From Oceaniferula marina (GTDB lineage Bacteria > Verrucomicrobiota > Verrucomicrobiia > Verrucomicrobiales > Akkermansiaceae), in the NCBI RefSeq assembly GCF_013391475.1, contig NZ_JACBAZ010000008.1, forward strand, positions 62,001 through 126,000: DNA of 64,000 nt, given 5' to 3'. Under the pieces are notes generated by a model. That model did not search any database and was not told the origin of the DNA. It worked only from the letters and a program-made list of their open reading frames with translations. This document shows, in pieces, positions 1-64,000 of this stretch (position 1 is the first letter of the stretch; each line of letters opens with the position of its first letter). The translations under genes and the position numbers were made by a program.

Positions 1-1
1 A

Positions 2-760
2 AAACCCATTTTTTATACTTCCGCAGACAGTGTCTTTCAAATCGCCTGCCACGAACAGAGCTTCGGCCTGGAAAACCTCTACCGACTCTGCATGCTTTGC
101 CGGGAAATCCTCATGCCCCTCAAGATTGGCCGTGTGATCGCCCGCCCATTCATCGGTAACAGTGCATCCAACTTCGAACGGACAGGCAACCGCCACGACT
201 ACGCCATTGAACCACCCGCCCCCACCTTATTAACAAAACTCACCGAAGCCGGTGGACAGGTCACCGGCATCGGTAAAATAGCCGACATCTTTGCCCACAC
301 CGGTATCAGCCGTGAAGTCCGAGCCTCCGGACATCCGGCCCTCTGGCAAGCCACTCTGGCCGCCATGGATGCCACAGCCATGGCGACCAACCATCAACTG
401 ATCATGACCAACTTTGTCGACTTTGATGCTGTCTATGGTCACCGCAGGGATGTCATGGGCTACGGTCGGGCACTCGAAACCTTCGACCGGGAACTTCCCA
501 AACTCTTGCGGCACTTGCAAGATGACGACCTACTCATCATCACCGCAGATCACGGCAATGATCCAAGCTGGAAAGGAACCGACCATACCCGTGAGAAGGT
601 CCCGATTCTGACCTATCAAAAAACACAAAGCCAGGGGAGCAACCTCGGTCACCGATCCACATTTGCAGACATCGCTCAAACCCTGGCCCGACACTTTGAC
701 CTCCCGCCTTTCGAATACGGCACAGCTCTATTTACACCAACAAGCGCCCGATCATCATGA
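2..760 (+). CDS. deoB: Phosphopentomutase, C-terminal part (cut by window edge)
   Basis: DeoB interconverts (deoxy)ribose-1-phosphate and (deoxy)ribose-5-phosphate in the cytoplasm, joining nucleoside breakdown to the pentose phosphate pathway. The reading frame is open from base 2, and its first residues ([15 protein letters not shown]) are internal DeoB sequence, so the true start lies upstream of the window. Alkaline-phosphatase-superfamily metal and catalytic motifs are visible: [22 protein letters not shown] and the following [10 protein letters not shown]. The stop codon overlaps the start of deoD (ATGA), so the two are translationally coupled. Product identity is secure; only the N-terminal part is unseen. 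Confidence 0.96.
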
Positions 761-1482
761 CACCTCACATCAATGCCCAAGCCAACGATTTTGCCCCGAC
801 ATGCCTGCTGCCCGGAGACCCACTCCGAGCGGAATACATCGCCAAAACCTTTCTGGATTCTCCAAAACTAGTCAGCTCAGTCCGTAACATGCTCGCCTTC
901 ACCGGCAGCTACCAAGGCACCCCTGTCTCCGTCATGGGCAGCGGAATGGGAATCCCCTCGATCTCCATTTATGCCAAAGAGCTCATCACAGAATACGGAG
1001 TCAACAACCTGATCCGGGTCGGCAGTTGCGGAGCGGTCAATCGCTCGGTGGCGATCCGGGACATCCTGATCGCCGTGGGAGCATGCACCGACTCGAAAGT
1101 GAACCGCCAACGCTTCCAAGATCATGATTTTTCTGCCATCGCTGATTATAGTCTACTCAAAGCCGCAAACGATGCGGCGGGGCAACTGAATCTCCCGGTA
1201 CGCAATGGCAACCTATTTTCAGCGGACCTCTTCTACACGCCCAATTCAGGAATGTTCGATACCATGGAGTCCATGGGCGTGCTTGCCGTAGAAATGGAAG
1301 CCGCCGGGCTATATGGTGTGGCGGCCGAGTTTGGAGCAAAAGCCCTGGCCATCTGCACCGTTTCCGACCACATCCGTACTGGGGAGGCCACCACGGCAGA
1401 GGAACGGCAGTCCAGCTTCGAAGAAATGATGAAGCTCGCGCTTGAAACAAGCAAATCCATAGAAGCCGACACCTCGAAATAA
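757..1482 (+). CDS. deoD: Purine nucleoside phosphorylase, DeoD type
   Basis: This 241-residue protein has the length of hexameric bacterial DeoD. It cleaves purine (deoxy)nucleosides with phosphate, releasing the base and (deoxy)ribose-1-phosphate, which is the substrate of the upstream phosphopentomutase. Family motifs seen are [13 protein letters not shown] near the N-terminus, [28 protein letters not shown], and [10 protein letters not shown] with the conserved aspartate that contacts the base. The start codon overlaps the deoB stop by four bases and cdd follows seven bases after the stop, so deoB-deoD-cdd is read as one nucleoside-salvage operon. No DeoR- or CytR-like operator was recognised, since the operon's promoter is outside the window. 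Confidence 0.97.
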
Positions 1483-1489
1483 CAAGACC

Positions 1490-1909
1490 ATGACCGATGA
1501 TCAGCTTTTTGAATGCGCCAGGCAGGCCCGAGAACGAGCCTACGCCCCCTACTCCGGCTTCTTCGTTGGAGCCGCACTGCTCACCATGACCGGTGAGGTT
1601 TTCAGCGGATGCAATATTGAAAATGCCTCATACGGACTAAGCCAATGCGCGGAACGGGTAGCCTTAGGGAACGCAATCGCCCATGGATCGCGTCAGTTCC
1701 AAACTCTCGCACTTTGCCTGCAAGGCGATGGCAGCCCTTGCGGAGCATGCCGCCAAGCACTCAACGAATTCGCCCCGGAGCTCACGGTTCTGATTGGAGG
1801 CCCTAATGGGAATATCAGGCAACGGCTCTGCTTAAACGAGCTCCTCCCCAACGCCTTTGGCCCGCAAAACCTGAAAACATCATCACTCCCAGAACCTCGC
1901 AATCATTGA
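1490..1909 (+). CDS. cdd: Cytidine deaminase
   Basis: A 139-residue homotetrameric-type cytidine deaminase that converts cytidine and deoxycytidine to uridine and deoxyuridine. The zinc site is intact: Cys53 and the proton-shuttling Glu55 lie in the CAER motif, and Cys84 and Cys87 in PCGACR. The substrate-binding NIENASYG segment precedes it. It sits seven bases after deoD and is probably cotranscribed with deoB and deoD, completing a nucleoside salvage set. The ATG at 1490 gives the normal family length. No strong terminator follows; a short G-rich hairpin near 1924-1940 is too weak to call. Confidence 0.95.
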   Translation: MTDDQLFECARQARERAYAPYSGFFVGAALLTMTGEVFSGCNIENASYGLSQCAERVALGNAIAHGSRQFQTLALCLQGDGSPCGACRQALNEFAPELTVLIGGPNGNIRQRLCLNELLPNAFGPQNLKTSSLPEPRNH

Positions 1910-1987
1910 TTCGATCTAATTTGGGGGATTATTCCCTTTTACCCCGAGGAGATTTCGCCTATTTCCCCTGCAGCGAAACTTATCCCT

Positions 1988-2740
1988 ATGCGCGTCTTTT
2001 ACATTCTGTTCCGCAAGGAATTCAAAAATTACTTCCTTACCCCCTTTGGTTGGGTGGTTTTGGCTCTGGTGCTCTTCATGCAAGGACTCTCCATGTCCAG
2101 CGCCATGGAACAAATGAAGGATGCTCCCATGCTGGATAACTTCCTGCTGGTCAGCTTGAAAACCCCCAACTTCTGGTTCTATTTCCTCTTTATTTTCCCT
2201 CTCCTGACCATGCGTCTATTCGCAGACGAAGCAAAAACCGGAACCCTCGAAACACTCATGACGGCTCCGGTGACCACCACCCAGGTTGTTTTTTCAAAAT
2301 ACCTCGCTGCCTTTTGTTTCTACGCCCTGCTCTGGCTCCCGCTCTTACTGCATTTGAAAATCTTCGCTCTGGTCACAGGCCAACCGGCACCAGTGGAAAC
2401 CGGTCACATTCTGGGAACCTACAGCATCCTCCTACTAATGGGCGCCTTTTTCCTCGCGATTGGCTGCTTTGCCTCCACCCTGACCTCTAGTCAAATTGTT
2501 GCCGGCATCATCACAATTGCTTTTCTGGTGATTCTGTTTTTTCTCGGATTCATTCCCTATTACACTGGTGAAGGGTTCAAGGCCAACGTCCTCTTCCAAT
2601 ACGTATCCATCCAAGAACATCTGATCAATTTTGCCAAAGGACTCGTGGATACCCGACCGATCGTCTACTACCTGAGTATGGCCGGCTTGTTCTTATTCCT
2701 CACTCACATGACACTGGATTTCCGCCGCTGGAAAGTCTGA
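1988..2740 (+). CDS. ABC-2 type membrane permease, GldF-like
   Basis: A 250-residue membrane protein with about six hydrophobic segments. It opens with the ABC-2 pattern (short cytoplasmic start, then FKNYFLTPFGWVVLALVL) and has a conserved first-loop region (LLTMRLFADEAKTGTLETLM) typical of gliding-type and gene-transfer ABC-2 permeases. Its neighbours, a GldG-like protein 27 bases downstream and a DUF4340 protein, fit the widespread permease-GldG-DUF4340 cluster. The ATP-binding subunit that normally precedes the permease is absent: only 78 bases separate it from cdd. The transported substrate is unknown; outside Bacteroidota the gldF label does not imply gliding. The family call is confident, the function is not. 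Confidence 0.85.
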   Translation: MRVFYILFRKEFKNYFLTPFGWVVLALVLFMQGLSMSSAMEQMKDAPMLDNFLLVSLKTPNFWFYFLFIFPLLTMRLFADEAKTGTLETLMTAPVTTTQVVFSKYLAAFCFYALLWLPLLLHLKIFALVTGQPAPVETGHILGTYSILLLMGAFFLAIGCFASTLTSSQIVAGIITIAFLVILFFLGFIPYYTGEGFKANVLFQYVSIQEHLINFAKGLVDTRPIVYYLSMAGLFLFLTHMTLDFRRWKV

Positions 2741-2767
2741 TTCGTCCAACCCTTTTGCTCACCAGCC

Positions 2768-4360
2768 ATGCCTAAAGCCAACAAGGAGTCTTCATCCAGC
2801 TCATCAAAGAAGACCAAAACATCTCGCCCTACCCGCCCGATCCGGCGTGCCGGACAGTCACTCACCGTCATCATCCAACTGGTCCTGATCCTGATCGCCG
2901 TCGGAGCAGCCAACTATCTTAGCTGTGCCCGCCACAAGCGCATCGACCTGACCGAAAACGAGACCTTTACGCTGTCCGACCATACCGACAAGTTGATCAC
3001 CGGATCAGCGATCCAAAAACGAACCTCGCCCATCAGGGTCATCGCAGTGATCCGGCGTAGTTCGCCTCACTATTCGCGAATGTACAACCTGCTGGATGCC
3101 TACAAAGGAACCGCTGGTAAATCCATTGATCTCGAGTTTGTTGATCCGGCGCGCCAAACTGACCGCACCTTGGAAATCGCCAACACCTACAAGCAACCAT
3201 ACATCGATGATATGATCATCATCGACGGCCGTCCCCAAACAAAAACGACGCCGGAAACAACACCGGAAACAACAAATAGCAACGCGGGACCAAGCGACAA
3301 CTTTGCCGCCCATATCCGGACAATTAAAGTCAAGGACCTCTATATCGAGGAAGTCGACCAGTTCAAGCAACGCTATATTGCAGCGTGGCAAGACGAAGAC
3401 ATCGTCTCCTCAGCGATCCTCGGCGCCATCGAAGGCAACCCACGCCGGATGTATTTTGCCACGGATAAAAGCAATCTGGAAGCCACAGATGGAGCTCCAG
3501 CCTGGCAAATTCTCGCAAACATGCTCTGGCAACAAAACATCCTGCTCACGCCACTGCGACTCGCTGACATCCAGCGGATCCCGGACGACGCAGAAGGTTT
3601 CGCCCTCATTGCCCCCCAGTATGACCTCGATGAGCGGGAACTCGAAATCCTGAATGAATACTGGGACCGCCCCCAATCGTCACTGCTCGTGACGCTGGAT
3701 CCGAACATTAAACTCAACAACCTGAGAATCTTCCTTCGAAACTACGGAATTACACCGAGAAATGACCGGATCATTCAGGTGAAGAACAAACAAACGCTGT
3801 CCAATGTCAGGGCGATCTTCACCCGCGGTCCGAAAATCAACATCGACCTCGGGGGTAAATCTACCGTCTTCGACGGCTCGACCTGCAGCTTGGAAGTCAG
3901 AGAGAACGATGATCAACTGACCAACCGGCGGATCACCCCCATTTCACTGATCCAAGCAACCGAAGGCTGGTGGGGAGAAACGCGATACACCGAAGAATCT
4001 CCACAATTCAATAAAGAGGAAGACAACGAAGCCCCACTCTACCTCTCCGCAGCTGTAATCCGCGGTCAGGCAACGTCCGACGCCACGATCAATCTGGTTT
4101 CCAAAATGGTGGTCATCGCCAATACCGACTTTCTGGCGAAAAAGAACACCCGCCCCGAACAAGCTGACTTTGTCAAATCGAGCACCAACTGGCTGATCGG
4201 GCGGGAAGAACTCATCGGCATCGGACCTCGCAAACTCTACCGTCACAAAATCACCCTGCTGAACTCCCATAACACCTTTATTAACAGGCTTCTCCTGATT
4301 TTCCTTCCAGCACTCGCCATCCTCATCTCGCTCGTTGTCTGGAACATGCGGCGGGCCTAA
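2768..4360 (+). CDS. GldG-family ABC transporter auxiliary protein
   Basis: This 530-residue protein has a Ser/Lys-rich cytoplasmic start, a transmembrane helix at about residues 33-52, a long extracytoplasmic region, and a second helix at about 505-526 just before a short basic tail. After the first helix comes RIDLTENETFTLSDHT, the signature opening of GldG/ABC_transp_aux proteins. The early extracytoplasmic part (IRVIAVIRRSSPHY, then LEFVDPARQ) also fits. A Thr/Pro/Glu-rich stretch at about residues 159-178 looks like a flexible linker. It lies between the ABC-2 permease and the DUF4340 gene, with gaps of 27 and 29 bases, so one membrane complex is likely. Known members work with ABC-2 exporters; no substrate can be inferred here. 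Confidence 0.85.
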   Translation: MPKANKESSSSSSKKTKTSRPTRPIRRAGQSLTVIIQLVLILIAVGAANYLSCARHKRIDLTENETFTLSDHTDKLITGSAIQKRTSPIRVIAVIRRSSPHYSRMYNLLDAYKGTAGKSIDLEFVDPARQTDRTLEIANTYKQPYIDDMIIIDGRPQTKTTPETTPETTNSNAGPSDNFAAHIRTIKVKDLYIEEVDQFKQRYIAAWQDEDIVSSAILGAIEGNPRRMYFATDKSNLEATDGAPAWQILANMLWQQNILLTPLRLADIQRIPDDAEGFALIAPQYDLDERELEILNEYWDRPQSSLLVTLDPNIKLNNLRIFLRNYGITPRNDRIIQVKNKQTLSNVRAIFTRGPKINIDLGGKSTVFDGSTCSLEVRENDDQLTNRRITPISLIQATEGWWGETRYTEESPQFNKEEDNEAPLYLSAAVIRGQATSDATINLVSKMVVIANTDFLAKKNTRPEQADFVKSSTNWLIGREELIGIGPRKLYRHKITLLNSHNTFINRLLLIFLPALAILISLVVWNMRRA

Positions 4361-4389
4361 TCCCCCCCCACCGGCTAGATCTCTGACCT

Positions 4390-6318
4390 ATGCGTTACCT
4401 TTCCACCATCTTGCTTGCCTTGCTCTCCGTCACGCTGCTGACGCTGGCACTCGTGCATACTGACGGCAAGTACCGAGACGCCATCTTTGGAACTCCAGCA
4501 GCTGAACCCGGAAAAAAACTCTTCGATGTCGAATCCCTGAATCAGGTTCGCCGCATCACACTCACCGACAGCGAGGGCAAAAAAGCGACATTTCAAAGCG
4601 AAGGCAATATCTGGATCGCCCAGGAACCCTGGAACGACCGCGCTGACATGCTCTTCATCCGCACGCTCTTCCAATTCACTGCCAGCCTCGAAGTCCAGGA
4701 AGTCATCCCCCGCAAGGACCTTGAACTCCGCGACTTCGGCTTACGCAAAGGAAACACCCGGGTCAGCATGTATGACGCCAAGGGAGAAAACATTTGTGAC
4801 TACCGCATCGGCCGCCAAGCAGCTTGGAAAGTTCCAGTTGAAGATGGTAAAAGCACCATGGGAACCTCCTTCATCCGCCTCGCCGACAAGGATCTCAAGC
4901 ACAATATCTACCTGTGCTCATCACCGGTGAATAACATTCAAAACCTGTTTAACAACCAATTCGAACGCTTCCGGGACCACCACCCGTTTTATTTCAGCCA
5001 CCAGTTTCTCGATAAGACCCGCATTCAAAATGATGAAGGAGAAGTCGTAATCTCGCGCGAAACCTTGCGCTCACCATGGAGGATCACCAAGCCTCTGGAC
5101 CTTCGTGTAGATCCCACTGCCCTCGCCGACCTTTTCACCAACCTCGCGCGACTCAGGGCCGTCAAGGTAGAGGACAGAGCCAACGTCACCTTACCCACGG
5201 CCGAACAAAGTGACGCCCACTCCCGCGAAATTGCCATCCACTCAGACGGAATGGACGAGGACTTCGTCCTGCGCGTCTATCTCCCGGAAAAAGAAGGGGA
5301 AACGGTCGCTCTGGCGACAGTAAGTAATCGGCCCGACACCGTCTTTCATTTACCGATGACTTCAAATGACCCGGGAATCATCTCCCTGAGCCAATTCCAA
5401 ACGGGGGTCAATGACCTGAGGTCAAAAACCATGACCCACCTGAACGGCCCTCAACTCGAAAAAATCATCATCAAACCGCAGGGAAGTTTACCCACCCTGC
5501 TGGCCCGTACCACCAAAACCACCTGGCAGGTTCTCCGCAAAAATGGATACGAAGCGGCCAACCAAAATGCTGTGATCTCGCTTATGACCGCAGTCACCCG
5601 GGATAAAATCGAAAAATTTGTAACCGATGCTGCCAGCGACCTCAGCCCCTACGGCTTGGACTACCCATTCCTTCAACTGGCATTCATCAGCTTTGGTGGA
5701 GAATCACTGGCTCTCGCATTCGGCCGCGAACCCAATGGAGAAAACATCTACGCCCACCTGATCGGCAAACCCAACATCTGGCAAATCAGCCCGGAAACAC
5801 TCGGCAAAATTGCCGTCCACCCATGGCAATGGAAAACATCCCACGTCTGGCATATCCCCAAAGTGGATATCGAACAGATTACCATCCATCAAAATGACAG
5901 CCAACCCGTCAACTTGAAATACGCGTTCTTCTCAGAGCAATGGTCTGCAACACGAGGCAAGACCGGAGAAGAAACGGATGTCACCGCCGAACTCAACCCA
6001 CACCGGGCAAACAACCTGCTCAACAGCCTGGAATCCATGGAAGCACAACGCTGGATCGGCCCCATGCATCCGCAAGCACTAAAAGCACTGCAAACGCCGG
6101 ATATAAGCATCAGTATCAAAATCAAACGCGTCGATGACGAAGGAAACGACCTCCCTCCGATCACGAAAACACTTCGAATCGCAAACACCCCGGGAAATAT
6201 CATTACCTTCGCCAAGGTTGACACCAACCCCAAGAGCCCCGATGCTTCCGACGAAGATAGCTACTTCTTACTCAACCCTGACACCGCGGCAAAACTCAAG
6301 GTCAACCTCTTCGAGTAA
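4390..6318 (+). CDS. DUF4340 domain-containing protein
   Basis: A 642-residue protein with an N-terminal signal anchor (LSTILLALLSVTLLTLALV) followed by a long extracytoplasmic region. It contains DUF4340-type repeats: segments such as VRRITLTDSEGKKATFQSEG...WIAQEPWNDRAD near residue 55, a second SPWRITKPLDLRVDPTALAD near 225, and a third TWQVLRKNGYEAANQNAVIS near 375. Each has the pattern of a tryptophan-containing strand followed by a polar loop and an (A/V)-x-x-L helix. DUF4340 proteins commonly follow GldG in ABC-2 export clusters, as here. The biochemical role is unknown; a scaffold or substrate-handling part of the complex is inference. Confidence 0.82.
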   Translation: MRYLSTILLALLSVTLLTLALVHTDGKYRDAIFGTPAAEPGKKLFDVESLNQVRRITLTDSEGKKATFQSEGNIWIAQEPWNDRADMLFIRTLFQFTASLEVQEVIPRKDLELRDFGLRKGNTRVSMYDAKGENICDYRIGRQAAWKVPVEDGKSTMGTSFIRLADKDLKHNIYLCSSPVNNIQNLFNNQFERFRDHHPFYFSHQFLDKTRIQNDEGEVVISRETLRSPWRITKPLDLRVDPTALADLFTNLARLRAVKVEDRANVTLPTAEQSDAHSREIAIHSDGMDEDFVLRVYLPEKEGETVALATVSNRPDTVFHLPMTSNDPGIISLSQFQTGVNDLRSKTMTHLNGPQLEKIIIKPQGSLPTLLARTTKTTWQVLRKNGYEAANQNAVISLMTAVTRDKIEKFVTDAASDLSPYGLDYPFLQLAFISFGGESLALAFGREPNGENIYAHLIGKPNIWQISPETLGKIAVHPWQWKTSHVWHIPKVDIEQITIHQNDSQPVNLKYAFFSEQWSATRGKTGEETDVTAELNPHRANNLLNSLESMEAQRWIGPMHPQALKALQTPDISISIKIKRVDDEGNDLPPITKTLRIANTPGNIITFAKVDTNPKSPDASDEDSYFLLNPDTAAKLKVNLFE

Positions 6319-6366
6319 TCCAAGTCAGCCCAACTTGAGGCTCACCTGCGCATCTTCCCTACAGCC

Positions 6367-7590
6367 ATGGCTTTTTCCCCCGATACATTACGTGCCGATT
6401 TCCCCATTCTGAATCAGGAAATCAATGGAGCACCACTCGTCTACCTCGACAACGCGGCAACCACCCAGACGCCTCTGGCCGTAGTCGAAGCCTCAGCTCG
6501 CTACTACGCATCCATCAATGCCAATATTCACCGTGCTGCCCACAAGCTGGCCCGCGAAGCAACCATCGCCCACGAAGCGGCCCGCCGTACGGTTTCCACT
6601 CACCTGAACGCAGCCCACGACCACGAGATCATTTTCACCTCGGGGACCACAGACGCCATCAACCTGGTCTCCAATACGCTGGCGCTCTCCGGCCGCATCG
6701 GCAATCAAGATAGCATCATCATCTCTGGCCTGGAACACCACTCCAACATTGTCCCATGGCAAATGCTCTGCGAACGAACCGGAGCCCAACTCAAAGTCAT
6801 TCCGGTGCTCGACGACGGAACCCTCGACCTCGAAGCCTATCAGCAACTTCTGGACGACTCGGTCAAACTGCTGGCGGTCAACCACGTCTCCAATGCTCTG
6901 GGAACCATCAACCCGGTTCAATCCATGATCCGTCAGGCGAAACAGGTCGGAGCTCTGGTTTTGATCGACGGCGCCCAATCCGCCCCTCATCTGAATATTG
7001 ACGTCCAGGATCTCGACTGCGACTTCTACGCTTTTTCGGGCCACAAGATCTACGGGCCCACGGGCATCGGTATCCTTTACGGCAAAGAGAACATTCTCAA
7101 CGAGCTCCCACCATGGCGAGGAGGCGGAGAAATGATCAAGGAGGTCACCTTCGAACACACCACTTACAACGACCTCCCATTCAAATACGAAGCCGGCACT
7201 CCGGACATCGAAGGTGCCATCGCCCTGGCGGCGGCCATCGATTACATGAACAAGCTGGGGATGGATCATATTGCCGCGCATGAACGATCTCTCCAGGAGC
7301 TGGCAACTGCCGCTCTTCAGGAACTACCCGGGATGCAATTCTACGGAACGGCGGCAAACAAAGCCGCTGTTATATCCTTCGGGATCGAGGGGATCCACCC
7401 CTATGATCTGGGAGCCTTGATTGATCAAATGGGTGTGGCTGTCCGCACCGGCCACCACTGCACCCAGCCACTGATGGCCCGCTTCGGTATCCCAGGCACC
7501 GTCAGGGCATCCTTCGCCGCGTATAATACGGAAGAGGAAGTGACACGACTCGTGCAGGCTGTCAAAAAGGCCTCCATGATGCTCTCATAG
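6367..7590 (+). CDS. sufS: Cysteine desulfurase, SufS type
   Basis: A 407-residue fold-type I PLP enzyme that mobilises sulfur from cysteine for Fe-S cluster assembly. The PLP lysine is Lys227 in the motif FSGHKIYGPTGIG, preceded by the cofactor-binding aspartate motif VLIDGAQSAPH. The persulfide-forming cysteine is Cys365 in RTGHHCTQPL, the group II (SufS/CsdA) arrangement. The N-terminus (LRADFPILNQEINGAPLVYLDNAATTQTP) is typical. No sufB, C, D, E or U gene is adjacent, so it is either detached from the main Suf operon or a CsdA-like paralogue. A bidirectional terminator lies about 170 bases downstream. Confidence 0.93.
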   Translation: MAFSPDTLRADFPILNQEINGAPLVYLDNAATTQTPLAVVEASARYYASINANIHRAAHKLAREATIAHEAARRTVSTHLNAAHDHEIIFTSGTTDAINLVSNTLALSGRIGNQDSIIISGLEHHSNIVPWQMLCERTGAQLKVIPVLDDGTLDLEAYQQLLDDSVKLLAVNHVSNALGTINPVQSMIRQAKQVGALVLIDGAQSAPHLNIDVQDLDCDFYAFSGHKIYGPTGIGILYGKENILNELPPWRGGGEMIKEVTFEHTTYNDLPFKYEAGTPDIEGAIALAAAIDYMNKLGMDHIAAHERSLQELATAALQELPGMQFYGTAANKAAVISFGIEGIHPYDLGALIDQMGVAVRTGHHCTQPLMARFGIPGTVRASFAAYNTEEEVTRLVQAVKKASMMLS

Positions 7591-7641
7591 AGGCGAGGAG
7601 ACAAGGCAGCTGGCCAACTTGACAAGGCCATGGAGCTCTAA

Positions 7642-7706
7642 TACCAAGTAGAAAAAACAGACGGGACGATAGCCGAGATGAATGAGTTCTTTGGTAAGGC
7701 GCGACG
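7642..7706 (+). mobile_element. Truncated MITE-like element, family 1
   Basis: About 65 bases match the left end of the complete family-1 copies at 21875-22075 and 55504-55703. The match covers the TACCAAGTAG terminus, the CAGACGGGACGATAGCCGAG segment, and TGAATGAGTTCTTTGGTAAG, ending at GGCGCGACG. The rest of the element is missing, so it was truncated by deletion. The terminus is preceded by TAA, matching the target preference of the complete copies. It has no coding capacity. Confidence 0.75.
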
Positions 7707-7758
7707 GCCACGCTTTTGCAGACCCAACGAAGTCAGCCCCCCACCATACGCGATCATC

Positions 7759-7791
7759 AAAAAAGGGCCACCCCATCGGGTGACCCTTTTT
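7759..7791. terminator. Bidirectional rho-independent terminator
   Basis: An A-run, then AGGG-C-CACCC, a short loop, GGGTG-A-CCCT and a T-run form a hairpin with one central mismatch. A/T tracts on both sides let it act in either direction. It lies between the converging sufS gene and the end of the minus-strand ExbBD/TPR operon. Confidence 0.75.
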
Positions 7792-7819
7792 CATTAATCT
7801 TTAATCATGCCCCAGTTTA

Positions 7820-7925
7820 TACCATTCTCTCGGTTATTTTATCGGAATGGACAAATCGTTGTCACACCTTGAACTCAAAGCCAAACAAACACCGCCATTC
7901 CGACAAACGAACCACTCAAATGGTA
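7820..7925. mobile_element. Short MITE-like element, family 2, with TTA duplication
   Basis: A 106-base element runs from TACCATTCTC to TCAAATGGTA and is flanked on both sides by a direct TTA (7817-7819 and 7926-7928). Its left 31 bases align with the right end of the 205-base element at 41298-41502, read in reverse complement, and its last ten bases match that element's other end. The interior is shorter and diverged, as in a deletion derivative. The right TTA is exactly the complement of the TAA stop codon of the adjacent minus-strand gene. No coding capacity. Confidence 0.75.
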
Positions 7926-8870
7926 TTAGCTGCCTGCTGGCTTGGACTCATACTGGAGGAATTTCTTATACTCAGGAGTCAGAGGCTTCATGGCATCGAA
8001 TCCGGCTTGCTCATAAAGTTTCACGAGAGCGTTGGCTTCGAGCAATCGCTGATAACCTCCTTTTGACTTATTCTCGTCTTCGGTTTGCCACAAATCCATG
8101 GCCAACTTCACTTCTGGATCCGTTGCATAAATGCGCAAGGTATTGTTGGCGGCTTCAATCACCAACTCCATGGAAGCAGTGAAATCAGCACTCAACACAC
8201 GGTTGTAGGTATTCAGGGCCTCGGACATCCGCTTCGGATCCTTTTTCGCCAACTGCTCAAGTGCCAAGCCATGACAATAGGAAATTTGAGCCCGTTGCGA
8301 ACCGGAAACCTTACGCTTACTCCAAGCTTGGGCAAGGCGATCAAGGCGTTCCCAGCTCTTCAGTCGCACAGCCTCCCAAAAAGCATTCACTTCGAGTTGC
8401 TGAATTTGGTTTTCCCGGACCAAGGCCTTACTCATGAACTGACCTTGCTCATTATTCAACTCGTCGAGCTTGAACTGGCGGCGGCTACACTCCAATGAAT
8501 AGAAACCAGCCAATGTTGCAAAGTTTCCGGGAGCTGTGTCAATCGCCCGGAAGGCTTTGGCGCAGGCCTGGAATTTGACTTTGGCTTCGGCGTATTTACG
8601 GGCTTGATAAAGCTCCATGGCTTCTTTGAAGATCGGCGGAGTGTAGAAATACACGCCATCGAGCTTGTTCATTCTGACATCAACACGGTTGAGGTCACGC
8701 TCATTCATCTTATAGCGAAACGTTTCGTTTTTATACAGTAAGATGATCACGTCATCGTGGGAGCCGTTGGCATGCATCAACCGGGCTTTCGCATTCGCAT
8801 CCGCTGCCGGTGCCATTGGGGCAATGGCAAAGAGCAGAGCTGAGGTAATCACAGTGCAAATTTTCATCAT
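7926..8870 (-). CDS. Secreted helical-repeat protein at end of ExbBD operon
   Basis: A 314-residue protein with a signal peptide (KICTVITSALLFAIAPMAPAADA) and a largely helical body. The segments EAMELYQARKYAEAKVKFQACAKAF and ISYCHGLALEQLAKKDPKRMSEALNTYNRVL resemble tetratricopeptide units. It is the last gene of a minus-strand run beginning with exbB, 36 bases after the large TPR protein, and is probably cotranscribed. I do not recognise a named family. A periplasmic partner of the ExbB/ExbD motor is the simplest inference. Its stop codon coincides with the target-site duplication of a MITE-like element, so nothing downstream of the stop is original flank. Confidence 0.75.
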   Translation of the reverse strand: MMKICTVITSALLFAIAPMAPAADANAKARLMHANGSHDDVIILLYKNETFRYKMNERDLNRVDVRMNKLDGVYFYTPPIFKEAMELYQARKYAEAKVKFQACAKAFRAIDTAPGNFATLAGFYSLECSRRQFKLDELNNEQGQFMSKALVRENQIQQLEVNAFWEAVRLKSWERLDRLAQAWSKRKVSGSQRAQISYCHGLALEQLAKKDPKRMSEALNTYNRVLSADFTASMELVIEAANNTLRIYATDPEVKLAMDLWQTEDENKSKGGYQRLLEANALVKLYEQAGFDAMKPLTPEYKKFLQYESKPAGS

Positions 8871-8906
8871 TTTAATAAGTGGTTGGATGTTTCGGTTCTT
8901 TCAATA

Positions 8907-11900
8907 TTAGCGGCGGGTCCTCTCAGCTTTGAGTTCTTCGACCGTCTTCACCAGTCCGGAGCTTTCATACTCCTTCACCAATGCGGCAACTTCATCCCAA
9001 AGTGCTTTTTCCTCGTCGGTCACTTTCTTGTTTTCTTCGCGGATGCGGCGAGTCGAAGCAATATACTTCCAGCCGATTTCAGAGTAAGCAGCCTGGCGGT
9101 CATCAATGGTAAGCGGCTTGGCTTCATCACCCTTGCCAACCATGGCACCCTTCTTGAGGTCGCGATTCCACATGATCTCCATGACCCGCTTGACTGATGG
9201 AGCCGAGATCGTGAGGTAACCGGTGTAGCGGCTATAAACCATGCCATAGTATGCCAGGGCATCCTCGGTCATGTTGCGCTTATCAAAGGAAACGGCAAAC
9301 AGGTAACTGACCATCGCGGCCTTTTTGTTGTGCTTTTCCTTGAGATACTGACGAGCACGCTCTTCACAGGCCTTCCAGTCACCCACCTTGGCATTGATTT
9401 CCACCAAACGGAACAGTGCTTTTTCCTGGGTAGCTTCATCATCCTTGGCCCGTTCATAGACTTCGGTGAGCTGCGTGATAGCTTTCTTATTGTCTTCGAT
9501 ACTATCGGAGTAGCCCAACACATCCGCAATTCCGAGACGGGCTTTAAACTGACCAAAGGTATCGTCACGGCTCAAGAGCTCCTCATAATATGGAACCGCA
9601 AGTTTTGGAGTCGATGTCTTCTCACGCAGGTTGTCACCGACTTTGAGCAAGACAAAGTTGGTAAGATCCTTGGGATTGAACTCGCTGCGCAGATCTTTGA
9701 ACAAGGTCTGAATATCCTGCTCGTAGCGGCGGCGCTTGACGTCGTCCTTTTCCGCAATCGCTTTCTGGATCTCACTTTCATACACACCGATGGTGGCGAT
9801 ACGCAGAAGAGCCAGCACCCGCTTATTACTGATATCGATGCCTGGGAAGTTATAATAGAACTCCTTGAGCATTTCGGGGGTATTTCCCTGTTTTTCAAGG
9901 AACGCCTTGGAGTAAGCATTTACGCACTCTTCGAGGAACATCTGATTTTGCAGTCCGGCCAGATTACTAATCACGCCTTGAAGATTTTCGAGACCTTCGT
10001 CTTCGCGCCCCACAGCCTTCATCGCTGGCATGCCGTAAACCACCACCTGTGGTTTATACGGGGAACTAGGATACGTCGTCATGAACTTATCATAATGAGG
10101 CACGGCATCCTTGATCCGGGGGTTGGGCTTCTTGTCGATTTTTTCCTGACCGAGCATGCCGACCAGATAACTCAGAGCCTCACCCGCAACCAGACGGTTA
10201 TTTCGCTTTTCGGCGACATCAATAGCCATCAGATAATATCTTTCGGCTTCGTCGCGCTTGGCAGTGGATTCGTAGATATTTCCCTTCATGTTGTAGGCCA
10301 TATCGATGACCACACTCTGGCCAAACTCACTCTCCAGGCGTTCGATGATCGTAAGAGCCGGAGGATACTCACTCTCTGAGAAATGGCAGTTGGCACGATC
10401 ATAGAGAGCATTGGGAAGATAAATATTTTTTACCGGCTCTGGGTATTTTTCCAAGAAAGCGTCCAGCAATTCGGCGGCCTTGTCCCAATATTGCAATCGG
10501 GTAAGGTTGGAACCCTGGAAATACTCCGAGTGCATCACAAACTTGCTCTCTGGATATTCTTTGACGTGTTGATCAAGGAAAGGCTGGGCTTCTTTGAAAT
10601 TGCCAAGATAAAAATGGCTGCCCCCAAGAACAAACAAACAAATGTCATGCTGCTCGGTTCCCGGCTCAACCTTGTCAATCATGTAAGAGGAAACTTCGAG
10701 ACTCTTTTTGTATTCCCCACCAAAGAACAGGCTGGAAAGCATCATCCGGCGAACACTCTCGCAATGGTCACTTTCAGGGAAATCCTTGAGGAAACGGCTA
10801 CCGTATTCCTCGGTATCAAAAATTTCCCCAATCAAAGAGGAAACACGAACCAGATTGAACAGGTTATCCTCACGTTTCTTGCACTTCGGATAGTAAAACT
10901 CAAGCTGCTCAAGCACGCCATACACGCCACGCTGGTTTCCAGCATTGTCCTGAAGGTAAGCCATGGCCGTCAGCGTCTGGGCATCATGGGAAATCCCATC
11001 GGATTGACGCTTTTGAAGTTTGGCCTTACCGCTTTTCAGACGCTCAAGTTCGATAAGATTCAAGCCGTCCTTAATGCCTCGACGGCCTCCCAATTGGGCA
11101 ACCCGGGCATCAATATCTTGAATCACATCATCTGACCCTGGAATCAGGGCATACAAACCAAAGGCAGCCTTGTACATCTTGGACTCCAATGCATTCCCTG
11201 CGAGTTTCAAGAGCACTGGAATATACTCAAGCATCTGGTACGGCTCGAGTGTGATATCCGCACGGTTCTTATTGAGGAAGTCCACCATGGCCTGCTCGTC
11301 ATCATTCGCGATCACAGCCTGTGAAAGAGCAAGGAAAGCAGCAACAATACCACTGTCCGAGGTCTTCATGGTTTCCTTGTTTTTCAAGGCGGTCTCAAAA
11401 TGACGAATGCCCTCGGCAATCTTTGGCTCATCCATCAGGAAATGACAAATGGCGAGGTTAATGTAAAAGCCTCCGGGTGTCGGTAGGATTTTATCGCGCT
11501 TCTCACGCTCCTTAAGGAACTTTTTGTAGAGGTCGATGGCTTTTTTGTATTCACCAATTCCCATGCTGGCTTCAGCCCAGCGCTGCAACGCAGCCTTATG
11601 AGCCGTATTGGTGGTTTGCGCCATGCCGGGAGCCCCGTTGGGAAACTTCTCGTAACACATCTTGAATGACTCGGTAGCCTTCTCAAACCATTTGGCGGCA
11701 TCATCCTGATTGTTTCCACGCTTGGCAATGTTCGCGAGTTTAAGTTCGGTCAAGCCCTTACGGTAATAGATGACTCCGAACTTCGGGCCATACAACATGG
11801 GAGCGCGACCTCCGTAGTTTTTGACAATACGCTCAAACAGAGCTTGGCATTTGTCATATTGGCCTGCTTCCCAGGCTTTATTGGCATTGGACATCTGGGT

Positions 11901-12002
11901 GTTCAAGTCCTGAGCGTTTGCAGCCCCAAAGAGAGCAAACAACATCAGTGAACAGATAGCCAGATACCGGGTGAAGGAAGTGCGGCGTAACATCATATTC
12001 AT
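8907..12002 (-). CDS. Large periplasmic TPR-repeat protein
   Basis: A 1031-residue protein with a signal peptide ending near AANAQDLNTQ, followed by tetratricopeptide repeats over most of its length. Examples are ANKAWEAGQYDKCQALFERI at about 39, ASMGIGEYKKAIDLYKKFLK near 135, and LFVLGGSHFYLGNFKEAQPF near 465. Spacing and the small-large-aromatic pattern indicate more than ten units. It lies downstream of an ExbB and two ExbD genes, an association seen in Verrucomicrobiota and Planctomycetota. There it is thought to act as the periplasmic or outer-envelope adaptor of a proton-driven Tol/Ton-like motor; that role is inference. Alternative ATG codons at the second and third methionines (MNMM) are equally possible. 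Confidence 0.85.
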   Translation of the reverse strand: MNMMLRRTSFTRYLAICSLMLFALFGAANAQDLNTQMSNANKAWEAGQYDKCQALFERIVKNYGGRAPMLYGPKFGVIYYRKGLTELKLANIAKRGNNQDDAAKWFEKATESFKMCYEKFPNGAPGMAQTTNTAHKAALQRWAEASMGIGEYKKAIDLYKKFLKEREKRDKILPTPGGFYINLAICHFLMDEPKIAEGIRHFETALKNKETMKTSDSGIVAAFLALSQAVIANDDEQAMVDFLNKNRADITLEPYQMLEYIPVLLKLAGNALESKMYKAAFGLYALIPGSDDVIQDIDARVAQLGGRRGIKDGLNLIELERLKSGKAKLQKRQSDGISHDAQTLTAMAYLQDNAGNQRGVYGVLEQLEFYYPKCKKREDNLFNLVRVSSLIGEIFDTEEYGSRFLKDFPESDHCESVRRMMLSSLFFGGEYKKSLEVSSYMIDKVEPGTEQHDICLFVLGGSHFYLGNFKEAQPFLDQHVKEYPESKFVMHSEYFQGSNLTRLQYWDKAAELLDAFLEKYPEPVKNIYLPNALYDRANCHFSESEYPPALTIIERLESEFGQSVVIDMAYNMKGNIYESTAKRDEAERYYLMAIDVAEKRNNRLVAGEALSYLVGMLGQEKIDKKPNPRIKDAVPHYDKFMTTYPSSPYKPQVVVYGMPAMKAVGREDEGLENLQGVISNLAGLQNQMFLEECVNAYSKAFLEKQGNTPEMLKEFYYNFPGIDISNKRVLALLRIATIGVYESEIQKAIAEKDDVKRRRYEQDIQTLFKDLRSEFNPKDLTNFVLLKVGDNLREKTSTPKLAVPYYEELLSRDDTFGQFKARLGIADVLGYSDSIEDNKKAITQLTEVYERAKDDEATQEKALFRLVEINAKVGDWKACEERARQYLKEKHNKKAAMVSYLFAVSFDKRNMTEDALAYYGMVYSRYTGYLTISAPSVKRVMEIMWNRDLKKGAMVGKGDEAKPLTIDDRQAAYSEIGWKYIASTRRIREENKKVTDEEKALWDEVAALVKEYESSGLVKTVEELKAERTRR

Positions 12003-12130
12003 CGTATGGAGTGATTAATGGTTTAATAAAAAGAAGTGTAAAATGGTAAAATTATCAGCGGTAATCGTGATGCGATAATTTCCCATGCCCGTCGTCCTTT
12101 AGAACGCACAGGCACGGCTATTCATTAGTA

Positions 12131-12170
12131 GGAAATAAACTCTCCAATCACAATCATGCAAGTGGAGAGT
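12131..12170 (-). terminator. Possible attenuator/terminator between exbD and TPR gene
   Basis: On the minus strand, ACTCTCC pairs with GGAGAGT across an 18-base loop and is followed by TTTATTT. It lies in the 190-base gap between the second ExbD gene and the TPR gene and could reduce read-through within the operon. The stem is only 7 bp, so this is tentative. Confidence 0.4.
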
Positions 12171-12192
12171 CTAGATAGGTTCAGTCGTTGAC

Positions 12193-12660
12193 TTACGGGG
12201 TGTCGACCAAATCCGTGAAGGTAACGCTGTTGACTTTCGCACTGGCGAGACAGTTCAACACGTCAACCACACGCTGCTGGGCAGCTTCACCGTCGGCCCA
12301 AATCTGGACGATCGGCTCCTTGCCCCCTGCTCGGGCGGCATTGGCGTAGGAGTCGAGACGACCTTTAAGCTGCGGCAACTTGCGAACATTGGCATCCGAA
12401 TCCAAAGCCTCTTGTTCGGCTCCGGTGTTGATGTAGATGGAGCCACTCTTGTCCACCTTAATGAACATGGGGGCCAGCTCCGGAGGTTCACTGGATGGTG
12501 CTGCCGCTGGCAGGGTCATCTTGAGATCCTGTTCGCGAGGTTGAATGGTTGTGGTTACCAGGAAGTAAATGAGCAAGAGGAAACAAACGTCAATCAATGA
12601 CGAAATGTCCAATCCTGGTTCATCTTCTTCGAGATTGTCAGATACTTTTTTACGAGCCAT
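12193..12660 (-). CDS. ExbD/TolR-family biopolymer transport protein (second copy)
   Basis: A 155-residue inner-membrane protein with a short cytoplasmic start, one transmembrane helix and a periplasmic domain. The helix carries the proton-pathway aspartate characteristic of ExbD/TolR/MotB (LDISSLIDVCFLLLIYFLV). Together with ExbB it would form a proton-motive-force-driven motor acting on an envelope partner. It lies 34 bases after the first exbD gene, and the presence of two distinct ExbD paralogues suggests a heteromeric motor. The C-terminal periplasmic part ends with the usual strand-helix-strand (VVDVLNCLASAKVNSVTF). No TonB gene is present nearby. Confidence 0.92.
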   Translation of the reverse strand: MARKKVSDNLEEDEPGLDISSLIDVCFLLLIYFLVTTTIQPREQDLKMTLPAAAPSSEPPELAPMFIKVDKSGSIYINTGAEQEALDSDANVRKLPQLKGRLDSYANAARAGGKEPIVQIWADGEAAQQRVVDVLNCLASAKVNSVTFTDLVDTP

Positions 12661-12694
12661 GGGTAATGAAAAAGTGGGTTAAGTTAAAAGGCAC

Positions 12695-13150
12695 TTACTT
12701 CTTATCGAATCCGTAAACTGAGAAGATCACGTTATCGACACCGGCACGAGCAGACGCACGAATCACCGTGCGAACATGCTTGAAGGACACCCCCTTGTCA
12801 CCACGCAGGTGAATAATCGGAGTCAAGCCTTTGGCTTTTTCCTCGTCCTTTTTCTTTTTCACGTAATCCTCAATCGCCTCGGCATCGGGAAATTCGAGAC
12901 TGGAGACTTCCGCGCGGAAGGTTCCGTCTGAGCGAACGTTGATCACAATCCGTCCTTTTCCGTCCTTGGCCTTTTTCGAATTCTCGGCCACCGGCGGATC
13001 CACCTCAGCATCCTGCTTCACCACAATCACCGTAGAGGCAACAATGAAGAAAATCAAAAGCAGGAATACCATGTCGATCATGGGTGACATGTCGACTTTT
13101 AACTCGTCGTCATCGGCACCGACGACTTTACGTAATTTGTTTGATGCCAT
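12695..13150 (-). CDS. exbD: ExbD/TolR-family biopolymer transport protein (first copy)
   Basis: A 151-residue ExbD-family protein. The single membrane helix holds the conserved aspartate in VDMSPMIDMVFLLLIFFIV, and the periplasmic domain ends with HVRTVIRASARAGVDNVIF, the C-terminal helix-strand of the family. A Lys/Glu-rich loop (about residues 95-107) is unusual in length. It lies between exbB and a second exbD on the minus strand. A Shine-Dalgarno-like AAGGAA precedes the start by about 10 bases. It belongs to a proton-driven ExbB-ExbD motor; whether that energises transport, as in Ton, or envelope constriction, as in Tol, cannot be decided from sequence. Confidence 0.92.
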   Translation of the reverse strand: MASNKLRKVVGADDDELKVDMSPMIDMVFLLLIFFIVASTVIVVKQDAEVDPPVAENSKKAKDGKGRIVINVRSDGTFRAEVSSLEFPDAEAIEDYVKKKKDEEKAKGLTPIIHLRGDKGVSFKHVRTVIRASARAGVDNVIFSVYGFDKK

Positions 13151-13319
13151 TGTGTAAGATTCCTTTCGTGTTAGCTGTTTCTTGAATACCTGGATTTACA
13201 TCCTCTTTTCGGCCTTTTCTGTCGTCCGCGCAGATCACAAAACCTGCGCGAACTGGTTCAGAAAAGTATGATGACTGGTGCTGGGTGCACCGAAGGATGT
13301 GGGATCCGGTATTAGCGGA

Positions 13320-14093
13320 TTAAACGGCCACACCCTCTGGGATCTTAGCCAAATGTGCATCGCCATTCACGGTCTGAATGGAAGCATTAAGCAGTTCCTC
13401 TGCAGAATGGTGGCATTCGGCAACGAGGTTATTGAGTTTATTCTTGAAGAAGAAATAAGCAGTAAGGGACGGAATGGCGGTCACCAGTCCCCAAAGCGTG
13501 GTCAACAGGGCCACGGAAATGTCACCGGCCAGAGCGGAGGGGTCAGCGGATCCGTCTCCACTGGCCAAGGTTCCGAACGCGCCGACCATACCAAGCACGG
13601 TTCCAAACAGTCCCAACATGGGAGCCGTTTGAGCGATCAAGGAAATATAGTTGATCAAGGTCATGCTTTTGCGGTTTTCGTTGATCGTAAAATCTGCGAT
13701 GGCGTCCTCAACGTAATCACGTCCGAGATCCTCAGGACGACGAGCGTCAACGTTAGGAAGCGCGTAAGCCATCATGCGACCGAGGTAGCTCGGGTGGGAT
13801 GCACCAAGCTCAATCGCGGAACGCACACGACAGTTCATCATGTGATCCATCAGACCCGCTTTTAAATCATCCGGGCAGAACTTGGTTTTGCTCAAGTTCA
13901 TAAAGTTAAAGACACAGAGTGCAATCAGGGCCAGAATAAGCAAACCAATGAGGATCATTGGCCAGCCACCGGCGATGACATACTTCTGCAAAAGGCTGTC
14001 CTCAGTTGCGGCGAACAAAGACGAGGTAGACATAAGTGCTGTGGAACCAGCGATGGCTACGGTCTTCAGGGATCGATAGGATTCGTATTTCAT
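13320..14093 (-). CDS. exbB: MotA/TolQ/ExbB proton-channel family protein
   Basis: A 257-residue ExbB/TolQ protein, the five-subunit scaffold and proton channel of the motor. It has a hydrophobic N-terminal segment (possibly a cleaved signal) and a membrane helix near residues 42-66. The conserved two-helix core is near residues 150-215 (ISLIAQTAPMLGLFGTVLGM and LAGDISVALLTTLWGLVTAI), with the invariant small residues and threonines that line the channel. It starts a minus-strand operon with two exbD genes and TPR proteins, so it is the motor base of a Tol/Ton-like system. A 169-base gap separates it from the first exbD. Confidence 0.93.
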   Translation of the reverse strand: MKYESYRSLKTVAIAGSTALMSTSSLFAATEDSLLQKYVIAGGWPMILIGLLILALIALCVFNFMNLSKTKFCPDDLKAGLMDHMMNCRVRSAIELGASHPSYLGRMMAYALPNVDARRPEDLGRDYVEDAIADFTINENRKSMTLINYISLIAQTAPMLGLFGTVLGMVGAFGTLASGDGSADPSALAGDISVALLTTLWGLVTAIPSLTAYFFFKNKLNNLVAECHHSAEELLNASIQTVNGDAHLAKIPEGVAV

Positions 14094-14503
14094 ACTTTAG
14101 GTTAGGTGTGTTGGTTGGTGTTCGGTGTTGGAGGTATTGAAATCGGGGGTATCGGCGATGGGGGTATTGGCAATGGGGGTCATTCTGGGTATCCCGCTAA
14201 ACGCCTTTGAAACATTTGTGAGTTCCCAGCATTTATTGGAATAATAACCAGCCATCCGTTTGGGACGACCTACGGTTGGAACGATTCTGCGAATTCTTTT
14301 CTTGGAGTAAAGGAGTAAATTCCAAAAATTAATAATTCTACATTCTTTAAAACTCCTTGCTTGACTCCCCTCCCCGAAAGCAGTAGGCATCGCCCCCGTG
14401 AGGAGCAAAGCTTCGTGTTTAAGGTCTACTCACAACTGCTAACTAACCAGAGGACCGCTTCACTAAACCCTCAAAATCAAGCAGTTACAACAGTGCAAAA
14501 ATT
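14094..14503. other. Leader/promoter region of the exbB operon with G-rich repeats
   Basis: This 410-base gene-free stretch lies between the minus-strand exbB start and the plus-strand tRNA-Arg. It holds three G-rich 15-base units (14145-14189) and presumably the exbB promoter on the minus strand and the tRNA promoter on the plus strand. No -35/-10 pair was convincing enough to mark. Confidence 0.5.
14145..14189 (+). repeat. Three imperfect 15-bp G-rich tandem units
   Basis: Units begin at 14145, 14160 and 14175, each starting GGGGGT. The first two read GGGGGTATCGGCGAT and GGGGGTATTGGCAAT; the third keeps the GGGGGT and diverges. They fall in the 5' leader of the minus-strand exbB operon, where the transcript would be C-rich. 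The plus strand has three G5 tracts and one G3 tract, enough to suggest a G-quadruplex. Confidence 0.7.
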
Positions 14504-14578
14504 GGGTTCATAGTACAATGGATAGTATAACGGCCTCCGAAGCCGTAGATCCAGGTTCGACTCCTGGTGGACCTACCA
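14504..14578 (+). tRNA. tRNA-Arg, anticodon CCG
   Basis: A complete cloverleaf can be drawn. The acceptor GGGTTCA pairs with TGGACCT (two G-U pairs). D stem is GTAC/GTAT with a GG-containing loop. Anticodon stem is ACGGC/GCCGT with loop CTCCGAA, giving anticodon CCG (codon CGG). A four-base variable loop follows, then T stem CCAGG/CCTGG with TTCGACT loop. The discriminator A is followed by an encoded CCA. It is a single tRNA on the plus strand with no neighbouring tRNA genes. Confidence 0.95.
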
Positions 14579-14588
14579 TCTCTCAAGC

Positions 14589-14610
14589 AATCGCTTCGGA
14601 GCGATTTCTC
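14589..14610 (+). terminator. Short hairpin after tRNA-Arg
   Basis: AATCGCT-TCGG-AGCGATT is a 7-bp stem with a four-base loop ten bases after the tRNA end, followed by a short TCTC tract. It may end or help process the tRNA transcript. The T-run is weak. Confidence 0.4.
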
Positions 14611-14678
14611 CGGACGGCCTGGCTAACAAAGGGGCCTCCTGTCTTCAAACCCGCTCCCATCGGACCTCCCCGATCCAG

Positions 14679-16031
14679 CTAAGCGTCTTCAATTCCGTTC
14701 AATTTGGAATCAAACACGCTCCAGCATTCGAGAAAGCCGGAGGCAAAATCCTCAGGTCTGGCCCTCGCCCATTCGCGGACCCCTTCAATCGACATCCAGA
14801 GACCGGACTCCACCTCACTGCATGGGTACCGCAATGCCCCGTCATGCCGGGCAAGATAAAGACGGACATGCTCCCAGCCGGTGTGGGCACAGGCTGCGAT
14901 GCGAGCAAACGCCTGCACCTCATCGGTCACAATCCCCAATTCCTCCTCCAATTCGCGAATCGCGGTCGCCTCATAAGCCTCCCCTGCATTTAAATGGCCG
15001 GCGGCACTCGAATCCCAAACCCCTGGATGCTTATCCTTTAATCGTGACCTCTTCTGCAAAAACAATTCTTTACGTTTATTAAAAACAAACATGTGGACGG
15101 CCCGGTGCATCAAGCCGTCACGGTGAACCACCTCCCGAGTCTCCTGACGAAGGACCTGGTCCTGCTCATCCACCACATCAAAAAGCTCGCTCCCCTCCTG
15201 AGCTTGGTCCTTCAATGGATGATCATCATAAATACGTGTCAAATCAACCCACTGGGTGAGACTCAACTCCTCGGCGCGGACCGTTTCCGCACAGCCCACC
15301 GCAGCAGCCGCTTCCTCCCAGCTCGCACTTTCCGGCATTTGTTTCCTCAGCTGCTTCCGCCTCTGGGAAAAACCACGTCGGATCAATTCATCAAACAAAC
15401 GGGCATCATAGACGGGTAAATCATCGGCACGCGGCTCACAGACCATCACCGTAGAATCAATCAATGGTCGGGGAAAAAACGCCTGCGGAGGAATCGTTTT
15501 TACAGGTTTACTGTTCCATTCACTTTGCATTCTCAGAGAAAGCACCCCGTAAGCTTTGGTTCTGGGTTCTGCCACAATCCGATCAATAAACTCCTTCTGC
15601 AACATCAAGACTGCCCGGCAAACCGGCGAAGGACGCTTCATAAAGTTGCGCATAATCGCCCCTCCCGCGGAATAGGGTAAATTCCCCAGCAATTTAACCG
15701 GTTGATCTTTAAACAAGGACCTCACATCAAACCGGGCCCCGTCACAATGGTGAACGACAACCCGATCATTCCCTTCAAAACGTTTTTTAAGCCCCTCAGC
15801 CAATCGGGCATCAAATTCGACCAGGATCACCTTGTCTGCCAGCTCCACCACATGCTCGGTGAGAGCCCCCGTCCCGGGCCCAACCTCCACCACCGTATCG
15901 CCGGCTTCCACCTGCAGTTGGTCAACAATCCAGCGGGCGACATTTTCATCCACGAGAAAGTTTTGCCCCAACTTTTTCGAGGGAGTCACGCCCATTGCCT
16001 CCAATCGTTCTTTTATTTCCGTTTGATTCAT
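14679..16031 (-). CDS. rsmA: RsmA 16S rRNA dimethyltransferase fused to a Nudix hydrolase
   Basis: A 450-residue fusion. Residues 1-265 are RsmA/KsgA, which dimethylates two adjacent adenines in the 3' hairpin of 16S rRNA. It has the PSKKLGQNFL start, the SAM motif VEVGPGTGALT (48-58), the catalytic NLPY (117-120) and the C-terminal FSQRRKQLRK. Residues 282-450 are a Nudix domain with a complete Nudix box at 345-367 (G-x5-E-x7-RELEEELGI). The segments SELFDVVDEQ and GLMHRAVHMFVFN are typical of the YfcD/IDI-like Nudix group. RsmA alone is usually 260-290 residues, so the second domain is an addition. The reading frame is continuous with no sign of a frameshift. Function of the Nudix half is unknown. 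Confidence 0.92.
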   Translation of the reverse strand: MNQTEIKERLEAMGVTPSKKLGQNFLVDENVARWIVDQLQVEAGDTVVEVGPGTGALTEHVVELADKVILVEFDARLAEGLKKRFEGNDRVVVHHCDGARFDVRSLFKDQPVKLLGNLPYSAGGAIMRNFMKRPSPVCRAVLMLQKEFIDRIVAEPRTKAYGVLSLRMQSEWNSKPVKTIPPQAFFPRPLIDSTVMVCEPRADDLPVYDARLFDELIRRGFSQRRKQLRKQMPESASWEEAAAAVGCAETVRAEELSLTQWVDLTRIYDDHPLKDQAQEGSELFDVVDEQDQVLRQETREVVHRDGLMHRAVHMFVFNKRKELFLQKRSRLKDKHPGVWDSSAAGHLNAGEAYEATAIRELEEELGIVTDEVQAFARIAACAHTGWEHVRLYLARHDGALRYPCSEVESGLWMSIEGVREWARARPEDFASGFLECWSVFDSKLNGIEDA

Positions 16032-16094
16032 CGTATAGCTTGCTTAAGCACCATCTCACCCCACCCACCTAAAAAAGCAACTTCCAACTTCCCC

Positions 16095-16679
16095 ATGACC
16101 TTCGCTTCTTTGATCACCCTGACACGCATCGCCCTCGTTCCGGTCTTTGCGGTCTTTGCGGTGCTCTACAGCCAGAGTGTCCAGACTGGGGCTCCGGAAG
16201 AAACCCTACGCTGGCTGGCGATCATCACATTTATCGTCGCTGCGGCAAGCGACGGCTTGGATGGCTTTATCGCCCGCCATTTCAACCAATGCTCGGAATT
16301 CGGAGCGTTCATCGACCCCATTGCCGACAAACTACTCATGCTGACCGGCATCATCACTCTCTCTTTTGCTCCCTGGGGCGAAAACCAATGGCAAATCGCC
16401 CCTTGGTTTGCGACCCTCGTCATTGCCCGCGACATCATTATCCTTGGCGGAATCGTCATTCTCTACTATCTCAAGCGGCGGGTGCCCATCCGACCAAGCT
16501 GGATCGGCAAAACCTGCACCGTCACCCAGATGACCCTGCTCGCCTGGGTCATGCTCAAAATCGAACTTCTCCCACTTCTTTACCCAACTATTCTGGCTGC
16601 AATTTTCACCCTCTGGTCCGGCATTTTCTACGTCCAACACGGTTTCCAAATTAACGCCAACGCCCGCAAGGCCATCTGA
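16095..16679 (+). CDS. pgsA: CDP-diacylglycerol-glycerol-3-phosphate 3-phosphatidyltransferase
   Basis: A 194-residue membrane enzyme making phosphatidylglycerophosphate, the first committed step to phosphatidylglycerol. The CDP-alcohol phosphotransferase motif D-G-x2-A-R-x8-G-x3-D-x3-D is complete: DGLDGFIARHF followed by FGAFIDPIADK. Four or more hydrophobic segments follow. The ATG at 16095 gives the usual protein start (MTFASLITLTRIALVP). An open frame extends to 15702, but that part overlaps the divergent rsmA gene and is not PgsA-like. It is followed by der 57 bases downstream. PssA is excluded because the TRIALVP start and length fit PgsA. Confidence 0.92.
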   Translation: MTFASLITLTRIALVPVFAVFAVLYSQSVQTGAPEETLRWLAIITFIVAAASDGLDGFIARHFNQCSEFGAFIDPIADKLLMLTGIITLSFAPWGENQWQIAPWFATLVIARDIIILGGIVILYYLKRRVPIRPSWIGKTCTVTQMTLLAWVMLKIELLPLLYPTILAAIFTLWSGIFYVQHGFQINANARKAI

Positions 16680-16736
16680 CCCTCGCCGCCCCAGCAGCGC
16701 CCCGTCTCTTCACCCATCACTGAAAACTCATTTCCC

Positions 16737-18128
16737 ATGCCCACTGTAGCCATCGTCGGCCGACCCAATGTCGGCAAATCCGCCCTATTCAATCGTCTTG
16801 CAGGACGCCGAATCGCCATCGTGCACGACCAACCCGGTGTGACCCGCGACCGCATTTCCGCGCCCTGCGCCATCACCCAATCCCCCTGCACCCTGATTGA
16901 TACCGGCGGGATCGGAGCGCCTCTGGATGACGGCTTCGGCGAAGCGGTCACCACGGAAGCCGATATCGCCATGGACACGGCGGATCTGATTCTATTCATC
17001 GTCGATGCCAAAGACGGGATCACCGCCGTGGACCAATCACTGGCCCAACGCCTCCGCAAATCAAAAACCAAGGTCGAACTGGTCATCAATAAAGCCGACA
17101 ATGCGGAAAAAGACCTGCTCTCCGGCGACTTCGCAACCCTCGGCTACGGGGCCGGCATCCCAGTCTCCGCCGAACTCGGAAAAAACCTTGGCAAGCTGGC
17201 CGACGCCATCGACGCCACCATCGCCCCCTTGCTTGCTGATCAGGAAGAGGCCGAAGAAGTAGTGCAACGCGAAGGACTCAAAATTGCCATTGTCGGCAAA
17301 CCCAATGCAGGAAAATCCTCGATCATTAATGCGATCCTCAAGGATGAGCGCACCATTGTCTCAGACATCGCCGGCACCACCCGCGACTCCGTCGACGTCC
17401 CCTACGAGTTTCTTGGGGAACGCCACACACTGATCGATACCGCCGGTATTCGCCGCCGCACCAAAATGGACTCATCCGTTGAAGTCTTTTCAGCGCACCG
17501 CGCCGAACGCTCGATCCGCCGGGCTGACATCTGCCTTTTGGTCGTTGACCTCGGAGCCGGAGTATCCGCTCAGGACCGCAAAATTGCCCGACTCATCCAG
17601 GATGAAAAAAAACCATGCCTGATCGTGTTGAATAAATTCGATCTCTTCCATCCGGGGGCGGCCCGCAGTGTGAGGATCGAAGAAGCAACGGAACACGTCC
17701 GCAAAGAGCTCTTCTTCCTCAACTACGCGCCCTTTGTTGCCGTTTCGGCGCTCAAAACCCAGGCAATAGGACTGATTTTCCAAAAACTGACCGAGATCCG
17801 CAAACTCGCCCAGGACCCGATCACAACCGGTAAACTCAACCGGTTCCTGCAGGAGGCATTTGCAAAAAAACCACCTCAAGCAAAACGTGGTAGTAAGCGA
17901 CTCAAACTTCTCTACGCCACCACCGCCGTCAACGACCGCTATACGGCCATCCCGGTGCCCACCTACATCCTCTTCGTGAACGACAAACGCCTGTTGCAGG
18001 AAAACTACGAGCAATATTTGAACAACCGCCTGCGTGAATCTCATCCGACCCCCGGCATCCCGATTATTTTCTCTACCCGCTCGCGTAATGCCAAGGACAA
18101 GGCCAAAGATGACAGACGCAGAAAATAA
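16737..18128 (+). CDS. der: Ribosome-assembly GTPase Der (EngA)
   Basis: A 463-residue protein with two tandem GTPase domains and a C-terminal KH-like domain, the arrangement unique to Der, which acts in 50S subunit maturation. The first G1 motif is GRPNVGKSAL at residues 8-17 and its G3 is DTGGIGAP; the second G1 is GKPNAGKSS near residue 187 with G3 DTAGIRRR. NKAD and NKFD are the two G4 motifs. The C-terminal part (KPPQAKRGSKRLKLLYAT) matches the KH domain's RNA-binding stretch. It lies between pgsA and an oligopeptide-type ATPase gene, all on the plus strand. Confidence 0.97.
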   Translation: MPTVAIVGRPNVGKSALFNRLAGRRIAIVHDQPGVTRDRISAPCAITQSPCTLIDTGGIGAPLDDGFGEAVTTEADIAMDTADLILFIVDAKDGITAVDQSLAQRLRKSKTKVELVINKADNAEKDLLSGDFATLGYGAGIPVSAELGKNLGKLADAIDATIAPLLADQEEAEEVVQREGLKIAIVGKPNAGKSSIINAILKDERTIVSDIAGTTRDSVDVPYEFLGERHTLIDTAGIRRRTKMDSSVEVFSAHRAERSIRRADICLLVVDLGAGVSAQDRKIARLIQDEKKPCLIVLNKFDLFHPGAARSVRIEEATEHVRKELFFLNYAPFVAVSALKTQAIGLIFQKLTEIRKLAQDPITTGKLNRFLQEAFAKKPPQAKRGSKRLKLLYATTAVNDRYTAIPVPTYILFVNDKRLLQENYEQYLNNRLRESHPTPGIPIIFSTRSRNAKDKAKDDRRRK

Positions 18129-18167
18129 GCGGCTTCCCTCTACACCCCACATTCCTGCCTCGCCCCC

Positions 18168-19163
18168 ATGCCTCTGCTCGATGTTTCCAGGCTCACCACA
18201 CGCTTCCATACCCGCAATGGGACCGTACACGCAGTGGAAGACGTTTCGTTTTCCGTCGAAGCCGGGCAAACCATCGGCATCGTAGGTGAGTCGGGATCAG
18301 GAAAATCCGTAACCTGCTACTCGCTGATCGGGTTGATCCCACGACCTCCGGGGAAAATCCATAGCGGCAGAGCGATCTTCGACGGCAGCGACCTCCTGCA
18401 AGCCAGTGAAAAACAACTACGCAGCATCCGGGGCAAACGCATCTCGATGATCTTCCAAGATCCGATGACTTCGCTCAACCCCTACCTGAAAATTTCATCC
18501 CAACTCACCGAGCCACTGGAAATCCACGAAGGCATCAAAGGGAAAGCGGCACTCCACAAAGCCATCGATGCCCTGGCCGAGGTCGGCATCCCCGAACCGG
18601 AAACCCGCATCCACGCCTACCCCCACGAATTCTCCGGAGGTATGCGTCAACGCGTGATGATTGCCATGGCGCTGATCACCCGCCCCGAACTCCTGATCTG
18701 TGACGAGCCGACCACCGCGCTCGATGTCACCGTCCAAAAACAGGTCCTCGACCTGATTCAGGAGCGACAACGCACGCTAGGCACGGCGGTCATCCTCATC
18801 ACCCACGACCTCGCCGTCGTCCACCAATGCTGTGACCAGGTGAATGTGATGTATGCCGGACGCATCGTTGAACGAGCGGCCACCCAAACGCTTTTCTCCA
18901 ATCCTCTTCACGCCTACACCCGGGCGCTGATGAAAAGTATCCCCTCGACCCACGCCAAGGGAGAAGCCCTGTATACCATCCCGGGCACACCTCCCGACTT
19001 GGCTCACCCGCCCGCAGGCTGCGCCTTCAGAGAGCGCAACACCCTGGGAGAAGCAAAACACTGCCTCACCGAAACCCCGCCAGAGCTGCAGGAAATCCAC
19101 CCCGGCCACTTCGCCCAAAATTGCCCTGGCTGCCTAGGGCGTCATGTCGATCAAGAGCAATGA
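18168..19163 (+). CDS. Oligopeptide/dipeptide-type ABC transporter ATP-binding protein
   Basis: A 331-residue OppD/DppD-type ATPase. Walker A is GESGSGKS, the ABC signature SGGMRQR, and Walker [13 protein letters not shown] with the following H-loop ITHDLAVV. The C-terminal oligopeptide-transporter extension carries the cysteine cluster of the family (PAGCAF...HCL...NCPGC), which in some members binds an Fe-S cluster. In complete operons this subunit pairs with OppF and two permeases. None of these is adjacent: der lies upstream and an SDR-like gene downstream. It may work with permeases encoded elsewhere. Gap to der is 39 bases, so it may be cotranscribed. Confidence 0.92.
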
Positions 19164-19218
19164 AATCAGCCAGCTCTTCATTTTACAGACGCCTGATTCC
19201 ACGTTAGAGTAGGGATCC

Positions 19219-20694
19219 ATGAAATTTCTAATCACAGGGGCAAATGGCTACATTGGCATCCGTCTGCTCACGGCTTTGAGCGAAACAGAGCATGAGGTGG
19301 TTGCGGTCGTTCGCAACAAAGACCGCCTACCGCCCGAGCTTTGCCGACTGTTCCAAGATCGACTCAGCATCGTCGAATTTGACTTTCTCAATGAACCGGA
19401 GCGGCAAGTTGACTGCCCGGACGATATCGACGTCGCCTACTATCTGATTCACTCAATGGGCTCTGGGGAAGGATTCCACCGCAGAGAAAAACAATGCGCC
19501 CAACACTTTGTCGAATGGGTCAAAACCAGCCGGTGTAAACAGATTGTTTATCTCTCAGGATTGACTCCGGCTGACGAGCATGGCAGCCAGCTTTCCACCC
19601 ATCTGGCTTCCCGCCAGCAAGTTCACGCAAGCCTGCAAACGGCCAAAGCCCCGGTAACGACGCTACGGGCATCGATCATCGTTGGTTCAGGCTCTGCCTC
19701 CTTTGAAATCATTCGGGACCTGGTGGAAAAGCTACCCTTTATGATCACACCCAAGTGGGCCAAAACACGCTGCCAGCCAATCTCCATTCGCAACGTCATC
19801 GACTACCTGCTGGCCGTCCCCCAAATCCCGGAATGCCTCGGCAAGGCCTATGACATCGGAGGCCCCGACATCATGACCTACCGCGACATGCTGATGAGAT
19901 ATGCCCGGGCACGCAAACTCACCCGCTTTATCATTCCCGTTCCTTTCTTCAGCCCCCGCTTGTCATCGTACTGGCTCAGCCTGGTCACCGCCACTCACTA
20001 TCAGGTCGCCAAGGCCCTGGTCGGCAGTCTGCACATGGAAACGATCTGCAAGGAAAACAAGATCCGCGACCTCATCCCTCTGGACCTGATTCCCTACCCG
20101 GAAGCCATCCAGCGAGCACTCTCGATCATCGCCCAGAACCGGGTCCCCTCGACCTGGTATGGTGCGCTGTCATCCGGCCAACTCAGCCATCACCAGATCA
20201 CGAACATCCAGGTTCCCGAGTTCGGCGTTCTGACAGATAAAAAATCAACTCCCCTGACGACAGAAAACGATCAGGTGGTGGACGCCGTCTGGGCACTGGG
20301 CGGAGGCAACGGCTGGCCGAGCATGCTCTGGGCATGGCGGCTTAGAGGCTGGATGGACAAACTCGTGGGTGGAATAGGGATGCGGCGCGGCCGCCGCAGC
20401 CAGAATGAACTCAAACCAGGAGACGCCCTGGATTTCTGGCGGGTCATCGTCGCGGATAAAGAAAACGGACGCCTCACTCTGTATGCGGAGATGAAACTCC
20501 CGGGGGAAGCCTGGCTGGAATTTCAGATCGAACATGGCGCTCTGTACCAGACTGCCACCTTCCGCCCGAAGGGGCTTTTCGGAAGACTCTACTGGTATTC
20601 CACCCTCCCGTTTCATATGGTGTTGTTCCCCAGAATGGTGAGCTCCCTGGCAAACGGCTGGCCGGAACGTCCGAACCACACGCCATCCCCGTAA
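19219..20694 (+). CDS. SDR-family NAD(P)-binding protein with DUF2867-like C-terminus
   Basis: A 491-residue two-part protein. The N-terminal half is an atypical short-chain dehydrogenase with the nucleotide-binding GANGYIGIRL (residues 7-16) and the YYLIHSMG stretch, as in YbjT-like proteins. The C-terminal part from about residue 345 (VVDAVWALGGGNGWPSMLWAWRLRG, then RIPG-like GDALDFWRVI and LEFQI) matches DUF2867, often fused to this SDR subfamily. The last part (KGLFGRLYWYSTLPFH) is the conserved DUF2867 end. The substrate is unknown. It has a plausible Rossmann cofactor site, but no classical YxxxK motif was seen, so a regulatory or NmrA-like sensor role is possible. Confidence 0.85.
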   Translation: MKFLITGANGYIGIRLLTALSETEHEVVAVVRNKDRLPPELCRLFQDRLSIVEFDFLNEPERQVDCPDDIDVAYYLIHSMGSGEGFHRREKQCAQHFVEWVKTSRCKQIVYLSGLTPADEHGSQLSTHLASRQQVHASLQTAKAPVTTLRASIIVGSGSASFEIIRDLVEKLPFMITPKWAKTRCQPISIRNVIDYLLAVPQIPECLGKAYDIGGPDIMTYRDMLMRYARARKLTRFIIPVPFFSPRLSSYWLSLVTATHYQVAKALVGSLHMETICKENKIRDLIPLDLIPYPEAIQRALSIIAQNRVPSTWYGALSSGQLSHHQITNIQVPEFGVLTDKKSTPLTTENDQVVDAVWALGGGNGWPSMLWAWRLRGWMDKLVGGIGMRRGRRSQNELKPGDALDFWRVIVADKENGRLTLYAEMKLPGEAWLEFQIEHGALYQTATFRPKGLFGRLYWYSTLPFHMVLFPRMVSSLANGWPERPNHTPSP

Positions 20695-20797
20695 TCAAGT
20701 CCCCCGACGAGTCACTCTCGATCACACTACTTCAGCGGCGGCTGCTTGAGGCCAATCAGCCCTACCGACGCCCCCCCATTTTTCAAAACAACGACTG

Positions 20798-21874
20798 ATG
20801 CCGACCCGCCGCCAATTTTTACAAACCTCCATTGGAGCCAGCGCTGCGCTCACACTCCCTTCCGTAGCCGGGCTACCCGGGACAGAAAAAGAAGCCACCT
20901 TCATTCTAGTAGCAGACACCCACTATTCATCGGTTGACGAAAACCATCCGGCAAGCCTCGCCATGGTCAAAGCCATCAACCGCATTGCCGACGGCAGCTT
21001 CCGGTGGCCCATTCAAATCAATGGGCAACGATCCGGTTTTTCCTGTGCCGGAACCATCATCCAATCCCCACGTGGCATCATCCACCTCGGAGACATCACA
21101 GACTTCGGAGGAGGAACCGAGCTCAATGGAGGTAAAGGTTTTCTCGGGCTAAAACACTACCTGGGGTTCCGGCCCTTCTGGGAACATGACGGAGAAGGCG
21201 TAGGCAAATCCAAACTCAAAGTCGCCTACCCTGTCCACTGCGGTCTGGGCAACCACGACCTCGATCACAGCCAACGCAACCGCGAACGCATGTGGGCATA
21301 CATCCGTCAACGCCATGCAGGCGAGAATCCCCCCATCCCCGTTAGCAGCTTCGATGATGACTCTCTGAGTTATGCCCTGCACTGGGGGCCGCTGCGTATC
21401 CTCCAACTGCATCGGTTCGCCACCGACCGTATCTATGGCCGCAAACCCGCACTCCCATGGCTCAAACGCCAACTCGCCCAAGCGAAACAATCCGGCCAGC
21501 ACGTGCTACTGTGCCAACACTATGGTTTCGACCCCTTTGGTATCCAGTCGCGCTGGTGGACGGAAAAAGATCGAACCCAGCTGCTCGATGCCCTGGCACC
21601 TTATACTAACATCATCGGGCTCTGCCACGGCCACAGCCATGCCACCGGGCACTATTTCCGAAAAAAACTACGCGTCATCCGCTGCAACAACATGGGGTGG
21701 GAGTTAGATCGAGGCAACAAAGACGGTTACGGATCCTTCGCCCTCGTTCGAGCCACTGATACGCACTTCGACCTCGTTCACGTCCAGTGCATCAACGCCT
21801 CGGGTGATTTCAGGTTCAGTCCGAAACACGCAGTCGCCATCCGCACAAACCGAACCGCAGATAACAACTCATAA
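20798..21874 (+). CDS. Tat-exported calcineurin-like metallophosphoesterase
   Basis: A 358-residue secreted phosphoesterase. The N-terminus carries a twin-arginine signal (TRRQFLQTSIGASAALTLPS). Five metallophosphoesterase motifs are in order: VADTHY (Dx[H]), GDITDFGG (GDxxD), GNHDLDH (GNHD), CQHYGFDP and GHSHATG (GHxH). Fold and di-metal centre are therefore secure; the substrate is unknown, with a phosphodiester or phosphoprotein target possible. The TAA stop codon (21872-21874) is also the left copy of the target-site duplication of a MITE-like element that starts at the next base, so the element landed exactly on the stop. Confidence 0.88.
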   Translation: MPTRRQFLQTSIGASAALTLPSVAGLPGTEKEATFILVADTHYSSVDENHPASLAMVKAINRIADGSFRWPIQINGQRSGFSCAGTIIQSPRGIIHLGDITDFGGGTELNGGKGFLGLKHYLGFRPFWEHDGEGVGKSKLKVAYPVHCGLGNHDLDHSQRNRERMWAYIRQRHAGENPPIPVSSFDDDSLSYALHWGPLRILQLHRFATDRIYGRKPALPWLKRQLAQAKQSGQHVLLCQHYGFDPFGIQSRWWTEKDRTQLLDALAPYTNIIGLCHGHSHATGHYFRKKLRVIRCNNMGWELDRGNKDGYGSFALVRATDTHFDLVHVQCINASGDFRFSPKHAVAIRTNRTADNNS

Positions 21875-22075
21875 TACCACTCCGTAAAGCAGACGAGACG
21901 ATTGATCATTGTTGAGGTATTTGGAAAAGCACTGCGTGATCCATGAGAGTTCCGGATGAATGACTCCTTTGGCTTTGTTTCTCCTTAGTCATGGTGCCCG
22001 CACCATTCCTTCGTCGCGCCTTGCCAAAGAACTCATTCCTCTCGGCTATCGTCCCGTCTGTTTTACTCCTTGGCA
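21875..22075 (-). mobile_element. Complete MITE-like nested palindrome, family 1, with TAA duplication
   Basis: A 201-base element that, read on the minus strand, is nearly identical to the copy at 55504-55703, differing at only a handful of positions. Terminal inverted repeats are about 28 bases and imperfect, with CAGACGGGACGAT at one end against CAGACGAGACGAT at the other. Inside are nested inverted repeats and a perfect ATGGTGC-GG-GCACCAT hairpin. A direct TAA flanks both ends (21872-21874 and 22076-22078). The first is the stop codon of the upstream phosphoesterase gene. No coding capacity; it may also act as that gene's transcript end. Confidence 0.85.
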
Positions 22076-22086
22076 TAAGAAGCTGA

Positions 22087-23124
22087 TCACTTAAGGCTGC
22101 TGACTTCAATCACATCTAACTCATCCTGCATCCAATCGATGTTCGTGGTCGTGATCAATTTTTGAGCCCCGTCTGGGAGTGCCTGCATCAATGCATTTCT
22201 CCGGTCGGCATCCAGTTCACCAAAGATATCATCGAGCAGATAGACAGGCATTCGACCCGCTTGTTTTTCCAGTAGCGCACCTTGGGCAAGCTTCAGGGAC
22301 AAAGCCAGAGTCCGCTGCTGCCCTTCACTGGCAAAATCAGCTGCGGCCATTCCATTGACAGTCAGCCGAACCTCGTCCCGGTGGGGACCGGCAACCGTTT
22401 GCCCGAGGCGACGTTCGCGCTCATGAGTCATTTCAAGGCTTTTGACCATATCGTCACCCGCTCCGGCAACATACTCGAGCCCAACCCGTTCATCATTCCC
22501 ACTCACCTCTAACTGGGAATGAACCACTTCGGGTAAAAGCAATCCCACCAGCTCTCGTCTGGCCTTTGTGAGAAAACTCCCGTGCCGGATGAGCAAGTCC
22601 GTGTAAGCCGCGATCTCAGGCTCCCGCAGCACCCGGTCCTTGAGTAAGAGGTTGCGGGCCTTCAAAACCCGCTGGTATCGATTAAAATGATCGCGATAAA
22701 CAGGGTCCAACTGGCAACCAAGGAAATCGAGATAACGCCGCCGAACCCGCCCACTGCCTCGGACCAGATCAAGGTCGTCGTTCCCCATCCACACCACCAG
22801 GCCGCCACCGGCAAGATAGTCTCCCTGCTTGCCAACCACCTCATCGTCCACCTTCATTTCGACCCCCTGCCGTGCGGAAAAACGAACTTGTCGATCAGAT
22901 TGCCAACATTCACCGGCAATACCAAAACCAGGCGAATCGATCTGGATCATTTTCCCCATGCGCAGGCTGCGGGGAGAATGCAGGCGAACCAATACGCACA
23001 CGGCCTCCAAAATGGAGGTTTTCCCCTGGGCATTGGCGCCAACGATCACCGCACCCGAGGCCGGAAAGTCTACCGACATGGCGTCGAAACACCGGAAATT
23101 CATCAGTCGCAGGTTGGCAATCAT
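22087..23124 (-). CDS. recF: DNA replication and repair protein RecF
   Basis: A 345-residue SMC-like ATPase that loads RecA at single-strand gaps. Walker A is GANAQGKTS near residues 28-36; the early NLRLMNFRCF is the RecF start. The signature region ASEGQQRTLALSLKLAQ and Walker B YLLDDIFGELD come near the end, in the order expected. The start is placed at 23124. An open frame runs further upstream, but those residues are unlike RecF. A terminator lies between this gene and gpmI upstream. It is not next to dnaN or gyrB here, unlike the classical dnaA-dnaN-recF order. Confidence 0.94.
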   Translation of the reverse strand: MIANLRLMNFRCFDAMSVDFPASGAVIVGANAQGKTSILEAVCVLVRLHSPRSLRMGKMIQIDSPGFGIAGECWQSDRQVRFSARQGVEMKVDDEVVGKQGDYLAGGGLVVWMGNDDLDLVRGSGRVRRRYLDFLGCQLDPVYRDHFNRYQRVLKARNLLLKDRVLREPEIAAYTDLLIRHGSFLTKARRELVGLLLPEVVHSQLEVSGNDERVGLEYVAGAGDDMVKSLEMTHERERRLGQTVAGPHRDEVRLTVNGMAAADFASEGQQRTLALSLKLAQGALLEKQAGRMPVYLLDDIFGELDADRRNALMQALPDGAQKLITTTNIDWMQDELDVIEVSSLK

Positions 23125-23208
23125 CGCATCGTAGGACAGGTTTACAACCTGTCGGCAAGCTTTGTAAGCGATCGCCTGCGGCTTGGCAACCCACATCAAG
23201 CACGTAAC

Positions 23209-23246
23209 AAAAAAATGGCAGGTGCCAACGATGCGCACCTGCCATT
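23209..23246 (-). terminator. Rho-independent terminator of gpmI
   Basis: On the minus strand ATGGCAGGTGC pairs with GCACCTGCCAT and is followed by a run of seven Ts. It lies 26 bases after the gpmI stop and before recF, so the two genes are transcribed separately. Confidence 0.9.
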
Positions 23247-23271
23247 GATAGAAATCAATTGTTTCGTTTTC

Positions 23272-24822
23272 TTACTTCTTTGCAAGAAGTGACTTACCGG
23301 TCATCTCAGCGGATGGCTCAAGCCCCATCATGTCGAGCAGGGTCGGAGCAACATCGGCAAGGATACCATCGTTCACGGTATAATCCTCGTGGTCGGCAGC
23401 CACATAGATGGCGTGAACCAAGTTGGTGGTGTGAGCGGTATGCGGAGATCCGTCGGCATTGATCATTTTTTCGCAGTTGCCGTGATCCGCAGTGATCAGA
23501 AGCTTACCACCAAGGCGCAGGGTTTCTTCCGACACCCGTTTGACCCCCTCGTCAATGGTTTCACAAGCCTTAACGGCGGCTTCGACAATCCCGGTGTGAC
23601 CGACCATGTCGGGGTTGGCAAAGTTCAGAATCACCATATCGTAATCCTTAAGCTTGGGAACCAGGGTGTCCATGACTTCAGGAGCACTCATCTCGGGCTG
23701 AAGGTCGTAAGTCGCGACCTTGGGAGATGGAACGATCGTGCGGTCTTCCCCTTCGTTTGGCTTCTCTTTGCCACCATTAAAGAAATAGGTAACGTGTGGG
23801 TATTTCTCCGTCTCTGCAATCCGCATCTGATTTTTACCAGCCTCGGCAACCACTTCACCCAGAACGTTTTTCAAATCCTCGGGACCGTATGCCACAGGCA
23901 CACCGTATGTCTCGTCATACTCGGTCAGCGTTACATAGTGAACCTTGGGTGCCCCATGGGTGTCAAAGCCATCGAAGTCGGGCTTGAGGAAAGCATCGGA
24001 AAGCTGGCGGGCACGGTCGGCGCGGAAGTTGAACCAGATCACGACATCACCGTCGTTCACGCGGCGCTGGTCGTGATCACAGAATGTCATCGGCAGCAAA
24101 AACTCATCCGTTTTGTCGTCTTTGTACATCTCGGCTACCGCCTCACTGGTAAGAATATCTTTCTTTTCCCCCTTGCCTTCAACAATCGCATCCCAGGCAA
24201 TCTGGTTACGATCCCAACGCTTATCGCGGTCCATCGCATAGTAACGCCCAATCACGGTTGCAATCCGGGCACCGGACTTGGCAATGGCATCCTCGACATA
24301 GCTGAGGTAGCCCTCACCGCCGGTCGGAGACGTGTCACGTCCATCGGTGATCGCATGCACGTAAATTTTTTCGCAGCCATTTTGTTTGGCCATATCGCAG
24401 AGCGCAATGAGATGCTCTTGGTGGCTGTGAACTCCACCATCTGAAATCAGGCCCATAAAATGCACGGCCTTTCCGTCTTGGGCCTTACTGAAGGCTTCCT
24501 TGAGCACCTCATTCTCCAGAATGTCGCCGTCTTGGATGGATTTGTTGATCCGGGTAAGGTCTTGATACACGACCCGTCCAGCACCCAGATTCAGGTGTCC
24601 GACTTCCGAGTTACCCATCTGACCATCGGGCAAGCCAACATCCATTCCCGAAGCGCTGACAAAGCCCTTGGGGTAGGTGGACCAGAGCATCTCATGATAG
24701 GGAGTATCGGCGAGCAACACGGCATTTCCATCTTGTTCGGCTGTTTCCTGACCTCCGGGGTTCACACCCCAGCCGTCACGGATGATAAGAACGACAGGTT
24801 TTTTATCGGTTTGATCTGACAT
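23272..24822 (-). CDS. gpmI: 2,3-bisphosphoglycerate-independent phosphoglycerate mutase
   Basis: A 516-residue manganese-dependent enzyme interconverting 3- and 2-phosphoglycerate in glycolysis. The phosphorylated catalytic serine is Ser72 in the motif QMGNSEVGHLNLGAG. Metal-binding segments are present: RDGWGVNPGG at the start, LITADHGNCEKM, and the ITDGRDTSP substrate loop. The length is normal for bacterial GpmI. It is transcribed on the minus strand and ends in a strong terminator. It is unrelated to the deoB gene at the left edge except for sharing the alkaline phosphatase superfamily fold. Confidence 0.96.
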   Translation of the reverse strand: MSDQTDKKPVVLIIRDGWGVNPGGQETAEQDGNAVLLADTPYHEMLWSTYPKGFVSASGMDVGLPDGQMGNSEVGHLNLGAGRVVYQDLTRINKSIQDGDILENEVLKEAFSKAQDGKAVHFMGLISDGGVHSHQEHLIALCDMAKQNGCEKIYVHAITDGRDTSPTGGEGYLSYVEDAIAKSGARIATVIGRYYAMDRDKRWDRNQIAWDAIVEGKGEKKDILTSEAVAEMYKDDKTDEFLLPMTFCDHDQRRVNDGDVVIWFNFRADRARQLSDAFLKPDFDGFDTHGAPKVHYVTLTEYDETYGVPVAYGPEDLKNVLGEVVAEAGKNQMRIAETEKYPHVTYFFNGGKEKPNEGEDRTIVPSPKVATYDLQPEMSAPEVMDTLVPKLKDYDMVILNFANPDMVGHTGIVEAAVKACETIDEGVKRVSEETLRLGGKLLITADHGNCEKMINADGSPHTAHTTNLVHAIYVAADHEDYTVNDGILADVAPTLLDMMGLEPSAEMTGKSLLAKK

Positions 24823-24904
24823 GGCGCGCTTTATTTAGCGCAGTATGAACAAATGCCAATGACGAATCCTTGAAAATACTGCCATTCTCTGCCCATATCC
24901 TCGC

Positions 24905-25654
24905 ATGCCTGACGAGACCACTCTATGGATCCTGACCGCCATCGCAGCCTGCTGCATCGGTATCGCCAAAGCGGGGTTCTCAGGAGTCTCCCTCATTTCC
25001 GTCTTTCTTCTGGCCGACATCTTCGGGGCCAAGGAGTCCTTGGGCGTCGCCCTGCCCATGTTAATCATCGCCGACCTGCTCGTCTTTCCGGCATTTCGCA
25101 AATACGCCTCCTGGAAATCCGTCTGGAAGCTCACCTGGCCGGTTCTCATCGGTATGGCACTCGCCGTTCTGGTCATCAGGGAGGTGGACAACACCACGAT
25201 GCGCAAAATCATCGGAGGCATCATCCTCGGCATGGTGGCCCTGCAGTTGATGAGCAAACTCAAACCCGAACTCTTGGAAAAACTTGCCCACACCCGGGGC
25301 TTTGGCCTTATCGCAGGAACCGCCGGAGGCATCGCAACGGTCCTCGCCAATGCCGCAGGCCCGATCATGCAACTCTACATGCTCTCGCGCCGAATGGAAA
25401 AAATGGAACTGATCGGTGTCGGGGCCCGGCTCTTCCTAGCCATCAATCTACTCAAACTACCACTCAATGCCGGACTCGAATTGATCACGATGGACACCCT
25501 GCTCCTGAATCTCGCGATGATTCCAGCCATCGCGCTCGGGGTGTTCGGAGGAAAAAAACTCATCACCATCATCCCTCAGCGGCTGTTCGAAATCACGGTC
25601 ATCGTGTTTGCCTTCATTGCGGGAATCCGGCTTTGGTTTTATTCACCCATCTAA
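24905..25654 (+). CDS. TSUP (TauE/SafE) family membrane transporter
   Basis: A 249-residue membrane protein with about eight hydrophobic segments. The duplicated TSUP motif is present, with a G-K-A-G-F pattern near the start (GIAKAGFSGVSLISV) and a matching half later (GLIAGTAGGIATVLANAAGP). Family members move sulfite, sulfonates or related anions across the inner membrane; the substrate here is not defined by sequence or by neighbours. It stands alone on the plus strand, convergent with the downstream membrane phosphotransferase gene and only nine bases from it. Confidence 0.9.
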   Translation: MPDETTLWILTAIAACCIGIAKAGFSGVSLISVFLLADIFGAKESLGVALPMLIIADLLVFPAFRKYASWKSVWKLTWPVLIGMALAVLVIREVDNTTMRKIIGGIILGMVALQLMSKLKPELLEKLAHTRGFGLIAGTAGGIATVLANAAGPIMQLYMLSRRMEKMELIGVGARLFLAINLLKLPLNAGLELITMDTLLLNLAMIPAIALGVFGGKKLITIIPQRLFEITVIVFAFIAGIRLWFYSPI

Positions 25655-25663
25655 TTCAGCCAT

Positions 25664-28036
25664 CTAGTCCCGGACTTCCAGGTGCTCGAAGAAACGCTCA
25701 AAGGCATCCGGGAAAAGCCGACGTAGCTCAGCTTCATAAGCACCGGCATCGGACAGTCTGATCTCACCATCAGGTCCCCGCAATTGTTCGAGCACCATTT
25801 CCTCGGGAACCCGGGCCTCCCAGTACTTTTCCCAGGAAAAGACCGCCTCGTAAGCGCCCCGTCGCAACCGCATGGTCTCGCCGCTCTGCCCGGCATATGC
25901 CGTCGTGCTGATGGCTGTGGCTTCCTGAGCGCCTGTCCAAAGATTTCGTCCGACCATGCCCCGGCGGCTCTGCTCGGGCAATCCAAGCGCATGGAACAAA
26001 CTAGGCATCACATCCAGATGGCAGGCGGTACTTTGCTCAGGCCCCCGGCCCATCGATTGAGGCCACTTGATCAAGATCGGCACGGAGGTTTGTTCCGGCT
26101 GCAAGGATGAACAATGAAACCAACTCCCCTGCTCTTGAAATTCCTCACCATGATCACCGACAACAATGATAATGCTCTCATCGTAGCGCCCCTGCTCTTT
26201 GAGGAAGGCACAAAAATCGGCAATCTGAAAATCCACCCAGGCCACGGCATTCCAATAGCGGTTTAAAACCCGCTGGACTTCATCCTCGCTTGGATTCAGA
26301 GGGAAACGCGTGTCCTCATCAAACTCCGTAAAGGGAGGATCAAAATCATCATGCCAATAGTAGTTGTAATGCGGAGAATCCAACGCTGTAAAATAAAAGC
26401 CTCCGCCGTCAGGGCGCGATAACACCGACGAGCGAAGTTGCTCAAAACATTGGCGCTCACGCTCTGCGATCCCCAGGTTGGAAAACTCAATATTGGCATC
26501 ATCCGCCTGAACCACCACCGAGGCAAGGTTGGTTCCCGCCCCGAAGTTCGACAATCCGAAGTCCTTATACGACAGATCACAGACGGCGCGAACTTCGATC
26601 TCATAGCCTGCACGCTTGAGATACTGCAACGGCATGGCCCCGGCATAGGCACTGCGGTCTGGGATCGACTCCAGGTCATCGCGCCAAAACACCGGGACCT
26701 GACTGTGGAAAAACGAATACCAAGATAAATGGGTCGCATTCGACCCCGCCCAGGTTGAGCTCAACACTTGGCATTCTTCTTCGCGCAAGCGACTCAAAAA
26801 AGGTGCAACCTCGGGGCGGATGGCATCCCCCCGCGTGCTTTCGAGCATAAACACAAACACATCCGGTTTATGGTCCAGTGAGGGAATCTCCACCTGCATG
26901 TCTGCCCGGGGTTGCCGAAATGCCACTTGATAAGCTCCTACCCCCTCTGGAGGAGAAAACAATCCGGGGTGGAAATCAAAGGCTTTGTACTCGGCCTGAC
27001 GATCCGTTACATCCATCCACAGGGCGCCGACACCTTGTTCGACCAGCACGACCACCCAGCAAATCATCACCCCGGCCAAAACCGAGCGCACACTCATGTG
27101 TGTCTGAAAGCGCTTGGAAACAAACCAGCATCCACCGGCAAGCAACAAGCCGGACAGCCAAATGCCGATAACAATACACCAAGCCATGGCTGCTCCAACC
27201 TCCAATCCGCTGGTCTTAAGCTCCACCTCGGGCTGGAAACTTCCCGATTGGGTCATCGCATTCACCGTATGAATCAGTGGTCGGCTCCACATGATCCCGA
27301 GCAATTGATCCGCGATCACCAATAAGGGCAGCAAACCAAAGACCAACCACGGAGACCACTTCAATCCCCTCGGAGTTGCCCGAACCACAAGCTCTGCCAA
27401 TAGGCAACAGATTCCGACAAATACCCCCTGGGTAAAAAAGCGACCAATAAACACCTGAACTTTACCAAGAACCGAGAGATCCAGCGATGCAACCAAGGTC
27501 AGATTATTGGCGAGCAACGCGACAAACAAGACAAAGAAAAAGACCGCATTCCAAGGGCTGCGGTTCTTGAGCCAACCGGAAAAACCTGCCCACTCGAGCT
27601 TCGGACGACCACCCAGCGGCTGTTCACGGTATAGAAAACTCAGCACCAGAGTGACCAGCAACAAAGCTGCCACAAGGTAAAAAAAGATTGCGTGAACCTG
27701 CACAAAAAAACATCCGGCCAGTCCAAGGATCAACAGGGAAACGGAGGCCCAGGTCAAAATCGAATCTCTGGCACCCAGCAGGAATTTACAATAACGCCAC
27801 CAATAGCCGCCGACTACCGAGCCAAGCAAGCAAAGCCCGGTCACAATCAAGAGGTTGAACCCCATATTCCCGGATCCAAAACGTACCGGAATCTGCATGG
27901 ACCCGACTTCCCAGGCCCAAATAAAGGGAACCAAAGCACAGAGAATACCACCGAACCAAGCGACAATGTGAGCCACTTGGAGCGGCTCATCATGTTGCTT
28001 CACACCAAGGTGAATTCCTGTTTCGTTAAGAGGCAT
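25664..28036 (-). CDS. Membrane protein with sulfatase/phosphoethanolamine-transferase-fold domain
   Basis: A 790-residue protein with about nine membrane helices in the first 340 residues, then an extracytoplasmic alkaline-phosphatase-fold domain from about 375. Motifs are VFVFMLESTRGD (first metal site), GSNATHLS with the probable nucleophile threonine, ALDSPHYNYYW, and VVGDHGEEF (second metal site). The layout matches LtaS/EptA/YejM-type enzymes, which transfer phospho-head groups in the envelope, more than soluble sulfatases. No CxPxR sulfatase motif is present. Substrate is unknown; a lipid or glycan modification is the natural inference. Its gene ends nine bases from the convergent TSUP gene. 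Confidence 0.85.
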   Translation of the reverse strand: MPLNETGIHLGVKQHDEPLQVAHIVAWFGGILCALVPFIWAWEVGSMQIPVRFGSGNMGFNLLIVTGLCLLGSVVGGYWWRYCKFLLGARDSILTWASVSLLILGLAGCFFVQVHAIFFYLVAALLLVTLVLSFLYREQPLGGRPKLEWAGFSGWLKNRSPWNAVFFFVLFVALLANNLTLVASLDLSVLGKVQVFIGRFFTQGVFVGICCLLAELVVRATPRGLKWSPWLVFGLLPLLVIADQLLGIMWSRPLIHTVNAMTQSGSFQPEVELKTSGLEVGAAMAWCIVIGIWLSGLLLAGGCWFVSKRFQTHMSVRSVLAGVMICWVVVLVEQGVGALWMDVTDRQAEYKAFDFHPGLFSPPEGVGAYQVAFRQPRADMQVEIPSLDHKPDVFVFMLESTRGDAIRPEVAPFLSRLREEECQVLSSTWAGSNATHLSWYSFFHSQVPVFWRDDLESIPDRSAYAGAMPLQYLKRAGYEIEVRAVCDLSYKDFGLSNFGAGTNLASVVVQADDANIEFSNLGIAERERQCFEQLRSSVLSRPDGGGFYFTALDSPHYNYYWHDDFDPPFTEFDEDTRFPLNPSEDEVQRVLNRYWNAVAWVDFQIADFCAFLKEQGRYDESIIIVVGDHGEEFQEQGSWFHCSSLQPEQTSVPILIKWPQSMGRGPEQSTACHLDVMPSLFHALGLPEQSRRGMVGRNLWTGAQEATAISTTAYAGQSGETMRLRRGAYEAVFSWEKYWEARVPEEMVLEQLRGPDGEIRLSDAGAYEAELRRLFPDAFERFFEHLEVRD

Positions 28037-28151
28037 CTGCGCGGGGGGGTATCAAGATCACGAGCTTATGGCAAGCGTTCTCGATCCTTCGATGGGAATT
28101 CGAACACCTGCCACCCCCTTATCTTCGCACAGCTCAATGATCACACCACCT

Positions 28152-29030
28152 CTACTTCTCCTCTAAAAGAGGTTTGAGTGATGTCGGAAGTTTCCCTTTG
28201 CGTGGGCTCCCCTGCATCATCGTCCACAGTTTGGTGGTTTTCATCTCGGTATCGCCACCGGTTTGAAGGAAAAAGCCGTCCCCTTCCTTACCGGCATCAA
28301 CATTGGTGGCGGGATTGCGATCTCCGGTAAATTTCGCCCGATTCAGAGGTTTCCACTTCCCATCGGGCAGAAGAGCCCAGGTGTTTTGAAAACGGGCGCG
28401 ACGCACCTTTTTCGCAGACTCATAGTTTCTGCGGAAATCTTCCACAAAGGAATAGCCGCCACGCAGCTTGATCCCGGTCGTCGGCGTCCGCAACACAGTC
28501 ATCAGCTGCCACTTCTTTCGCTGGTTATCATAAAACCATCCTTTGAAATCCGTAAACTGGTTTCCATCCACCTCGATATCCTTTGCTTGAACAAAAAAAC
28601 GGATGGTCTCACCGATTTTCCAATCGTAATCGTAAAAACTCTGAGCTCCGGTGCCTTCACCGCCAAAACGCCCGGTCCTGACGCCTTCGCCTTTCGCCAG
28701 CACCTTGGCACGCTTGGATTCATCCACCGCGTGTTTATCATCCGTGTTACTCTTATCCCAAACCGAAAAAATAACCACCTTCTTACCATTGGCCAGCTCC
28801 TGCATGCCAAAGTACCCCCGATTGAAGCCCATGGCACAGTAATAGGTTCCTGGAGCCGAGCGTTGGACCACAATCTCATTGTATAAAGCCGTCGCCTCCT
28901 TCATCTCATACCCCAAATGCACCGAGCGGCATTGCCGTTTTTTTTCCATCTCCAGAACCTCCTGACTCACAGCAGAAACCACTTGAGCCAAAGCCATCAT
29001 ACAAAGCAGAACATAGGCAAATTTTCTCAT
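28152..29030 (-). CDS. Secreted DUF3472 domain protein
   Basis: A 292-residue secreted protein with a signal peptide (KFAYVLLCMMALAQVVSA). The DUF3472 core is recognisable in MGFNRGYFGMQELANGKKVV and the following FSVWD, with a preceding beta-rich segment (YYCAMGFN) and later KGWFYDN. The start is set at 29030 because it gives a proper signal peptide; an open frame to 29111 has no signal-like start. DUF3472 proteins are secreted, sometimes bind carbohydrates, and have no assigned reaction. It stands on the minus strand between the membrane phosphotransferase gene and rplS. Confidence 0.8.
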   Translation of the reverse strand: MRKFAYVLLCMMALAQVVSAVSQEVLEMEKKRQCRSVHLGYEMKEATALYNEIVVQRSAPGTYYCAMGFNRGYFGMQELANGKKVVIFSVWDKSNTDDKHAVDESKRAKVLAKGEGVRTGRFGGEGTGAQSFYDYDWKIGETIRFFVQAKDIEVDGNQFTDFKGWFYDNQRKKWQLMTVLRTPTTGIKLRGGYSFVEDFRRNYESAKKVRRARFQNTWALLPDGKWKPLNRAKFTGDRNPATNVDAGKEGDGFFLQTGGDTEMKTTKLWTMMQGSPRKGKLPTSLKPLLEEK

Positions 29031-29216
29031 ATCAGCCGTATAACGCCACCTGACGGCAAATATTTGCAATTTTTCAGTATTCTTAACGAAAAAACAGTTG
29101 CAATACGGCAACGACTGCGCTAGTTCTCCGCCCCGCGCGTTGCCAACCAGAGGTTCAACGCATCCAAGTAACGCTTTAGTAACTCAACTTCAACCCTTTT
29201 CCAACCTTACGCAGCC

Positions 29217-29564
29217 ATGAACATCATCGATAAAATCGAAAAAGAACAAATCCAAGACGTCGCAGACTTCAACGTCGGAGACAGTTTGAAAGTGCATACC
29301 CGCGTCGTCGAGGGAGGAAAAGAGCGTATCCAGATTTTCGCAGGTCTCTGCATCGGAAAAAAAGGAAGCGGCATCAACACTTCCTACACCGTGCGTAAGA
29401 TTTCCTCCGGCGAAGGCGTCGAGCGTGTCTTCCCTCTGCACACACCTCGTGTTGCCAAAATCGAAGTCACCCGCCGCGGCAAGGTGCGTCGTGCCAAACT
29501 GAACTACCTTCGCGACCGCGTCGGCAAGCGTGCGCTCTACGTTAAGCCTGCCGATCAGGACTAA
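29217..29564 (+). CDS. rplS: 50S ribosomal protein L19
   Basis: A 115-residue protein matching L19 over its length: the start [10 protein letters not shown], the central [20 protein letters not shown], and the end [19 protein letters not shown]19 lies at the interface of the subunits. It stands alone here, without the trmD or rimM genes common elsewhere, and is followed by a strong terminator 35 bases after the stop. Confidence 0.97.
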
Positions 29565-29599
29565 TCCAGTCCCGACGAACACTTCATCACTGATTTCAT

Positions 29600-29630
29600 A
29601 AAGCCTCCTGTTTATACAGGGGGCTTTTTT
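29600..29630 (+). terminator. Rho-independent terminator of rplS
   Basis: AAAGCCTCCTG, a TTTATA loop, then CAGGGGGCTTTTTT form a G+C-rich stem ending in six Ts (one G-T or bulged pair). Confidence 0.9.
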
Positions 29631-29739
29631 CATGGAAATTTGCCACCTTTGTTGTAAGCATTTCCTAAGTATCTCAGTAAGTCTACTGTTCGACATTCCC
29701 CAGATCGCTTTTTCGATTCACTATCCACCTTCCTACTCC

Positions 29740-30687
29740 ATGCGCATTCCCGTCCCCATTGCTATCCTGTCCTGTGTGATCGCAACTGGCAGCGTGTGGT
29801 ATTTCGGCTCCCGGGACGCCGATTTCACCACGCCACCCAGCGCTGAAGAAAACCAGGAAGCCAAAGAACAATGGAAAAAAGAAAACGCCCCTGCCCCTGC
29901 AGCATCGATCACCAGCACTGACACTCAGGTAAAAAAACAAGCACCAAAAGCGCCCAAACTGGTCAAACCCAAACGCGTCAAGCCCCCCAAACCCAAACGA
30001 CTCCCCACAGGAGACCTCGGCGTCTCCCCCCAGCTTTCGGAATACGGCATTCTGGCCAACGAGGGTGCCCCGTCGATGGTTCAGCTGGCTCAGGAGCTGG
30101 AAAGCCAACAAGCATGGCAACACGCGCTGCTCGCCTGGGAACGGGTCCTCGACACAACCAAAGCAAGCCCAGAGGAAGCCAGCATGGCCCATAAAGCCAT
30201 TACCCGCCTCAAACCCAAACAACCAGCATGGAACCCGGATCCACTGGGAGATATCACCATCACCCTGCACGCCGGAGCCACCATCAAAAACAAGCAAGCT
30301 CTCGAGTCCGCCTTAAAACAAACGGCTGACTCCATCGCCCAGGCATCAGGCTACATCCTTAAGGTGACATTCCAAACCAGCATTGGAAAAGGAACACCAC
30401 CCGATACCCCACGCGTGCCCATTGCCATCTGGTTCACCCGCAGCGATGGAAAACGGCAGGGGGAAACCCCACCGCTGTCATTCATGGCAGCTCCCGACGA
30501 CGTCGAAACACTCACCAAACAATGCAAACTCGGCGTTTACAATCTGCTGCGGGCTCATTTGGCCGAAACCACCGCCTTCAGCCCCTTACCCGAAGCCGAT
30601 CCAGACACACCCGCTGAGCTACGCCTGAACTCCCACATCACCCGTTTCATGTGGCGCGAATTCGCCAACAGCCTAAACTCGAACTGA
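29740..30687 (+). CDS. Hypothetical membrane-anchored protein, Lys/Pro-rich linker
   Basis: A 315-residue protein with an N-terminal signal anchor (RIPVPIAILSCVIATGSVWYF). A charged, Ala/Pro/Lys-rich linker at about residues 40-88 (KAPKLVKPKRVKPPKPKR) is followed by a globular C-terminal part with a TPR-like helix pair (MVQLAQELESQQAWQHALLA) around 105-140. No family was recognised. The linker resembles TonB-like or peptidoglycan-spanning regions, but no TonB C-terminal box is visible. The ATG at 29740 is preferred because the upstream extension to 29632 overlaps the rplS terminator region. Confidence 0.7.
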   Translation: MRIPVPIAILSCVIATGSVWYFGSRDADFTTPPSAEENQEAKEQWKKENAPAPAASITSTDTQVKKQAPKAPKLVKPKRVKPPKPKRLPTGDLGVSPQLSEYGILANEGAPSMVQLAQELESQQAWQHALLAWERVLDTTKASPEEASMAHKAITRLKPKQPAWNPDPLGDITITLHAGATIKNKQALESALKQTADSIAQASGYILKVTFQTSIGKGTPPDTPRVPIAIWFTRSDGKRQGETPPLSFMAAPDDVETLTKQCKLGVYNLLRAHLAETTAFSPLPEADPDTPAELRLNSHITRFMWREFANSLNSN

Positions 30688-30810
30688 CAACAGTTGAGTA
30701 GCTCGCTGAGAGATTGCCCCCCTACTCACAAGTCTGCACCCCGGGAACAATCGCGGGGAAAAACAACGGGGACGAAAAAACGAACTCCCTAAATACAGTA
30801 AACACCGTAA

Positions 30811-30852
30811 AATAAACCACCCCGGAAGCATACAAAGCACGCGCCCGGGGTG
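30811..30852 (-). terminator. Rho-independent terminator of the TPR gene
   Basis: On the minus strand CACCCCGG pairs with CCGGGGTG and is followed by GTTTATTTTA. It lies just after the stop of the minus-strand TPR gene that ends at 30884. Confidence 0.8.
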
Positions 30853-30883
30853 AATGGAATCGGTTCAGGCCGATAGACCTTGC

Positions 30884-32305
30884 TTAGCCTGTGTAGGATT
30901 GCTCCACGCGCTGGGCAACGTCACGGTATCCGTAATCGACTTCGTAAATTTGCTTAAAGCTGTCCAAGGCCGCTGAGGCATCACCCGTCTCCTCATGGAT
31001 GAGCCCTTTTTCATACAGCACTTCTTTTTTGGTTCCGTCCATGCTGAGCAGATCCTCCAGGGCATCTGAAAGCTGCTTGATCGCCAAATCATACATGTTT
31101 TTAGCTTTAAATGTTCGCCCAAGCAAAAGCAGCACGCGGGTCCGAATATGCGGGTTCCGGGTGGCTTGCTGCAAATGTGGAATCGCAGCACTGAAATCAC
31201 CGGCATTGTAGAGAGCCAGACCGAGCTCATAACGAAGCTGCGGATCGGTCGGGTTGCGATCCACCCGCTCCTGGGCCTCACTCACCTGTTCACTCGTGCG
31301 ATCACTCACCAACGCTTCATACTGCTGGCGCAGTTCCTCGTTATCGGGGTCGGCAGCACAAGCCTCCCTGAGTTGAGTGATCTGATACTCAGCCGCCTTG
31401 TCTTTCATATACGCCGCTTTGTTTTGCAAAGCCACGTCCTTTTGACTCAATTCAAAGGCATACTGGAAAAACGAATAGGCATTGGGCCAGTCTTCCAACT
31501 GCTCGTATAGATCGGCAATTTCTTTGACCAGTGCCAGGTTCTGATTATCTCCGGCATAGTCTTCAGACAGTCGGGCCAGCTTTTCCATCATCTGATCCCG
31601 GGTCATCGCCGCACGGTTCGCAGACTCGAGCTCCGCGGCATCATCGCCACTTCGCATCACATCACGAAAACTTTCAGCCTCCTCCCACTTCTGCTTCTTC
31701 ATCGAAGCCCGGGCCGTGGCATCCTTGGACCCCTTCACCGCATCCATATCGGTGACGTCCTGTTTCACAATGTCGTTGTAAACATCCGCGGCCTTGTCGG
31801 GTTCATCACGGGCCAGATAATGCTCCGCCAGTTTGTGCAGCAACTTGGTATTCTCAGGGGCACCACTACGGACCGTTTCAAGTGCGAACGCTGCAGTATC
31901 AAGCATGTTCAGACGCATGGCGTTATCGAACAACAAATCATTCGCCCCTCCATCAAAGGGGGCCTTTGCCAACTCCTCCTCCAACGCACCCAAAGCAGCC
32001 ATGGGATCTTTTTTCCCCTGGTTCTGGATTTTCATCAAGGTCACGGAGGAAACGCCCCCCCCGCCCATTCCGAACAAACCCTTTTTCTTTTTGCTACCAG
32101 CCGTATCGGCAGCCGCACTGTTCCGAGCCAAGCGCCGAGCATCCAAAAAACCGGGTGTATCTTTTAACACAACCAAACATAGCTTGATTGCATAGGTGAA
32201 ATTGCGCTGCTCAAAAGCACTCTGAGCCTTCAACCACAAGGCCTTGATATCAGAGGAAAGTTGGGCTTCAGTTAATTCGGTAGGTGGATTCGATTCTTCA
32301 CTCAT
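30884..32305 (-). CDS. Cytoplasmic TPR-repeat protein
   Basis: A 473-residue protein lacking a signal peptide, with tetratricopeptide units at both ends. An N-terminal one is at about residues 20-55 (FEQRNFTYAIKLCLVVL). Later units include LAEHYLARDEPDKAADVYND and RYELGLALYNAGDFSAAIPH, and the last repeat is LYEKGLIHEETGDASAALDS. A Gly/Lys-rich loop (GSKKKKGLFGMGGGG) near residue 70 separates the first repeat from the rest. It is probably a scaffold protein; partners are unknown. The gene ends in a terminator and is divergent from the metal-efflux operon. Confidence 0.8.
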   Translation of the reverse strand: MSEESNPPTELTEAQLSSDIKALWLKAQSAFEQRNFTYAIKLCLVVLKDTPGFLDARRLARNSAAADTAGSKKKKGLFGMGGGGVSSVTLMKIQNQGKKDPMAALGALEEELAKAPFDGGANDLLFDNAMRLNMLDTAAFALETVRSGAPENTKLLHKLAEHYLARDEPDKAADVYNDIVKQDVTDMDAVKGSKDATARASMKKQKWEEAESFRDVMRSGDDAAELESANRAAMTRDQMMEKLARLSEDYAGDNQNLALVKEIADLYEQLEDWPNAYSFFQYAFELSQKDVALQNKAAYMKDKAAEYQITQLREACAADPDNEELRQQYEALVSDRTSEQVSEAQERVDRNPTDPQLRYELGLALYNAGDFSAAIPHLQQATRNPHIRTRVLLLLGRTFKAKNMYDLAIKQLSDALEDLLSMDGTKKEVLYEKGLIHEETGDASAALDSFKQIYEVDYGYRDVAQRVEQSYTG

Positions 32306-32513
32306 AGTCAGTCACTCGTTGAATTCTTTTCGCTGGATGATTCCAGTCTCATTGAACGCGTTGCATCATGTCCAAATGAGACGCCTTGGCAAGCTCACTT
32401 CCCACAATTCATTTAGATTTTTTTGTGCATCTACAATGACGTCACAAACAAGATCGCAGACAAGCGGATCCTTTCAACTTGACTTCCCTAGAAAATACAA
32501 GAGGGTCCCTGCA

Positions 32514-33047
32514 ATGCGTATCTTTGGTTCCGCCCTGATCATGATTCTTCTCGTCACCGCCTACGGGCGCTGTGTCACGGATCAGTTCGGGATCTTTGGC
32601 CCAAGCCAATCCGTCTGCTGCCAGTTGACCTGCCATGAAGAACAGGCTGAAGAACAAGATGCTGCAACACCTCAACAAGGGAGCCTCGCCCACCACGATC
32701 ACGACCACACTCATGATCACAGCCACGCGCCAGGTGACGCCCCGTGTTCCCCCACGGAAGACAATGAGCCCAAACCTGAGGAAAACCCATGCCAATTGTG
32801 CTTCATCCTCGATAGCGACAGCATGCTGCCCAGCCAGGACCTCAAGGTCCCCAGCCCTTCCCTGACCGATCTCTGCGGCCTTCAATGGATCTCACCCTTC
32901 GACGGAATTTTACCCAATGGTGGACCTCCGGCAGAATCGCAGAACCGCCCCCCGACCAATTTCCCCGATGACACCGATGAGCAAGACTCCCAGCTCAAAC
33001 AGCAACATCGGAAAAACACTCCCGTCCGAGGCCCCTCCCTCGTTTGA
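32514..33047 (+). CDS. Secreted histidine-rich protein, first gene of the efflux operon
   Basis: A 177-residue protein with a signal-like N-terminus (RIFGSALIMILLVTAYG) and a histidine-rich stretch HHDHDHTHDHSH near residues 59-70. Cysteine pairs occur on either side (SVCCQLTC and PCQLCF). Such segments bind Zn, Cu, Ni or Co, so it is plausibly a periplasmic metal-binding partner of the RND efflux system encoded next. The start at 32514 has GAGGG about seven bases upstream, and the open frame beyond it to 32244 is not signal-like. No known family was recognised. Confidence 0.7.
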   Translation: MRIFGSALIMILLVTAYGRCVTDQFGIFGPSQSVCCQLTCHEEQAEEQDAATPQQGSLAHHDHDHTHDHSHAPGDAPCSPTEDNEPKPEENPCQLCFILDSDSMLPSQDLKVPSPSLTDLCGLQWISPFDGILPNGGPPAESQNRPPTNFPDDTDEQDSQLKQQHRKNTPVRGPSLV

Positions 33048-33186
33048 TCCCAAGGCCGTCACTCTCGATTGAGTTGACCAGTGCCTGATTCACGTCAACG
33101 AAGCCGAACCATGGTTCCGCTTTGCCTTTAAGCTGCGGCCTTCCTGTTCCGAGACCTCTTCTTCAGAGATCAAACCCAATTTCTCC

Positions 33187-34455
33187 ATGTCTTTTTTTAC
33201 CTGTTTTACCCACCGTTTCATCAAAGTCCCCCTTCGCCGACCAAGCTTCCTGAGCCTTGCTTTACTCACTCTGACCTCAAGCACCAGCCTCGCATCCGAG
33301 GCGCTCATCATCTCCCTTCATTCCATACCCGACCGGATCCGCAAACAAAACCCGGAACTGAATGCGGCCCGATACCGCATCGCCGAAGCCCGCGGGCGAC
33401 TGCACCAGTCTGGCAGGAAAAGCAACCCGGAACTCGATATCGACTTCGGTCACAATGCCGATTTCCGCGAACGAAGCCTGACCGTCGGGATTTCACAAAA
33501 ATTCCCACTCACCAACCGCCTGGCACTTGAAAAATCGGTCTCGACCACCGCCCTCGAAGGCGCCCAGGCCGAGGTCCGTGACGTAGAACGAAGGTTGATC
33601 GCCGAAAGCAAACAAATCCTGATCAAAACCCTCGCCATCCGCCGCCAGAAAGCGCTACTCCAACAACAGGCCAAGGTCGCCGAACAACTCGCCTCCTTCA
33701 TCGGCGAAGCCGCCAAAAAAGGAGAAGGCTCCAGCCTCGATGCCGGACAAGCCAAACTCGAAGCTGCCCAGTTCATCAACCGCATTCGTCAACTCGACGC
33801 CGAAGCGGCAAGCCTCGCCGGAACCCTCAAACCGCTACTCGGCATGCCAAGCACCGCTCCCCTCGTGGTCAGCGGCAGCCTGCCGGAAATCCCACTCCCC
33901 AAACGTTCATCCGACACCACCCGCCGCCCGGACCTGCAGGCGGCTCGCCTTGCTGTCCGTGAAGCCAGCGAGTCAGCCGCTCTGGAACGCAGCAAATGCC
34001 AGGAAGATATCGAGCTATCCTTTTCCGGAGGATTAGAACGCAGTGAGGATGCTCCGGAAGGTTACGACACGGAGGCCATTTTCAGCTTTGGTGTTAGCAT
34101 CCCCCTTCCTTTCTGGAATAAAAATGAAGGGGCCATCCAGGAAGCTGAGGCCAGGGCCATGAGAAAATCCCATGAGGCCAAAGCCCTCGACTCATCCATC
34201 CGTCACGAAGCCGCCACCGCTTATGCCGAAATGAGAGAGTGGGCCAAGCTGGCATCCGAGATCACCACCACCCTGCTCCCACTGGCAGAACAACAAGCCA
34301 AACTCGCCGACCAAGCATACCGAGAGGGCCAGGGAGACCTTCAGGCAAGCCTGAGAACCCGCGAACAACTGCTCGAACTCGCATCCTCGCGACTGGACGC
34401 ATTGCGCGATTTTCATCTGGCAAAAACACGCTACGAATCAGCACTCGGACGCTAA
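33187..34455 (+). CDS. Outer membrane efflux protein, TolC/CzcC family
   Basis: A 422-residue outer-membrane channel protein with a signal region (LSLALLTLTSSTSLASEA). Two OEP repeats follow: the first from about residue 50 (NPELNAARYRIAEARGRL) and the second near 240 (RPDLQAARLAVREASESAAL), each ending in long coiled-coil helices (EAQVRDVERRLI-type segments). This is the CzcC-type component forming the exit duct of a tripartite metal pump with the adaptor and permease encoded next. Gap to the adaptor gene is 33 bases. Confidence 0.88.
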   Translation: MSFFTCFTHRFIKVPLRRPSFLSLALLTLTSSTSLASEALIISLHSIPDRIRKQNPELNAARYRIAEARGRLHQSGRKSNPELDIDFGHNADFRERSLTVGISQKFPLTNRLALEKSVSTTALEGAQAEVRDVERRLIAESKQILIKTLAIRRQKALLQQQAKVAEQLASFIGEAAKKGEGSSLDAGQAKLEAAQFINRIRQLDAEAASLAGTLKPLLGMPSTAPLVVSGSLPEIPLPKRSSDTTRRPDLQAARLAVREASESAALERSKCQEDIELSFSGGLERSEDAPEGYDTEAIFSFGVSIPLPFWNKNEGAIQEAEARAMRKSHEAKALDSSIRHEAATAYAEMREWAKLASEITTTLLPLAEQQAKLADQAYREGQGDLQASLRTREQLLELASSRLDALRDFHLAKTRYESALGR

Positions 34456-34488
34456 AACGCCTCATTACCATTCATCCACTTTTTTACC

Positions 34489-35613
34489 ATGAACGCATCT
34501 CTTTGTCACATTCTCACAATCATCGGGCTCGGTCTCTGCACCTCATTCGGTGCCGAATCCTCCGAAGACCCATCCAACTTTATCTCCCTGCGCCCGGAAG
34601 GTGTGCGCAACCTTGGCATCGAATACCGTGAAGTCGAAGTCAAGGATTTCGAACGAACCATCTTCGCTATCGGAACCATCCGTGAAATCCCCAGTAACCA
34701 CTCGGTTCTCAGCTCCCGAATCGCAGGCCGAATCATCGACGTCAAGGCCTTCGAAGGCGACCAGGTCAAAAAAGGTGATGTTCTGGTCAAGGTGGAAAGC
34801 CGCCAACCCGGTAGTCCACCACCAGTGATCGAACTCAAAGCGCCTCGCGACGGACTGATCTTCACCAGCCATATCAAACTCGGAGAACCCGTCGAACCGG
34901 CAAACGAACTCCTCGATATCATGGACCTCCGCGAAGTCTGGGCCACGGCCCAGGTCCCCGAAGATGCCGTCAGCCAGCTCAAACCCGGCACCAAAGCCCA
35001 TATCCGAATTCCGGCACTCGGAGGGGTCAATATCGATGGTGAATTGTTCCGCTTCGATACCAAAGCCGACAGCAAAGGCGGCACCATCGGGGCGATTTTC
35101 CGCGTCCCGAACAAAGACAACCGCCTCCGCCCAGGTATGCGTGCCGAATTCTCAATCGTGACCTCCAGTCGGAAAAATGTCATGGCCGTCCCAAGGGAAG
35201 CCCTTCAAGGGGATGCATCCAACCGCGTCGTCTATGTCAAACACATCGAAATCCCGAATGCCTTCAAACGACTCCCCGTACAAACCGGGGAAAAAAATGA
35301 CCGCTATGTCGAAATCATCAGCGGCCTGTTTGAAGGCGATGAAGTAGTCACCACCGGCTCCTACGCTCTGAGTTTTGCCTCGGGCTCCGGCCTATCCTTA
35401 AAAGAAGCGCTCGATGCCGCCCACGGCCACGAGCACAATGAGGACGGATCAAAAATGACCGAGGAACAGCTCGCAGCAAAAAAAGGAACAGAAGCGGAGC
35501 AACCGTCCGCCTGGACCCAACCGCTCACCTTGTTGTTCATGGCTAGCTCCGCCATCTTGCTGGCTTTGCTCATCATCAGTGGCATCCGCCAGGCAAAACC
35601 ATCCCAAGCCTGA
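34489..35613 (+). CDS. RND efflux periplasmic adaptor with C-terminal membrane helix
   Basis: A 374-residue CzcB/CusB-type membrane-fusion protein joining the inner-membrane pump to the outer-membrane channel. It has a signal peptide, then the lipoyl/barrel-sandwich half (AGRIIDVKAFEGDQVKKGDV), the beta-barrel segment (VWATAQVPEDAVSQLKPG), and the C-terminal part ending VYVKHIEIPNAFKRLPVQTG. Two features are atypical: a short His-containing segment (AAHGHEHNEDG) and a hydrophobic C-terminal helix (LTLLFMASSAILLALLIISG) that should anchor the protein in the membrane. CzcB lacks such a helix. The coiled-coil hairpin is short. Confidence 0.88.
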   Translation: MNASLCHILTIIGLGLCTSFGAESSEDPSNFISLRPEGVRNLGIEYREVEVKDFERTIFAIGTIREIPSNHSVLSSRIAGRIIDVKAFEGDQVKKGDVLVKVESRQPGSPPPVIELKAPRDGLIFTSHIKLGEPVEPANELLDIMDLREVWATAQVPEDAVSQLKPGTKAHIRIPALGGVNIDGELFRFDTKADSKGGTIGAIFRVPNKDNRLRPGMRAEFSIVTSSRKNVMAVPREALQGDASNRVVYVKHIEIPNAFKRLPVQTGEKNDRYVEIISGLFEGDEVVTTGSYALSFASGSGLSLKEALDAAHGHEHNEDGSKMTEEQLAAKKGTEAEQPSAWTQPLTLLFMASSAILLALLIISGIRQAKPSQA

Positions 35614-35658
35614 TGTAACCTAACCAGCCCACCTGTTGAATCATTCACTTCACCCACT

Positions 35659-38600
35659 ATGCTCAACAAGCTCATCCGATTTTCCCTGGCGCACCGAGGA
35701 CTGATCCTCGCCGTCGCCATCACTCTGTTAGGAACCGGTTACTACCGCGCCACCCAACTGCCGATCGAAGTCCTCCCCGACCTAACAAAGCCAACAGTAA
35801 CCATCCTTACCGAAGCCCCGGGCCTCGCGCCCGAAGAGGTTGAGACGCTGGTCACCGTGCCACTCGAAAACAGCCTGATGGGCGTTACCGGAGTCACCCG
35901 CTTACGCGCAACCAACGACGTCGGGCTCTCCCTCATCTTTGTCGAATTCGATTGGGGAACGGACATCTATCAAGCACGCCAATTTGTTCAGGAACGTTTA
36001 CTGGGAACCACCGAATCCTTACCCAACGGAGTCACACCTTACATGACACCGGTCGCCTCCCTGATGGGCAACATCATGCTACTGGGCATCACGGACCCCA
36101 GTGGCGAGATCGAACCTCGGGACCTTCGAACCCTGGCGGACTGGACCATTGCCCGCCGCATTCAAGGGATTCGGGGGATTGCCGAGGTGCTGGCGATGGG
36201 AGGTGGGATCAAACAACTACAAATCCAACCTGACCCCGACCGCATGCTCTCCCACGGTGTCAGTTTCGACGAACTCCGTCAGGCCGCATCCGAAGTCGTC
36301 AGCAACACCACCGGTGGATTCCTCACGGAAAGTTCACAGGAAATCATGGTCCGCAACCTTGGTATGACCACTGACCTCGATACCATTGGCAGCACCGAAG
36401 TCCGCAGGGTCAACAACCGGTCCATCCGCATCAAGGATGTCGCCACCGTAGCATGGGACACCGAACCCATGCGCGGTGATGCTTCTGCCAATGGCCACCG
36501 AGGAGTGGTCCTCAGCATCACCAAATCACCCGGCTTTGACACGCTCAACCTAACCAAGGAAGTAGAAAAGGCATTGAGGGACATCGAACCCAACCTACCC
36601 GGCAACGTCACACTGACACCGATTTACAAGCAGTCCGAGTTCATCAACCTCTCCTACGAAAACCTCATTGAAGCGCTCTGGTTAGGTGGCTTCATGGTCT
36701 GTATCATCCTGTTTCTTTTTCTCATGAATGTGCGGGTCACTCTGATCACCCTCACCTCCATCCCTCTATCTCTCGGGATCGCCGTGATCGTTTTCGACCT
36801 CTTCAAGCTCAGCGTCAACTCGATGACTCTGGGTGGACTCGCTGTAGCGATCGGCATGGTCGTGGACGATGCCATCGTCGATGTGGAAAACGTCTTCCGC
36901 AGGTTGAAGGAAAACGCCCGCAAGGAATCGCCAAAACCCAAGCTTGAGGTGATTGCCTCCGCTTCATCCGAGGTCCGAAGCTCGATTCTTTACGCGACCG
37001 TTCTGATCATTCTCGTGTTTGTTCCCCTGCTGGCACTCAGCGGTGTCGAAGGACGACTTTTTACACCGATTGCCATCGCCACCATTGTCAGTATGGCTGC
37101 CTCCTTTCTGGTATCCCTGACAGTCATCCCCGTGCTTTCCTCCCTCTTACTCAACCCGAAGGGCAAGAAAAAGCATAAGGACAGCTCACTGGTAAGGCTG
37201 ATGAAATGGATCCTGAAACACACATGGCTCAGGCTCGCCTTGAACCAACCATTGGCCGTGATCGCCATCGCCCTCACTCTGCTTGTCGGTGCCGGGCTCC
37301 TCTATCCTCAAATGGGAAATAACTTCCTGCCAGCGTTCCGTGAACCCACCTACGTCATTGCCACAACCACCGCTCCGGGAACCTCCCTCAAACAAACAAC
37401 CGAGTTGGCGGACACCGCAAGCAAGGTCATCATGCAAATTGAAGGAGTCAAAACCGTTGGCTACCGAGCCGGACGGGCCGAACGGGGTGACCATGTTGTT
37501 CCCGTATCCACTGTTGAATTTGAAGTGGATATCGACCCTGAAAGCTCGCGCACCCGGAACGAAATCCTCGATGATATCCGCGAGGCCATGAGCCCGGTTC
37601 AAATGCCCGGCACCTTCTCCGCGATCAGCAGCCCACTGGCCGACCGCATCGGCCACATGCTCAGCGGCGTCTCGGCAAAAATCGCCATCAAAATCAAAGG
37701 AAATGACCTCGAACAATTACGAAAAATTGGCAATGAAATCCAAGCCGTTGCCCGGACCATCCCCGGGCTGGAAGAAGCCCGGGTGGAGCAACAAGCACCG
37801 ATCCCGCAATTACGCATTGAAGTCGACCGGGAACGTGCCCAGGCATACGGAATCACACCTGGAGCATTGAACGAACGACTGGCCACACTGCTGGGAGGAG
37901 AAGCCGTTGCAGAAATCTACGAAGGACAACGGATCTACGATGTTGTCGTTCGCTTGCCACTCGAATGGAGGGAGTCCCCCGAGCGCCTGGCCAACATGTA
38001 TATCGACACCTCAAGTGGACAACGCGTCCCCCTGAAAAACCTCGCAGACATCCGCCAAGCGAAGGGTCCCAACACCATCAAACGAGAAAATACCCAACGC
38101 CGTTTCGTCGTGAGTATCAACCCAACAGCCGGCGATCTGGTCCCTCTGGTGGAAGAACTCAAACAACGCATCGGAGATGAAGTTTCTCTCCCCGACGGGT
38201 ATTTTGTCAGCTACGAAGGTGAATATGTCGCCCAGCAAGATGCATCACGGCGCATCGCCATCATGTCGGTTCTGGTATTACTTGTCGTTGCCTTTTTACT
38301 CTACAGCTACTTCGGCACCCCGGTTTTCACCTTTCAGGTGCTGGCCGATATTCCAATCGCCTTGGTAGGAGGCATCGTGCTCACCTATCTCACGCTCAAC
38401 AATATCAGCATCGCCACCCTGGTTGGGTTTATTGCCATCGCCGGGATTGCCGCGCGAAACAGCATCATGATGATTTCCCACTACCTTCACCTGATGCGCC
38501 ACGAGGGAGAAGGCTTTACCCGACAAATGATCGAACGTGGAACCCTCGAACGTCTCGTCCCGGTCTTGATGACCGCCCTGTCCGCCGGCATTGCCCTCTT

Positions 38601-38820
38601 ACCGCTGGTTGCCAACCTCGGCTTCCTCCCTGGACTGCCAGACTCCAACCCGGCCGAGGCCCCCGGTAAGGAAATTCTCAACCCAGTCGCCATCGTCATT
38701 GTTGGAGGACTGGTAACCTCCACCCTGCTTGGCCTTGCCGTCACCCCCGCAGTCTTCTGGCTCTTCGGCCGTAAGGCGGCCCTGAAAGCAGTCAAACAAC
38801 AAAGCCCCGCCACCCAATAA
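35659..38820 (+). CDS. Heavy-metal efflux RND permease, CzcA/CusA family
   Basis: A 1053-residue proton-driven inner-membrane pump with twelve expected membrane helices and two large periplasmic loops. The helix-4 signature reads AIGMVVDDAIVDVEN, with two adjacent aspartates. CzcA normally shows a DFGLIVDG pattern and CusA an AIGAMVDAA pattern there, so the metal cannot be assigned by this motif. It starts MLNKLIRFSLAHRGLILAVA and has the usual second-half counterpart LVGFIAIAGIAARNSIMMIS. With adaptor and channel it should export a divalent or monovalent metal. It is followed by a second His-rich secreted protein. Confidence 0.92.
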   Translation: MLNKLIRFSLAHRGLILAVAITLLGTGYYRATQLPIEVLPDLTKPTVTILTEAPGLAPEEVETLVTVPLENSLMGVTGVTRLRATNDVGLSLIFVEFDWGTDIYQARQFVQERLLGTTESLPNGVTPYMTPVASLMGNIMLLGITDPSGEIEPRDLRTLADWTIARRIQGIRGIAEVLAMGGGIKQLQIQPDPDRMLSHGVSFDELRQAASEVVSNTTGGFLTESSQEIMVRNLGMTTDLDTIGSTEVRRVNNRSIRIKDVATVAWDTEPMRGDASANGHRGVVLSITKSPGFDTLNLTKEVEKALRDIEPNLPGNVTLTPIYKQSEFINLSYENLIEALWLGGFMVCIILFLFLMNVRVTLITLTSIPLSLGIAVIVFDLFKLSVNSMTLGGLAVAIGMVVDDAIVDVENVFRRLKENARKESPKPKLEVIASASSEVRSSILYATVLIILVFVPLLALSGVEGRLFTPIAIATIVSMAASFLVSLTVIPVLSSLLLNPKGKKKHKDSSLVRLMKWILKHTWLRLALNQPLAVIAIALTLLVGAGLLYPQMGNNFLPAFREPTYVIATTTAPGTSLKQTTELADTASKVIMQIEGVKTVGYRAGRAERGDHVVPVSTVEFEVDIDPESSRTRNEILDDIREAMSPVQMPGTFSAISSPLADRIGHMLSGVSAKIAIKIKGNDLEQLRKIGNEIQAVARTIPGLEEARVEQQAPIPQLRIEVDRERAQAYGITPGALNERLATLLGGEAVAEIYEGQRIYDVVVRLPLEWRESPERLANMYIDTSSGQRVPLKNLADIRQAKGPNTIKRENTQRRFVVSINPTAGDLVPLVEELKQRIGDEVSLPDGYFVSYEGEYVAQQDASRRIAIMSVLVLLVVAFLLYSYFGTPVFTFQVLADIPIALVGGIVLTYLTLNNISIATLVGFIAIAGIAARNSIMMISHYLHLMRHEGEGFTRQMIERGTLERLVPVLMTALSAGIALLPLVANLGFLPGLPDSNPAEAPGKEILNPVAIVIVGGLVTSTLLGLAVTPAVFWLFGRKAALKAVKQQSPATQ

Positions 38821-38874
38821 CGACCAACAACAAAGAACCGTTTATTCAGAACCAACAACCAACAACAAAGAACC

Positions 38875-39498
38875 ATGAAAACAAGCCATATCCTAACAGC
38901 AAGCCTCACAGCCCTGACAGTCACCCTCAGCTCCTGCGGTGAAAAAAAGACAACGGAGACTAAAAAAGCGGAGAAAGAACACGACCACAGTAACTGTGAC
39001 CACGATCCAAAAGCCACGACAGGCGGCAGCCACGACCACGATGGCGATGGCGAAAACCATAAAGAACACGCCGGCTCCAGCGCTCATGATCATGATGATC
39101 ACGGCCACAGTCACGACAAAAAAGTTGCCGGTCCTAACGGAGGCCGCGTCATCACGGTGATCGAGCCCCACGCTGAGTTTTTAGTGACCCCCGAACGCAA
39201 AGTGAGAATCACATTCCTAAACGAGGAAAACAAAGCGGTCGCTCTGGGTGAGCAAAGTGTGAGAATGGTCTGTGGAGACCGAAATCATCCAAGCAACATC
39301 AGCTTCAGCAAAGAAGCTGACGGTATGTCTCTGCTCTCAAACGAAACCTTACCCAAGGGAAACCAATATGATACTCATGTCACCTTCAAGATGACAGCCG
39401 AGGCCAAACCTGCCCGGGCAAAATTCAGTTTAAACATGAACCCGTGCAGCACCTGTGATCATCTCGAGTATGCCTGCACCTGTGCGCACGCCCATTAA
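38875..39498 (+). CDS. Histidine-rich lipoprotein, last gene of the efflux operon
   Basis: A 207-residue lipoprotein with lipobox LSSCG after the signal sequence. Several His/Asp clusters occur in the first half (EHDHSNCDHD, SHDHDGDGENH, HDHDDHGHSHD), and a C-terminal cluster CSTCDHLEYACTCAHAH. Between them a folded domain begins at GPNGGRVITVIEPHAEFLV. The His-rich segments are suited to metal binding in the periplasm next to the RND pump. The 54-base gap to the permease and the terminator directly after it make it the last gene of the operon. The family is not recognised. Confidence 0.75.
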   Translation: MKTSHILTASLTALTVTLSSCGEKKTTETKKAEKEHDHSNCDHDPKATTGGSHDHDGDGENHKEHAGSSAHDHDDHGHSHDKKVAGPNGGRVITVIEPHAEFLVTPERKVRITFLNEENKAVALGEQSVRMVCGDRNHPSNISFSKEADGMSLLSNETLPKGNQYDTHVTFKMTAEAKPARAKFSLNMNPCSTCDHLEYACTCAHAH

Positions 39499-39516
39499 AC
39501 AGGCCCGATCAACATC

Positions 39517-39549
39517 AAAAGCGGAGTGCTGCATGCACTCCGCTTTTTT
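39517..39549 (+). terminator. Rho-independent terminator of the metal-efflux operon
   Basis: GCGGAGTGC-TGCAT-GCACTCCGC is a 9-bp perfect stem with A-run before and six Ts after, 19 bases past the last operon stop. Confidence 0.93.
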
Positions 39550-39594
39550 CCCGGCAGGTCACCCGAGGGGAACCTTCGATCCTATCTCCCAATA

Positions 39595-40170
39595 TCAACC
39601 ATTTTTATAAGCAGAGATATGATCGACCTCGAGTGAGAATGTCCCAGATTTTTTATCATAGAGCATAAAACCGACACTGGTAATGTTCTTCGGCTGTAAA
39701 CGGAGCCCTGGGATTCTCTTACCAAAGGATGTCGCATAAAACTTGTTGAAGGGAACTCGCACGGTCACCCACTGGTCCTTGACCGTCTGCACCGGATGCC
39801 AGAATGCCAACATGTTCCGATTATTGGCACGTGAAGTAAGATAATATTTCCTACCGTCACCCTTCACCTTGATTTCAAATCCATTGTAATCGGACAGGTC
39901 ATGACGCTTGCCGTAGGTGCGGATCGACGAAAATCCTCCATTATTCTCCAGAGAAATATCGCCTTTGAAGAATAAGGTTTGTTTGTCTCCAATACTATAG
40001 CTTCCTCTGGATATGCCCCCCATCACACCATCATTGACGGTTCGCCAGCTCAAGGAACGTTGATTATTTTCAAAATCAGCAAGCACAAGGGCCTTACTTT
40101 CACTGGCGGAGGCAAGGATGCCTGCGTTGAACATCATGAGGATACTTACAAAGAGTGGTGTTTGGTTCAT
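39595..40170 (-). CDS. CIA30-family secreted protein
   Basis: A 191-residue protein with a signal peptide (LFVSILMMFNAGILASASES) and a CIA30/NDUFAF1-type galactose-binding-like fold. The motif WRTVNDGVMGGISRGSY is the hallmark start of CIA30, with NNGGFSSIRTYG and FEIKVKGDGRKYYLT following. CIA30 is an assembly factor of mitochondrial complex I; in bacteria it is of unknown function. The gene is divergent from a MerR-type cobalamin-binding regulator across 148 bases, which suggests it is controlled by it. No other complex I gene is in view. Confidence 0.88.
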   Translation of the reverse strand: MNQTPLFVSILMMFNAGILASASESKALVLADFENNQRSLSWRTVNDGVMGGISRGSYSIGDKQTLFFKGDISLENNGGFSSIRTYGKRHDLSDYNGFEIKVKGDGRKYYLTSRANNRNMLAFWHPVQTVKDQWVTVRVPFNKFYATSFGKRIPGLRLQPKNITSVGFMLYDKKSGTFSLEVDHISAYKNG

Positions 40171-40318
40171 TGTTATTGTGGGGTTGATGTCTATATTTTG
40201 TATACTTTTAACAACCCGTCAACTTCTTTTGTCTATTTTTTTTCTATATTAGTCACTTTTATAGTGCAAATTCAACTTCCTGTGTTTATTTTCTGTCTAG
40301 AAAAAACCCATCATCATC
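40171..40318. promoter_or_regulatory. Divergent promoter region with TGTCTA repeats
   Basis: The 148-base AT-rich gap between the CIA30 gene and the regulator carries three direct TGTCTA hexamers (40189, 40230, 40294) and two copies of TCTATATT (40190, 40243). Such clustered direct repeats fit operators of a MerR/CarH-type regulator controlling both genes. No clear -10/-35 pair was assigned; this is inferred from arrangement alone. Confidence 0.5.
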
Positions 40319-41245
40319 ATGCATACTCACGGAATTAAAGTAGCGGTCATGGTCACCGGACTGAGTGATCACGTTCTGCGCGTCTGGGAAAAACGCTACG
40401 GAGCCGTCACCCCCAAACGAACCGAAACCAACCGCCGGCTCTACTCGGATGCAGACATCGCGCGACTGCAAACCCTCGCAACTCTGGTCGAAAAGGGATA
40501 TGCCATCAGCCAAATCGCCAAACTCAAGGACGCCGACCTGCATGACTTGCTCGGTTCTGTAGCGTCCAGCAATGAACGCCGAGAACTGGAACGCAACACG
40601 GACCAAAGCAAGCAATTCATTCAACAGGCCGTTTCAGCCATCCGGCAGTATGATCAAAAGCGCCTCGAATCCATTTTTGACGAGGCTTCTTTACGACTTG
40701 GCTACTCGGGCTTGCTCGAACTGGTTATCATCCCCGTTATGCAACATGTCGGTGACGATTGGGCCAACGGCCGCCTGACAAGTGCCGGAGAACACGCGGC
40801 CACCAGCTTTGTCAAAGAATACCTCGCGCACAGTGTCAGATCCTTTGCCATCGAGGAACACGCTCCCGTGCTGGTTGCCACCACACCGGCCGGACAAATG
40901 CACGAGCTCGGAGCTTTCATTGGATCTTGCCTCGCCCGGAAAAACGGTTGGAAAATTGTCTATCTGGGTCCCTCCCTCCCAGCCGATGAAATTGCGGGTG
41001 CGGTCATCGAGGCCAAGGCCGACGCACTGCTGCTTAGCATCGTCTATCCCATTGACGACCCCAAAATGGACAGTCAACTCATCCGCCTGAGAAAACAACT
41101 CCCTGAACAAACTCCGATTCTAGTCGGAGGAAGCCAGGTGGCCAACTACGAACGCTCGCTCACCGATATCCAGGCAACCCACATCCCCACCCTCTCCGGC
41201 CTGCAGGCTGAACTGCAAAAGATCAGAGAGTCGAGACTGGTCTGA
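40319..41245 (+). CDS. MerR-family regulator with cobalamin-binding domain (CarH/LitR-like)
   Basis: A 308-residue protein. Residues 1-75 are a MerR helix-turn-helix (LRVWEKRYGAVTPKRTETNRRLY), then a four-helix cap and a C-terminal B12-binding domain. The cap carries W148-x9-E158-H159, the conserved adenosylcobalamin-capping motif of CarH, and the B12-binding loop has the histidine ligand His195 in TPAGQMHELGA. CarH/LitR regulators repress in the dark and release DNA when light breaks the Co-C bond; whether light or B12 status is sensed here is not shown. The gene is divergent from a CIA30 gene. Confidence 0.92.
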   Translation: MHTHGIKVAVMVTGLSDHVLRVWEKRYGAVTPKRTETNRRLYSDADIARLQTLATLVEKGYAISQIAKLKDADLHDLLGSVASSNERRELERNTDQSKQFIQQAVSAIRQYDQKRLESIFDEASLRLGYSGLLELVIIPVMQHVGDDWANGRLTSAGEHAATSFVKEYLAHSVRSFAIEEHAPVLVATTPAGQMHELGAFIGSCLARKNGWKIVYLGPSLPADEIAGAVIEAKADALLLSIVYPIDDPKMDSQLIRLRKQLPEQTPILVGGSQVANYERSLTDIQATHIPTLSGLQAELQKIRESRLV

Positions 41246-41297
41246 GCAGAATGACCCGTATTCACGCATCATTTTGCCAAACGCACCCTTCTCCTTA

Positions 41298-41502
41298 TAC
41301 CATTTGATCAGTTAAATTGGCTGAATGGCACTGAAGGTTTTCGATTTTAACTAGGCGCAAGGAAGGCGCATAGCGGGCTATGCAACCGACGCGCAACAAC
41401 GGTAAAATCTAAAAGGTTCAGTGCCCCCTTGCCATTCAGCTTGCTGACTGACTCATCATCTTAAACTCAAACCATTCTGCCAATTTAACTGGGAGAATGG
41501 TA
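41298..41502. mobile_element. Complete MITE-like nested palindrome, family 2, with TTA duplication
   Basis: A 205-base element running from TACCATTTGATCAGTTAAAT to TTAACTGGGAGAATGGTA. The terminal inverted repeats are about 25 bases and imperfect. Inside are two further nested inverted repeats (GCTGAATGGCA/TGCCATTCAGC and GGCACTGAA...TTCAGTGCC) around a perfect GCATAGC-GG-GCTATGC hairpin (41368-41383). A direct TTA lies on both sides (41295-41297, 41503-41505). No coding capacity. It shares its end sequence with the element at 7820-7925. Confidence 0.85.
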
Positions 41503-41520
41503 TTACTCCCGATAGGAAGA

Positions 41521-41758
41521 GGAGTCGTTGTATTTTTCTCCTTCATCTGCGTGCTTACGCTTGATGGTCGCGGAGAATTTTCAGAAGGGTTTTGTCGTCA
41601 TATTACAATTTAAATACGGGTTACCATCTTTTTTTGACGCGTTGATCCTATCTTTCGTTTTGGTCGCAGGTATCATTGATGTGACTCTGCGATTAGGCGA
41701 CTTCAAGTGCTGTTACAGAGCCGAAGTTGCAGACCTAATACAAAAGACACAAAAGAAA
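41521..41758 (+). repeat. ~238-bp direct repeat, copy A
   Basis: This sequence aligns with 46672-46911 over its length; the first 90 bases are nearly identical (GTCATATTACAATTTAAA is shared), the rest is more diverged, and TACAAAAGACACAAA is shared at the end. There is a one-base difference in a T-run near the start. It lies upstream of the large prepilin-like gene. Copy B runs into the start codon of a PEP-CTERM gene; copy A has AAG in place of that ATG. Confidence 0.85.
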
Positions 41759-41851
41759 GAAGTGGCTTGGTGTAAATTGACGACCGAGAATAAATGTATT
41801 TACTTTGTATTTAGGCTCTGATGAGAACATAGCATATAGGCGTTAACACAG

Positions 41852-44800
41852 ATGAAAAACAATAAAACAATACTTATAAGTTGGAGATCTCCCCATCGGG
41901 GATTTGCTCTGGTGGCTACCATTTCTGTGATGGTATTGCTGGTAATGATTGCCTTGGCAATGCTTTCGATGTCTACGATTGAAATTAGGCAAACGCAAAG
42001 AAATGCCGCCAAGCATGAGGCTCGGGCAAACGCGCGTATGGCCTTAATGATAGCGATAGGTGATTTACAGAAATATGCTGGGCCTGACCAGAGGGTGACG
42101 GCGACAGCAGGGATTCTGGATACCGACCCGCAATCCGCTGAAGTCGATGGAATACGTCACCCCAACTGGGTGGGGGTTTGGCGAACAGATGGCTTAAAGA
42201 AAGAAGATCAGGATACCGCTATTATTGTGGCAGACCCGGACCGTGACCATCAGGCCTTGATTGACCGACGAGAGGATGCCGGATATGACCGTGAAAGTGA
42301 GGTCTTGTCGTGGCTGGTCAGTGGTGAGGACTCGGATCCAAAGCAATCTGCCGGTAATAATGAGATGGTTCGTCTATACGCTGTGGATAATCTACCTGTT
42401 GGTGTGAGTCCGGATGCAGTTGATGTTTACGCGGAGAGGGTGAGAGTGATGGGAGATTCATCTGTTGGCGGGGCGGCACTGAAGGGGCATTATGCGTATT
42501 GGGTCAGTGATGAGGGAACCAAGGCCAAGATGAATATTGGGGATGTGTATGCTGGGAAAAACCCGGATAAAAATGATCCTTCGGATGGTGGTTATTTCAA
42601 GTATTTGACTGCCCAAAGAAACGATTTTACACAAATTTTTGCGGACTATGATCAAGTGGCCCCTGATGAAATTTTTAAGATGATGACTGGCTCTCAAGCC
42701 AGTTTGTTGGATATGGGAGTGCCCGAGGGGTATAGCGATGCCTCGAGTGCGATGGATGTGTTACGTCACGACATTACCACCTATTCGTCCTCGCTTTTGG
42801 TTAATGTAGCTGAAGGAGGACTGAAAAAAGATCTAACCGCATATTTGGAGAGTTCAGGAACGGTTCCGACGCTTGGCACCATGCCAGGTGTAAGTGATGA
42901 GCTTGGTTTGATTGGACATGTGGACAAGCGGGAGACGATTGGCCCAAAGTATGGTGCATTGCGTTCGTGGTATGCTTTGAAGGAGGATGTGTCTGGGGGA
43001 TTAGGGAGTCGGAGTGTGAGTATGACCACGCCCAATGTCATGCCTGGTGGTCCGGCCATATATCATTCCGGAGGGGTCGACCCTACCAAATTTACGAAGC
43101 AACCGATCCACCCGGTTTTGAAGGAGGCTGTTTATTACGTGAGCCACGCGTATGATTCCAACCCGACATCAAGGAAAGTGTATGAGTTTATCTACCCGCG
43201 TGTAGTGCTCTGGAACCCATACAACGTAACTTTGAATGCTGACGAAATGTATGTCTTGATGGATATGCGTTTGACCTTATATGTGAAATACAGGTTTCGT
43301 GACAGCTCGGGGGCGTGGATTGAGAAGTCGTTTGATACCTGGTTGGCTTTTGGGGGGCTCAATGCCAATACCAGAGCGTTTACAATTCCAGCCACTAGTT
43401 TTAAACCTGGAGAGGCTCTTGTGTTTACGGCCATGCCGACTGGGTCGATGTTGAAGGGAAAGGCCGTGCCCTTTAGTGACCCTCGTTCCAATCTGCGCGG
43501 CAATCGATTGAGTGCATCTCATGCGCCGTCTGAATTGCATTGCTTTTACAACGAAAAAGGCACCTTGCCCGTTGGGACAGACATGTCTTCGGTTAGTTTG
43601 CGATATGGTGGAATTTTTTGGAATGGGACCAAGCCGACTCAAAGTGTATATTTGTTCGGAGCGAATGAGGGAGGAACCCCAACAGTAAATAATCTGGGGA
43701 CTTCTGCATTCCCAACGTTGCAGCAAATACATTTGGATAATTACTCCCGGGAAAATAATGGTCGATGGCTACCGACGTATTACCCTTACTCCACTTATGA
43801 TCTGGATGAGTTATTGAGTGGGGGTGTTTCACCGGATACCTTGAATGCATTCGGGCTGAGGTTCCGTCATATTTACGAGAGCCATTCCAACAGGGCCAAT
43901 GGTGTGCTGCTGGATGAACCATGGTACTCAGCTCCCATTATCCATAATAATATCAGGGCTGGCCGGGTTCATCGCTGGAGCCGCGACAATTTTTTTGGAC
44001 AGCGTTATGCTGGTGGTGCGGTGGATGCCAATTACAGTGGCCCTGCAGCTCATTTGTATAGCTACGGTCCACTTGCCCAATGTAGGCAGTGGCCGGAATG
44101 GAATGATTCGGAAGTAGCTCCTCACTTTAACGATGGGCGCTACAGGTCTGCGGTTTTTACAGATTCTTCTTTCGGGGGAAGCTCCCATGTTTACCCCTTG
44201 TTTGATTTGCCACATAAAGATGTTCCACTTTTTTCTCTGGCGTCACTGCAACATGTGCAGCTAACCCCATACCTTTGGCATCCGAGCTACGCGATTGGTA
44301 ACTCCTTTGCTCCCCCGTATAACGATTTGGGTGTAACAGCTCAAAGCTGGAATGAGGAGCGTGACGAGTGGGGGGATAAATTGAGGCAGTTGCAGCCCGG
44401 AGTGAATGATTTCGTGCATCAACTGAACAGCTCCAACGATAACACCCAAGTGTATGACCTATCTTATGAGGTGAATCATTCAATCTGGGACAAATTCTTT
44501 TTGTCGTCAATACCTCGGAATAAATCCCACCATGGATGGGGAGGAGGCAATGAGTGGAGTGAGGATGTGCCGATTCCAAATTCAAGGTATCATGTGGTTT
44601 CATCTTATTCGGATGCTGGAAGTTATGATGAACTAACCGATTATCATAAATCGGCCAAGGGCTTGATTGTGGATGGAGCCTTGAATGTAAACTCTACCAG
44701 TGTGCTTGCTTGGGAGTCGTTTTTACGTGCATTTAACGGGATTGGAGCTCCTGTTCGCTCTGGACCTGAGGGATCATCAGATGGTCATTCTTTTTCTAGG

Positions 44801-45526
44801 TTTATGCTTCCTGAATCGAGAGATGTGATACCAGCCGATATTAGTGAATCCGGTTTGTGGGGGGGATATCGGCGATTATCTGATGATGATATTCGCCGCT
44901 TAGCTGAGGAGATCGTTATCGACGTCAAGAAGCGCGGCCCGTTTATCAGCATGGCGGATTTTGTAAATCGTCGATTGCTGCAGACCGAAACATCATTTCG
45001 CCATCCAGAAATTGCTTATGCCGGGGCTCTCCAATCCGCCATCAATCGCGCTGGGCTCAATGATGCCCTGCAAGGGGATCCTGCCTCAGAGTTTACTATG
45101 CCTGACCCGGATAAGGCAAAAACCTATCAATATGGTGCGGAGTATTGGGGTGGCCCGATTCGTACGCCTAAACCCCAGCAGTATGATACTTTTGAGTATC
45201 AGCCTAAAAGTGGAAGTAAGCTCACGATATCGGAGGCTGCGGGAGCATCAGGGTATTTGATGCAGGGGGATATTTTGCAAAAAGTAGGGGCCGCACTGTC
45301 TGCTCGCTCGGATACTTTTGTGGTTAGGGCATACGGAGACTCAGTGGATGCACGGGGGCAGGTCTTAGCTCGAGCCTGGTGCGAAGCTGTGGTTCAGAGG
45401 ACCGTTGAACCGATCCACCCGGATCAGGATTCGGCAGGTTTGAATCCAGTCAAAGGAGATAGCCGAGATTTGGGTCGACGCTTCAAGGTGATTTCTTTCA
45501 GGTGGTTGACGTCCGATGAAGTCTAA
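41852..45526 (+). CDS. Very large prepilin-like secreted protein (Verru_Chthon cassette A-like)
   Basis: A 1224-residue protein with a short basic leader and a type IV prepilin-like helix (RGFALVATISVMVLLVMIAL). The helix lacks Glu5, as in the GspK/minor pseudopilin group. A conserved stretch ANARMALMIAIGDLQKYAGP follows, then a long globular part, and near the end GPFISMADFVNRRL and VLARAWCEAVVQR. These fit the large paralogous Verrucomicrobiota proteins named Verru_Chthon cassette protein A; that match is from memory, not a search. Only a hypothetical gene follows; the other cassette genes are not here. Codon use is more A/T-ending than in the flanking genes. Confidence 0.65.
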   Translation: MKNNKTILISWRSPHRGFALVATISVMVLLVMIALAMLSMSTIEIRQTQRNAAKHEARANARMALMIAIGDLQKYAGPDQRVTATAGILDTDPQSAEVDGIRHPNWVGVWRTDGLKKEDQDTAIIVADPDRDHQALIDRREDAGYDRESEVLSWLVSGEDSDPKQSAGNNEMVRLYAVDNLPVGVSPDAVDVYAERVRVMGDSSVGGAALKGHYAYWVSDEGTKAKMNIGDVYAGKNPDKNDPSDGGYFKYLTAQRNDFTQIFADYDQVAPDEIFKMMTGSQASLLDMGVPEGYSDASSAMDVLRHDITTYSSSLLVNVAEGGLKKDLTAYLESSGTVPTLGTMPGVSDELGLIGHVDKRETIGPKYGALRSWYALKEDVSGGLGSRSVSMTTPNVMPGGPAIYHSGGVDPTKFTKQPIHPVLKEAVYYVSHAYDSNPTSRKVYEFIYPRVVLWNPYNVTLNADEMYVLMDMRLTLYVKYRFRDSSGAWIEKSFDTWLAFGGLNANTRAFTIPATSFKPGEALVFTAMPTGSMLKGKAVPFSDPRSNLRGNRLSASHAPSELHCFYNEKGTLPVGTDMSSVSLRYGGIFWNGTKPTQSVYLFGANEGGTPTVNNLGTSAFPTLQQIHLDNYSRENNGRWLPTYYPYSTYDLDELLSGGVSPDTLNAFGLRFRHIYESHSNRANGVLLDEPWYSAPIIHNNIRAGRVHRWSRDNFFGQRYAGGAVDANYSGPAAHLYSYGPLAQCRQWPEWNDSEVAPHFNDGRYRSAVFTDSSFGGSSHVYPLFDLPHKDVPLFSLASLQHVQLTPYLWHPSYAIGNSFAPPYNDLGVTAQSWNEERDEWGDKLRQLQPGVNDFVHQLNSSNDNTQVYDLSYEVNHSIWDKFFLSSIPRNKSHHGWGGGNEWSEDVPIPNSRYHVVSSYSDAGSYDELTDYHKSAKGLIVDGALNVNSTSVLAWESFLRAFNGIGAPVRSGPEGSSDGHSFSRFMLPESRDVIPADISESGLWGGYRRLSDDDIRRLAEEIVIDVKKRGPFISMADFVNRRLLQTETSFRHPEIAYAGALQSAINRAGLNDALQGDPASEFTMPDPDKAKTYQYGAEYWGGPIRTPKPQQYDTFEYQPKSGSKLTISEAAGASGYLMQGDILQKVGAALSARSDTFVVRAYGDSVDARGQVLARAWCEAVVQRTVEPIHPDQDSAGLNPVKGDSRDLGRRFKVISFRWLTSDEV

Positions 45527-45544
45527 TGAGAGTCAGGAGATGTG

Positions 45545-46522
45545 ATGATGGCAAATAAACAATTGAAATTGAATCAGCTTTCTATGATGAAGTTTTGTGC
45601 AGCAGGCATCGTCGGGTTTGCTCTGCTTTTAGGGGGAGGCTTTTCCTTTGGTCAGGACGGAGAAGATGACGAGGAACGTTCGGAAAAGCGCAAGGAGCTT
45701 CCTTATGTTGATGTTTTTGTGATACCCGTTGGCCCTGTTCCCTTGGCCCGATTCGGCAAGGTGAAGTCTCCTCCGAAACCTCAAAATGGCAAACAGGCTG
45801 GAGATCAGGGAAGTTCAGAGGGGGCATCGCCCAAGGAAAATGAAAAGGCTTTACCAAGTGGACCCAAAGGGTTTGTCGTCTTGCAGAGGGACGCCAGTGA
45901 GTATCCGCCACGAGCGTTGTATTTAAAACAGGGTGATAAATTTGCTGTGCTACCCTGTGCTCAGAATAGCATCGGTACACCTGTTCGGGTTCCTCTCAAG
46001 AGCAGTAATCTGGAATTCTATGAACGGCAGGTAAACTCCGAAGGCAAGCATGTCTATAAAAAATATCACAGTCACCGATGGAACCCTGAGCAGAAACGGT
46101 TGTTAGTGACGATTACCAAACCTTTGGCCAGCAAGTATTGGACGAAACCACAAATCAAAATCTATGATCTTTCTCCTGAACTGGTCAAAGGGAAACCTTT
46201 GCTCGTGGTGAATGCAGGGCAAGAGCGTGTGGTTGGATTAACGATGGGCGGTCAAGCAAAGCGCCTCAAGCCATTTGCTAAAACTTCGTTAAGTAGTGAC
46301 AAAGAGGTGTTGTCGTTCAAGATGGGAGTTCTGACCAAAACAAATAAACTGCATGCACCACAACAGCTGACTGTCCCCAACCGACGGAATGAGCAGATGT
46401 TGATACTGGCATTTCCTTGTTCGTCCGAGGAATCGTTTCGAGGCTTGAAAATGATCCGCGGCCGCATCATGCCTGATCAATATCGTAAGGTTGATCTGCT
46501 GGATACCAAACGAGGTGCGTGA
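45545..46522 (+). CDS. Hypothetical secreted protein downstream of the prepilin-like gene
   Basis: A 325-residue protein with a signal-like segment (KFCAAGIVGFALLLGGGFSFG) and then an acidic/basic stretch (DGEDDEERSEKRKE). The rest is mostly beta-strand-like, with no recognised family. Of three in-frame starts (GTG 45542, ATG 45545, ATG 45548), AGGAG at 45535-45539 favours one of the two ATGs. It follows the prepilin-like gene by 18 bases and is probably cotranscribed and partnered with it. Its codon use is A/T-rich like that gene. Confidence 0.65.
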   Translation: MMANKQLKLNQLSMMKFCAAGIVGFALLLGGGFSFGQDGEDDEERSEKRKELPYVDVFVIPVGPVPLARFGKVKSPPKPQNGKQAGDQGSSEGASPKENEKALPSGPKGFVVLQRDASEYPPRALYLKQGDKFAVLPCAQNSIGTPVRVPLKSSNLEFYERQVNSEGKHVYKKYHSHRWNPEQKRLLVTITKPLASKYWTKPQIKIYDLSPELVKGKPLLVVNAGQERVVGLTMGGQAKRLKPFAKTSLSSDKEVLSFKMGVLTKTNKLHAPQQLTVPNRRNEQMLILAFPCSSEESFRGLKMIRGRIMPDQYRKVDLLDTKRGA

Positions 46523-46905
46523 GGGCTTCACTTTTTGTAACGAGCTACAACAAAGTTTTCCAACCTTAAAAAAATACCCCCTGATGTAAAGCATGGTTGA
46601 GGTTAGCGAGACCATCGCTTTAAATGCGAGGTGTGTTTTTCGTAGAGCCTTGATATGCGGAGGTAGCGTTTGAGGCGTCGTTGTATTTTTTTTCCTTCGT
46701 CTGCGTGCTTGCGCTTGATGGTCGCGGACAATCTTCAGAAGGGTTTTGTAGTCATATTACAATTTAAAGCCGATCATCATCTTTTTTTTGTCGCGATGAT
46801 CCTATCTTTCGTCTTGATAATAGGTAGGATTGATGAGGATCCGAGATTGGGTGGCTGCAAGTGCTGCGCAGGACCGAAGCTGCAAACCATATACAAAAGA
46901 CACAA
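46523..46905. other. 383-base gene-free stretch containing repeat copy B
   Basis: The first 149 bases after the hypothetical gene show no gene or convincing terminator. The rest (46672 onwards) is the second copy of the ~238-bp direct repeat, which runs into the start of the PEP-CTERM gene. Confidence 0.6.
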
Positions 46906-46911
46906 ATGAAA
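46672..46911 (+). repeat. ~238-bp direct repeat, copy B
   Basis: Matches 41521-41758 in the same orientation. The match is strongest over the first 90 bases and again at the end, where it includes TACAAAAGACACAAA and runs into the ATG (46906) of the PEP-CTERM gene. In this copy the repeat is therefore the leader of that gene. Its own small reading frame is discussed in the findings. Confidence 0.85.
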
Positions 46912-47649
46912 AAAATATTACTTAAAACCCTACTGTTCGCTGCTGGGGCGTCGGGCGTATCAGCTACCACTACACTGGCAACGTATATTGACGGCGCAGA
47001 CTATGCAGACACCAACACGCCGGCAGCCTCATCTGATGCGAGTATTACGGCGTCGGTGATGAGCTTTGAGAGCCTGAGCGGAGGGTTCGGAGGACCTGTG
47101 CGTGACACATTTGGAGATGTCCCAGTAGGAGGTGCCGGAGATAGTTCTTTTTGGTATATTATAAACGCCAACCAGGATTTAAGCTCTGATCCTGGAGCTG
47201 CGTCTGCGGTTGCATCTGATTATTTTGGTTTTATGGTCACCGTCGATGCCGGTTCTGCCATCAATGCCACAGCTCTTACCTTTGATTGGGGGATTGGCAA
47301 TAATGATGGGACCGTTACAGGGGCGATTCTAGGTTGGCGTGCCTTTGCCAGTGTCGATGGCGGAGCCTTCACTTCAGTCGGTACAAGTGAAGTGACCACA
47401 GACGTTGTTACTAAAACCTGGCTGGGGCAAACGTCAGCCAATCTCGATCTCGCCGGGTTGGCGACAACCGGTGACGGCGGAAATATCGAAATAAGAATTC
47501 AACAGTGGACCTCAAGCTCCTCCGGCGGTTTGCATAACTCTTATCAAAACCTGACTATTCATGGAGATATCCAAGCGGTGCCAGAACCATCCTCGGCAGC
47601 TCTTCTCGGTCTTGGGGGATTGGCATTGATCATGCGTCGCCGAAAGTAA
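46906..47649 (+). CDS. PEP-CTERM sorting domain protein (1)
   Basis: A 247-residue secreted protein with an N-terminal signal (KKILLKTLLFAAGASGVSAT) and a C-terminal sorting tail: VPEPSS, a hydrophobic helix (AALLGLGGLALIM) and RRRK. The region between is rich in Gly, Ser, Thr and Asp and beta-strand-like, as in many exported polysaccharide-associated PEP-CTERM proteins. Exosortase/XrtA-type processing and transfer to the surface is inferred; no exosortase gene is in the window. Codon use is less C-ending than in most of the window. A rho-independent terminator follows. Confidence 0.9.
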   Translation: MKKILLKTLLFAAGASGVSATTTLATYIDGADYADTNTPAASSDASITASVMSFESLSGGFGGPVRDTFGDVPVGGAGDSSFWYIINANQDLSSDPGAASAVASDYFGFMVTVDAGSAINATALTFDWGIGNNDGTVTGAILGWRAFASVDGGAFTSVGTSEVTTDVVTKTWLGQTSANLDLAGLATTGDGGNIEIRIQQWTSSSSGGLHNSYQNLTIHGDIQAVPEPSSAALLGLGGLALIMRRRK

Positions 47650-47677
47650 GGTAAACGATTTATCCTTTGATCAATGA

Positions 47678-47718
47678 TGAGGGGGGCTGCCACTGAGGTT
47701 GCTCCCCTCATTTTTTTT
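47678..47718 (+). terminator. Rho-independent terminator of the PEP-CTERM gene
   Basis: TGAGGGG pairs with CCCCTCA around a 19-base loop, followed by eight Ts, 28 bases after the stop codon. Confidence 0.85.
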
Positions 47719-47764
47719 AAAGCCATTAGGGCACCTATCTAGGCCCGTCTGACCTGGCCAAATG

Positions 47765-47802
47765 ATGGGCATCTTCGAAGATATCGGAGAAGCCCATTTT
47801 TT
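47765..47802 (+). terminator. Second hairpin with T-run, upstream of the fucosidase gene
   Basis: ATGGGC pairs with GCCCAT around a loop that holds ATCTTCGAAGAT, itself a palindrome, and six Ts follow. It could be a second terminator or an attenuator for the fucosidase gene, whose start is 155 bases on. The stem is short. Confidence 0.45.
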
Positions 47803-47957
47803 ATGACATTGTTATGCCCAGCACAAAATGCAAAAATTATTGCTTCCAAGAAACCCATGCCTGTAATATGACGATCACGATCTTCGTAGAAACTTTCAGC
47901 ACTTTGAGAAGTCACTTTTTCTCTTATTCCGCTGTTTGTAACCAGAAACCACAAGTC

Positions 47958-50225
47958 ATGATCCGAACATCTTTTTTAAAACTGGCCATCGCTACCCTGA
48001 GCCTCACTTCAGCGATGGCGGCCGAACATCACGTTCAACTCGAAACCAGCGACAGCGATCGTGACATCATAGCCAAGGCAGCCTCACTCACTCCGAGCCG
48101 AGCTCAGCTTTTACACCATCAAGACGAGTTCAATGGCTTCATCCACTTTGGCCCCAACACCTTCACCGGAGTCGAATGGGGAAATGGAAAAGAAGATACC
48201 AAGGCTTTTAACCCACCTGAAGTTGATACCGACCAGTGGTGCCGGATCATGAAAGCTGCGGGAATGCGTAAAGTCGTCATCACCGCCAAACACCACGACG
48301 GCTACTGCACCTGGCAAACCCGCTATAACAAAGACTTCTCCATTCACCAGTCCCCATGGAAAAACGGCAAAGGTGATGTGCTAAAAAAACTCTCCGACTC
48401 CTGCAAAAAACACGGCCTTAAACTCGGAGTCTACCTCTCCCCCGCCGACCTCTATCAGATCGAAAACGCCTCCGGACTTTACGGCAATCTAAGTAAGTAT
48501 CAGGACAGCATGATCCCCACCGATCCGGCCAGCTTCAAAAGCAACCCGATGAAGCAGCGCAAGGTCGCCAAGGACCTCCCCACGTTCAAGGTCAGCGCAG
48601 ACGACTACAACCGCTACTTCATGAACCAGCTCTACGAAGTGCTCACCGAGTACGGCCCGATCCACGAAGTTTGGTTCGACGGAGCTCACCCAAAACGAAA
48701 AGGTGGCCAAACCTACATCCGTGAAGAATGGTTTAAGATGATCCGGAAGCTCGCCCCGGAAGCCGCCATCTTTGGCGGCCCTGACGTCCGATGGTGCGGC
48801 AATGAACACGGTGGCACCCGGAAATCCGAGTGGAATGCCATTACGGTGGATCATCTCGCCGTCTCTGGCTACGACCGCCCGGCCCAGAACATCGGGACCG
48901 ATCAGGAAATCCTCGCCAAAGGATACGAAGTCTATGGCAAAAAATTTAAATCCAACTACCTCTACTACCTGATCTCTGAAGTGGATGTATCTATCCGACA
49001 CGGCTGGTTCTGGCGCAACGACACCGAGCAGCACGTCCGCGATGCCGATGACATCTTTGACATGTATGAGCGATCGGTCGGGGGAAATGCGGTGTTCCTT
49101 CTTAATGTCCCACCCAACAACAAAGGCAAATTTTCGGCTCGTGACGAAGCATCACTGATGGAAGTCGGCAAACGGATCAAGAACACTTACGGAACCAATC
49201 TTGCCGAAGGAGCCACCTCAGAGGTTCAGGGTATTTTCGATGGTAAATTAACCACCTACTGGCAACCGCAACAAGAATCCGGAGAATTCACCGTCACCCT
49301 GCCAAAGCCACAAAAAATCAACCGCATCCTACTCCAGGAAAACATCAAAACCGTCGGCCAACGAGTGAAGCAACATGCCGTTGATGCCTGGATCAATGGT
49401 CAGTGGAAAGAAATCTCCGCAGCGACCACTATCGGCTACAAACGAATTCTTCGTTTCCCTCCGGTCATGACAGACCGGATCCGTGTCCGAATCCTCGAAT
49501 CCAGATTCCAGCCAACCATTGCCAATTTCTCGGCTCATTATTATCAAAGTCCACCGCTACCGGTTAGCATTACCCGAAACGCCAAAGGGCAAGTCACCAT
49601 CAGTATCAATAACAGTAAACACCATCAACAAGACTCGGGACTCACGCTCCACTACACACTCGACGGCAGCGAACCCTCGGAGCACTCCTCAGTTTACACC
49701 TCCCCCTTCCAGCTACCTAACGGAGGAATAGTCAAAGCGCGTAGCCATGACGGTGAAGCATTCGGCCCGACCGCCTCCACCCGCCTCGGCATCTCCCAGC
49801 AAGGCTGGAAGATCCTCTCCGTTTCGAGCGAACATGATAACCAGTATGCAGCAGCCAAAGCCATTGATGGAAACCCCAAAACCTTTTGGCACACATCGTG
49901 GTCAAGCAATCAGACACATCCGCATCATCTCACTATCGATCTTGGTAAAGTAGTCGATATTGCAGGTATCACCTATCTCCCTCGCCAAGACAAAAGGGTT
50001 CCCGACAGCATGATTGAAACAGGCTCGGTCGAACTCAGCCTGAACAAGAAAACCTGGCACTCCGCCGGCGACTTCACCTTCGGAAACTTACTGAACGATC
50101 CAAGCCTGCGCAGCGTCCTCTTCAAAAAATCGGGGCGTGCTCGCTACCTCCGATTCAACACCAAAACCGGAGCTCAGGGAAAACCCTACGCCGGAGCCGC
50201 TGAGATCCAAGTGTTAGCGAAATGA
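47958..50225 (+). CDS. Secreted alpha-L-fucosidase (GH29) with two F5/8-type C domains
   Basis: A 755-residue secreted glycosidase with signal peptide (SFLKLAIATLSLTSAMAAEH). The GH29 catalytic domain is about 40-410, with FIHFGPNTFTGVEWGNG, HHDGYCTW and the nucleophile Asp241 in HEVWFDGAHP. A first discoidin/F5-8 type C domain follows (about 412-530), then a chitobiase-type C-terminal segment (about 535-610; LHYTLDGSEPSEHSS). A second discoidin-like domain (about 615-755) contains AAAKAIDGNPKTFWHTSWS. It should release fucose from glycans such as algal fucoidan or mucin. The start at 47958 is supported by the signal peptide. Confidence 0.9.
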   Translation: MIRTSFLKLAIATLSLTSAMAAEHHVQLETSDSDRDIIAKAASLTPSRAQLLHHQDEFNGFIHFGPNTFTGVEWGNGKEDTKAFNPPEVDTDQWCRIMKAAGMRKVVITAKHHDGYCTWQTRYNKDFSIHQSPWKNGKGDVLKKLSDSCKKHGLKLGVYLSPADLYQIENASGLYGNLSKYQDSMIPTDPASFKSNPMKQRKVAKDLPTFKVSADDYNRYFMNQLYEVLTEYGPIHEVWFDGAHPKRKGGQTYIREEWFKMIRKLAPEAAIFGGPDVRWCGNEHGGTRKSEWNAITVDHLAVSGYDRPAQNIGTDQEILAKGYEVYGKKFKSNYLYYLISEVDVSIRHGWFWRNDTEQHVRDADDIFDMYERSVGGNAVFLLNVPPNNKGKFSARDEASLMEVGKRIKNTYGTNLAEGATSEVQGIFDGKLTTYWQPQQESGEFTVTLPKPQKINRILLQENIKTVGQRVKQHAVDAWINGQWKEISAATTIGYKRILRFPPVMTDRIRVRILESRFQPTIANFSAHYYQSPPLPVSITRNAKGQVTISINNSKHHQQDSGLTLHYTLDGSEPSEHSSVYTSPFQLPNGGIVKARSHDGEAFGPTASTRLGISQQGWKILSVSSEHDNQYAAAKAIDGNPKTFWHTSWSSNQTHPHHLTIDLGKVVDIAGITYLPRQDKRVPDSMIETGSVELSLNKKTWHSAGDFTFGNLLNDPSLRSVLFKKSGRARYLRFNTKTGAQGKPYAGAAEIQVLAK

Positions 50226-50330
50226 TTGAAAACGATCGGATGAATTTGAATACACATTGAGCATTCCAAAGATTCTTCTACAAATCCTCCAGCCAATCAA
50301 TGGATTACTCGCTATCTGCAGTTGAACCGA

Positions 50331-50759
50331 TCATTCAACCTCAATGGTAAAGCTCTGACCTAACACATTGCTAGTACTACCAGGGGAAGAAAAATCAGGA
50401 ACCTCTCCTAGACGGTTGCCATAACTCGCCTGGGTGACCCCTGGCCGAAGTCCCTCGATGCTCAGCAATGGGGCAAAACGATCCCCCCTACCATCAGGTC
50501 CGTATTTGATCTCAACAAGCCCAGGGGTCTCTACAAACAAACCTGTGAAGTATCCCCCACCGATGGACGTCACACCGGTGGTATGCTTTACAACCGGAAT
50601 CCGTTCCCCCACTAGCAAGCGGAGTGGTGGCAGCGGCTTTCCCATTTTGACCAGAGTCCGGTCGTGCTGATAATATTTCACTCCGCCACAGGAGCAGAAC
50701 AACGAGGAAATACCGGCTAACAAACATAGCTTTGAAAAAGTAGTGAGGGTAACTTCCAT
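50331..50759 (-). CDS. Hypothetical lipoprotein
   Basis: A 142-residue protein with a signal peptide and lipobox (LFCSCG) near residues 20-25. The rest is short, beta-rich and rich in Gly/Pro (SIGGGYFTGLF; RPGVTQASYG). No family was recognised. It is convergent with the fucosidase gene and divergent from pstS. The promoter of the divergent pair lies in the 81-base gap to the pstS start. The signal and lipobox support a real gene, though its short length leaves some doubt. Confidence 0.65.
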   Translation of the reverse strand: MEVTLTTFSKLCLLAGISSLFCSCGGVKYYQHDRTLVKMGKPLPPLRLLVGERIPVVKHTTGVTSIGGGYFTGLFVETPGLVEIKYGPDGRGDRFAPLLSIEGLRPGVTQASYGNRLGEVPDFSSPGSTSNVLGQSFTIEVE

Positions 50760-50840
50760 GATAAAATATGCACAATATGCGAAGGAATTAGGATAATACG
50801 GGTGGTTGGCTTCAGGTCAAGGCAACATGATGCATGTACC

Positions 50841-51719
50841 ATGATATTACGATCCTCACACATCATCTCGTTAGGTCTCTGCCTGAGTTTGTGCAGCACC
50901 TTCATCACTTCCTGCCAGCAACAGCAATCGACAACATCCAGTTCCGAGGGAAAAGCAGAACTCGGCACGTTTGAAGGACAATCCGGGTCGATCAATATTG
51001 CCGGAGGAACCGCACATATTCCGGTCATGCAAAAAGCGGCCAAAGCCATCATGGCCTCCCACCCGGATATTCAAATCACCATTGCCGGAGGTGGATCCGG
51101 TGTTGGAGCCCAGCAGGCAGGCAAAGGCCTTGTCGATATTGGTAATACCGGTCGCCCACTCAAGGAAAAGGAACTCGCACTCGGACTGGTTTCCCACCCC
51201 TTTGCCATCGATGGTGTAGCCATCATTATCCACCCTGACAACCCCGTGGGCGAACTTAGTAGTCAGCAAGTAGCCAGCATCTACGCGGGAACAACCACCA
51301 ACTGGAAAGATCTGGGCGGGGCTGACCAAGCCATCCACTTATTCACTCGGGACGAGGCCAGCGGAACGCGTTCGGTCTTTGTGAAAAAGCTTCTCAAGCA
51401 AGGAACCGTTGCCCAACATGCCAATGTCACGGCCTCCAATGGAGCGATGAAAACGGCCATCGCCGGCGACCCCGGGGCAATCGGCTACTGTAGCATCGGC
51501 TATATCAACGAGATGGTGAAAGCTCCCAAACTCGATGGCATTGAACCGAGCAACGCCAATTGTGTCTCGGGCGAGTATCCGGTGATGCGTAAACTCTACA
51601 TGAACACCAAAGGTAATCCGGAAGGACTGGCCAAAACCTTCATCGACTTCATCTGCAGCAAAGAGGCCTCCACCTATATTGAAGCTTCGGGCTACATTCC
51701 TCTCCATGCAGGAAACTGA
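50841..51719 (+). CDS. pstS: Phosphate ABC transporter substrate-binding protein PstS
   Basis: A 292-residue lipoprotein with lipobox FITSCQQ and a phosphate-binding fold: SINIAGGTAHIPVMQK near the start, ITIAGGGSGVGAQQ, then HLFTRDEASGTRSVF and PGAIGYCSIGY. These are the PstS ligand-binding loops (the E-x-S-G-T-R segment contacts phosphate). It starts the pstSCAB operon; the start at 50841 is favoured by its signal peptide. Its 3' end overlaps pstC by 14 bases. No Pho-box-like repeat was recognised upstream. Confidence 0.92.
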   Translation: MILRSSHIISLGLCLSLCSTFITSCQQQQSTTSSSEGKAELGTFEGQSGSINIAGGTAHIPVMQKAAKAIMASHPDIQITIAGGGSGVGAQQAGKGLVDIGNTGRPLKEKELALGLVSHPFAIDGVAIIIHPDNPVGELSSQQVASIYAGTTTNWKDLGGADQAIHLFTRDEASGTRSVFVKKLLKQGTVAQHANVTASNGAMKTAIAGDPGAIGYCSIGYINEMVKAPKLDGIEPSNANCVSGEYPVMRKLYMNTKGNPEGLAKTFIDFICSKEASTYIEASGYIPLHAGN

Positions 51720-52608
51720 TTCCATCCTGCCTGCGGCCTCACGCATTCCACACCTATGCCTTCTCGGGCTGGTGATCCCGGTCTTTGTTCTGATTGCCCT
51801 ACTCTTCGGCTTTTTATTCTGGTTTTCGCTACCTGTTTTCTATTCAGGCGGCAACTCGATCTTCAGCGGAGAATGGCAACCGGAACAAGGGCACTTTGGT
51901 ATCATTCCGATGATCAAAGGCTCAATGCTGCTGGCGGTCCTGACGCTGTGCCTGAGCTTCCCCGCCGCCGTGGGTATCAGCGGGTTCTGCTTGCTGCACC
52001 CAAAACACCGCATCACGAGCCTGGTTCACGGTATGGTTCGCTTTATGACAGGCATCCCGACGGTTGTCTACGGACTCGCAGCACTCATGCTGCTGGTGCC
52101 CCTGCTCCGCACATGGTTCACCCAAAGTTCCGGCTTCGGATTACTCGCCTGTTTACTCGCCCTGAGCCTGCTCACACTTCCAGTGATGATCATGATTCTC
52201 GAAAACCAATTACGCGAATCGCTGAACCAACATCAGCTGACGGGGACCTCCCTTGGTATGAGTCGGAGTGAAATACTCACCCACATTATTATCCCCTGTG
52301 CGCCACAGGCATTTGCGTCCGCCATCGTCTTAGGATTTGGAAGGGCTGTTGGAGATACCATGCTGCCCTTGATGTTGGCTGGAAACGCCCCACAAAACCC
52401 GGAATCACTATTTGATTCCATCCGAACCCTCACGGCCCACATCGGGCTGGTTCTATCCACTGAGCACGGAAGCGCAACCTACAACTCTCTTTTTGCTTCG
52501 GGGTTTATGCTCCTGGCCATCAGTGTGTCGCTAACCGTAATCACGCGAAAACTGGAGCGGTCCTACCAGCGTCGACACCCGCAAGCATCCTCAAGCGCCC
52601 AACCATGA
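51706..52608 (+). CDS. pstC: Phosphate ABC transporter permease PstC
   Basis: A 300-residue inner-membrane permease with six hydrophobic segments and the EAA-type cytoplasmic loop (LGMSRSEILTHIIIPCAPQA) typical of binding-protein-dependent permeases. FMTGIPTVVYGLAALM matches the conserved PstC core. It starts inside the end of pstS (14-base overlap) and overlaps pstA by four bases (ATGA), so translation is coupled. The N-terminus before the first helix is short for a PstC. Confidence 0.93.
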   Translation: MQETDSILPAASRIPHLCLLGLVIPVFVLIALLFGFLFWFSLPVFYSGGNSIFSGEWQPEQGHFGIIPMIKGSMLLAVLTLCLSFPAAVGISGFCLLHPKHRITSLVHGMVRFMTGIPTVVYGLAALMLLVPLLRTWFTQSSGFGLLACLLALSLLTLPVMIMILENQLRESLNQHQLTGTSLGMSRSEILTHIIIPCAPQAFASAIVLGFGRAVGDTMLPLMLAGNAPQNPESLFDSIRTLTAHIGLVLSTEHGSATYNSLFASGFMLLAISVSLTVITRKLERSYQRRHPQASSSAQP

Positions 52609-53471
52609 GAGCCCGGCTATTCCATCTCTGGTGCCTGGTATGCACCTGCTGTCTGATCCTCACCCTGGGAGGGATCGTTTTCTATCTGGTCTCTCAATCC
52701 TTACCGTATCTGAATGGGGCTTTGTTCTTCGGAGATACGCCCGTATGGGATGCCATCTCTGGAAAGACGCGGGTTTGGGGGGCTCTCTGGCCGGCCTGTG
52801 TCGGAACCTTTTCGGTGACCATCATCGCGCTGTTGATCGCCCTGCTCCCCGGCATCGCGACCGGTATTTGGCTTGCCGAGTTCCCCCGCTCGCGCTTCAG
52901 TACGGGCCTCGGTCTAGCGATTGATGTTCTGGCCGGAACCCCCTCCGTGCTCATGGGCCTGTTCGGGTTTACGATGATTCTCTTTCTAAGGGAGCACATT
53001 GCTCCGGCAGCCAATCACAGCCTCTTACTTTCTGCCAGCTGTCTGGCGATTCTCATCCTCCCCTATCTTGCCAGCACCACGCGCACCGCGATGCAAAGTG
53101 TGCCACTCTCCTTACGGATCAGCACCCACGCCCTCGGCATGAACCACTGGCAACGTATCTGGTACGTTCTTTTACCCCGATCAACCAAAGGCATACTCAG
53201 CGGCATCATGCTTTCCTTCGGACGTGCAGCCGAGGACACGGCGGTCATCATGCTCACCGGGGCCGTGGCCAGTGCAGGGCTTCCAAGCAGCCTTCTGGCC
53301 CGATATGAAGCGCTGCCATTCAGTATTTTCTATTACAGTGCCCAATATCAGACCAAAGGTGAGCTTGGACTCGCCTTCGGGGCATCCGTCACCCTAATGT
53401 GTTTGACCGCCACTACCTTTGCGATCACAGGGATGGTCTATCAACAATCACTAAGCCCCCACCATGACTGA
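52605..53471 (+). CDS. pstA: Phosphate ABC transporter permease PstA
   Basis: A 288-residue permease with six hydrophobic segments, the EAA loop (HALGMNHWQRIWYVLLPRST) and the PstA-typical GTPSVLMGLFG segment. It overlaps pstC by four bases and pstB by eight bases (start at 53464), so all are coupled. It forms the membrane channel with PstC. Confidence 0.93.
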   Translation: MRARLFHLWCLVCTCCLILTLGGIVFYLVSQSLPYLNGALFFGDTPVWDAISGKTRVWGALWPACVGTFSVTIIALLIALLPGIATGIWLAEFPRSRFSTGLGLAIDVLAGTPSVLMGLFGFTMILFLREHIAPAANHSLLLSASCLAILILPYLASTTRTAMQSVPLSLRISTHALGMNHWQRIWYVLLPRSTKGILSGIMLSFGRAAEDTAVIMLTGAVASAGLPSSLLARYEALPFSIFYYSAQYQTKGELGLAFGASVTLMCLTATTFAITGMVYQQSLSPHHD

Positions 53472-54201
53472 AACGCTCCAACAAGATTCCAGCTATGCCG
53501 CCCGACTCGAAAACCTCAAGGTCGACTTTTCCGGAACGACCGTGGTGGACGTGCCCGAACTAAATATGGAACAAGGCCTCATCCATGTGGTTTCCGGACC
53601 ATCGGGGTCAGGGAAAACCAGCCTGCTCCGGTCATTTAACCGCCTGAATGAGTGCTTTCCACACTGCCGGACCAGTGGCCGGATCCATCTGACGCTGGGG
53701 AACCAGCGCATCGACATCCAATCGCTGCCGGACACACGCCTCGCTGCGCTGCGCCAAAAAGTGGCCATGGTCTTTCAGTCCCCCAACGTTCTGCCTGGAA
53801 GCATCGCCCATAATTTAAAGCTCCCACTCAAAGTCACCCGAAACCTAAAAGGCGCGGAGGCGGAATCCACCATCCGCAAATCCCTGCAACAGGCAAAACT
53901 CTGGGACGATGTCAGGGAGCGGATAAACCACCCGGCAAGCTCCCTGTCCGGCGGACAACAACAACGGCTCTGTCTCGCCCGGGCCCTTGCACTCGACCCC
54001 GAGATTCTGCTACTCGATGAACCCACCGCCTCCCTCGATCCCGACGTCACCGGACAAATCGAAAACCTTCTCCTCGAACTCCGGGGACGCTATACGATGA
54101 TTCTGGTGTCTCACTCGCGCCGCCAGACCGCCCGGCTGGCAGATACCCACTACCGCTGCGAAAACGCAAAAATCGTTGAAATTCAAAGGCTTCGATCATG
54201 A
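53464..54201 (+). CDS. pstB: Phosphate ABC transporter ATP-binding protein PstB
   Basis: A 245-residue ATPase that powers PstSCA. Walker A is GPSGSGKTS (45-53) followed by LLRSFNRLNE as in PstB, Q-loop VFQSPNVLP, signature SLSGGQQQRL, Walker B LLLDEPTASLD and H-loop VSHS. It is the last gene; no phoU follows, and fbaA starts 90 bases downstream. The sequence (FNRLNECFPH) supports the Pst type over other ABC families. Confidence 0.93.
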   Translation: MTETLQQDSSYAARLENLKVDFSGTTVVDVPELNMEQGLIHVVSGPSGSGKTSLLRSFNRLNECFPHCRTSGRIHLTLGNQRIDIQSLPDTRLAALRQKVAMVFQSPNVLPGSIAHNLKLPLKVTRNLKGAEAESTIRKSLQQAKLWDDVRERINHPASSLSGGQQQRLCLARALALDPEILLLDEPTASLDPDVTGQIENLLLELRGRYTMILVSHSRRQTARLADTHYRCENAKIVEIQRLRS

Positions 54202-54291
54202 GCAAATAGCGCAAACAAACAAAATATGCGCATTGAATAAGAACCGGGATTCCTTGCTTTCCACAAGCTCCTGTGCTACATCGCCGACGTC

Positions 54292-55323
<1,032 letters not shown>

Positions 55324-55351
55324 TTCAAGACGAAAAAGTAAAGTATTTACC

Positions 55352-55386
55352 AACACCGCAGCCGGACCGGCTGCGGTGTTTTTTTT
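55352..55386 (+). terminator. Rho-independent terminator of fbaA
   Basis: AACACCGCAGCCG-GAC-CGGCTGCGGTGTT is a 13-bp perfect stem followed by a long run of Ts. Confidence 0.95.
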
Positions 55387-55503
55387 GAGCCTAAAGCCAA
55401 GCCCATGAGGCAATGGATCAAGAGCTCACATTAAAAATGTTAAACAAACGGGAATTTTCAGCCGGCTTAACGCTCTGTGGAAGTCTCCCACGGATCGAAG
55501 TTA

Positions 55504-55703
55504 TACCAAGTAGTAAACAGACGGGACGATAGCCGAGATGAATGAGTTCTTTGGTAAGGCGCGACGAAGGAATGGTGCGGGCACCATGACTAAGGAGAAA
55601 CAAAGCCAAAGGAGTCATTCATCCGGAACTCTCATGGATCACGCAGTGCTTTTCCAAATACCTCAATAACGATCAATCGTCTCGTCTGTTTTGCGGAGTG
55701 GTA
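55504..55703 (+). mobile_element. Complete MITE-like nested palindrome, family 1, with TTA duplication
   Basis: A 200-base element from TACCAAGTAGTAAACAGACG to CTGTTTTGCGGAGTGGTA, nearly identical to the reverse complement of 21875-22075. Terminal repeats are about 28 bases and imperfect. Nested inverted repeats include GATGAATGAGTTCTTTGG against CCAAAGGAGTCATTCATC. They surround a perfect ATGGTGC-GG-GCACCAT hairpin (55572-55587). A direct TTA flanks it (55501-55503 and 55704-55706). No coding capacity. It lies between fbaA and a PEP-CTERM gene. Confidence 0.88.
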
Positions 55704-55800
55704 TTATAAACTAAACATATTGACCATCCCTTCTGGATCTGTTACATGCTAACTCAGTGTAAGTGACTTACGCGTATCATTACCTCACCCTCATTAGTTC

Positions 55801-56511
55801 ATGAAACTCACGTCCATACTTTTTTTCATCCTCAGCACTGGGTTTACTGGTGCCACCATCACTCAATGGGAGACCTTCTCGCAAGGCATTTCCAGTAACA
55901 TCACCTCCAGCACCAATGGAGGTTCTGGCTGGGTATTGGATGGGTCAGCGGGAGTAGTCTATGATTACGGCAATCTGAATGACGACGGCAACCCTGACAC
56001 CATCGGAGCAGGAGGAGCCATTGAATACATCTTCAACCTTTCCGACACCGGCGGAGCCGTTGCACTGGGAAACTACACCGGCTGGAGAACAGAGCAGACC
56101 AACCTCAGACTTGAACAGTGGCAGAACCAAGGAACCTTTGGAATCACCATCCCCGGATCAGGTGACTGGAAATTCAATGGAGCACCCTCTATTTTTGATA
56201 CCGATACCCACGTTCTCTTCAACGGCCGCACCGATGGAGAAATGGAAATTTTCGTTAATGGAACATCCCAAGGTATCGCTACCCGTGGCAGCTGGATTCT
56301 CAACGGTGGCAGCGGTTACATCGGAGCCAACAATGGTGGCGGAGCTCCCTCCACAGGTACTTTCTACGGAGTGGCATCCTATGACACGGCTCTCACATCA
56401 CAACAGATTTCCGGTCTTTTCGCAGCGTATTCAGCTCCTGTGCCTGAACCGTCTTCCGCAAGCTTGCTCACGCTCGGAAGCCTTTGCCTTCTCCTGAGAC
56501 GCAAAAAATAA
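55801..56511 (+). CDS. PEP-CTERM protein with LamG-like domain (2)
   Basis: A 236-residue secreted protein. It has a signal peptide (KLTSILFFILSTGFTGATI), then a LamG/concanavalin-like stretch (TDTHVLFNGRTDGEMEIFVNG, GTFYGVASYDTALTSQQISG) and a C-terminal PEP-CTERM tail: VPEPSSASLLTLGSLCLLL then RRKK. The VASYDTALT motif before a helix is typical of LamG-type PEP-CTERM proteins. It should be processed by an exosortase and placed at the surface; no exosortase is in the window. A terminator follows. Confidence 0.9.
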   Translation: MKLTSILFFILSTGFTGATITQWETFSQGISSNITSSTNGGSGWVLDGSAGVVYDYGNLNDDGNPDTIGAGGAIEYIFNLSDTGGAVALGNYTGWRTEQTNLRLEQWQNQGTFGITIPGSGDWKFNGAPSIFDTDTHVLFNGRTDGEMEIFVNGTSQGIATRGSWILNGGSGYIGANNGGGAPSTGTFYGVASYDTALTSQQISGLFAAYSAPVPEPSSASLLTLGSLCLLLRRKK

Positions 56512-56534
56512 AAGCTTCCTCATTTTTTCCAACC

Positions 56535-56568
56535 AAGCCACCGACCTCGTCAGGTTGGTGGCTTTTTT
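56535..56568 (+). terminator. Rho-independent terminator of PEP-CTERM gene 2
   Basis: AAGCCACCGACC pairs with GGTTGGTGGCTT around a short loop, followed by a T-run (one G-T pair). It lies about 24 bases after the stop. Confidence 0.9.
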
Positions 56569-56682
56569 CGTGCCAGTCAAAACTGGTTCTGACACAGTCG
56601 TTCGAAAAATTCTCTTTTCACCCGCCCTTTGGCGAATACATTAACCCGCGACTCACTGAACCGACCGACCTTACAAGCATTC

Positions 56683-57414
56683 ATGAAGCAAAAACAACAA
56701 GACAACCCGCTGGCGAACATTATGTGGAACGTATTGATTCCAATTGTCGCCCTGAGCTTTCTCGGAAAAAATGGAGATAAGTTCTATCATGTCGGACCGG
56801 TTCTCGGCATGCTCATTGCCGTGTCTCTACCTGTGATTTATGGTGTGCGTCATTTGATCATTAATAAAAAGCCGAACTTTTTTTCCATTCTGGGAATCGT
56901 CAGTATTTTGCTGACTGGGGGCATTGCGATCATGGCCTACCAGGACAACGGCACCGTCGACGAGCAGGCCCCTTTCTGGTTTGCCATGAAAGAGGCTGCC
57001 ATCCCCTTTGTCTTCGGCCTTACCATCCTGATCTCCCACTGGACCAAAACCCCGCTGGTCCGAGTCTTCCTCTACAACCCTGACTTTTTTAACATTCCGG
57101 CGATCGAAAAACGCATCAAGGCAAATAATGCAGGCCAGGGGTACAAAAAACTGATTCTCTCAGGCACGCTGCTGCTCGCTGGCTCCTTTTTCATCAGCAT
57201 GGTGATGAACTATTTCCTAGCCATGTATTTTCTCAACGGTAACACCGGCTCCCAAGAGGACTTCAATGACGGTGTAGCCAAATTGACGGGCTGGGGCTTT
57301 GCCGTCATCGGCATTCCCATGATGGTCATCCTCATGGTTACCATGTGGAGATTCGTCAGTAAGCTCAAGCTTCTGACCGGTATGGAGAACGAGGAAATTC
57401 TTCTCCCCCGCTAA
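56683..57414 (+). CDS. VC0807-family membrane protein
   Basis: A 243-residue membrane protein with about six hydrophobic segments. It opens with NPLANIMWNVLIPIVALSFL and has the characteristic NFFSILGIVSILLTGG and AMKEAAIPFVFGLTILIS. These match the VC0807 family of unknown function. An in-frame TTG at 56629 gives a longer product, but the ATG at 56683 is the better start. It stands alone on the plus strand, convergent with the PCD-like gene. No function can be assigned. Confidence 0.85.
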   Translation: MKQKQQDNPLANIMWNVLIPIVALSFLGKNGDKFYHVGPVLGMLIAVSLPVIYGVRHLIINKKPNFFSILGIVSILLTGGIAIMAYQDNGTVDEQAPFWFAMKEAAIPFVFGLTILISHWTKTPLVRVFLYNPDFFNIPAIEKRIKANNAGQGYKKLILSGTLLLAGSFFISMVMNYFLAMYFLNGNTGSQEDFNDGVAKLTGWGFAVIGIPMMVILMVTMWRFVSKLKLLTGMENEEILLPR

Positions 57415-57522
57415 GTGCACTTGGGACGGTTCGCGCCAGAACATCATCGGTGTGGATTCGCAGTGGTGGATGCAGGCCCATCCGTCCTACCCTTGAATCC
57501 GTGTTGAATGTTCAGCGTTCTC

Positions 57523-57565
57523 AAAAAAAAGACAGGTGAATGGGCATCACGCCTCATTCCCTGTC
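57523..57565 (-). terminator. Rho-independent terminator of the PCD-like gene
   Basis: On the minus strand a 14-bp interrupted stem (GACAGGGAATGAGGC against GCCCATTCACCTGTC) is followed by eight Ts. A second hairpin, CTCCGGAA/TTCCGGAG at 57581-57604, lies between it and the stop codon. Confidence 0.85.
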
Positions 57566-57608
57566 CTTGCATGCTTACAGCTCCGGAACCGTTCTATTCC
57601 GGAGACGC

Positions 57609-57896
57609 TTAATCGACCACGGTATCAATCCGTGTTGCGAGCTCAATATCAAGCTCGGTGACACCATCAGCATCTTCGGTCTTAAGACGCAAGGTGACGC
57701 TCCCGTCACGAATATCAATCGCAGGAATGTGTTGAGCTTCTTCGGCAACTTCGGCAACGGTGTTGACGAAATCGATGCTCTCCATGTATTCCTCAAATTC
57801 GATGGTTCGGGTAATGGAATCGCCCTCAACCTCCCATTCCGGGCAACGTTTCAAGGCGGCGTCTAGTTCTTCGGCTGGAATCAATTCTTCTGACAT
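57609..57896 (-). CDS. Pterin-4a-carbinolamine dehydratase-like protein with altered active site
   Basis: A 95-residue protein with the PCD/DCoH fold: WEVEGDSITRTIEFEEY near the start and a later TELDIELATRIDTV. PCD dehydrates 4a-hydroxytetrahydrobiopterin and normally has three catalytic histidines in an N-H-H-P segment and a T-H-D segment. Here the segment reads Q-H-I-P (His56, Ile57) and the later one TED (Glu74), so two of three are missing. The start is at 57896, giving the usual size; the extra residues upstream are not family-like. A regulatory role or changed catalysis is possible. Confidence 0.75.
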   Translation of the reverse strand: MSEELIPAEELDAALKRCPEWEVEGDSITRTIEFEEYMESIDFVNTVAEVAEEAQHIPAIDIRDGSVTLRLKTEDADGVTELDIELATRIDTVVD

Positions 57897-58179
57897 AGAA
57901 TAGGGTAGTTCGTGGGGTTCCGGCGCCAGATTGAGTGATGATGAACCATTTTGGCAAGTCTGTTTGTCCAACTTTTTTCATTTTTTCTGCTTCATGGTAA
58001 TTTCAAGCTGTCCCACTGGGTGAGCGCCCCGCTCCAACTCCACCCCGAGGCCGCCCGGTCGGCAGAAGCTCCCTCCTTGATAATCAAATGGCAAGTCGCC
58101 TCCCAGCGCCAACACCGAGCCCCCAGACATGGCAAAATTCTCGTTGCACCTCTTCCGATCTACGGATAGGTTATCCACT

Positions 58180-58617
58180 ATGAAATTACTTCCGTTCATC
58201 TGTCTCATCCCGCTAGCCATTCTGCTCAGCAGTTGCAGCAGCACGCCGCAAAGCCGAATCCAAAAGAACCCGGAACTCTACAACCGACTACCGGAAAAAC
58301 ACAAAGCTCTGGTTCAACAAGGGAAAATTGACCGGGGTATGAAGCAACCTGCTGTCTACCTTGCCATGGGCAACCCCGACAGCAAGGTGACAGGCAACCG
58401 TGAAGGACGTAGCTACGAGCGCTGGGATTACTCTGTTCTGACCCCCGTTTATACCAGCGGGTTTGGTGGCTACTACGGTTATGGCCGTGGTTACTACGGA
58501 CGGGGGCCCTACTACGGAACCGGTTATTATCCTGAAGTCTACTACGTTCCGACTCGGGGATCTTCTGTCTACTTTCGTAAAGGCAGCGTAGTTGGATGGG
58601 AAAACAAACAGCGCTAA
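58180..58617 (+). CDS. Hypothetical lipoprotein with Tyr/Gly-rich tail
   Basis: A 145-residue lipoprotein with signal (LLPFICLIPLAILL) and lipobox SSCSS. A central helix (LYNRLPEKHKALVQQGKIDR) is followed by MGNPDSKVTG and a C-terminal tail rich in Gly and Tyr (GGYYGYGRGYYGRG). The middle part resembles small envelope proteins that have an AVYLAMGNP-type segment, sometimes of SmpA/OmlA type. A terminator follows at 58673. Confidence 0.75.
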   Translation: MKLLPFICLIPLAILLSSCSSTPQSRIQKNPELYNRLPEKHKALVQQGKIDRGMKQPAVYLAMGNPDSKVTGNREGRSYERWDYSVLTPVYTSGFGGYYGYGRGYYGRGPYYGTGYYPEVYYVPTRGSSVYFRKGSVVGWENKQR

Positions 58618-58672
58618 TACACCAATGCGCTCCAAGCTCAAGAACGGACAATCGTCTTTATCCAAACACACA

Positions 58673-58708
58673 ACAGCCCGGGGTCAGTCACCCCGGGCTG
58701 TTTTATTT
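58673..58708 (+). terminator. Rho-independent terminator of the lipoprotein gene
   Basis: ACAGCCCGGGG pairs with CCCCGGGCTGT and is followed by TTTATTT. It lies between this gene and the convergent pseudoprotease gene. Confidence 0.88.
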
Positions 58709-58764
58709 GGTTTAAATCATCAGGGGCAACCCACTCCAGGCCGTCAACTGCCTGATGTGGCCTA

Positions 58765-59529
58765 TCACTTTTTCAATTCAGCCTGCTTTTCCTTGGCTTG
58801 ATCGATGAGTTTGCGCATGTACTTGGCTGGAAGCACTACAGGAACAGGCCCGGTATTCTTCAGGGCTACGGTCAGCCCGACAAATTCACCTTTCTGCGTA
58901 AACACAGGCTTACTCATGGAGATCCCTTGCTGGATATAAAGCAGTCTGGGACGTTTCACGATAGCTGAAACCCGTCCCATATTCACCTGTGCCTCCGAAC
59001 GTAATTTTTCCGACATCCGGCCAACTCCAATGAGTTCATCCAGATGTAAGACCTCTACATCCTTGGAGCAATCGACAGCCGAGGCCTTAAAATCTGCAGC
59101 CTTATCGCCCTCCGGGTTGAGAGCCACAAAAGCCAGGCCCAAGTCCTCGTCATGCAAGACGAGTTTGGCATCATAGTCCTCCCCGCTGGCGTCGATCAGC
59201 TTCAACTCAGAAAGCTCACTTTCAAGTTTCAGTCCGGGTCGGTTCCCCACATTTGCCGCCAAATCCGGCTTGATCGTCCGGTATGCCACTGCCACCAGCC
59301 CGTCAGCAACAACAACGCCATTGCTCCAGAGCTCTTTTTCTTGGTTCCCCCCGGGCTGGCCATTCATGGTGATGCTGACTTTCAGCACGCCACGCACGCC
59401 CAGCACCGATGGTGCCTGATCGGCAAACACCTTACGGGCATCTTCTTTAATATCCGCCTGAACGAGTGAGACGTTGGCAAGCATAAGACCTGCAGCAACT
59501 CCCCAATGAATGCTTTTTTTCAATTTCAT
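58765..59529 (-). CDS. Secreted trypsin-fold protein with lost catalytic residues
   Basis: A 254-residue secreted protein with a signal peptide (KKSIHWGVAAGLMLANVSLVQA) and the fold of an S1C protease. It aligns with the adjacent HtrA: its ADGLVAVAYRT matches the PDGYILTNHHV segment, where the catalytic His is replaced by Arg84; Asp129 is kept in HDEDLGLAFV; and the GNSGG position reads ISMSK, with Met205 where the serine should be. No PDZ domain follows. It is therefore probably catalytically inactive, a substrate-binding or regulatory partner of HtrA. It starts 59 bases after the htrA stop, in the same direction. Confidence 0.8.
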   Translation of the reverse strand: MKLKKSIHWGVAAGLMLANVSLVQADIKEDARKVFADQAPSVLGVRGVLKVSITMNGQPGGNQEKELWSNGVVVADGLVAVAYRTIKPDLAANVGNRPGLKLESELSELKLIDASGEDYDAKLVLHDEDLGLAFVALNPEGDKAADFKASAVDCSKDVEVLHLDELIGVGRMSEKLRSEAQVNMGRVSAIVKRPRLLYIQQGISMSKPVFTQKGEFVGLTVALKNTGPVPVVLPAKYMRKLIDQAKEKQAELKK

Positions 59530-59588
59530 GGTATGTATTTGTTGGTTAATCGTTGATTTGTTATGTCGATATTCTGGATGACTCTTCC

Positions 59589-61643
59589 TTAACGGTTCTT
59601 CCAAATCGGATGAATTTCAATGAACTTGGTCAGTTTACCCCGCTTCACAAGTAAGACAATGTAATCGCTCTTCTTGGCTTCAATCTCAACCAGTTCTTTT
59701 TCTATCATTTCCAGCGAGCTTACTTCTTTCCCATTGATCTGGAGGATCACGTCGCCACCGGCAAGACCTGCCAATGATGCCCACCCGGCACGTTCAACAC
59801 TGTCGACATAGATCCCCTGCTCAATTTTGGCCTCCACCGCATTTGCCTTGGATGGAACTCTCAAGGTGCACTCCAAGGTTTTATTAATCAGCTTTCGATA
59901 CTCGCTGGAAGGCTTGGGAGCGGCTTGCAATACACAGGTAATTTGCATTTCCTTGCCATCCCGGATCACATCAAAGGAGACACTTTCATCGACCGGATAC
60001 TCGCGGACCAGACTCTTGAACACTTCCGCATCACGTTCACGTTCGGCACGGATGACCTGGCCATCCATCTTCAGTATGAGGTCACCTTTGAGAAAACCGG
60101 CCTCTTCGGCCTTAGAGCCGGGAATCACCTGGGTGACCCTCACGCCCTTCTTACTCGGCACACCAAGCAACTTAGCCAACTCGCGCGTCAACACCTGCGT
60201 TTCCACCCCAACCCAGGCACGCTGCGCCGCCGATGATTTTGATTGGTTGGGCTCCTTTCCCAACTCCACGACCGTGGCCAACAACTGGCCTTTACGTTCA
60301 AATTCAACCAAGGTCTTCACTCCATCCGGCTGCCCGGCTTTCCGTTCAGCCACTCGCTCACGAGTGATTGTCACGACGTCTTTCATTTGCTGCACCGGCT
60401 TCTGGTTGACCGACAGGATGATATCGCCGGCCTTCAGTGCCGGTTTGCATGACGCCGCAGGACCCGATTTACTGATGCTCGAAACCCGAACCCCATCGGT
60501 ATTCTCCCGCTTTAATGCCAGCGCGCTGCGCAAGGTCAGATCCCGGGCGGTGATGCCCCAATCAGGCATGGCAAGATCTTCACCTTTGGCTGCTGAACGT
60601 TCCACCGTGGTCACGTTCACCGTTTGTTTTTTACCATCGCGCTCAAATTTTACTTCCACCGATTTCGCAACCGGAATCCCCAGGACCACCCGATTAAAAA
60701 GCGGGAGGTGCTCGGGAGCCGAGGCATCCACAGCCAAACCATCCACATGGGTCACTAAATCTCCCACCTGCAACCCGGCTTCAGCCGCCGGTGAAGCATC
60801 AATCACCGCAGCAATCAACACCCCCGCCTTGTGCTTAGAGGACTCCAAACGAGGTTGGGCAATCATCCCAGTCCAAGACCGGCGAACCGTTCCGTTCTGA
60901 ATCAGTTCATCCGCCACATACTTGGCAATGTCTGCAGGAATCGCACCGCCCAACGAGCCCAGCCCGATCTCATTGACTCCGATAATTTCACCACGCAAAT
61001 TAACCAGAGGCCCCCCGCTGTTTCCAAAATAAATCACCGCATCGTGACCAATCCAACGGACCAAATCACCGACGGTCTCACCATCCTGTTTCACGCCAGA
61101 ACTATTTCCTGGAGCAATCATCTCCATGTTCGCTACCACGCCCATGGTTACGGACTGAGATACTCCAGCCGGAGAACCCATCGACATTACCCGGTCACCA
61201 ACCTTCAGCGTTTTAATATCACCGAAGCTTGCCACAGGAAGCGGTTTCATCGAATCGGGCACCTGATCCATATTCATCTTGATCACACAAAGGTCCGTTT
61301 GAGGATCCGTGCCAACCACTTCGGCATTGATCTTTTCCTTGTTCGCCAAGCGAACCCAAACCCGGGTGCCCTTGCCCGCAACATGATGGTTGGTCAGAAT
61401 ATAGCCGTCAGGGTGGATGATTGTCCCGGAACCGGTGCCTCCATTTTTTTGCATCCTTCCATCTTTGGGATTCTCCATGATCACATGAATCCGAACCAAC
61501 GAGGGATACACCTTGGCGATGGCGGCATCCACCACCGCCTGATCTGCCGGGCTCTCCACCTTAACCGTTTTTGCCTGGATATCGGCACTGGTCAACGCCC
61601 CCAGGGCAAGCATACCCGACATCAATACATTTTTTGTTTTCAT
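59589..61643 (-). CDS. HtrA/DegP-like serine protease with four PDZ-like domains
   Basis: A 684-residue secreted protease. A signal peptide precedes an S1C protease domain with catalytic His87 (in LTNHHVAG), Asp117 (TDLCVIKM) and Ser209 (GNSGGPLV). PDZ-type domains follow: about 265-350 (SPAAEAGLQVGDLVTHVDG), 370-460 (ASCKPALKAGDIILSVNQ), 480-580 (GSKAEEAGFLKGDLILKMDG) and 590-684 (GLAGGDVILQINGKEV). DegP has two PDZ domains, so four is long. It handles misfolded proteins in the envelope; exact targets are unknown. A catalytically broken relative follows. Confidence 0.93.
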   Translation of the reverse strand: MKTKNVLMSGMLALGALTSADIQAKTVKVESPADQAVVDAAIAKVYPSLVRIHVIMENPKDGRMQKNGGTGSGTIIHPDGYILTNHHVAGKGTRVWVRLANKEKINAEVVGTDPQTDLCVIKMNMDQVPDSMKPLPVASFGDIKTLKVGDRVMSMGSPAGVSQSVTMGVVANMEMIAPGNSSGVKQDGETVGDLVRWIGHDAVIYFGNSGGPLVNLRGEIIGVNEIGLGSLGGAIPADIAKYVADELIQNGTVRRSWTGMIAQPRLESSKHKAGVLIAAVIDASPAAEAGLQVGDLVTHVDGLAVDASAPEHLPLFNRVVLGIPVAKSVEVKFERDGKKQTVNVTTVERSAAKGEDLAMPDWGITARDLTLRSALALKRENTDGVRVSSISKSGPAASCKPALKAGDIILSVNQKPVQQMKDVVTITRERVAERKAGQPDGVKTLVEFERKGQLLATVVELGKEPNQSKSSAAQRAWVGVETQVLTRELAKLLGVPSKKGVRVTQVIPGSKAEEAGFLKGDLILKMDGQVIRAERERDAEVFKSLVREYPVDESVSFDVIRDGKEMQITCVLQAAPKPSSEYRKLINKTLECTLRVPSKANAVEAKIEQGIYVDSVERAGWASLAGLAGGDVILQINGKEVSSLEMIEKELVEIEAKKSDYIVLLVKRGKLTKFIEIHPIWKNR

Positions 61644-61769
61644 CTATTCGCTGATTATTAAAATACAAGGATTGTGAAAGAGGCACCTCAAAGGTCAGGC
61701 GACCAAACGGCCAGACATCCATGAAGACCTCTTCCGAAACATGCCCACGCAGCGACAAAGCCAGCCTGC

Positions 61770-61788
61770 TTTGTCTAATTTAGACAAA
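61770..61788. promoter_or_regulatory. Perfect 19-bp palindrome upstream of htrA
   Basis: TTTGTCTA-ATT-TAGACAAA is a perfect inverted repeat about 127 bases before the htrA start codon. It lacks a T-run in a direction useful as a terminator, so an operator site is more likely. Its TGTCTA half-site is the same hexamer repeated in the CIA30/regulator gap, which may be chance. Confidence 0.5.
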
Positions 61789-61844
61789 AAACATTCCCCG
61801 CCAGAACAACCACCACCCAATAGACGGTAGAAGGTCTCCTGCGA

Positions 61845-62138
61845 TCAACCCAAGCGCCTCAAGAGATCAAAGGGAAATATCCCTGAGCTGTGGCCATCCG
61901 CCCAAAATACTTGCAAGGCATACCCCCCGACCTGCTGCATCCGCAGTGCCTGAAAACTACGGGACGTATGAATCACCTTGGGTTTTAAAACCCGACCCAT
62001 AGCATCCGGCTCGCCCTGACAAGATGCGCAGGGGCAGGATTCCCTCAACACGTTCAGCTTGATGTAGCTCTCCTCACCATCACTCCAAGCCAAAGCCAAC
62101 TCATCACCAATCACAGTCTGTTGAAGCAAACGAAGCAT
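61845..62138 (-). CDS. DUF971 domain protein
   Basis: A 97-residue protein consisting of a DUF971 (gamma-butyrobetaine hydroxylase N-terminal-like) domain. It has IGDELALAWSDGEESYIKL, then LRESCPCASCQGE with a C-x2-C metal-binding pair, and YALQVFWADGHSSGIF near the end. In other proteins this domain sits at the N-terminus of larger enzymes or stands alone, often near Fe-S proteins. It lies 36 bases after yggS on the same strand. Function unknown; a zinc or iron site is likely. Confidence 0.85.
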   Translation of the reverse strand: MLRLLQQTVIGDELALAWSDGEESYIKLNVLRESCPCASCQGEPDAMGRVLKPKVIHTSRSFQALRMQQVGGYALQVFWADGHSSGIFPFDLLRRLG

Positions 62139-62174
62139 AGCAGATTATTCGGTTCTCATGCAGTCAGGACAAGA

Positions 62175-62870
62175 TCAAACTGCGTAATTCCGAGCACCAA
62201 AAATCGCCGAGCCTACCCGAACAATGGTGGACCCTTCTTCAATGGCCGCTTCGTAATCGCCACTCATCCCCATACTCAAGCCAGGTAAAGACAAGCCTGA
62301 AGTCGACTCCAATTCATCCCTCAACTCACGCAAACGCGCGAACCACGGACGGGCATCCTCAGGGCATGCCACCGCGGGAGGAATACACATCAGACCTAGC
62401 ACATTCAAGCCGTCTAATCCGTCAAGCTCCTCCAACTCCCGACGCAAATCATCAGGAGAAAAACCGCTTTTTCGCTCTTCCCCCGCCAGGTTCACCTGCA
62501 GATATACATCAGGATGACAACCCAACTCAACAGCGAGATTGGAAGTATACCGGGCCAGTTTAAGCGAGTCGATACCATGCAAAGTGCCAAACAGAGGCAA
62601 GGCCTTACGCACTTTATTTCGCTGCAAATGACCAATCAAATGCCAGCGCACCCCCTGCGGCAACGAAGGAATCTTTTCCATCCCCTCCTGCACTTTGTTT
62701 TCTCCAAACGCCCGGTGGCCGGCATCAATCACCTCGGCCACCACTTCCGCCGGCCAGGTCTTTGAGACCACCAGCAATTCGCAATCATCCTCACCCCGGC
62801 CCGAACGGATCAAGGCCTCAGCAAGCTGCTGCTTTACTTTCGCTAAATTCTCAGCAATCACTCCGGACAT
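62175..62870 (-). CDS. YggS/PLPBP-family pyridoxal-phosphate-binding protein
   Basis: A 231-residue protein with the fold-type III PLP barrel of YggS. The PLP lysine lies in LLVVSKTWP near the start, and FGENKVQEG, RWHLIGHLQRNKV and GLSMGMSGDYEAAI are family motifs. YggS helps keep PLP balance and amino-acid metabolism and has no known reaction. It lies 61 bases after the S41 protease gene and 36 bases before DUF971, in an apparent minus-strand operon. Confidence 0.93.
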   Translation of the reverse strand: MSGVIAENLAKVKQQLAEALIRSGRGEDDCELLVVSKTWPAEVVAEVIDAGHRAFGENKVQEGMEKIPSLPQGVRWHLIGHLQRNKVRKALPLFGTLHGIDSLKLARYTSNLAVELGCHPDVYLQVNLAGEERKSGFSPDDLRRELEELDGLDGLNVLGLMCIPPAVACPEDARPWFARLRELRDELESTSGLSLPGLSMGMSGDYEAAIEEGSTIVRVGSAIFGARNYAV

Positions 62871-62931
62871 AAGTCAACTCCATCCAAGCCCTTCTCCAAC
62901 AAATAACACCAGTAAATGCCAGAGTCGCAAC

Positions 62932-64000
62932 TTAACTGTTATTGTTCTGCAGAGCACCAGCCATACGGGCACGCTCGGTGGATTCAACCAAATCCGCGAG
63001 GATGGAAATAGCCTCCCGTTTGACAGGATCAAGCGAACTTGGCCACTCGGGGGTTTCATCCAAATCGGCCACATTGTCTTTGGCCATGTGCATGTAACTC
63101 TCCTTATCCTTTTTCCGGTCGATCTCAACCAGCTCCTTGTTTTTAAGATCATCCAAGTTCAAACGGAAAAAACGGAACGTCTTTTTATCTTCCTCCGCAA
63201 CCTTGGAGAAACGAAGCTTCCGCTCTTCATTGCGGGTATTGGTGCGCTGCTCTGCCTCATCCAATTCCTTTTTACGCAATTCCTTATTCAGCGACAGTTC
63301 ATTTTTCTCACGGCGCTCGATCATCCGCTTTGCATCTTCAGCGATGTATTTGAAATCCTGGGATGCGGTAACACGGGCCTGACTTTGCGACTTGATCGTC
63401 GGCAAAAACAGATTCCCCCGGTTCAGTTCCCGGAAGCCCGGAGCCCTGCGAATGCTGTCGTGAGCCATTGCATGGTCCAGGTATTTTTCTCCAATCTCAA
63501 AAGCATCCAACAAGGAAGGAAGCACGATATCCGATTCCACCCCTTTGAGCTGCGTGGTGCTTCCCGATACCCGGTAAAATTTTTGGATCGTCGGTTTCAA
63601 CACGCCGGCACGGCGGGCATCCGACATGAAGGGCATCATTCGGCGGATCTCCATCGGCTGCTGCACCGTTCCCTTGCCAAAACTCGAAGTATCCCCCACC
63701 ACGACAGCGCGGTTGTAGTCCTGCAGGGCGCCGGCCAAAATCTCACTGGCTGAGGCACTTGTTTTGTCAATCAAGACAACAATCGGCCCATCATAAATCG
63801 GCTTGGGGTGGGACGAATCTTTAAATTCAACCCGGCCTTGCGTATTTTTCACCTGCACCACGGGACCACTCCCGGTAAAAAAGCCGGTCATCCGGCGAAC
63901 CTCTTCCAGTGAGCCTCCACCATTCCCCCGCAAATCAAGGATGATCCCCTCAGCCTGCTCCTCTTTGAGCCGCAGAACCAGCTCCTCGATATCGATCGAA
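62932..64000 (-). CDS. S41 (tail-specific/Prc-type) protease, C-terminal part
   Basis: The window edge cuts this minus-strand gene; the open frame runs to base 63999. It contains the end of the S41 domain: LDLRGNGGG, the serine segment KTSASASEILAGAL, and the general-base lysine in FGKGTVQQ about 26 residues on. A helical DUF3340-type C-terminal region follows. Prc degrades or trims periplasmic proteins. The PDZ domain and the N-terminus lie beyond the window. Confidence 0.92.
   Translation of the reverse strand, partial: SIDIEELVLRLKEEQAEGIILDLRGNGGGSLEEVRRMTGFFTGSGPVVQVKNTQGRVEFKDSSHPKPIYDGPIVVLIDKTSASASEILAGALQDYNRAVVVGDTSSFGKGTVQQPMEIRRMMPFMSDARRAGVLKPTIQKFYRVSGSTTQLKGVESDIVLPSLLDAFEIGEKYLDHAMAHDSIRRAPGFRELNRGNLFLPTIKSQSQARVTASQDFKYIAEDAKRMIERREKNELSLNKELRKKELDEAEQRTNTRNEERKLRFSKVAEEDKKTFRFFRLNLDDLKNKELVEIDRKKDKESYMHMAKDNVADLDETPEWPSSLDPVKREAISILADLVESTERARMAGALQNNNS

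Follow-up and report, generated by a model that had tools for sequence, protein, structure and literature searches.

The direct repeat in the window, by which the whole 64-kb stretch of DNA analysed is meant, is probably non-coding DNA from upstream of a PEP-CTERM gene (its promoter and leader) that has been duplicated, with one copy, copy A, being a remnant left after gene loss. Self-comparison of the window aligned copy A with copy B at 82.0% identity over 245 columns with 4 gaps (E ~1e-60 to 2e-60), in direct orientation and 5.15 kb apart. This bears out an earlier note on this DNA that described a ~238-bp direct repeat, alike over the first ~90 bases and again at the end.

41519..41761, + strand: copy A, which matches copy B at 82% identity; the sole other copy in the genome.
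46672..46914, + strand: copy B, which covers the region upstream of a PEP-CTERM gene together with its first codons.

The pair ranked second among the self-matches of the window, the top match being two copies of a MITE-like element that was also involved in the remaining self-matches. An assembly artefact was ruled out as a single 255-kb contig contains the two copies in its interior and 18% of their columns differ. Differences between the copies were concentrated in the middle of the repeat. The first ~90 bases were more alike (8 differences in 85 columns versus 35 in 155 for the rest, Fisher p=0.013, with the boundary picked after looking; an 80-column scan gave a permutation p=0.003) and the last ~20 bases were nearly identical. 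Constraint on both copies may have kept the ~90-base block; a roughly two-fold unevenness in divergence is, however, also the expectation if copy B alone is constrained and by itself is no proof that both copies work. At its downstream end copy B reaches the ATG of the PEP-CTERM gene at 46906-46908 where copy A has AAG, as had been noted before, and the homology crosses this ATG and ends within a few codons.

Only two copies of the repeat were found in a search of the whole 5.07-Mb genome. Matches in 57 relatives were at chance level (16–34 bases), none of 259 further genomes from the family had a copy, and a 20-base core had no exact match in GTDB contigs or viral contigs, from which the genome of the window itself is possibly absent. 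A search of plasmids with the translated frame of the repeat likewise gave no match. These results make the pair a local event of this lineage and not a family of leaders, and with further copies absent from the genome and its relatives the idea of a repeat family, put forward earlier as a shared leader, was dropped in favour of a single local duplication. When the 350 bases ahead of each of ~110 PEP-CTERM genes were compared with one another, copy B matched copy A only, and a leader family shared by PEP-CTERM genes was rejected. Most of the other matches among these regions came from the coding ends of genes lying before them, from MITEs or from genes copied in tandem. These leader comparisons were based on individually retrieved stretches and genome searches. 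The repeat is an ordinary local duplication, neither a spreading element nor a shared regulatory family. It matters little beyond this locus.

That the repeat encodes a small protein or a leader peptide (in frames 41528-41821 and 46670-46909) is highly improbable. The same frame is open in both copies despite two indels, it overlaps the PEP-CTERM start as ATGA in copy B (46670-46909), and 14 synonymous differences were counted in it against 10.1 expected. This was not significant, however (p=0.11, permutation of differences), and none of the six frames searched by permutation had a synonymous excess, this frame being the best of them. By codon phase the differences over the whole repeat numbered 14/13/17, so that the third-position changes in which the earlier note saw a hint of coding did not hold up. 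The codon usage score of the frame was -0.13 in copy A and -0.16 in copy B, compared to a mean of 0.11 and a first percentile of -0.13 for real genes. Single-base indels separate the copies, the frame terminates at different points in the two, a Pfam search gave no match and no protein relative was found in 289 genomes of the order. The repeat was rejected as a protein-coding gene on codon phase, synonymous excess, codon usage and homologs alike.

The rival reading, a mobile element or structured RNA, is largely refuted by copy number and folding tests, and we consider it next to impossible, even with a true MITE-like element adjoining copy A. There are just the two copies 5.15 kb apart, and no terminal inverted repeats were found at the repeat ends (end match p=0.63 and 0.15); on these two grounds a MITE or other mobile element was rejected. 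An Rfam search gave no match, fold z-scores of -0.6 and -1.5 were within reach of shuffled sequence, and 1 compensatory pair was found in 53. A structured cis-regulatory RNA was rejected for want of an Rfam match and of a stable or covarying fold, two sequences offering little power to detect covariation. The MITE-like elements of the window are the following:

41298..41504, no strand assigned: MITE-1, MITE-like, 207 bp long and bounded by ~30-bp terminal inverted repeats ATACCATT...AATGGTAT.
55501-55707; 21871-22078 (reverse); 7637-7706 (partial): MITE-2, ~207 bp, with ATACCAAGTAGTAAAACAGACGGGACGAT... ends.

MITE-1 ends 14 bp before copy A and is not part of the repeat. It is present in about 26 near-full-length copies in the genome at 95–100% identity, has a TA-like target, and none of 500 shuffles gave inverted ends as good as its own. 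MITE-2 is present in at least 40 copies at 97–99% identity, with more candidates unscored, and one copy stands just upstream of a PEP-CTERM gene at about 55801. Some MITE-1 copies appear to be nested in MITE-2 (L008, L017).

Copy B is most likely the promoter and leader that drives the PEP-CTERM gene, judging from its position, because it precedes such a gene and enters its start codon.

46906..47649, + strand: 247-aa PEP-CTERM protein (TIGR02595 26.5 bits, cut-off 16; PF07589 26, cut-off 20.7).
46734..46763, + strand: weak promoter-like TTCAGA-18-TACAAT in the conserved block, with a matching site at 41580-41609 in copy A.

The promoter-like site is weak, about one such site being expected by chance per stretch scanned, in both copies. 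The gene after copy B has a C-terminal PEP motif, a hydrophobic stretch and a basic end, and scores at or above cut-off. Like the surface proteins of PEP-CTERM/exosortase systems (PMC1569441) its product has a TIGR02595/PF07589 sorting domain and, as in that system, many paralogs in the genome; a leader like that of copy B is, however, not common to the ~110 PEP-CTERM upstream regions compared. PEP-CTERM genes are abundant in this genome, with about 130 hits, and form tandem arrays (L177). An RpoN-dependent PEP-CTERM gene has been reported in Aquincola (PMC9850573), and a search of the literature on PEP-CTERM promoters in Verrucomicrobia returned nothing useful. Short operator-like motifs are shared between upstream regions of PEP-CTERM genes at L191 and L195 and at L212 and L213, namely direct repeats like TGGACANATCGTGCA and the palindrome TGTCACGGGTACCCGTGACT.

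Two genes lie between the copies, as the earlier note had counted, and this pair is a standard module of a Verru_Chthon_A gene and its partner:

41852..45526, + strand: 1224-aa prepilin-like protein, a distant Verru_Chthon_A relative with an N-terminal TIGR02600 match and 14 paralogs.
45542..46522, + strand: 326-aa secreted partner protein (start alternatively 45545 or 45548), with a partner gene at paralogous loci.

The 1224-aa protein resembles Verru_Chthon cassette protein A (TIGR02600) in its prepilin-like N terminus and in length, and the genome holds 15 such genes, the window gene and its 14 paralogs. The match covers only the N-terminal 59 positions (E 9e-7) and at 27.1 bits falls short of the whole-protein cut-off of 332.3, for which reason full membership was rejected. 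Unlike in the named cassette, no other cassette gene was recognised beside the window gene; a search of the literature on the Verru_Chthon cassette gave nothing useful. At nearly every paralogous locus the Verru_Chthon_A gene is followed directly by a secreted partner of about 230–330 aa. The 326-aa partner has clear relatives in G022, a genome of a different genus, only, and weak ones in congeners; GTDB contigs searched with it gave no match. In a tree, the window Verru_Chthon_A protein falls beside two G022 genes, apart from its own paralogs (support of 95/95 for the nearest G022 gene). The two congeners examined carry other modules.

The earlier suggestion that the two genes are a cassette moved by recombination thus stands in part, in that the module recurs and its first gene is closest to a gene of another genus; the repeats are, however, absent there. 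Entry of the pair by recombination at an existing leader, with leader sequence left on both sides (for example by integration of a circle carrying a related leader), would agree with these observations, the weak presence of the partner in congeners included, and with the surroundings of the MerR-type gene, which in congeners lack the pair. We regard such an entry as unlikely, however, since 18% divergence between the copies is high for the product of a recent crossover, leader homology was not found at the G022 modules, and no integrase or attachment-site features were seen.

The Verru_Chthon_A-like gene moreover seems to be served by its own leader, outside of which copy A lies.

41756..41851, + strand: leader/promoter-like stretch of the Verru_Chthon_A-like gene; core TGTATTTACTTTGTATTT; 72% identical to a paralog leader.

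These ~95 bases after copy A match the leader of a paralog (G000:C4, ~768.3 kb) at 72% identity over 108 bases, the match starting at the end of copy A, and the core TGTATTTACTTTGTATTT is recognisable in the leaders of two neighbouring paralogs too; on this similarity the gene seems to own a separate leader. The join carries an A-rich run (CACAAAAGAAAGAAG in copy A, CACAAATGAAAAAAATA in copy B and TATTAAAAAAGAGG in the paralog) that would suit an illegitimate join. The 72% identity between 41756-41851 and L083 (near 13306-13405) is found between genes whose proteins are 35% identical and not sisters in the tree, which points to an exchange of leaders or to strong constraint on regulation.

Given the separate leader, it is doubtful that copy A was placed before the Verru_Chthon_A/partner pair and kept for PEP-CTERM-like control, making two working copies. 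Such a capture would account for the first ~90 bases with the promoter-like site being much better kept than the middle, and both products resemble cell-envelope proteins; constraint on copy B alone would give the same conservation pattern, however, and no other gene in the genome has taken this leader. Slighter still is the prospect that both copies are live and bring two unrelated envelope genes, the prepilin-like (pseudopilin-like) and the PEP-CTERM gene, under one regulator via a copied promoter unit. The locus would lend itself to a simple test of promoter sharing, through copying, between envelope genes that are not related.

A close known parallel is the duplicated promoter/upstream region that a tandem or segmental duplication of genes leaves behind in bacterial genomes. 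Here too, direct-orientation non-coding paralogs stand before two genes, unevenly diverged and without signs of a mobile element. As the two downstream genes are unrelated in this case, at least one gene has been replaced or lost. In the most likely history, a unit of leader and PEP-CTERM gene came by duplication to flank the Verru_Chthon_A/partner pair, after which the upstream one of the two PEP-CTERM genes was lost by deletion. Copy A would then be a PEP-CTERM upstream region truncated at the start codon, with the A-rich stretch as its junction to the Verru_Chthon_A-like leader, and perhaps still firing, and copy B would keep its place before the PEP-CTERM gene as working promoter and leader. 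Of the earlier readings, that of a leader or upstream region accordingly fits copy B and that of a remnant best fits copy A; a general shared leader is not supported.

Homology up to and over the copy B ATG, together with the lack of coding signal and of terminal inverted repeats, argues for a duplicated upstream region, as do the paralog-like leader that starts at the end of copy A and the abundance and tandem arrays of PEP-CTERM genes. A PEP-CTERM gene lost after copy A is favoured mainly because a PEP-CTERM gene stands directly upstream at 3 of the 14 other Verru_Chthon_A genes (L082, L086, L090), where a rough count, taking about 130 of an assumed ~4,300 genes to be PEP-CTERM genes, would give fewer than 1 of 14. 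Against this, the promoter-like site does not exceed chance expectation, nothing of a lost PEP-CTERM body is left after copy A, and a relative with the intact ancestral arrangement was not found. We favour gene loss after duplication over capture of the promoter and over insertion of the module; no new kind of element is needed by any of the three histories. The repeat illustrates how this genome, with ~130 PEP-CTERM and 15 Verru_Chthon_A-like genes, reshuffles its upstream regions and its modules of envelope genes.

At L082 (9640-12638), genes that by eye are sigma-factor-like and FecR/LamG-like stand directly before the PEP-CTERM gene and Verru_Chthon_A module, and similar preceding-gene ends stand before several other PEP-CTERM genes.
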